From a virus, in IMG/VR virus record IMGVR_UViG_3300034102_001827, positions 1 to 24,964 of that record: a stretch of 24,964 nucleotides of DNA. The stretch is one strand, 5' to 3'. Below are positions 1 to 24,964 of this stretch, piece after piece; positions within the stretch are counted from its first letter, which is position 1; each line of letters opens with the position of its first letter. The notes under the pieces are model-generated. The model did not search any database. It saw only the letters and a program-made list of their open reading frames with translations, and was not told the DNA's origin. Made by a program: the position numbers and the translations under genes.

Positions 1-1521
1 TATCTTACTTCATTAGCAGCTAAAGATTATTTTAACAATGGTGGTCAAACATTATTGGTTACTAAAGTAATTAGTGGAAGTGGTAATGTTAGTACATATG
101 CTAATGCTACTGTTAGATCTGTTGAGAATGCAACTTCAACCTCTTTTCAACTTGAAACTATAGCTTGGGGTGACCAAATGAACAATACCTCTAGTATAGT
201 AAGTGGTGCTCTAGCAAGTGGTAGTTCACTTAACGTTCGTTGGGAAATTACAAATGTAAACACAGGAAGTGGAGTATTTAGCTTAGCAGTTCGTGCTGGT
301 AACGATAACAATGCTCAACCTAATTATCTCGAAACATGGCCTAATTTATCATTAGATCCAGCATTACCTAACTTTATATCTCGTGTAATTGGTGATATTA
401 AACCAGTTTATAGAGTAGATAGTGATGGTGCTCCTTATATTGATTATACTGGATCTTATGCTAATGCTTCACAATATATTCGTGTTAGGTCAATAACTAC
501 TCCTCAAGTAGATTCTATTGATAATAATGGTAATTTTAAAGCTACTCAGTATAGTGGTAGTTTACCATTTATAGGAAGTGGATCATTTGGTGGTTCATTT
601 AATGGTGGTGTTGCTGCAACGAATTTAGCTCAATTGATGAATGAAAATATCACAGCAACAAACGTTCAAGGCTTTGATTCCGCTTCTTATACAGCTGCTT
701 TCAATTTATTATCAAACAGCGACGAATACCAATTTAACGTATTGTTAGCACCTGGTGTTACCTTAGATAATGCTGCTTCTGCAACTATGATTTCTACTTG
801 CGAAGGTAGAGGTGATGCCATTGCAGTTGTAGACTGTAAATTATATGGTCAAGTAGTAACAGCTGCTGCAACCGCAGCCGCTGGTCAATCAAGCAACTAC
901 GCAGCTACATACTGGCCTTGGGTTCAATTATTCTCAAGCGCATTAGGTAAAGCCGTATGGGCTCCTGCCTCTACAGTAATGGGTGGTGTATTCGCATTTA
1001 ACGACCAAGTTGGTGCTGAATGGTTTGCTCCTGCAGGTTTAAATCGTGGTGGTGTACCTTCAGTATTACGTGCTGAGCGTAAATTAACCCAAAACGATCG
1101 TGATGTATTATATCAAGCAAATGTTAACCCATTAGCTACATTCCCTGGTGAAGGTGTTGTAGTATTTGGTCAGAAAACATTGCAGCGTAGAGCAACCGCT
1201 CTCGACCGCGTAAACGTTCGTCGTTTGTTAATTGCTCTTAAAGGATTTATTGGTCAAGTTGCTAATAACTTAGTATTTGAACAAAATACCAACGTAACAC
1301 GCAATCGTTTCTTGGCTCAAGTTAACCCATATCTTGAATCAGTAGTACAACGCCAAGGCTTATATGCTTATAAAGTTGTAATGGATGATACAAACAATAC
1401 ACCTGATGTAATAGATAGAAATCAGTTAGTAGGTCAGATTTATATCCAACCAACCAAAACCGCTGAATTTATCATATTGAATTTCAACGTATTACCAACT
1501 GGCGCTACATTCCCTGCATAG
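1..1521 (+). CDS. Tail sheath protein (5' truncated by window edge)
   Basis: This is the contractile sheath protein of a myovirus tail, of the T4 gp18 type. The frame is open from the first base and begins with residues resembling the inner part of a sheath N-terminal domain (AAKDYFNNGGQTLLVTKV), so the real start lies upstream and no start codon here should be used. About 506 residues are visible. The C-terminal 200 residues carry the most conserved sheath features: a VLRAERKLTQNDRDVLY segment, a GVVVFGQKTL strand, then RRLLIALKGFIGQ and a closing VGQIYIQPTKTAEFI segment, which in known sheaths build the inner layer that contacts the tube and handshakes with neighbouring subunits. The first 200 visible residues are Gly/Ser/Asn-rich and look like the variable outer domains. 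The tail tube gene follows after 47 bases, as in most contractile phages. Confidence 0.95.
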   Translation, partial: YLTSLAAKDYFNNGGQTLLVTKVISGSGNVSTYANATVRSVENATSTSFQLETIAWGDQMNNTSSIVSGALASGSSLNVRWEITNVNTGSGVFSLAVRAGNDNNAQPNYLETWPNLSLDPALPNFISRVIGDIKPVYRVDSDGAPYIDYTGSYANASQYIRVRSITTPQVDSIDNNGNFKATQYSGSLPFIGSGSFGGSFNGGVAATNLAQLMNENITATNVQGFDSASYTAAFNLLSNSDEYQFNVLLAPGVTLDNAASATMISTCEGRGDAIAVVDCKLYGQVVTAAATAAAGQSSNYAATYWPWVQLFSSALGKAVWAPASTVMGGVFAFNDQVGAEWFAPAGLNRGGVPSVLRAERKLTQNDRDVLYQANVNPLATFPGEGVVVFGQKTLQRRATALDRVNVRRLLIALKGFIGQVANNLVFEQNTNVTRNRFLAQVNPYLESVVQRQGLYAYKVVMDDTNNTPDVIDRNQLVGQIYIQPTKTAEFIILNFNVLPTGATFPA

Positions 1522-1535
1522 GGGATGTAGTTGCT

Positions 1536-1544
1536 TATATTTAT
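1536..1544 (+). promoter_or_regulatory. Candidate promoter element TATATTTAT before tail tube
   Basis: TATATTTAT lies in the short gap between the sheath and tube genes, 24 bases before the tube ATG. The same 9-mer or its AATATTTAT variant recurs in several other gaps of this window at 15-24 bases from a start codon. It fits the Bacteroidetes -7 box TAnnTTTG except for the last base. No clear -33 TTG box is seen here, and a 5-base inverted repeat (TTGCT/AGCAA) flanks it. Confidence 0.4.
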
Positions 1545-1568
1545 TAACAGCAATAAACACAATATAAA

Positions 1569-2054
1569 ATGGCAGTATTAGACGCTAACGAAATAATGTT
1601 TACAGCATTTGAACCCAAAGTTCAGAATCGCTTTATCATGTATCTTGATGGTATCCCATCATATTTGATTAAAGCAGCTTCTGCTCCTGGATTTGAAGCT
1701 GGTGAGATTATTTTAGACCACATCAACGTTTACCGTAAAGTTAAAGGTAAAGTTAGGTGGAATGATATGACTTTAAGCTTATACGATCCTGTAACTCCAT
1801 CTGGCGCACAAGCCGTAATGGAATGGGCTCGTTTAGCACATGAATCCGTAACCGGTCGTGACGGATATTCCGATTTTTACAAGAAAGATTTAACATTAGA
1901 TATTTTAGGACCAGTAGGTGATGTAGTAGGTGAGTGGATTATTAAAGGTGCCTATTGCAAAACAGCCACTTTCGGTGAATACGATTGGGCTAACGACGCA
2001 GCAATTAACTTATCAGTAACAATCGCTATGGATTATTGTGTATTGAATTTCTAG
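1569..2054 (+). CDS. Tail tube protein
   Basis: A 161-residue protein of the T4 gp19-like tail tube family, the subunit that stacks as hexameric rings to form the inner tube of the contractile tail. The N-terminal segment QNRFIMYLDGIPSYLIKAAS, the strand RVKGKVRWNDMTLSLYDPV-like region and the C-terminal GAYCKTATFGEYDWAND followed by a beta strand are typical of gp19-type tubes. The length matches the family (about 160 residues). It directly follows the sheath gene and is followed by a strong terminator, so sheath and tube may end one late transcript and be made at high level. The ATG has an A-rich leader and no Shine-Dalgarno sequence. Confidence 0.93.
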   Translation: MAVLDANEIMFTAFEPKVQNRFIMYLDGIPSYLIKAASAPGFEAGEIILDHINVYRKVKGKVRWNDMTLSLYDPVTPSGAQAVMEWARLAHESVTGRDGYSDFYKKDLTLDILGPVGDVVGEWIIKGAYCKTATFGEYDWANDAAINLSVTIAMDYCVLNF

Positions 2055-2075
2055 TTTAATTGTATTTATTTTAAG

Positions 2076-2104
2076 AGACGTTTGCTTCGGCAAGCGTCTT
2101 TTTT
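2076..2104 (+). terminator. Rho-independent terminator after tail tube
   Basis: A 10-base stem AGACGTTTGC / GCAAGCGTCT (one G-T wobble) closes a TTCG tetraloop and runs into six T's at 2099-2104. It lies 21 bases after the tube stop codon. UUCG-capped stems with a U tract are classic intrinsic terminators. Confidence 0.9.
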
Positions 2105-2126
2105 GTTTGCAATATTTATTGCAAAC
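2105..2126 (+). repeat. Perfect inverted repeat around AATATTTAT
   Basis: GTTTGCAATA is followed by two T's and then its exact reverse complement TATTGCAAAC. The centre contains AATATTTAT (2111-2119), the promoter-like element seen in other gaps. The arms share the GTTTGC/GCAAAC core of the terminators on either side. It has no T-run of its own. It may be an operator, a third hairpin of the array, or a decayed terminator; I cannot tell which. Confidence 0.6.
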
Positions 2127-2161
2127 GATGAGAGAAAAATCATTTGTCTTTATAAAACTAG

Positions 2162-2190
2162 GTGTTTGCTTTTGCAAACACTTTTTTTTT
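2162..2190 (+). terminator. Second rho-independent terminator in the same gap
   Basis: A perfect 8-base stem GTGTTTGC / GCAAACAC with a TTTT loop is followed by nine T's (2182-2190). It stands 86 bases after the first terminator with no gene between them, so it backs up the first one or ends a short transcript started inside the gap. Confidence 0.85.
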
Positions 2191-2193
2191 GCG

Positions 2194-2202
2194 TATATTT
2201 AT
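2194..2202 (+). promoter_or_regulatory. Candidate promoter element TATATTTAT before gp26-like gene
   Basis: TATATTTAT lies directly after the second terminator and 22 bases before the ATG at 2225. This is where a promoter is needed, because two terminators isolate the gene from the upstream transcript. A TTTG lies roughly 20 bases upstream within the terminator stem, a spacing compatible with the Bacteroidetes -33/-7 arrangement, but that match may be fortuitous. Confidence 0.5.
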
Positions 2203-2224
2203 ATATACAATAATAAAATAGTTT

Positions 2225-2983
2225 ATGGCAGAATTAAAAATCCCAACAGAAACAGTTACATTACCATCAAAAGGCTTACTGTATCCTGAGACATCTCCAC
2301 TCGCTAAAGGAGAAATTGAAATGAAGTATATGACCGCTAAAGAAGAAGACATTCTTACTAATAGCAACTATATCAAAAACGGAACCGTAATTGATAAGCT
2401 ACTTCAAGCACTTATTATCACCCCTATTGATTACAATGAATTATTAGTAGGCGATAAAAATGCAATCCTGATTGCAGCTCGTGTATTAGGTTACGGTAAA
2501 GATTATACCTTTAAATATACAACTAAAAACGGACAAGAAGCAGAAGCAACTGTTGATTTATCTAAATTAGAAGATAAAGTGGTAGACGAATCACTATTCA
2601 AACCAGGAGCAAATGAATTTTCATTTACACTCCCTCATTCAGGCAACACTGTTACTTTTAAATTATTGACACACGGTGAAGAGCAAAAGATTGAAGCTGA
2701 AATTAAAGGTTTACAAAAAGTAAATCCAAATTCATCATCCGAAGTTACTACACGTTTAAAATATATTATCACATCTGTAGAAGGTAAGCGTGATCAAAAA
2801 GATATTCGTGAATTTATAGACATATACCTTATTGCTAAAGATGCAAGAGCACTACGCGAATATTACAGCAGAATATCCCCCGATATTAACATGATGTATA
2901 AACCTGAAAGTGAAGATTATACAGGGGAGGGTATAAACGTTCCTATTTCTCTTAACTTTTTTTGGCCTGACTCCGGAGTATAG
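2225..2983 (+). CDS. T4 gp26-like tail/baseplate assembly protein (short, unshifted product)
   Basis: A 252-residue protein resembling the T4 baseplate hub assembly family (gp26 type). The N-terminal segment VTLPSKGLLYPETSPLAKGE, followed by MKYMTAKEEDILTN, is the usual opening of that family, and a helical C-terminal half with KYIITSVEGKRD and a FIDIYLIAKDARALREYY segment follows. It sits between the tube and tape measure genes, exactly where other contractile and long-tailed phages carry the tail assembly chaperone pair made by frameshifting (G/GT in lambda, E/E' in P2). The unshifted frame ends eight residues after a 7-T run with a nondescript tail (WPDSGV), while the +1 frame continues as well-formed protein. 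I infer a chaperone-like role for this product and its extension; the gp26 resemblance itself is fairly clear. Confidence 0.82.
   Translation: MAELKIPTETVTLPSKGLLYPETSPLAKGEIEMKYMTAKEEDILTNSNYIKNGTVIDKLLQALIITPIDYNELLVGDKNAILIAARVLGYGKDYTFKYTTKNGQEAEATVDLSKLEDKVVDESLFKPGANEFSFTLPHSGNTVTFKLLTHGEEQKIEAEIKGLQKVNPNSSSEVTTRLKYIITSVEGKRDQKDIREFIDIYLIAKDARALREYYSRISPDINMMYKPESEDYTGEGINVPISLNFFWPDSGV
2957..2963 (+). other. Probable ribosomal frameshift site (T7 run)
   Basis: Seven T's are read in frame as AAC TTT TTT TGG. A +1 slip (or -2 slip, which adds one Phe) after the second TTT moves ribosomes into the frame reading GGC CTG ACT CCG GAG TAT, which stays open to 3242. A -1 slip would hit TGA within three codons and is excluded. 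The alternative frame is open only from 2937, so the shift must occur between 2937 and the TAG at 2981-2983; the T-run is the only obvious slippery stretch there. A sequencing error of one T in the run would give the same appearance. Confidence 0.6.
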
Positions 2984-3242
2984 ATTACATGTATTTAGAC
3001 AAATACATGAGATAGTATTTCATGGTGGTGGTGGATATGATTGGAATACTATATACAATATGCCTATCTGGTTGCGTCGCTTCACATTCGAAACATTAAG
3101 AGAACATTTTGAAAAACAAAATGAAGAAGCAGAAAAGCAACAAAATATGCTTAAAAACAATGGCAAAAGTAAAGGTGATATATCACGACCAAACATAGCT
3201 CCAAAACAACCGACATACACAACAAAGGCGCCTAGAAAATAG
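2964..3242 (+). CDS. Frameshift-encoded C-terminal extension of the gp26-like protein
   Basis: This frame gives 92 residues after the T-run, reading LTPEYRLHVFRQIHEIVFHG, then GGGYDWNTIYNMPIWLRRF and a charged coiled-coil tail. It looks like real protein from its first codon: aromatic and amphipathic segments, a Gly turn and a YNMPIWLRRF helix. Yet it has no ATG, GTG or TTG in frame before the ATG at 3060, so about 32 well-formed codons (2964-3059) can be made only by frameshifting from the upstream gene. The predicted fusion is about 338 residues. In other phages the shifted chaperone binds the tape measure protein, whose gene follows here. An independent 60-residue protein starting at 3060 is possible but would cut the segment in half, so I prefer the fusion. 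Confidence 0.68.
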   Translation, partial: GLTPEYRLHVFRQIHEIVFHGGGGYDWNTIYNMPIWLRRFTFETLREHFEKQNEEAEKQQNMLKNNGKSKGDISRPNIAPKQPTYTTKAPRK

Positions 3243-3249
3243 GCGCCTT
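3225..3249 (+). terminator. Strong hairpin at gene end (terminator-like, no U tract)
   Basis: A perfect 10-base stem AAGGCGCCTA / TAGGCGCCTT closes a five-base GAAAA loop and spans the stop codon at 3240-3242. It is unusually GC-rich for this genome. No T-run follows on either strand, so it may be a weak terminator, a processing site or an mRNA 3' end stabiliser. It precedes the promoter-like AATATTTAT and the tape measure gene, the same layout as in the 2055-2224 gap. Confidence 0.55.
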
Positions 3250-3250
3250 C

Positions 3251-3259
3251 AATATTTAT
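3251..3259 (+). promoter_or_regulatory. Candidate promoter element AATATTTAT before tape measure
   Basis: AATATTTATA lies just after the GGCGCC hairpin and 18 bases before the tape measure ATG at 3278. It is one of the recurring gap elements of this window. Confidence 0.4.
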
Positions 3260-3277
3260 ATAGAGCAACACTATATT

Positions 3278-5707
3278 ATGGCCGATACATTAAGTACACA
3301 AGATTTAGCAGAATTAAAACAACTGTATAAAGACCTACAGAATATCCAAATTCCGGATATGGCTGATTTTATAAAAGCTTTAGGAGGAATAGATGCTGCT
3401 CGTAAGAATTTAATGCAAATGAGAAAAGAATTTGCAAACATAAATTCTGATGTAAGTTACTTTGCTGAATCTTTAACTAAAGTATTAATGGAATTAAAAA
3501 ACCAAAATAATGCTTTAGGCAAAACCAAATCAGCATATTCTTCTCTTAGTAGTTTAGCTAATAAACTTAAATATGATCAAGACGGTATTTCTAGATTAAG
3601 TGAGAAGGAATTAAAAAAGATGTCTGAAAAGGTAAAACAAAACAGAGCATCTTTAGAATTAGCTAAACAAATAAATGAAGAGAGATTAAAAGATGTAAAT
3701 AAACAATTATATTCTTCCACACAACTTGATCCAAAAAGACTATCAGCATTAAGAAAAGAAAAAAAAGCATTAGAAGATAATACTAGTGAAGTTAATCAGT
3801 TTTTAAAGGATTACAGAAACGGCTATGTTGCTTTAGAAGGAACTATTAATAAAAGAATACAAAAGGAAAAAGAATTACAAGAAGCTATAGGCCTTACTGG
3901 TAATGCTCTTAAACTTTTAAATAAAATCCCAGGTCTAAGTGGAGCTCTAGATACAGAGCAAGCCTTAGAGGACATGAGAGAGTTTGCTGAAGAACTTCAG
4001 GCAAAGGGGGAAGACGTAAATACTTTTAGCAATAAACTTAAAATAGCAGGAAAAGGTTTATCGACTGCTTTTGGTGGGTTAAAAAAATCATTAACAGATC
4101 CAGTAGCAGTACTTAGTTTTTTTGTAAGTAAAGCATTAGAAGCAAATGCAGAATCTGTAAAATTAGGAAAATCCTTAGGATATGGTACTGATAGAGCAAA
4201 TGCTTTTAGAGAAAATCTAGTAGGAATTGAAAGTGCATCTGCTAATATAAATGTTACTACTGCAAATCTAGTTGAAGCATATGGGGAGTTAGCAGCAGAA
4301 ACTGGTCTAGCATATGAATTCACGGCAGACCAACTCACTACTCAAATTAAATTAACTAAACAAGTTGGGTTAACAGCAGATCAAGCAGCCCAAGTACAAC
4401 GTTTTGCGGTTTTAAACAATAAAACATCAGAAGAAACATATAAATCCTTTTTAAAAGGAATAACAGCAGCAAGAAACCAACTTAAAGTTGGGATTGATTT
4501 TAAAGCAACTTTAGCTGAAGCTTCTAAAGTATCAGGACAACTAGCAGCACAACTAGGTAATAACCCAGAATTAATTAGTAGAGCTGTTGTAAGTGCTAAA
4601 GCACTTGGTATGACTTTAGAACAAGTGGCTAAAGCAGGAAGTACTCTTCTTGATTTTGGCTCATCTATAAGTAGTGAATTAGAAGCTGAATTGTTAACTG
4701 GTAAACAAATTAATTTAGAAAGAGCTAGAGCAGCAGCATTAGCGGGTGATCAAATAGTATTAGCTGAAGAATTAGCTAAAAACATGGGTACCGCTGCTGA
4801 ATTTACCAAATTAAATAAACTCCAACAAGACTCATTAGCCAAATCCATTGGGATGAGCTCAGATGAGTTAGCTGAAACTTTAAGAAAAAGAGAAGAAGCA
4901 ATTGCTAGTGGTAAATCATTAGCACAAATAACTGAAGAAGAAGCAGCTCAGGCACTTGAAAGACAAAATATACAGGACCAATTTGGTCAAAGTATACTTA
5001 AACTTCAAAGCTTAATTGGTAACCTACTATCAGGTCCTTTAGGAATGATGTTAGATATATTAGTAAAAATACTCAACGTTGCTAATTTAATATTACAACC
5101 TTTTACTTTATTAGCTAATTTTATTAAAGAATCAACAGCTGCTTCTTTAACATTTTTAGGTGTATTAGGAGCAATATATGCTATAAAAAATAGAACTTTT
5201 TTAATAGATAAAGCTCAATTAGCTATTGAAGGTATTAAAAAAATATACAACACCACTCAAATAGGTCAATTAGGTATAATAGAATCTATTAAATCAAGAG
5301 GTTTTTTCAAAACCTTAGCTGAAGCAGCAATGACTGCTTTTAAATCTGTCGCCAGTATGCCTTTTATAGGTCCTGTATTAGGAGCAGCAGCCGCTGCTAG
5401 CGCTGTGGGATTAGGTATGAGTTTATTTTCTAAAGGAGATGACGTTGTATCACCAGGATATGGTAAACGAGTATTATCCACTCCTGAAGGATCTATAGCT
5501 TTAAATAATAAAGATACTATAGTTGCTGGTACAGATTTAGGTGGTGGTGGTGGATCAATGCCTTCAATTGATCTTACACCAATGATAGCAGCAATTAACG
5601 AAGTTAGAGCAGCTGTTGATAGGTTATATAGCAAAGATCAATCCATCAATATGGATGGTAAAAAAGTAGGTACTACACTAGTACAAGGCTCATACAAAGT
5701 AGCATAA
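3278..5707 (+). CDS. Tail tape measure protein
   Basis: At 809 residues this is the tape measure protein that fills the tail tube and sets tail length; the usual rule of roughly 0.15 nm per residue suggests a tail near 120 nm. The first 240 residues are Lys/Glu-rich and helical, with coiled-coil character. The middle is Ala-rich helix. Hydrophobic stretches near residues 570-635 (LLSGPLGMMLDILVKILNVA and the following FTLLANF region) and 680-715 (MPFIGPVLGAAAAASAVGLG) could insert in the host membrane during ejection. The C-terminal region has GKRVLSTPEGSIALNNKD then a Gly run and a short amphipathic end, a pattern typical of phage tape measures. It follows the assembly chaperone gene, as expected. 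Confidence 0.92.
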   Translation: MADTLSTQDLAELKQLYKDLQNIQIPDMADFIKALGGIDAARKNLMQMRKEFANINSDVSYFAESLTKVLMELKNQNNALGKTKSAYSSLSSLANKLKYDQDGISRLSEKELKKMSEKVKQNRASLELAKQINEERLKDVNKQLYSSTQLDPKRLSALRKEKKALEDNTSEVNQFLKDYRNGYVALEGTINKRIQKEKELQEAIGLTGNALKLLNKIPGLSGALDTEQALEDMREFAEELQAKGEDVNTFSNKLKIAGKGLSTAFGGLKKSLTDPVAVLSFFVSKALEANAESVKLGKSLGYGTDRANAFRENLVGIESASANINVTTANLVEAYGELAAETGLAYEFTADQLTTQIKLTKQVGLTADQAAQVQRFAVLNNKTSEETYKSFLKGITAARNQLKVGIDFKATLAEASKVSGQLAAQLGNNPELISRAVVSAKALGMTLEQVAKAGSTLLDFGSSISSELEAELLTGKQINLERARAAALAGDQIVLAEELAKNMGTAAEFTKLNKLQQDSLAKSIGMSSDELAETLRKREEAIASGKSLAQITEEEAAQALERQNIQDQFGQSILKLQSLIGNLLSGPLGMMLDILVKILNVANLILQPFTLLANFIKESTAASLTFLGVLGAIYAIKNRTFLIDKAQLAIEGIKKIYNTTQIGQLGIIESIKSRGFFKTLAEAAMTAFKSVASMPFIGPVLGAAAAASAVGLGMSLFSKGDDVVSPGYGKRVLSTPEGSIALNNKDTIVAGTDLGGGGGSMPSIDLTPMIAAINEVRAAVDRLYSKDQSINMDGKKVGTTLVQGSYKVA

Positions 5708-5713
5708 CATTCA

Positions 5714-5722
5714 AATATTTAT
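5714..5722 (+). promoter_or_regulatory. Candidate promoter element AATATTTAT after tape measure
   Basis: AATATTTAT occurs in the 30-base gap between the tape measure stop and the ATG at 5738, 15 bases upstream of that ATG. No hairpin accompanies it. Confidence 0.35.
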
Positions 5723-5737
5723 ACTAAACGATAAACC

Positions 5738-6037
5738 ATGGGATTATTAGACAAATTAAAAGACAGCATCTTAGGATTGGGTGGAAATAAACCACAAAAT
5801 TTTGGAGTTAACCCTGTACCACCAAATTCATTACATGATTTATATTCGGTTGATGGTCAACCTAACATAACTTGGAGACCAAGTAATGGCCTCGGATTTA
5901 AACCACAACCATCAACAATGGATGAATTGGACAGGCAAGCCCCTAACCTAACACCAGTTGGAGTAGTATCACAAGTATACAAATCCAAGCAAGGCCGCAG
6001 ATACAAAGACCTAGGACCAACCGAAGGACGTTACTAA
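5738..6037 (+). CDS. Small tail-module protein, unknown
   Basis: I do not recognise this 99-residue protein. It opens with a short amphipathic helix (MGLLDKLKDSILGLG), then is rich in Pro, Asn and Gly with little predicted regular structure, and ends basic (YKSKQGRRYKDLGPTEGRY). It has no membrane segment, signal peptide or cysteine. It lies between the tape measure and a large baseplate protein and is separated from the latter by one base, so the two are almost certainly cotranslated. A minor baseplate or tail-tip component is a reasonable guess from position only. Confidence 0.75.
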   Translation: MGLLDKLKDSILGLGGNKPQNFGVNPVPPNSLHDLYSVDGQPNITWRPSNGLGFKPQPSTMDELDRQAPNLTPVGVVSQVYKSKQGRRYKDLGPTEGRY

Positions 6038-6038
6038 C

Positions 6039-8345
6039 ATGCCACTACTTGATCTAAAAACCGACTTAAAATCACTTAAGTACGGAAATGATCGACCAGG
6101 AGGAGGTGATAGCGGTCAACCATACCAAAGAGTCGATATCAACACTGTTGATAGTGGCTTTAACCGTTTTCGAATGACTAATTTCGACGATGGTTTAGTT
6201 AGAGGTGGAGTTGTAGGCGCTGCCAATGCTTCAATTGTCGATACACTTCGTATAGGGAAATTTCTTACTGATTTTCCAAAAGGACCACTATTCATTGCTA
6301 AGCAAATCGGTTTACAGTTATCAAACCCTGCTTTAGAAACTAAGAAAATTACTATAGGCAGTGGTAGAGGTGTTTTAGGATTTATAGGCAATACTTTAAG
6401 TGCTGTAAATAATGCTTTAGGCCCTACCCGCATATATAATTTAGGTATTAATACATTAGCGCAAGTACCAGTTAATGCTTTTGGTATTCATTTCAATAGA
6501 CATGGTTTACTACCAGTCCAAGACGATCAAACTAAATATCTAGCTGTTGCTCAATTTAATAATGAAGGAGGAGGATCTCCTAATAATAGATTAGTAGGTT
6601 TAAGAAATAGATTTAATTTAGGTGATCGTCAAACAGAAAACATACCTGGATTTAACAATAAAAAACAAAGAAAATTATTAGCTCAAGCTATAAATAATAT
6701 TGTATTTGGAGGTATTATTAAAAAACCAAAACCAATAGGATTTCTGGATGCTAATAAAGAATTAACAGTAAGCAGATATATTGGAGGACCAGGATCTGTT
6801 TATGGTATAGGTAATACTACTATCCTAAGAAAAACATTTACAGAAGATAATGATAAGATAGATAAAGCTAAAAATAGAAATTTTAATAGTCAACATCTTT
6901 CTGAGGTAAAAATTAAAGATACTTCTGATTTTGGAATATCTTTACTTACTAATTCTTCCTTAGCATCATCATCTTTTAATTTATCCAACGATAACATTAA
7001 TAATTCCTTTTTAAATCTTACAGCTTCCTTAGCTGATAAAAATAATAGATTTAAACCCGAAATACTAATAAACTCAGTTTCAACTTTTATATCTGCTTCT
7101 ACTTATTCTAGTTCTGATTTATCTAGCAATAATTTTGATGATTTAACTAATGATGGTAATTTACGTACTACTCTTAGGGATAATAACGCTTCTAAAAACG
7201 ACACAAAAAATACACTTGATAAGTGGGATGGGGCTTTAACAGCAAGTGCTGATTTAGGACTAACAACTTTAAGTACTCCTATAGGATTTACAGGACCTAT
7301 AACATCTCCAACAACAAGGACTATATATGATATTCCACAAGATATTGATGCTATAAATGAAAGTCTTAATCAAAATGCTATTCCTTATACTACACCTGCT
7401 TTAAAAAAGTATGCTGAATTAAGGAAAAAAGTAAATGAAGGAACAACAATAGATAAAACATATATTACAGAAATATCAAGACAGGGAAGTAAAACTGAAA
7501 CTTTTAAAACTTTTAATGTTAATATATCTAGAAATGATCCTTCTTTAATTTATAATAGGTTAACAAAACTTGCTTTTAGAAGAACTAATGATACTGATAT
7601 CAATGATGATAAGTTAGCTTTAAAATTTATGCCTTTAGATCCGTTTACTGGCAATATATTACGCACATTAAATTTTCTAGGATATATAACTGATTACAGT
7701 GAAAACTATGATAGCAGCTGGGGTGATGTAAAGTATGCAGGTAGGAATGAAAAATTTTACATATTTAATGATTTTAAACGTACCGCAACCGTAGGTTTTA
7801 ATATCCCTTGCTTCAACCCAGATGAATTAGAACAAAAACATTGCGATATGAGTGAGCTAGCATCTGTGCTAGCAGGCAAATACCAGGATAATCTTCTATT
7901 AGGTGGAATTATAACTAGATTAAAAGTAGGAAGGTATATTAATGATCAACCCGGTATAATAACTAATTTAAATTTTTCTCCTATTGAAGGATCATCTTGG
8001 GATTTAGATAGAGGATTAGCTTTTTACTTAAAGGTTAGTTTCGGATTTACTTTAATTCATAACTTTTTACCTCAATATGGTAAATGTGGATTTATTGATA
8101 GACAACCTGATCCAATCCCAGAAACAGTTCCTGAAGAAGAAGATACTACCCCAGATACAGATCCTCCAATAGTAGTAAATACAATAAGTGATATTCCCCC
8201 AACTCGTATAGATAATACACTTAATGCTAACTTATTTGAAACTAGACAAAGAGCTGAGTTTCAAAAAGATAAATATATACCTCCAACAAAAGCTCAAAAT
8301 GATGCTGCAAGAAAATTATTTCAAAGTTTACCTTCTTCTAACTAA
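6039..8345 (+). CDS. Large baseplate protein, possibly tail-tube initiator
   Basis: A 768-residue virion protein. The first 220 residues contain GPTRIYNLGINTLAQVPVNA and NRLVGLRNRFNLG; the middle (about 280-450) is Ser/Asn/Thr-rich and low in complexity. The last 260 residues look most structured: FKRTATVGFNIPCFNPDELE, then LKVGRYINDQPGIITNLNFS and a LAFYLKVSFGFTLIHNF strand. That series (strand, 'GII..L.FS', 'W.L' turn, 'VSF.FTLIH') resembles the tube-like domain of proteins that start tube polymerisation on the baseplate (P2 gpU, T4 gp48/gp54). Position between the tape measure and the LysM-like gene agrees with the T-U-X-D order. Virion protein is near certain; the initiator role is my inference. 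A Pro/Asp/Glu-rich linker lies near residues 690-710. Confidence 0.7.
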   Translation: MPLLDLKTDLKSLKYGNDRPGGGDSGQPYQRVDINTVDSGFNRFRMTNFDDGLVRGGVVGAANASIVDTLRIGKFLTDFPKGPLFIAKQIGLQLSNPALETKKITIGSGRGVLGFIGNTLSAVNNALGPTRIYNLGINTLAQVPVNAFGIHFNRHGLLPVQDDQTKYLAVAQFNNEGGGSPNNRLVGLRNRFNLGDRQTENIPGFNNKKQRKLLAQAINNIVFGGIIKKPKPIGFLDANKELTVSRYIGGPGSVYGIGNTTILRKTFTEDNDKIDKAKNRNFNSQHLSEVKIKDTSDFGISLLTNSSLASSSFNLSNDNINNSFLNLTASLADKNNRFKPEILINSVSTFISASTYSSSDLSSNNFDDLTNDGNLRTTLRDNNASKNDTKNTLDKWDGALTASADLGLTTLSTPIGFTGPITSPTTRTIYDIPQDIDAINESLNQNAIPYTTPALKKYAELRKKVNEGTTIDKTYITEISRQGSKTETFKTFNVNISRNDPSLIYNRLTKLAFRRTNDTDINDDKLALKFMPLDPFTGNILRTLNFLGYITDYSENYDSSWGDVKYAGRNEKFYIFNDFKRTATVGFNIPCFNPDELEQKHCDMSELASVLAGKYQDNLLLGGIITRLKVGRYINDQPGIITNLNFSPIEGSSWDLDRGLAFYLKVSFGFTLIHNFLPQYGKCGFIDRQPDPIPETVPEEEDTTPDTDPPIVVNTISDIPPTRIDNTLNANLFETRQRAEFQKDKYIPPTKAQNDAARKLFQSLPSSN

Positions 8346-8351
8346 AATAAT

Positions 8352-8660
8352 ATGGATCGCTACGATAACGCAACAATATTAAAAACAGAATTTACAGATA
8401 GACCCTACTACAAAGGAAAACAATATCCAAATATTCCTTTGTCAGAGTCTGATGTGTATGTTATTACTACTGTGGGTGATAGATTAGATTCATTAGCGTA
8501 TAGTTATTATGGTGACTCTACATTATGGTGGATAATAGCAGCAGCAAATAACAACGCTACTAAAGGTGCTTTATTTCCGGTTCCGGGTACTCAATTAAGA
8601 ATACCAACGAATGTAAATAGCGTTTTACAACAATTTAATCAATTTAATAAAGCAAGATAA
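8352..8660 (+). CDS. LysM-like baseplate wedge protein (T4 gp53 / P2 gpX type)
   Basis: A 102-residue protein with one LysM-like domain. The segment YVITTVGDRLDSLAYSYYGD, followed by STLWWIIAAANN and then LFPVPGTQLRIP, gives the LysM pattern of a Gly-Asp turn, a helix with LA..YYG, a W-I...N helix and a final PG..L.IP strand. In contractile phages such small proteins are baseplate components (P2 gpX, T4 gp53) rather than enzymes. The N-terminal 30 residues (Tyr/Asp-rich) probably contact other wedge or hub subunits. The gene sits 6 bases after the large baseplate gene and 5 bases before the hub gene. Confidence 0.85.
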   Translation: MDRYDNATILKTEFTDRPYYKGKQYPNIPLSESDVYVITTVGDRLDSLAYSYYGDSTLWWIIAAANNNATKGALFPVPGTQLRIPTNVNSVLQQFNQFNKAR

Positions 8661-8665
8661 ATGTT

Positions 8666-11515
8666 ATGTCTATATTCAAAGATACGTTTAAAGAAGGAGT
8701 TAAAAATCAATTAAAGACTAGACAAAAAGCCATATTTGAACGCACCCCCGATGCTATCCAGTACTTTAATGCTCGTAACTCTTGGATTAGAATGACATCT
8801 AGTGTTAATGTAGGAAAAGACGATGGTAGTTTAATACCCGGAGTATCTACTTTAGCTAAAAGTTATGTTTTATTAGGAGGAACGCTATATAATGGTAAAT
8901 TAAGATCAGGAGTAGGAACAGATAATAAAGCTTACAGCTTAAATTCTACTACAGTAAATCCTGATGGTACTATAAAACAAGAAAAAAATAGACTAGGAAT
9001 ACGACCAATGCCTGGTATAACATCTATTGATATAAAATCAAAATCAGCTTATGGTTCATTAAGAGAAGTAGTTGTAAATTTTAATTGCTGGGATATTAGG
9101 CAATTAGAAGAATTAGAACTACTATACATGCGTCCTGGCTATAGTGTATTAGTAGAGTGGGGTTGGGCTCCTTATCTTGATAATAATGGAAAATTACAAA
9201 ATAATATCTCATTTACCGATGATGTTTTAAATGGAGGAGTACCTAAAGAACAAATATGGAAAAATATATTTACAAAAGCCTCTAAAGATGGTAATTATGA
9301 TGCTCACTATGGTATCATAAAAAATTATAGCTGGTCTGCTAGACCTGATGGGGGGTATGATTGTACTTCTACTATTATTTCTATAGGTGAAGTTCTTGAA
9401 TCTTTAAAAGTAAATTATACTCCTGCTGATACTAATATACCAACTAATGGTCTTTTTAATACATTACCCACTCCTTTTAAAAAAGATTCAAATGTACAAA
9501 AATCATATTCACAAAATAAAATAGCAGGAATATGTAATGAATTATATCTTACTTTATTAGAAAAAGGAATAGATAACTTTGAAGAATTACAATTTAGTGG
9601 TTGGACATTCTTTAGATTTAATGTAGATATAAGTAATTCTCCAAATACAGATAGTGACTTTGATGATGAAGCTCAAATATATATCTTATTAAAAGATTTT
9701 ATTGATATTCTTAATAAGCATGTAATATTACATGATCAAAATGGGAAACCAATACCTGAGGTATCAGTAAATGAAGGGGATCATATGGGAAAAGGAGAAA
9801 ATAAACCTTTATTATGTTTAGCTCATCCATTACAATTATCTATAGATCCATCTGTTTGCTTAATTAAAAACAACGCTTGGCTTACTCCTTCAAATTTAGG
9901 ATTTGAAGAAGGATTTACTGATGATTTTGATACTCTAACTGATATATTAAACGGATTAAAAACTAGTTATTGGTATAATAATAATTTTACTTATGATGAT
10001 AAAGCTCCTACTCCTCAACTGGGAGTTATAGGAAATATATATGTTAATTTAGGCTATATATATTCATTAGTTAATAATAAAAACCTAGAATCTCAAGATA
10101 AAAAAGAAAAAAACGATATTATATTATTTGATTTTCTTAAAAACCTAATGTCTGGTATCTCTAATGCAACCGGGAATGTAGCCACTTTTGATATCTTCTC
10201 AGACCCTATTGATTCAGCTGCTAGAATTATAGATGTAAATTATACTGATGATCAGAAAAGACAAGAAGCATATGATAATGCTTTTATGTTTGAATTACAA
10301 AATACTAAATCTGTAATTCGAAACTATAAATTTGAGTCTCAAATATTCCCAGATCAAACAACTATTGTTGCCATAGGAGCACAGGCTAAAGGAGGTGCTT
10401 TAGGAGCGGATGTTAATACATTAATTGACTTTAATCAGAATCTATTTGATAGAATTATTCCTAAAAAAGAAGCCCCCGATACTCCTTCAAACACAGATCC
10501 TATAAAAGAACTTGAGGAAAAAGTTAAAAATCTAAAAGAAAATATTAACATTATTGTTAGTTTTATCAATGAGATTGATCCTGCTTGGTATAGTTTTACA
10601 GGTACTGGAAATTATGATACAAGTAATGCTAGCAAATACAATAATGCTTTAAAAGATTTAATTAACTTTTTTAAGACATTTATAAAAAACGATAATAAAA
10701 ATAGAGCAATTATTCCTACTAAACTATCTCTTGAAATGGATGGTATTGGAGGAATGGTAATAGGAAATTTATTTAGAATCCCTAATGAATTATTACCTAG
10801 AGGATATAGAGGTGGTGGTGCTGGACCTGCTAAAATAGCATATACTGTTAATGGACTAGGGCATTCACTTCAAGGTAATGATTGGGTAACTAATGTTGAT
10901 TCTCAATTTATAATTTTAGATGAACCTAGAGGAGGTATATCTTTACTAGAAATGAACGATATTAAAATTATTATTGAAGCTGCCTCTGAAAATACTGTAG
11001 CAAATGCTGTTAAAAAGATAGGAAATATAAAAGCAGGAGGTGCTACTAAAACAATAAATGGAGTAGTAAGAAAAAATGGAGATATAGAAGATCTATTAGT
11101 ACCTATAAAACCAAATCTATACTCTCTACACTACAGCAGTGTAAATCAAAGTGATGGAAAAAGAATACGCTTACAAGCAGAGGCAATGCAAAATCTAGAA
11201 GCTCTATTAACCGATGCCTTTAATAATAAAATATATATTAAAGTAAATTCAGCTTATAGAACTAGAGAAGACCAAGAAAGAATCAAAGCGGATTCAGTAA
11301 GAACAAGAATACCAGCTGCTACTCCTGGAACTTCAAATCATGGTTTTGGTTTAGCAGTAGATTTAGCTAATGCTAGTGGGGTACGAATTAATCCTAATTT
11401 AACTCCTAAAGAATGGAAATGGATTCAGGAAAATAAAGGTAAGTATGGATTTGAAAACATTTTTGGTGAAAAATGGAATACTAGTGAATCTCACCATTAT
11501 AACTTTATAAAATAA
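8666..11515 (+). CDS. Baseplate hub protein fused to VanY-type D,D-peptidase
   Basis: A 949-residue protein with a long structural part and a C-terminal enzyme. Residues about 110-250 (FNCWDIRQLEELELLYMRPG, then VLVEWGWAPYL and a GIIKNYSWSARPDGGYDCTS region) resemble hub proteins of contractile tails that cap the tube. Residues about 820-949 form a zinc D-Ala-D-Ala carboxypeptidase (VanY/LAS family): SAYRTREDQ at 862, SNHGFGLAVD with zinc ligands His892 and Asp899, and ESHHYNF with catalytic Glu941 and ligand His944. All catalytic positions are present, so I infer an active peptidoglycan peptidase on the puncturing tip that opens the host wall, the job done by the lysozyme domain of T4 gp5. 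Neighbours are the LysM-like wedge gene and an unknown gene two bases after it. Confidence 0.88.
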   Translation: MSIFKDTFKEGVKNQLKTRQKAIFERTPDAIQYFNARNSWIRMTSSVNVGKDDGSLIPGVSTLAKSYVLLGGTLYNGKLRSGVGTDNKAYSLNSTTVNPDGTIKQEKNRLGIRPMPGITSIDIKSKSAYGSLREVVVNFNCWDIRQLEELELLYMRPGYSVLVEWGWAPYLDNNGKLQNNISFTDDVLNGGVPKEQIWKNIFTKASKDGNYDAHYGIIKNYSWSARPDGGYDCTSTIISIGEVLESLKVNYTPADTNIPTNGLFNTLPTPFKKDSNVQKSYSQNKIAGICNELYLTLLEKGIDNFEELQFSGWTFFRFNVDISNSPNTDSDFDDEAQIYILLKDFIDILNKHVILHDQNGKPIPEVSVNEGDHMGKGENKPLLCLAHPLQLSIDPSVCLIKNNAWLTPSNLGFEEGFTDDFDTLTDILNGLKTSYWYNNNFTYDDKAPTPQLGVIGNIYVNLGYIYSLVNNKNLESQDKKEKNDIILFDFLKNLMSGISNATGNVATFDIFSDPIDSAARIIDVNYTDDQKRQEAYDNAFMFELQNTKSVIRNYKFESQIFPDQTTIVAIGAQAKGGALGADVNTLIDFNQNLFDRIIPKKEAPDTPSNTDPIKELEEKVKNLKENINIIVSFINEIDPAWYSFTGTGNYDTSNASKYNNALKDLINFFKTFIKNDNKNRAIIPTKLSLEMDGIGGMVIGNLFRIPNELLPRGYRGGGAGPAKIAYTVNGLGHSLQGNDWVTNVDSQFIILDEPRGGISLLEMNDIKIIIEAASENTVANAVKKIGNIKAGGATKTINGVVRKNGDIEDLLVPIKPNLYSLHYSSVNQSDGKRIRLQAEAMQNLEALLTDAFNNKIYIKVNSAYRTREDQERIKADSVRTRIPAATPGTSNHGFGLAVDLANASGVRINPNLTPKEWKWIQENKGKYGFENIFGEKWNTSESHHYNFIK

Positions 11516-11516
11516 T

Positions 11517-12035
11517 ATGAGAATACCAGCAAACATAATAACAGAAAATAAGTATACTATTGGTAAAGAGTTTATTAACAGAAAAACACATAAACTTTAT
11601 CAAGGATATTATTATGAATTAAATAATAAATTTTTTGCTGGAAAGAAATTTAATAATAATGCACCGGAGCTTATAAAAATTAAGTCTGATCAAGTTAACA
11701 ATTTACTCCTTACCGCTGCTACTTATGTTTTTGGTAGTTTGTCTAAAGTAAAATTAACTGATCAAAAAATACCATCTTTTTTCTTTAAATATGAAAGTAA
11801 TATCAGATACTTTACAGCAAAGTTCAATGCAAAATCATTAATTAAAGAAATAAATGAAGAAACTTTTAATCAAATTAAAGATAATCCCCTTTATATATCA
11901 CTTCCTTTATCTTATGATGGTGGATTTAATGATAACGAATTAAACGAAGCAGAAAATAAAATCCCTGGGATAAAATTATTTATTAATACTTCTTATACTA
12001 ATCCTTCTATAGAAGAAAGTGGTTTAGTAGGCTAA
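11517..12035 (+). CDS. Unknown protein at end of tail module
   Basis: I do not recognise this 172-residue protein. It is Asn/Lys-rich with no membrane segment or cysteine motif. The first 60 residues alternate charged and aromatic positions (HKLYQGYYYELNNKFFAGKK), which suggests a small beta domain with a ligand or partner surface, and the last 60 are more acidic. It starts one base after the hub-peptidase stop, so it is probably cotranslated with the hub and works in the baseplate or its assembly. It is the last gene before the replication module begins. Confidence 0.75.
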   Translation: MRIPANIITENKYTIGKEFINRKTHKLYQGYYYELNNKFFAGKKFNNNAPELIKIKSDQVNNLLLTAATYVFGSLSKVKLTDQKIPSFFFKYESNIRYFTAKFNAKSLIKEINEETFNQIKDNPLYISLPLSYDGGFNDNELNEAENKIPGIKLFINTSYTNPSIEESGLVG

Positions 12036-12071
12036 ATTTTTATCTTATATTCAATTCAAAGGTTATGAAAT

Positions 12072-13373
12072 ATGTTTTATATTATAGAAAGATCCGATCA
12101 ACTACAACAACTAAAACCGTTTGATGATTGTTTTGTTAGTTTTATTCCTAAAAACAATAACTACCATCCATCACTTACATCATTAAGTCTAATCTATATT
12201 AGACCGCTTGATGGGAAGAAAGGTTATATGTTGTGTTTAGATCACAACGAATCATTTAGTTTAAATCAAACTGAGGTAATTGATTGGTTACATACCAACA
12301 CTGGTAAATTATTCTTACTTGATAAGAAAGAAGCACTGCATTGGGTATATTCATTGTCTGATAAGTTGTTCGATATTAATTTTATTGAGTCTATTAATTT
12401 AACAGGATTAAATAGTAGCTGTATTAATTATTATTATACTAATTATACTAATTTATCTAATGTAAATTGTTTAATCCCAATTAGTAAACATTACGAAGAG
12501 TGTGAAGCAATATTTAATGCATCTTTACCTATTATTAAAAAATACACATTAACTAATACACAATTCCAATTTCAGAACTTTAGAACAACAGATGTATTTT
12601 ATCAAATTGAAAAAAACGGCATTAAATTAAATAAAGACTGCTTTATAAACTACTATAAAGGTAAATTACAATATCCCGAATTTAATTTATCTAAGAGCAG
12701 AATATATTCCCAATATAATTTATACAATACCACTTCACGCCCATCTAACACATATAATAGCATCAACTTTGCAGCGCTAAATAAAGACGATGGTGAACGC
12801 AATTGCTACAAACCCGAAAACAACACATTCATTGAAATCGATTTTCAGGGTTACCATCCACGTCTAATCGGTGAGATGATTGGATTTGAATTTCCTAAAG
12901 ATCGCAACACATATGAATTATTAGGTGAATTATTAGGTGTATCACAACAAGAAGCCAAGGAATTAACCTTTAAACAATTATATGGTGGTGTTTGGTCTGA
13001 ATATCAGAATAAACCATTCTTTAAAGAAGTGGCTATGTATATTGATGGTATGTGGGATACTTACCAATATGGTGGACACGTTAAAACTGAAAATAAAATA
13101 TTTATACGTGACCAACTTGATAAAATAACACCTCAAAAACTATTTAATTATATAGTTCAAAGTAAAGAAACATCAACTAATGTTGAATTATTAGAACTAG
13201 CATTAAACTATTTAAAAGACAAAAAAACCAAAATAGTATTATATACCTACGATGCATTTCTGTTTGATTATGCTGAAGAAGATGGAAATATATTACCGGA
13301 ATTAATAAAATTATTACAATATCCGGTAAGTATCAAACAAGGAACATCATATCACGGTTTAACTAAAATATAA
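12072..13373 (+). CDS. Compact family A DNA polymerase
   Basis: A 433-residue protein with all the palm and finger motifs of family A (Pol I-like) DNA polymerases. The template-binding motif RIYSQYNLYNTTSRPSN starts near residue 209, like the R...N...T.TGR.SS of Pol I. Motif A is DFQGYHPR (metal Asp257), motif B is AKELTFKQLYGG (Lys296, Tyr304) and motif C is YTYDAF (metal Asp394). The first 160 residues look like a decayed 3'-5' exonuclease domain without the DxE pair. Only about 20-25 residues separate the IEKNGIKLNKD element (about 180) from the template-binding motif, so most of the thumb is missing. Motif A has His262 where Pol I has Glu710. The enzyme is probably a proofreading-deficient replicative or repair polymerase; the nearby ssDNA-binding, recombinase and helicase genes favour replication. 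An ATG at 12065 is in another frame. Confidence 0.82.
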   Translation: MFYIIERSDQLQQLKPFDDCFVSFIPKNNNYHPSLTSLSLIYIRPLDGKKGYMLCLDHNESFSLNQTEVIDWLHTNTGKLFLLDKKEALHWVYSLSDKLFDINFIESINLTGLNSSCINYYYTNYTNLSNVNCLIPISKHYEECEAIFNASLPIIKKYTLTNTQFQFQNFRTTDVFYQIEKNGIKLNKDCFINYYKGKLQYPEFNLSKSRIYSQYNLYNTTSRPSNTYNSINFAALNKDDGERNCYKPENNTFIEIDFQGYHPRLIGEMIGFEFPKDRNTYELLGELLGVSQQEAKELTFKQLYGGVWSEYQNKPFFKEVAMYIDGMWDTYQYGGHVKTENKIFIRDQLDKITPQKLFNYIVQSKETSTNVELLELALNYLKDKKTKIVLYTYDAFLFDYAEEDGNILPELIKLLQYPVSIKQGTSYHGLTKI

Positions 13374-13379
13374 ATATTT

Positions 13380-13796
13380 ATGACAGACAATATATTTTTC
13401 GATTTGAACAAGCTATTCTGCACATTTACTACTCCAGACGAATTAGATACGGTTCTTGCCGATATCAATCGCCGATATACAATATTGTATAATAAAATAT
13501 TCATTCTTGAGTCACCTCAAAGCAAAGAATTAATATGTACATACAACATTGATATGGGCAATACGGCTGATGCTCCTCTACCTAATACAATATTACTTCA
13601 CCGCAAGAAGGAATCAAATACATTATATACAATTAATGCTCTCAATGCATTAATTAGAGAATTAAACAATGGTATGTTAGATACTAGGTTTATTATTAAT
13701 TGGTCTGATTATAAAAATTGTATATTACTTAACAACGGTCCTGAATTGCGCCGTTTAGACACTGCTATTTATAAAATCATAGATCTTAATAAATAA
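13380..13796 (+). CDS. Unknown protein beside DNA polymerase
   Basis: I do not recognise this 138-residue protein. It seems a compact alpha/beta domain: an N-terminal helix pair (DELDTVLADINRRYTILYNK), strands around FILES and ELICTYNIDMG, and a helix NALNALIRELNN. There is no catalytic motif I can name and no membrane segment. The ATG lies 6 bases after the polymerase stop and overlaps an AATATTTAT sequence (13373-13381), so that copy cannot serve as a short-leader promoter for this gene. The stop overlaps the next start by one base (TAATG). A polymerase accessory role is possible from position alone. Confidence 0.75.
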   Translation: MTDNIFFDLNKLFCTFTTPDELDTVLADINRRYTILYNKIFILESPQSKELICTYNIDMGNTADAPLPNTILLHRKKESNTLYTINALNALIRELNNGMLDTRFIINWSDYKNCILLNNGPELRRLDTAIYKIIDLNK

Positions 13797-14131
13797 TGGC
13801 AACATACACTGCAACACAACTTTATGGTACTGGATCTATTGGTGAGAATCTATCTGGGTTAAAGACATTTACATTTACTAATCCAGGCGATTCATCATAT
13901 TTTACTTTGGAAACTATTCCAAATGCAACTGGTTCATATGCTGGTGCCCCTACTAATGCTTTAGGAACATGGGTTGTGTCTGCATCAATGGGTTTTGTAT
14001 CATCCTCATATGTTGCTTCGGTTGTAGTACAACCTGGTTCATCTGCTTTAACCTTTACTCCTACCTCTGCTGTTACTGGTACAACATATCGTTTAAGAGG
14101 AACTGGAACTTATAGTTTGACTATTGCTTAA
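13796..14131 (+). CDS. Ser/Thr/Gly-rich beta protein, unknown
   Basis: A 111-residue protein with a composition unlike its neighbours: rich in Thr, Ser, Gly and Ala, with short alternating strands (KTFTFTNPGDSSYFTLETIP, then GTWVVSASMGFVSSSYVASV and a TGTTYRLRGTGTYSLTIA end) and almost no charge. This looks like a beta-sandwich of the kind found in virion decoration or fibre proteins, not a replication enzyme, although it stands between the polymerase and the ssDNA-binding protein genes. It has no signal peptide or membrane helix. I do not recognise the family; a surface-decoration role is a guess from composition. Confidence 0.72.
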   Translation: MATYTATQLYGTGSIGENLSGLKTFTFTNPGDSSYFTLETIPNATGSYAGAPTNALGTWVVSASMGFVSSSYVASVVVQPGSSALTFTPTSAVTGTTYRLRGTGTYSLTIA

Positions 14132-14147
14132 GATCGTTTGGCGGTCT
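14131..14147 (+). repeat. Small hairpin before ssDNA-binding gene
   Basis: AGATCG / CGGTCT pair over six bases (one G-T wobble) around a TTTGG loop directly at the stop codon of the preceding gene. No U tract follows, so it is at best a weak terminator or an attenuating structure. Confidence 0.3.
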
Positions 14148-14160
14148 AAATAAGGGTTAG

Positions 14161-14169
14161 TATATTTAA
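14161..14169 (+). promoter_or_regulatory. Candidate promoter TATATTTAA before ssDNA-binding gene
   Basis: TATATTTAA lies 18 bases before the ATG at 14188 in a 56-base gap, one of the longer gaps of this module. It differs from the gap consensus TATATTTAT only in the last base and is well placed to drive a separate transcript of the highly expressed ssDNA-binding protein and the recombination genes. Confidence 0.4.
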
Positions 14170-14187
14170 TTCTAAAATAAATAAGTT

Positions 14188-15018
14188 ATGGATTTAAACA
14201 TCGCAAAACAGAAGCTTGCTGCTTCACAAAACAAAGGTGGTCAACAACGCGAGCGTATTGATTACACCAAAATTTTCTTTAAACCTAAAGCTGGTAAGTA
14301 CCAAGTACGTATTCTACCAAGCAAATTCGACAAATCATGGCCTATCCGTGAAGTACAATTCCACTATGGATTTGCTAAAGGACCAATCTTGTCATTGACA
14401 AACTGGAATGAGGCTGATCCGATTGCTGACTTTGCAAAACAACTTCGCAAATCCGGCGATAAGGAAGATTGGCAATTGGCAAACAAAATCTCCCCTAAAT
14501 CACGTTTCTTTGCAGCTGTAATCGTACGTGGTGAAGAGCATTTGGGTGCTCGTTTGTGGGAATTTGGTAAATTGACTCATGATCAACTTCTCGGTATTGC
14601 TGCTGATGATGATTATGGTGATTTTACAGACATCACAGATGGTAGAGATTTCACAATTGAGGCAACTGAAGACGTCATTGCTGGTAGGAAAGGTATTAAG
14701 TGTAATCTTCGTATTAAACCTAAAACCACTCCAATCTCAGAAGATGGTGCTTTAGTAACTAAATTGCTCGAAGAACAACCAGACATCTTGGGTATTAATC
14801 GTAAGTATTCTTATGATCAACTTAAGGATGTATTGGCTAAATGGTTGAATCCTGAAGAAGAACCTGCTGCAACTGAAGCTCCAATCGCATCAAAAGATGA
14901 GGACGAAGATGATTTCATTACTGAAATTAACAAACCAGTAACACCAGCTTACTCACTCGAAACGCCTGCTGCTAAAACTAGCAACGCAGATAAATTTAAT
15001 GACCTATTTAACGATTAA
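14188..15018 (+). CDS. ssDNA-binding protein, T4 gp32-like
   Basis: A 276-residue protein resembling phage gp32-type single-stranded DNA-binding proteins, which coat ssDNA during replication and recombination and recruit the helicase, polymerase and recombinase. The basic N-terminal 35 residues (cooperativity region) lead into an OB-fold core with KIFFKPKAGKYQVRILPSKF, where aromatic and basic residues alternate, and a WPIREVQFHYG strand. The C-terminus is a long acidic linker (EEEPAATEAP, then KDEDEDDFITEIN) ending in DKFNDLFND, the usual acidic partner-binding tip. The Cys/His zinc site of T4 gp32 is absent: I see only one cysteine in the protein. The recombinase gene follows after two bases, mirroring their functional pairing. 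Confidence 0.85.
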   Translation: MDLNIAKQKLAASQNKGGQQRERIDYTKIFFKPKAGKYQVRILPSKFDKSWPIREVQFHYGFAKGPILSLTNWNEADPIADFAKQLRKSGDKEDWQLANKISPKSRFFAAVIVRGEEHLGARLWEFGKLTHDQLLGIAADDDYGDFTDITDGRDFTIEATEDVIAGRKGIKCNLRIKPKTTPISEDGALVTKLLEEQPDILGINRKYSYDQLKDVLAKWLNPEEEPAATEAPIASKDEDEDDFITEINKPVTPAYSLETPAAKTSNADKFNDLFND

Positions 15019-15020
15019 TA

Positions 15021-16130
15021 ATGGCAAAAAGTAAAGACAGTTTAACGTCAGTAGTATCTGAATCACTTAAAAAGTCTTTTGACATTGATGCCTTTAAGAA
15101 ATCCAAATTTCTAGATCAAGCATCAAAGTTTAAAAAGCAAAGATGGATTCCATTTTCATCTGCTGTAGCTGATGCTCTATCCATTCCTGGAATTCCAATG
15201 GGACATGTTTCCATTGCCCGTGGAGGATCTGATACCGGAAAAACCACATTGATGATTGAGACAGCAGTAGCTGCTCAGAAGATGGGCGTATTGCCCGTCT
15301 TCATCATCACTGAGATGAAATGGGATTTCGATCATGCTCAAAAAATGGGATTTCAACTCGAAGCAGTTCCAGATGAGGAATCAGGTGAAGTAGTGAATTA
15401 TAAAGGATTCTTCCTATATGTTGATAGATCATCTCTCAATACAATTGAAGATGTATCTGCCTTCATCGCAGATATCCTCAGCGAACAATCAAAAGGTAAA
15501 CTACCATATGATCTATTGTTCCTCTGGGATTCAGTAGGATCCATTCCATGCGATATGAGTGTTAAACAAAATAACAACAATCCAATGTGGAATGCAGGAG
15601 CAATGGCTACGCAGTTTGGTAATTTCATCAATCAGAAGTTCCCAATGTCTCGTAAGGAAACATACCCATATACAAATACATTCTTTGTAATTAATAAAAC
15701 AGGTGTACAACCAGCACTTACTCCTATGAGTCAACCTCGTATGACAAATAAAGGTGGTAATGCAATGTATTGGGATGCTTCAATTGTGATTACATTCGGT
15801 AACGTAACTAACAGCGGTACTTCTAAAATCCATGCACAACATAAGGGTAAAAAAGTAGAATTCGCTAAACGTACCAAAATATCGATTGATAAAATCCATG
15901 CTGATTGTGGAGTAGCAACTACATCAACTGTAATTGTAACACCTCATGGTTTTATTCCTGATGATAAGGATGAAGAGAAAGCATACAAGGCAGCTCATGC
16001 ACCTGAATGGTTTGGAACTAACGTCAATGTGGATGAAATCCAAATTACAGAAGATAATAGCGAATGGGAAGAAAGTAGAAGTATATCTCCGATGATAGAA
16101 ATAGACAACGATGAGGTAGAAGTTAAATAA
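15021..16130 (+). CDS. uvsX: UvsX/RecA-type recombinase
   Basis: A 369-residue recombinase of the phage UvsX/RecA family, which forms filaments on ssDNA and drives strand invasion for recombination-dependent replication. The Walker A motif is GGSDTGKTT at residues 68-76. The Walker B strand LLFLWDS places its Asp at residue 170. FFVINKTGVQP and the GGNAMYWDASIVITF segment match the RecA core strand and DNA-loop region, and the 'T..K' and HKGKKVEFAKRTKISIDK parts match the UvsX C-terminal core. The last 50 residues are acidic. The length fits UvsX (about 390). It is flanked by the ssDNA-binding protein and a FEN-type exonuclease, both of which work with it. Confidence 0.9.
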   Translation: MAKSKDSLTSVVSESLKKSFDIDAFKKSKFLDQASKFKKQRWIPFSSAVADALSIPGIPMGHVSIARGGSDTGKTTLMIETAVAAQKMGVLPVFIITEMKWDFDHAQKMGFQLEAVPDEESGEVVNYKGFFLYVDRSSLNTIEDVSAFIADILSEQSKGKLPYDLLFLWDSVGSIPCDMSVKQNNNNPMWNAGAMATQFGNFINQKFPMSRKETYPYTNTFFVINKTGVQPALTPMSQPRMTNKGGNAMYWDASIVITFGNVTNSGTSKIHAQHKGKKVEFAKRTKISIDKIHADCGVATTSTVIVTPHGFIPDDKDEEKAYKAAHAPEWFGTNVNVDEIQITEDNSEWEESRSISPMIEIDNDEVEVK

Positions 16131-16135
16131 ACAAA

Positions 16136-17161
16136 ATGAAGAGTAAATATGAACAATTACTCTCCAATGTACAACCAGACTTTCGCAAAGAACTAAGTTC
16201 GATTTTAATCATAGACGGCCTCAATACATTTTTGAGGTCGTTTACTATGATTAATCATTTAAATCCTGATGGTCATCATATTGGAGGCCTTACAGGATTT
16301 CTTAAATCTATCGGTTATGCTATACGCATGTCTGATCCAACTAAAGTGGTTGTAATATTTGATGGTATTGGAGGGTCAAACGCAAGACGAAATTTATATC
16401 CTGAATATAAGGCAAACCGTAATTCTAGCCGTATAACTAATCACAATATATTCTCATCTAAAGATGAGGAGAGTGAAAGTATTAATAATCAAATATCACG
16501 TTTGGTTCAATACTTACAGTGCTTACCTATTACAGTTATTAGCATTGATGGTTTAGAGGCAGATGACATTATTGGCTATTTAGCTAATAAATTTCAAGCA
16601 CATGATGAAACCCAAAAGGTAACTATTATGTCTGCTGATAAAGACTTCCTACAATTAGTATCAGATAAAGTTCATTGCTATTCTCCTACTAAAAAGAAAA
16701 TATATACTCCAAAAGATGTATTAGAAGAATTTGGTGTTAGTAGTAGTAATTTTCTCAACTATAAAATACTAATGGGAGATACATCTGATAATATTCCTGG
16801 TATTACTGGTTTAGGTCCTAAAAAGCTAATTAAGTTATTCCCTGAATTAACAAGTAATACCAAAGTAGAATTAGATGAAATCATCAGCACATCAGCAGAT
16901 AAAGTAGATGAAAATAAACTATATCTGTCGGTTGTAGAAAGAAGACGTCAACTATTAATTAATCAACAGCTGATGTCTTTGAATGGTAGTTTCTTATCAC
17001 CAGAGAATAAACAATTAGTTAAAGACGCATTTAATAATTCATATGAATTGAATATACCTATATTCTTGCAGTTATATCACAATGATAAATTAGGTGAAAG
17101 TATTCCTAATACATCATCGTGGTTAACTCAATTATTTGGTTATCCAAATTCTTTCAAATAA
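16136..17161 (+). CDS. FEN-type 5'-3' exonuclease (T4 RNase H-like)
   Basis: A 341-residue structure-specific 5' nuclease that removes RNA primers and 5' flaps from lagging-strand fragments. Metal-binding acidic clusters are in order: IIDGLNTFLRS (Asp27), VVIFDGIGG (Asp76), GLEADDIIGYL (Glu141, Asp143, Asp144), SADKDF (Asp168, Asp170) and GDTSDNIPG (Asp215, Asp218). The last begins the helix-hairpin-helix segment GITGLGPKKLIKLF that grips double-stranded DNA. ARRNLYPEYKANR carries the conserved Arg/Lys residues of the active-site arch. The length is like T4 RNase H (about 305) plus a C-terminal tail. It supplies the nuclease that the compact polymerase lacks. The start follows the recombinase stop by five bases. 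Confidence 0.92.
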   Translation: MKSKYEQLLSNVQPDFRKELSSILIIDGLNTFLRSFTMINHLNPDGHHIGGLTGFLKSIGYAIRMSDPTKVVVIFDGIGGSNARRNLYPEYKANRNSSRITNHNIFSSKDEESESINNQISRLVQYLQCLPITVISIDGLEADDIIGYLANKFQAHDETQKVTIMSADKDFLQLVSDKVHCYSPTKKKIYTPKDVLEEFGVSSSNFLNYKILMGDTSDNIPGITGLGPKKLIKLFPELTSNTKVELDEIISTSADKVDENKLYLSVVERRRQLLINQQLMSLNGSFLSPENKQLVKDAFNNSYELNIPIFLQLYHNDKLGESIPNTSSWLTQLFGYPNSFK

Positions 17162-17170
17162 ATTTAGGTT

Positions 17171-18547
17171 ATGACAACATTAAGTAAATTAAATCAGTAC
17201 GGACCGGTATTCCAAGTAAAAGTATTAGGAGCTCTACTAACACAACGACAATTTCTAATCAACATCATTGATTCGCTTGATTCAGAATATTTCGAATCAT
17301 CAGCACACAAGTGGGTTGTAGAGTACATTCAAAAATACTTTGCACAGTATCATACTACACCAACAGTAGAAACACTATCAATTGAGGTAAAGAAACTAGA
17401 GAATGAAGTATTAAGAATATCAATTGTAGAAGCACTTAAAGAAGCCTATAAAATGGCTGATCAAAGTGATCTAGAATGGGTTGAATCTGAATTTAGCTCA
17501 TTTTGTAGAAACCAACAAGTAAAATCAGCTATTCTTAATTCAGTACAGTTACTTGAAGTAAATGATTTTGATAGTATCCTTCAATTAATCAGCAAAGCTG
17601 TAAAATCAGGTGAAGATAAAACAATCGGTCTTGATTATAATTTAGATATTGAAGCTAGGTATCGTGAAGATGATAGAAACACAATACCATTCCCGTGGCC
17701 TGTATTTAATGAAATGACACAAGGTGGATATGGTAAAGGTGATCTAGTACTAGTGTTCGGTAATCCTGGTGGTGGTAAGTCATGGGCTGTAGCTGCTATG
17801 GGTGCTTATGCTGCATCATTAGGCTTTAATGTAGTGCATTATTCACTTGAATTAGGTGAAGGATATGTAGGTAAACGCTACGATGCTATATTCTCTGGTA
17901 TTGATGTAGATAAACTAAAAGACCATCGTAAAGAAGTAGATGAAATAGTAGGTAAAGTTAAAGGTAAAGTAATTATTAAAGAATACCCACCTAAAAGAGC
18001 ATCATTTGATACGATAGAAGCACACCTCCAGCAGTTAGAACATCAAAACGATTTTAAACCGGATATGATCATTATAGACTACCTAGACTATATGCGTACT
18101 AAAGGTAGAAAAGATCGTAAAGATGAAATCGATGATGTTTATGTTGCTGCTAAAGCATTCGGTAAAGAACGTGGTATACCCATTATATCACCATCACAAG
18201 CAAATCGTACAGCAGCTAAATCTGATATTATTGAAGGTGATAACGCAGCTGGATCATACGATAAAATTATGATTGGAGATATTATCTTATCTTTAGCTCG
18301 TAAACGTAAAGACAAAATTGAAGGTACAGGAAATTGGCATATTATGAAAAACAGATATGGAGCTGATGGAATGACATTTAGATCTAAAATCAACACATCA
18401 AATGGATATATCGATATAGATGAAAGTCCAGTTGATGATGATGATATTGAAACAAGTACTAACAACAAACCAGTAAATGACTTTTCAGGAGTAGGAGTTG
18501 AAGAAAGACAAATGCTTCAAAAGAAGTTCTTTAAACTTGAAGGTTAA
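17171..18547 (+). CDS. Replicative DNA helicase, DnaB/gp41 type
   Basis: A 458-residue hexameric replicative helicase. Residues 1-150 form the helical N-terminal domain with an opening like DnaB (ALLTQRQFLINIIDSLDSEY), and residues 170-400 form the RecA-like motor. Walker A is GNPGGGKS at 197-204, with the catalytic Lys203. VVHYSLELGEGYVGKRYDA matches motif H1a with its catalytic Glu. Walker B is DMIIIDYLDYM, with Asp303. PIISPSQANR is motif H3 and the Arg-finger region follows. The C-terminal 50 residues are acidic and probably flexible. I see no primase in the window. Confidence 0.92.
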   Translation: MTTLSKLNQYGPVFQVKVLGALLTQRQFLINIIDSLDSEYFESSAHKWVVEYIQKYFAQYHTTPTVETLSIEVKKLENEVLRISIVEALKEAYKMADQSDLEWVESEFSSFCRNQQVKSAILNSVQLLEVNDFDSILQLISKAVKSGEDKTIGLDYNLDIEARYREDDRNTIPFPWPVFNEMTQGGYGKGDLVLVFGNPGGGKSWAVAAMGAYAASLGFNVVHYSLELGEGYVGKRYDAIFSGIDVDKLKDHRKEVDEIVGKVKGKVIIKEYPPKRASFDTIEAHLQQLEHQNDFKPDMIIIDYLDYMRTKGRKDRKDEIDDVYVAAKAFGKERGIPIISPSQANRTAAKSDIIEGDNAAGSYDKIMIGDIILSLARKRKDKIEGTGNWHIMKNRYGADGMTFRSKINTSNGYIDIDESPVDDDDIETSTNNKPVNDFSGVGVEERQMLQKKFFKLEG

Positions 18548-18559
18548 CAAAGTATATAC

Positions 18560-18568
18560 TATATTTAT
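18560..18568 (+). promoter_or_regulatory. Candidate promoter element TATATTTAT before thioredoxin
   Basis: TATATTTAT lies 13 bases after the helicase stop and 19 bases before the thioredoxin ATG at 18588. It is the same element seen before tail genes, so if it is a promoter it is not limited to late genes. Confidence 0.42.
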
Positions 18569-18587
18569 AACTACAACAACAAAAATT

Positions 18588-18848
18588 ATGGTAAAGGTTA
18601 AGAGATTCACTGCAAAATGGTGCGGCCCCTGTCATCAATTAGCCCCGGTTTTCGAACAAATGGCTAATGAATTTCCAAATGTGCAATTCGAAACTATCGA
18701 TGTAGATACATCCCCCGAATATGTTCAAGAATATATGGTTACTTCTGTCCCTACAGTAGTAATTGAACATGAAGGACAAGCAGTACAACGTTACGTGGGT
18801 CTAAACCCAAAAACAACATATAGCAATTTTATCAAATCACTTATTTAA
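18588..18848 (+). CDS. Thioredoxin
   Basis: An 86-residue thioredoxin with the active site AKWCGPC (Cys12, Cys15), the cis-Pro loop SVPTVVI and a C-terminal VGLNP segment in place of the usual G....L motif. The protein is shorter than E. coli thioredoxin (108) because the first strand and helix are trimmed. A longer frame reaches back to 18498 but would overlap the helicase end by 50 bases and add 30 residues without thioredoxin character, so I chose the ATG at 18588, preceded by a promoter-like element. The ribonucleotide reductase gene follows 14 bases later, and thioredoxin is the known electron donor for the C-terminal cysteines of this reductase class. Confidence 0.93.
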   Translation: MVKVKRFTAKWCGPCHQLAPVFEQMANEFPNVQFETIDVDTSPEYVQEYMVTSVPTVVIEHEGQAVQRYVGLNPKTTYSNFIKSLI

Positions 18849-18862
18849 AAAACAAACGAGAA

Positions 18863-20713
18863 ATGGATGTAACGCAAGGTATCCTTAGCGAGATTACTAC
18901 TTACATGAAGTACAGTAAGTATGTACCTGAGAAAAAAAGGAGAGAAACATGGGAAGAATTAGTTACGAGAAATAAAGAAATGCATCAAACTAAATTTCCA
19001 CAACTAAAAGATGAAATCGAAGAAATCTATAAACTGGTATACGCTAAGAAGGTATTGCCTTCAATGCGCAGCTTGCAATTCGCTGGTAAGCCCATTGAGC
19101 TTAATAATGCTCGTATATTTAATTGCTCTTTTCTTCCTCTTGATGATTGGAGAGCATTCAGTGAAATAATGTTCCTCCTCCTTTCAGGATGTGGAGTAGG
19201 ATATAGTGTTCAAAACCACCATATTGATCAATTACCAGAAATCAAAGTACCAACTAAACACAAACGTTATTTGGTAGGTGATAGCATTGAAGGATGGGCT
19301 GATGCCGTTCGTATGCTTTGTAAAGCATATTTTCAAGGCGCTCCGCTCCCAACATTTGATTTCAGAGATATCAGAGCCAAAGGCGCCCAGTTAATTACTG
19401 TAGGTGGTAAAGCACCTGGCCCTGAGCCATTGAAAGAATGCCTATTTAATCTCCAGAAGATATTTGATCGTAAGAAAAACGGAGAGAAAATGACTTCAGT
19501 AGAAGTACATGATATGGCTTGTCACATTGCTGATGCTGTATTGTCTGGAGGTATTCGCCGTGCTGCTCTTATCTCATTGTTCGATTTGGATGATGAAGAT
19601 ATGTTAACTTGTAAGTTTGGTAATTGGTGGGAAGAAAACCCACAACGTGGTCGTGCTAATAATTCTGCCGTTGTATTACGTCACAAGATCACTGAAGAAG
19701 AATTCTTCAAATTATGGAAGAAAATTGAATTAAGCGGCAGTGGTGAACCCGGTATTTACTTTAGCAATGACAAAGATTGGGGAACTAACCCATGTTGTGA
19801 GATTGCTTTACGTTCTTTCCAATTCTGTAACTTGTGTGAAGTAAACGTTTCAAACGTTGAATCACAAGAAGACCTAAACGAACGTGTTAAAGCAGGAGCA
19901 TTTATTGGTACATTACAAGCAGCATACACTAACTTCCATTATCTAAGAGATGTATGGCAGAAAACAACTGAAAAAGATGCTCTATTGGGTGTTGGAATGA
20001 CAGGTATTGGATCAGGAGCTATTTTAAAATATGATTTGAAAAAAGCAGCTGATTTATCTAAAGAAGAAAACGCTCGTGTTGCTGAAATAATTGGAGTTAA
20101 TAAAGCAGCTCGTGTAACAACAGTTAAACCATCAGGTACTAGTTCACTTGTATTAGGAACATCATCTGGTATCCACGCTTGGCACAATGACTATTATATT
20201 CGCCGTATTCGCGTAGGTAAAAACGAAGCAATCTATAATTACCTTGCAGTTAACCACCCAGAATTAGTAGAAGATGATTTCTTCAAACCAACAATTCAAG
20301 CTGTAATTTCAGTACCACAAGCAGCACCAGAAGGTTCTATTTTAAGAACTGAAAACGTAATTGATATGCTTGAGCGCACTAAATTATTCAATCTTGAATG
20401 GGTAAGAAAAGGTCATCGTAAAGGAGCTAATACAAACAATGTATCAGCTACAGTATCAGTTCAAGAAAATGAATGGGAACAAGTAGGTAATTGGATGTGG
20501 GAAAATAAAGAAACATTTAACGGATTATCAGTATTGCCTTATTTTGGAGGTAGCTACATGCAAGCTCCATTTGAAGATATTACCAAAGAACAATTCGATG
20601 AAATGGCTCAACATCTTCATAATATTGATTTATCTCAGATTGTTGAATTTAGCGATGATACAGCATTAATGGATCAAGCAGCATGCGCTGGAGGTGCTTG
20701 TGAGATAGTATAA
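18863..20713 (+). CDS. nrdJ: Class II (B12-dependent) ribonucleotide triphosphate reductase
   Basis: A 616-residue reductase resembling the monomeric Lactobacillus leichmannii enzyme, which reduces ribonucleoside triphosphates with a radical from adenosylcobalamin. Active-site parts are in order: FNCSFLP (equivalent of Cys119), LLSGCGVGYSV, the loop SGGIRRAALISLF, NPCCE (radical cysteine equivalent to Cys408, with Asn and Glu) and FCNLCEVN (equivalent of Cys419, exactly 11 residues later). KPSGTSSLVLGTSSGIH is the phosphate-binding region. The last residues CAGGACE have the C-x4-C redox pair that exchanges with thioredoxin. It is about 120 residues shorter than the L. leichmannii protein, so the allosteric insertion is reduced. 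It would make dNTPs without oxygen or a second subunit, but needs host cobalamin, as no B12 gene is seen here. Confidence 0.93.
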   Translation: MDVTQGILSEITTYMKYSKYVPEKKRRETWEELVTRNKEMHQTKFPQLKDEIEEIYKLVYAKKVLPSMRSLQFAGKPIELNNARIFNCSFLPLDDWRAFSEIMFLLLSGCGVGYSVQNHHIDQLPEIKVPTKHKRYLVGDSIEGWADAVRMLCKAYFQGAPLPTFDFRDIRAKGAQLITVGGKAPGPEPLKECLFNLQKIFDRKKNGEKMTSVEVHDMACHIADAVLSGGIRRAALISLFDLDDEDMLTCKFGNWWEENPQRGRANNSAVVLRHKITEEEFFKLWKKIELSGSGEPGIYFSNDKDWGTNPCCEIALRSFQFCNLCEVNVSNVESQEDLNERVKAGAFIGTLQAAYTNFHYLRDVWQKTTEKDALLGVGMTGIGSGAILKYDLKKAADLSKEENARVAEIIGVNKAARVTTVKPSGTSSLVLGTSSGIHAWHNDYYIRRIRVGKNEAIYNYLAVNHPELVEDDFFKPTIQAVISVPQAAPEGSILRTENVIDMLERTKLFNLEWVRKGHRKGANTNNVSATVSVQENEWEQVGNWMWENKETFNGLSVLPYFGGSYMQAPFEDITKEQFDEMAQHLHNIDLSQIVEFSDDTALMDQAACAGGACEIV

Positions 20714-20714
20714 T

Positions 20715-20921
20715 ATGAAACATGAATTTATACAAGACATTCACTATTATATGGATGGTACGAGGGTGGTTTTTACTGCCCTCTACCACATCCAACGAGG
20801 AGAATGTTGTGGGAATAAATGTTTAAATTGTCCTTATGAACCAAAATATAAAAGAGAAAACGTGGTAGTGGCAAAAGAATTTCTTAAATTTAAAGATAAA
20901 GAAGAAAATGGAAACGGATAA
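20715..20921 (+). CDS. Cys-rich DUF5522-like small protein
   Basis: A 68-residue protein with the motif RGECCGNKCLNCPY at residues 28-41 (Cys31, Cys32, Cys36, Cys39). This resembles the DUF5522 pattern R-G-x-C-C-x3-C-x2-C-P-Y, which I know mostly from short Bacteroidetes proteins; its function is unknown. The cysteines could bind zinc or an Fe-S cluster. The N-terminal half (FIQDIHYYMDGTRVVFTALY) is a probable pair of strands, and the C-terminal tail is Lys/Glu-rich. It starts one base after the reductase stop and overlaps the next gene by 14 bases, so it is cotranslated in the nucleotide/modification operon. Confidence 0.7.
   Translation: MKHEFIQDIHYYMDGTRVVFTALYHIQRGECCGNKCLNCPYEPKYKRENVVVAKEFLKFKDKEENGNG
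20753..20793 (+). repeat. Imperfect hairpin inside the Cys-rich gene
   Basis: GGATG, GTA and GAGGG pair in order with CCCTC, TAC and CATCC across a 12-base loop, with small bulges of one and two bases, giving 13 pairs. It lies entirely within coding sequence and has no U tract. It could modulate translation or mRNA decay downstream of the reductase, or be chance. Confidence 0.3.
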
Positions 20922-21096
20922 AATACACGAACGAGTTATAGAAATACAAAACAATATTCAAACAGCATCTTCTGAGCAACAAACAGAAATGCTAAGTGAA
21001 CTATTAAGTATGGTTTCTAAAATCGAACAATCATTATCAGATATTAAATTAGATATAGACGATATAGAAAATCAAATACAAACAAATGAGGAATAG
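20908..21096 (+). CDS. Small coiled-coil protein
   Basis: A 62-residue, strongly acidic protein that looks like one continuous helix with heptad spacing of Ile/Leu/Met (IQNNIQTASSEQQTEMLSEL, then MVSKIEQSLSDIKLDIDDIE). I predict a coiled-coil dimer. It begins inside the previous gene (14-base overlap) and ends inside the start of a membrane protein gene (11-base overlap), so the three are translationally coupled. No function can be named; such small phage helices are often adaptors. Confidence 0.7.
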   Translation: METDKIHERVIEIQNNIQTASSEQQTEMLSELLSMVSKIEQSLSDIKLDIDDIENQIQTNEE

Positions 21097-21292
21097 TTTT
21101 GAAACATTCGCTGCGCTTATAGGATTAGTAGCAATAGTTATAGTATTATTAGGTTATCCGTTGATGTTGTTGTGGAATTGGTTGATGCCTATTATATTCG
21201 GACTACCTGAAATTACATTTTGGCAAGCAATAGGATTAAACCTACTATCAACTATATTATTTAAACCAACAACAATAAAAAACAAAGATTAA
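21086..21292 (+). CDS. Small inner-membrane protein
   Basis: A 68-residue protein with two hydrophobic segments: residues 7-28 (ALIGLVAIVIVLLGYPLMLL) and about 46-60 (FWQAIGLNLLSTILF), joined by a loop with LWNWLMPIIFGLPEITFWQA. The basic tail (KPTTIKNKD) should lie in the cytoplasm. The Trp-rich LWNWLMP...FWQAIGLN pattern recalls short membrane proteins I have seen in marine phage genomes, of unknown role. It has no holin-specific signature, and lysis genes are not otherwise seen here, so I do not call it a holin. It is followed after one base by queD. Confidence 0.72.
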   Translation: MRNSFETFAALIGLVAIVIVLLGYPLMLLWNWLMPIIFGLPEITFWQAIGLNLLSTILFKPTTIKNKD

Positions 21293-21293
21293 A

Positions 21294-21758
21294 ATGTTTC
21301 AGTCAACAAAACTATTCGATGGTTTCAGTTGTGTATTCCGTCAATGGAAAGCAGAAGGAACACACTGCCGTTTCCTCCACGGTTATGGAGTATCATTCAG
21401 AGTATGGTTCGAAGGTGAACTAGATGAACGTAATTGGGTTTGGGATTTTGGAGGTATGAAACGTGCTAATGGTACTATTGATGGTAAGAATCCTAAAGAA
21501 TGGATGGACTATATGTTCGATCATACTACAATCATTGCTGAAGATGATCCGGGAATGGGTGGTTTTAAAACAATGGATCAATTAGGTATAATTCAACTTA
21601 GAATTATTCCTGCTGTTGGGGCAGAGCAATTTGCAAAGTATATCTTTGAAAAATTAAATACATTTGTTCAAGAAGAAACAAATGGTAGAGTCAAGATAGC
21701 GAGAGTAGAATTTATGGAACACGCCAAAAATACCGCTATCTATGAAGAAAAAAGATGA
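21294..21758 (+). CDS. queD: 6-carboxytetrahydropterin synthase-like (QueD), variant metal site
   Basis: A 154-residue T-fold enzyme that in the deazaguanine pathway converts dihydroneopterin triphosphate to 6-carboxytetrahydropterin. Recognisable parts are CRFLHGYGVSF (catalytic Cys25, His29), WVWDFGGMK (Asp51), FDHTTIIAEDDP (Asp76, His77), PAVGAEQFAKYIF and the pterin-anchoring Glu142 in EFMEHAKN. Two of the three usual zinc histidines are not at their normal places: the FSCVFRQW segment has Phe15 where FxAAH has His, and HGY has Tyr31 in place of the second His of HGH. An extra His24 next to Cys25 might compensate. Family assignment is good; the exact reaction is likely but not proved because of the changed metal site. 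It opens the modification gene group and overlaps the next gene by 17 bases. Confidence 0.82.
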   Translation: MFQSTKLFDGFSCVFRQWKAEGTHCRFLHGYGVSFRVWFEGELDERNWVWDFGGMKRANGTIDGKNPKEWMDYMFDHTTIIAEDDPGMGGFKTMDQLGIIQLRIIPAVGAEQFAKYIFEKLNTFVQEETNGRVKIARVEFMEHAKNTAIYEEKR

Positions 21759-22008
21759 ACGTAAGAAAATTATTGAGAAATATATTCTAGAACATCCACC
21801 CACTTACACTGAAGGTCATTGGGATGAAGCTATGTTAGAAGATAATAGTTATTATGATATTGATATCATAAATAAAGCTAATGCTCCTATATTTAGAAAA
21901 ATAGAAGAATGGGAAACAAAATATGCCCATGCTTCTAGTAACATGGGAAAATGGTATTGCCAATTACAGATAGATAAATGGAAAAATAAGTTAAAAAAAT
22001 ATCAATGA
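21742..22008 (+). CDS. Unknown protein between queD and dpdA
   Basis: I do not recognise this 88-residue protein. It is rich in Lys, Glu, Tyr and Trp and mostly helical, with a basic N-terminus (MKKKDERKKIIEKYILEHPP), a middle HWDEAMLEDNSYYDIDI and a C-terminal helix (MGKWYCQLQIDKWKNKLKKY). No motif or membrane segment is seen. It overlaps queD by 17 bases and dpdA by four bases (ATGA), so it is translated together with them. That coupling makes it a candidate accessory factor of the modification pathway. Confidence 0.72.
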   Translation: MKKKDERKKIIEKYILEHPPTYTEGHWDEAMLEDNSYYDIDIINKANAPIFRKIEEWETKYAHASSNMGKWYCQLQIDKWKNKLKKYQ

Positions 22009-22811
22009 AAGTATCACATGAGCTGCCTCTTAGCTTAATGCATCACGCTTACCAATGGAATGATTATGATTATTGTCTTCCTCATCTAATTGATGAATCA
22101 ACAAGATATAAATTATTCTTTCAAAAAGCAAGAATAGATAAACGATTCATTATTATGGATAATGGATTGTTTGAAGGAATAGATCACACAATTGAAGATT
22201 TACTTGAAAAAATTCACTTAATACGTCCGAATGTCTTTATTGTTCCTGATGCTTGGAATGATTCAATATCAACCATTCGAAGTGCAAAACACTGGATGAT
22301 AAATTATGGTAAAAAACTCCATGATATAGACGTTGAATTAATGGCGGTATGCCAAGGTAAAACCCTAGGTGAATTAATGACTACATATCAAACATTAGTT
22401 GATTTAGGATACAAACACATTGCCTTTAACCACTCCAGTATTGCTTACCCAACAGAATATACAGGAATGGATGTCTTAAAATCACAGATGTATGGTAGAA
22501 TGGAGCTTATTAGAAGATTAGTAGCAAATAATATCATTCAACCTACTTACTATCATCACCTATTAGGTTGCTCCTTACCTCAGGAATTTATGTCTTATGG
22601 AGATTGGAAGTTTATTAAATCAGTAGATACATCTAATCCTATTCTAGTAGGAGCTGAAGGAGTAAGATACACTGATAGTGGAATTAGTTTTAAACCAAAA
22701 GAAAAACTTGCTCATTATTTTGAAAAGGATTTGAGCGAGCAAAAGGAAGATATTATCTTCAATGTAAATAAATTTAAAAGTTATGTCAGAAAAAATGTTA
22801 TCACTGTATGA
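22005..22811 (+). CDS. dpdA: DpdA-like DNA 7-deazaguanine transglycosylase
   Basis: A 268-residue protein related to tRNA-guanine transglycosylases, best read as a phage DpdA, which swaps guanine in DNA for a deazaguanine base. TGT landmarks can be followed in order: IIMDNGLFEG (Asp52, as in TDSGG), VPDAWND (Asp82, as in FDECT), AVCQGK (Gln117, as in VQGG), HHLLGCSLPQEF (184-195, as in H.LMG.GKP) and KSVDTSNP with Asp208 where TGT has its nucleophile. The tRNA-specific C-terminal part and the CxCxxC zinc site of bacterial TGT are absent, and the protein is about 100 residues shorter. Its place between queD and queC strongly supports the DNA role. The target motif and final base cannot be read from sequence. 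The first ATG overlaps the preceding stop. Confidence 0.82.
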   Translation: MKVSHELPLSLMHHAYQWNDYDYCLPHLIDESTRYKLFFQKARIDKRFIIMDNGLFEGIDHTIEDLLEKIHLIRPNVFIVPDAWNDSISTIRSAKHWMINYGKKLHDIDVELMAVCQGKTLGELMTTYQTLVDLGYKHIAFNHSSIAYPTEYTGMDVLKSQMYGRMELIRRLVANNIIQPTYYHHLLGCSLPQEFMSYGDWKFIKSVDTSNPILVGAEGVRYTDSGISFKPKEKLAHYFEKDLSEQKEDIIFNVNKFKSYVRKNVITV

Positions 22812-22995
22812 TTATCTAGGTAGAGCAGCAGGTTCTGTTCTTGGAAAGCAAGTAGCAAATTGTGCTGCAAAGAAAAAAGTAAAACATGAAACTCGCTTTG
22901 TAGATAATCCAAAGTACACAGGAGATATAATGTTATATCCTGAGACATTTTTGAAATTCTATTTCGGTTCTAGAGCTAATCGATCAATAAAATAA
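22783..22995 (+). CDS. Unknown small protein overlapping dpdA end
   Basis: A 70-residue basic protein I do not recognise. It starts 29 bases inside the end of dpdA (an in-frame second ATG at 22795 is equally possible). Residues 15-35 (AAGSVLGKQVANCAAKKKVK) form a basic helix, followed by HETRFVDNPKYTGDIMLYPE and a short aromatic end (FLKFYFGSRANR). The overlap suggests translational coupling to dpdA; it could be a partner of the transglycosylase, but nothing in its sequence shows that. Confidence 0.65.
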   Translation: MSEKMLSLYDYLGRAAGSVLGKQVANCAAKKKVKHETRFVDNPKYTGDIMLYPETFLKFYFGSRANRSIK

Positions 22996-23022
22996 TACGC
23001 TCTTAATTTTAATTTAAACAAA

Positions 23023-23865
23023 ATGAGAAAACAAGCAGTATTATCACTGTCAGGTGGAATGGATTCATCTACTCTCCTACTTCACCTCCTTGCAAACGAT
23101 TACGATGTAACATCATTGTCGTTTGATTATGGTCAAAAACACCGAGTAGAACTTGAGCGAGCACAATCATTAGTCGCTTATGTAAATGAAAAAAATTGCG
23201 GTTGTGGTGGCAAACCAATCTATGGCAATGTAAAACATCAAGTGATTAAGCTAGATGGATTGTCTCAACTACTTAATTCAGCCTTGGTTGAAGGTGGTAA
23301 TGATGTTCCTGAAGGACATTACGAACAAGACAACATGAAAGATACTGTTGTTCCTAATCGTAATAAAATCTTCGCTTCATTGATTCAAGCAGTAGCACTT
23401 TCGATTGCAACTAAACCTATTACAGATGATTGTAGTGTAGGTCAAGAAGTAGCTATTGCGATGGGAATCCATGCTGGTGATCATGCTATCTATCCTGATT
23501 GTAGACAAGAATTCCGTGATGCTGACTTTGAAGCATTTAAAGTTGGAAATTGGGATTCTAATTTAGTATCACATTATACTCCATATCTTGAGTTAAATAA
23601 ATTTGATATTCTTAAAGATGGAGAGTTGGCTTGTCAAAAACTTGGTCTTAACTTTGATGAAGTCTATAAGCGTACAAATACATCTTATAAACCATTTCCA
23701 TCAGGAAACAGTGATTATAAGTCAGCGGCATCAGTAGAGCGTATTGAAGCATTTATTAAACTAGGACGTCCGGATCCGGTAGAATATGAAGATGAAACAG
23801 GACCAGTAACATGGGAAGTAGCTAAATCCCATGTAGAAAAAGTATTAGCTGAACATATTTCGTAA
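23023..23865 (+). CDS. queC: 7-cyano-7-deazaguanine synthase-like (QueC), zinc cysteines lost
   Basis: A 280-residue PP-loop ATPase of the QueC family, which turns carboxydeazaguanine (CDG) into the amide ADG and then into preQ0 using ATP and ammonia. The PP-loop is LSLSGGMDSST (residues 7-17), followed by SFDYGQKHRVELERA, VVPNRNKIFASLIQAVALSI, GIHAGDHAIYPDCR and the C-terminal DPVEYED. In ordinary QueC a four-cysteine zinc site sits near the end; here those places are Ser221, Asp231, Ser234 and Ser237, in NTSYKP and DYKSAASVER, with the usual spacing kept. A short insertion, KNCGCGGKP (about residues 56-64), adds cysteines elsewhere. The enzyme is longer than most QueC proteins (about 220-240). 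Loss of zinc may change stability or make ADG the end product; that is speculation. Confidence 0.85.
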   Translation: MRKQAVLSLSGGMDSSTLLLHLLANDYDVTSLSFDYGQKHRVELERAQSLVAYVNEKNCGCGGKPIYGNVKHQVIKLDGLSQLLNSALVEGGNDVPEGHYEQDNMKDTVVPNRNKIFASLIQAVALSIATKPITDDCSVGQEVAIAMGIHAGDHAIYPDCRQEFRDADFEAFKVGNWDSNLVSHYTPYLELNKFDILKDGELACQKLGLNFDEVYKRTNTSYKPFPSGNSDYKSAASVERIEAFIKLGRPDPVEYEDETGPVTWEVAKSHVEKVLAEHIS

Positions 23866-23884
23866 ACAATAAACACGCATAGTT

Positions 23885-24115
23885 ATGAGTTATCAAACAA
23901 GAGTTCGTGCTAATTACATGAACAGAACAGCAAAGTTAGCTTTTTTTAAAGCTCGCAAACGTACAGGCGACACAACCCGTCTTGCAGAAGAAACCGGTTA
24001 TTCAGTTAGCCACGTATCTAACATGACAAGTGGTACTCGTCGAGTAACAAACCCCGTTGCAAATGCAATGTATATGTTGACTCGTCGTCGCACTAAGAAC
24101 AGTGAATTAGCTTAA
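23885..24115 (+). CDS. Small HTH DNA-binding protein
   Basis: A 76-residue, strongly basic protein with a Cro/LacI-like helix-turn-helix at about residues 28-52: TTRLAEETGYSVSHVSNMTS, followed by a GTRRVTNPVANAMY segment. The 'LAeetGySvShVSn' run is a good recognition-helix pattern. There is no sensor or dimerisation domain, so it would act alone or as a simple dimer. It follows queC after 19 bases and is closed by a strong terminator 12 bases after its stop, so it is the last gene of the transcript that carries queD, dpdA and queC. It may regulate this operon; the target is unknown. Confidence 0.75.
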   Translation: MSYQTRVRANYMNRTAKLAFFKARKRTGDTTRLAEETGYSVSHVSNMTSGTRRVTNPVANAMYMLTRRRTKNSELA

Positions 24116-24127
24116 TTTCACACCCCA

Positions 24128-24163
24128 ATGTCCCTCTACTTCGGTAGGGGGACATTTTTATTT
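24128..24163 (+). terminator. Rho-independent terminator after HTH gene
   Basis: A 12-base stem, ATGTCCCTCTAC paired with GTAGGGGGACAT (one G-T wobble), closes a TTCG loop (24140-24143) and runs into TTTTTATTTT. It is the strongest terminator in the window and separates queD-dpdA-queC-HTH from the group starting at 24171 that leads into queE. Confidence 0.92.
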
Positions 24164-24170
24164 TAGAATT

Positions 24171-24296
24171 ATGATACACATTATAGAACATACATTAGGA
24201 CTGTGTGGTGAAAAACACATTAGTCTTATTGCAGCAATATCAGAGTGGCAAAATTTAGTCTATATATTCAATTACATAAAAACATGGAGGATTTAA
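24171..24296 (+). CDS. Very small protein (41 residues), unknown
   Basis: An ATG 7 bases after the terminator T-stretch opens a 41-codon frame with residues IIEHTLGLCGEKHISLIAA, then a Trp and a Tyr/Phe-rich helix (EWQNLVYIFNYIKTWRI). The frame fills the otherwise empty 24171-24296 stretch and ends three bases before the next ATG. The LGLCGEKH motif recalls short phage proteins of unknown function, but I cannot name a family. Compactness of the genome and the fit between terminator and next gene are the main support. Confidence 0.55.
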   Translation: MIHIIEHTLGLCGEKHISLIAAISEWQNLVYIFNYIKTWRI

Positions 24297-24299
24297 CCA

Positions 24300-24500
24300 A
24301 TGAAGTGTCTTAAAAACCCAAACACAGGAAACATTATCAGGGTAACTGATAAACAAGCAGATCAAATCTCAGGTAAAGAATGGCAATTCGTTTCTAAAAC
24401 AGAATGGAAGTCAGTATCTCGCAAACCAGAACCCGTAGTAGAAGCTAAAACAGAAGAAGCTACTATCTCTGAAAAACAATTAAAACGTAAGAAAAAATGA
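24300..24500 (+). CDS. Small basic protein upstream of queE
   Basis: A 66-residue protein with an N-terminal KCLKNPNTGNIIRVTDKQAD segment, which looks like a small beta unit, then a Lys/Glu linker and a Lys-rich end (EKQLKRKKK). I do not recognise it. Its ATG is preceded at 24286-24290 by GGAGG, the only Shine-Dalgarno-like site that I noticed near a start in this window. The stop overlaps the queE start (ATGA), so the two are coupled. Confidence 0.68.
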   Translation: MKCLKNPNTGNIIRVTDKQADQISGKEWQFVSKTEWKSVSRKPEPVVEAKTEEATISEKQLKRKKK

Positions 24501-24964
24501 GTAAAATCGATCCAAATAAACTATTAATAAGTTCTGACTTCTACTCTGTCCAAGGTGAGGGTATCTCCTCTGGAGTGCCCTCTTACTTTGTTCGTTTAGG
24601 TATTTGTAATTTGACTTGTGGTATGAGCCGTCAATTTACAAACAATCTAGCTAAAGAACAAACACTAGAAGACGGAGAAATATTTGAAGGTGATTTAGTT
24701 AAAGAAGGTAAAGCAACTTGGACTTGTGATTCTACATCTCAATGGCTATGGAGAGGTGAAGATAAAGAATTCCAATATTTAATTGACAGATGGAAAGAAG
24801 AAGGTATCTATGATGATATCAAAAATGGTACTGTTCATATTATCTGGACTGGTGGTGAGCCAACAATTAAGGGACATCAAGAAGCAATTGTTAATTTTTT
24901 TCAATATTGGCTTGAACAAGAAGGTGGACATACTAATTTACCTTTAAAATATGTTTATAACGAA
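24497..24964 (+). CDS. queE: QueE-like radical SAM enzyme (3' truncated by window edge), extended Fe-S loop
   Basis: The first 156 residues of 7-carboxy-7-deazaguanine synthase, the radical SAM enzyme that makes CDG from carboxytetrahydropterin. FYSVQGEGISSGVPSYFVRL at residues 15-34 is the family hallmark, and TGGEPT near 127 is the SAM-binding GGEP motif. The cluster cysteines are Cys37 and Cys41 (C-x3-C), but the third, expected two residues later, comes only at Cys77 in TWTCDSTSQW, which aligns with the usual WCDT. About 33 extra residues, rich in acidic and Lys positions, are thus inserted inside the cluster-binding loop. The frame is open to the last base, so the substrate-binding C-terminus is not seen. 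The gene starts by ATGA overlap with the preceding one. Confidence 0.87.
   Translation, partial: MSKIDPNKLLISSDFYSVQGEGISSGVPSYFVRLGICNLTCGMSRQFTNNLAKEQTLEDGEIFEGDLVKEGKATWTCDSTSQWLWRGEDKEFQYLIDRWKEEGIYDDIKNGTVHIIWTGGEPTIKGHQEAIVNFFQYWLEQEGGHTNLPLKYVYNE

What the first reader, a model, noticed from the sequence alone, without database searches (positions are those of the whole stretch)
2937..3242. Probable programmed +1 (or -2) frameshift making a long tail assembly chaperone
Seen: the gp26-like gene ends at 2983, but the +1 frame is open from 2937 to 3242 and reads as orderly protein from about 2964, with no start codon before 3060. A 7-T run (2957-2963) lies at the junction; a -1 slip would stop at once. 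Known: genes between tube and tape measure in lambda- and P2-like phages make short and shifted chaperones. Inference: this phage uses the same trick through a T4 gp26-family protein and a +1/-2 slip, which is less common than -1.
Basis: partly seen in the sequence, partly recalled or inferred. Interest (0 to 1): 0.75.

Follow-up and report, generated by a model that had tools for sequence, protein, structure and literature searches.

The report
+1 frameshift makes phage tail chaperone
This uncultured contractile-tailed phage appears to make a short and a long tail-assembly helper from one gene by having some ribosomes skip one base, an already known trick, here in the rarer +1 direction and preceded by a strongly conserved, apparently undescribed RNA hairpin whose loop carries GGAGG.

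Summary
Real and conserved. The gp26-family gene (2225-2983) and a +1-frame ORF (2964-3242) form a tail-assembly-chaperone pair (TAC-N / TAC-NC) between tail tube and tape measure. All 80 closest viral relatives keep the +1 overlap. In an independent scan, 120/120 contigs with AACTTTTTTTGGCCTGA have gp26 upstream and 119 the extension; 78/80 of the TTTCTTT variant do too. No in-frame fusion was found. The extension is under purifying selection in the +1 frame (median dN/dS 0.17). Slip core: YTT TGG CCT GA, the P-site Phe/Leu tRNA re-pairing on UUU. The TTTCTTT variant argues against polymerase slippage or a miscounted T-run. The extension is homologous to cyanophage gp51, which matches the C-terminus of T4 gp51; T4 carries separate genes 26 and 51. 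T4-like chaperones made by frameshifting, and T4's two-gene arrangement, are already published (Vladimirov 2022), so the kind is known. New as far as I can see: the +1 direction with this site in Bacteroidota-type phages, and an upstream hairpin (2917-2936) with a GGAGG loop. Its stem pairs are the three strongest covarying column pairs in 130 nt. No Rfam match; its effect on frameshifting is inferred, not shown.

The parts
2225..2983 (+). TAC-N: gp26-family tail assembly chaperone, short (frame 0) product, 252 aa, ends NFFWPDSGV
   Evidence: PF12322 T4_baseplate E 4.2e-7; PHROG150 'baseplate hub' E 1.6e-13; AlphaFold model pLDDT 91 whose best solved matches are YqbN (3klu) Z 5.2 and HK97 tail assembly chaperone (2ob9) Z 4.5
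2957..2970 (+). Shift site TTT TTT TGG CCT GA: P-site TTT 2960-2962, A-site TGG 2963-2965; +1 re-pairing on TTT 2961-2963, next codon GGC 2964
   Evidence: YTT TGG CCT in all 258 unique gp26 contexts collected with that motif: TTT TTT 170, TTT CTT 86, CTT TTT 2; all 80 best relatives found by protein have it; RM378 keeps TTT TTT TGG, Flavobacterium phage immuto TTT CTT TGG
2964..3242 (+). TAC-C: +1-frame extension GLTPEYR...KAPRK (92 aa), related to cyanophage gp51 and, through it, to the C-terminus of T4 gp51
   Evidence: purifying selection in the +1 frame; hhalign to cyanophage gp51 extensions E 5e-7, those to T4 gp51 C-terminus E 2e-7; predicted helical hairpin, mean pLDDT 76
2225..3242 (+). 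TAC-NC: predicted frameshift fusion of 338 aa (junction ...ISLNFF|GLTPEYR...)
   Evidence: translation with a +1 step at 2963; matches 99% of its length in Flavobacterium phage immuto in two pieces; the protein itself has not been observed
2917..2936 (+). Conserved RNA hairpin: 5' arm TTATAC 2917-2922, loop AGGGGAGG 2923-2930 (GGAGG 2926-2930), 3' arm GTATAA 2931-2936; 23 nt between its end and the P-site codon of the shift
   Evidence: covariation: 88% of cells paired against at most 50% in slid registers, score 0.741 against at most 0.217; top three covarying column pairs in 130 nt and 22 of 25 tree-mapped double changes pair-preserving at one pair; covariance model scores 72.8 bits in the window, which is among its own training sequences; no Rfam match
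1569..2054 (+). tail tube protein (gp19-like), directly upstream
   Evidence: PHROG4542 tail tube E 1.4e-19; PF06841 gp19 E 9.7e-4, below its cut-off
3278..5707 (+). tail tape measure protein, directly downstream
   Evidence: PHROG2854 tail length tape measure E 7.5e-4; position and 809-aa length

Best explanation
The gene makes two tail-assembly chaperones from one start. Most ribosomes stop at 2983 and give the short form (TAC-N, gp26-like). A minority, with Phe-tRNA (Leu-tRNA in TTTCTTT relatives) in the P site on YUU and the Trp codon UGG waiting in the A site, slip one base forward onto UUU, read GGC, and continue to 3242, giving the long form (TAC-NC). By analogy with lambda gpG/gpGT, the N part would coat the tape measure protein and the C part recruit tail-tube subunits (inferred). 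In T4 the same two products come from separate genes, 26 and 51. A conserved hairpin with a GGAGG loop just upstream probably stimulates the shift. Its existence is shown by covariation; its role is inferred from its place and nearly fixed spacing.
For: Frame relation kept in 80/80 best relatives and in 119/120 and 78/80 pattern-sampled contigs, with no in-frame fusion among 22 six-T matches (the three gp51-like ones read CTT TTT TGG and are also +1). Slip core YTT TGG CCT in 258 unique contexts. Extension under purifying selection in the +1 frame. In several relatives a stop codon lies directly before ACT TTT TTT GGC in the +1 frame, so no upstream start is possible (L022, L028, L035). Homology: gp26 family; T4 gp26 against gp51 N-domain E 5e-17; PF12322 hits both T4 genes; extension to cyanophage gp51 E 5e-7 and that to T4 gp51 C-terminus E 2e-7. 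Other phages shift at the same Phe-Phe: +1 in SP-15, RM378, LIS04, GXN1, phiXF1; -1 at T TTT TTY in P-SSM2, Syn9, KVP40, HTVC008M, phiM12, XacN1, RAS14. Solved tail assembly chaperones are the best fold matches. Hairpin.
Against: No peptide, ribosome-profiling or reporter data; efficiency unknown. The direct profile match of the extension to the T4 gp51 C-terminus is weak (E 0.0015); the link runs through cyanophages. The fold match to HK97 and YqbN chaperones is only Z 4.5-5.2 and Foldseek E >= 1. The GGAGG lies 29 nt from the P-site codon, unlike 3 nt in prfB, and Bacteroidia ribosomes occlude the anti-SD (PMC9976891), so how the loop would act is unclear. Part of the sampled relatives lack the hairpin in this register (115 of 258).
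Confidence: 0.9

Rival explanations
1. The +1-frame product is reached by a -2 ribosomal slip (as in phage Mu) rather than +1; the long protein would carry one extra residue (NFFF-GLT).
For: In TTT TTT TGG the P-site Phe-tRNA re-pairs on UUU after -2 too; -2 is known for the phage Mu chaperone (PMC5009743).
Against: Distant members with TTC TTT CGT (GXN1) or TTC TTT CCC TAA (phiXF1) allow a perfect +1 onto UUC but a mismatched -2 onto UCU. TTT CTT TGG relatives resemble the prfB-type +1 site.
Confidence: 0.07
2. RNA polymerase slips on the T7 run and makes a minority of mRNAs with six U's, which are translated straight through.
For: A homopolymer run lies exactly at the junction.
Against: 86 of 258 unique contexts have TTTCTTT, with no run longer than three T, and keep the same overlap; 7 T's is short for efficient slippage (general knowledge).
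Confidence: 0.02
3. The downstream ORF is a separate small gene with its own start (ATG 3060 or CTG 2967).
For: ATG 3060 opens the mechanically called ORF; database records annotate such ORFs in Mel-JY01 and immuto; CTG 2967 is invariant in the close relatives.
Against: The conserved, selected segment begins at GLTPEYR, 32 codons before ATG 3060. The Met is a Phe in immuto (YEFPIW). The window has no standard start before it, and three relatives have a stop right before the slip. The GGAGG is about 36 nt from the CTG. The CTG is also fixed by overlap with frame-0 Pro-Asp.
Confidence: 0.04
4. Sequencing error or a decayed gene: the true sequence has six T's and one fused gene.
For: Homopolymer runs are error-prone.
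Against: The same relation in hundreds of independent contigs from many metagenomes, including sites without the run, and in sequenced isolates such as immuto and RM378.
Confidence: 0.01

Closest known systems
T4-like phage tail assembly chaperones (T4 gp26 = TAC-N, gp51 = TAC-NC; Vladimirov, Gautam & Davidson 2022, Virology 566:9-15)
   Same: Same protein family and the same two products, in tail morphogenesis; frameshifting reported in several T4-like groups (cited in PMC10885494 and PMC12846349; abstract recalled from memory, paper not held).
   Different: T4 uses two genes. The T4-like shift signals described are poly-T -1 sites (and my); here the shift is +1 at YTT TGG CCT GA and is preceded by a GGAGG-loop hairpin.
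Phage lambda gpG/gpGT (-1, ~30:1) and the siphophage/P2/Mu G-T family
   Same: Overlapping frames between tail tube and tape measure, short major and long minor chaperone.
   Different: No sequence relation shown here; opposite shift direction; no lambda-type -1 heptamer.
prfB (RF2) +1 frameshift, in Flavobacterium AGGAGG UAU CUU UGA C (PMC8710568)
   Same: P-site CUU re-pairing on UUU (TTTCTTT relatives), presumed slow A-site codon, SD-like GGAGG upstream.
   Different: A-site is the sense codon UGG, not a stop; GGAGG is 29 nt, not 3 nt, from the P-site codon and sits in a hairpin loop; no autoregulation logic.
HSTV-2 (haloarchaeal myovirus) chaperone, very likely +1 (PMC5009743)
   Same: +1 shift for a tail chaperone in a contractile-tailed virus.
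   Different: Not compared at sequence level here.

Membership tests
Frameshifted tail assembly chaperone (TAC-N/TAC-NC) | Two overlapping frames between tail tube and tape measure genes | tested here: met
   tube 1569-2054, pair 2225-3242, tape measure 3278-5707; same order in immuto
Frameshifted tail assembly chaperone (TAC-N/TAC-NC) | Conserved slippery site at the end of the first frame and a conserved, selected downstream frame | tested here: met
Frameshifted tail assembly chaperone (TAC-N/TAC-NC) | Both products made, long form minor | not testable with these tools
   needs mass spectrometry or reporter assays
Frameshifted tail assembly chaperone (TAC-N/TAC-NC) | Binds the tape measure and tail-tube proteins and is absent from the virion | not testable with these tools
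   needs binding assays and virion proteomics
T4 gp26/gp51 family (PF12322, PHROG150) | Sequence homology of the N part | tested here: met
   PF12322 30.3 bits over cut-off 24.5; PHROG150 E 1.6e-13; hhalign to T4 gp26 family E 6.5e-8 with the FF ends aligned
T4 gp26/gp51 family (PF12322, PHROG150) | Extension homologous to the gp51 C-terminus | tested here: met
   to cyanophage gp51 E 5e-7, which matches T4 gp51 C-terminus E 2e-7; direct match weak, E 0.0015
Tail assembly chaperone fold (HK97 chaperone, YqbN) | Shared fold | tested here: inconclusive
   best two of 999 compared chains are 3klu (YqbN, Z 5.2) and 2ob9 (HK97 tail assembly chaperone, Z 4.5), but Z is low
lambda-type -1 frameshift | Extension in the -1 frame | tested here: not met
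   the -1 frame stops at 2968-2970; the extension is in +1
prfB-type +1 frameshift | P-site YUU can re-pair on UUU | tested here: met
prfB-type +1 frameshift | SD-like element 3 nt from the slip codon and a stop codon in the A site | tested here: not met
   GGAGG 2926-2930 lies 29 nt before P-site codon 2960; the A site is TGG

The most novel reading that the evidence does not exclude
A previously undescribed recoding signal: an mRNA hairpin displaying a GGAGG loop just behind the ribosome stimulates +1 frameshifting at YUU UGG in phages of Bacteroidota. Bacteroidota ribosomes normally hide their anti-Shine-Dalgarno, so the loop may catch the freed 16S tail, or the refolding hairpin may pull the mRNA forward.
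Probability: 0.5. Interest if true: 0.75.

Novelty: new variant of a known kind. Interest (0 to 1): 0.58.

Why it matters
It extends the frameshifted chaperone of T4-type tails to a large uncultured group of Bacteroidota phages, with the opposite shift direction to the T4-like cyanophages. Homologous proteins are thus joined at the same Phe-Phe by -1, by +1, or by gene duplication (T4, apparently Campylobacter phage CP81). That makes a natural series for asking how shift direction evolves while the product stays the same. The covarying GGAGG-loop hairpin offers a directly testable 5' stimulator in bacteria whose ribosomes are said not to use Shine-Dalgarno pairing. Practically, named phage records split or omit the second half of this gene, and annotation should be corrected.

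Tried and rejected
Polymerase slippage, sequencing error and an independent start were rejected on relatives. The six-T pattern, looked for as an in-frame fusion, gave 22 matches, none with gp26 in the fused frame; three (L274, L283, L284) turned out to be gp26 genes with CTT TTT TGG, also +1. A deep alignment (A1) had no stretch conserved enough for a collection scan. A first hhalign of gp26 against gp51 was contaminated by cross-hits and was repeated clean. A conserved 3' structure was looked for in the column-pair ranking: no convincing pairing covariation downstream of the site. Rfam has nothing here. Foldseek on the PDB gave nothing under E 0.001. An AUU/GUU-type internal start 8 nt after the GGAGG was considered and rejected because that codon varies freely. 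The Vladimirov 2022 paper is not held.

Full report
OBSERVATION. The window is an IMG/VR virus record of 24,964 bases. The gp26-family gene starts at ATG 2225 and ends at TAG 2983. Its last codons are AAC TTT TTT TGG CCT GAC TCC GGA GTA TAG. The +1 frame is open from 2937 to 3242 with no ATG, GTG or TTG before 3060.

CONSERVATION. A scan of IMG/VR with the gp26 protein gave 419 related stretches. I read the 80 best: all have the same +1 overlap and an extension of the GLTPEYR...YNMPIWLRR type. In three of them (L022, L028, L035) a stop codon in the +1 frame lies directly before ACT TTT TTT GGC, so no upstream start could serve the extension. I then scanned by DNA pattern alone. Of 120 contigs with AACTTTTTTTGGCCTGA, 120 have gp26 upstream and 119 the extension in +1; of 80 sites with AACTTTCTTTGGCCTGA, 78 have both. 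A six-T pattern, which would mark a plain fused gene, gave 22 matches and no fused gp26 gene. Three of those (L274, L283, L284) are gp26 genes reading CTT TTT TGG, again +1. In 258 unique contexts collected with the motif, the core is (T/C)TT TGG CCT: TTT TTT 170, TTT CTT 86, CTT TTT 2. Trp is otherwise almost absent from these genes: one TGG in the upstream part of 153 genes. The extension is under purifying selection in the +1 frame, median dN/dS 0.17, against 1.27 and 2.57 in the other frames.

WHAT THE PROTEIN IS. The N part matches PF12322 and PHROG150. PF12322 hits both T4 gp26 and T4 gp51. Clean profile comparison of T4 gp26 and gp51 families gives E 5e-17 over gp26 8-208 and gp51 7-203, so gp51 is a gp26-like domain plus about 46 further residues. 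Cyanophage gp51 was reported to lack the first ~200 residues (PMC3037559). The junction DNA shows why: in P-SSM2, Syn9, KVP40, HTVC008M and phiM12 the short gp51 is the -1 frame following gp26 at T TTT TTC or T TTT TTT. The window's extension matches those cyanophage-type extensions (E 5e-7), which match the T4 gp51 C-terminus (E 2e-7); the direct match is weak (E 0.0015). The 0-frame product folds confidently (pLDDT 91). Among 999 PDB chains compared, only five score Z >= 2, led by YqbN (3klu, Z 5.2) and the HK97 tail assembly chaperone (2ob9, Z 4.5). These Z values are low, so this is support, not proof. BFVD matches include the SP-15 baseplate hub subunit (E 4e-18) and other gp26-type proteins.

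BREADTH. In isolated phages the same Phe-Phe (Phe-Leu in immuto) is followed by the extension in +1: immuto (TTT CTT TGG), Mel-JY01 and RM378 (TTT TTT TGG), SP-15 (TTT TTT CAC), LIS04 (TTT TTT AGT), GXN1 (TTC TTT CGT), phiXF1 (TTC TTT CCC TAA); and in -1: XacN1, RAS14 and the metagenomic LR756511. T4 and apparently Campylobacter phage CP81 have two unshifted genes instead. Database records annotate the second part as a separate hypothetical gene or omit it.

MECHANISM. TTC TTT C.. sites allow a perfect +1 onto UUC but not -2. TTT CTT TGG resembles the prfB site CUU U. [quoted passage not shown] -2 remains possible in the window itself. Hosts are most likely Bacteroidota: related contigs sit in Winogradskyella, Flavobacteriales and Sphingobacteriales bins (one in a Woesearchaeota bin), and immuto was isolated on Flavobacterium.

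THE HAIRPIN. Upstream of the site, window 2917-2936 reads TTATAC AGGGGAGG GTATAA. Across relatives the stem changes freely but in pairs (TATA/TATA, TATG/CATA, GACG/CGTC, GGTG/CATC, GATG/CATC) around a constant GGAGG loop. In 64 diverse sequences 88% of cells pair, against at most 50% when the partner is slid by 1-3 columns; covariation score 0.741 against at most 0.217; 95 double-change cells against at most 19. RNAalifold independently predicts the same six pairs. Among all column pairs of the 130-nt region the three with the highest covariation are stem pairs, and on a gp26 tree 22 of 25 double changes at -36/-25 and 13 of 15 at -37/-24 preserve pairing; slid controls give 0 to 3. The stem pairs that covary most each join a third codon position to a first codon position, so protein constraint does not explain them. 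GGAGG occurs in 86% of contexts between -46 and -22, against about 0.02% per position elsewhere in the gene, and the hairpin core and GGAGG at -31 occur together (141 contexts have both, of 143 with the core and 153 with the GGAGG). The Glu codon there is GAG in 169 of 258 contexts although GAG is only 13% of Glu codons upstream. No Rfam family matches. The element sits at nearly fixed distance from the slip site, which suggests a 5' stimulator. How it would work is open: GGAGG is 29 nt from the P-site codon, too far for prfB-like tension, and Bacteroidia ribosomes occlude the anti-SD (PMC9976891), although their prfB shift does use AGGAGG (PMC8710568).

WHAT IS KNOWN. The 2016 recoding review says the G-T frameshift is conserved in long-tailed phages except T4 and that -1, -2 and +1 all occur (PMC5009743). 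Vladimirov et al. 2022 then identified the T4-like chaperones. The paper is not held; its content is taken from the PRFect paper, the Adele paper and my memory of its abstract: frameshifting in several T4-like groups, separate genes 26 and 51 in T4. So the finding belongs to a known kind. I found no report of the +1 group or of the hairpin, but my library lacks most subscription papers.

VERDICT. Observation confirmed, interpretation supported, kind known. The new elements are the +1 direction with YTT TGG CCT GA in this phage group and the GGAGG-loop hairpin.

Noticed in passing
L082, L083, L085, L086, L089, L090, L093 (named phages): Records of immuto, Mel-JY01, SP-15, RM378, LIS04, GXN1 and phiXF1 annotate the chaperone's second half as a separate hypothetical gene or not at all.
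   Followed up: partly
L138, L139, L140, L141, L143: Cyanophage, Pelagibacter, KVP40 and phiM12 'short gp51' are the -1 frame after gp26 at T TTT TTY.
   Followed up: yes
window 8666-11515: A 949-aa baseplate-region protein carries a C-terminal VanY/M15 D-Ala-D-Ala carboxypeptidase domain (PF02557 E 8.5e-14).
   Followed up: no
window 21294-21758 and 23023-23865: 6-pyruvoyl-tetrahydropterin synthase-like (PTPS, possibly QueD) and QueC genes suggest a 7-deazaguanine pathway, perhaps for DNA modification.
   Followed up: no
window 18863-20713: Ribonucleotide reductase large subunit with a match to the B12-dependent (class II) insertion domain.
   Followed up: no
contexts such as L145, L197, L210 (upstream of the slip site, TTTTTCCCGACGGGAGCGAC type): A subgroup lacks the GGAGG hairpin but has other small inverted repeats in the same place.
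   Followed up: no
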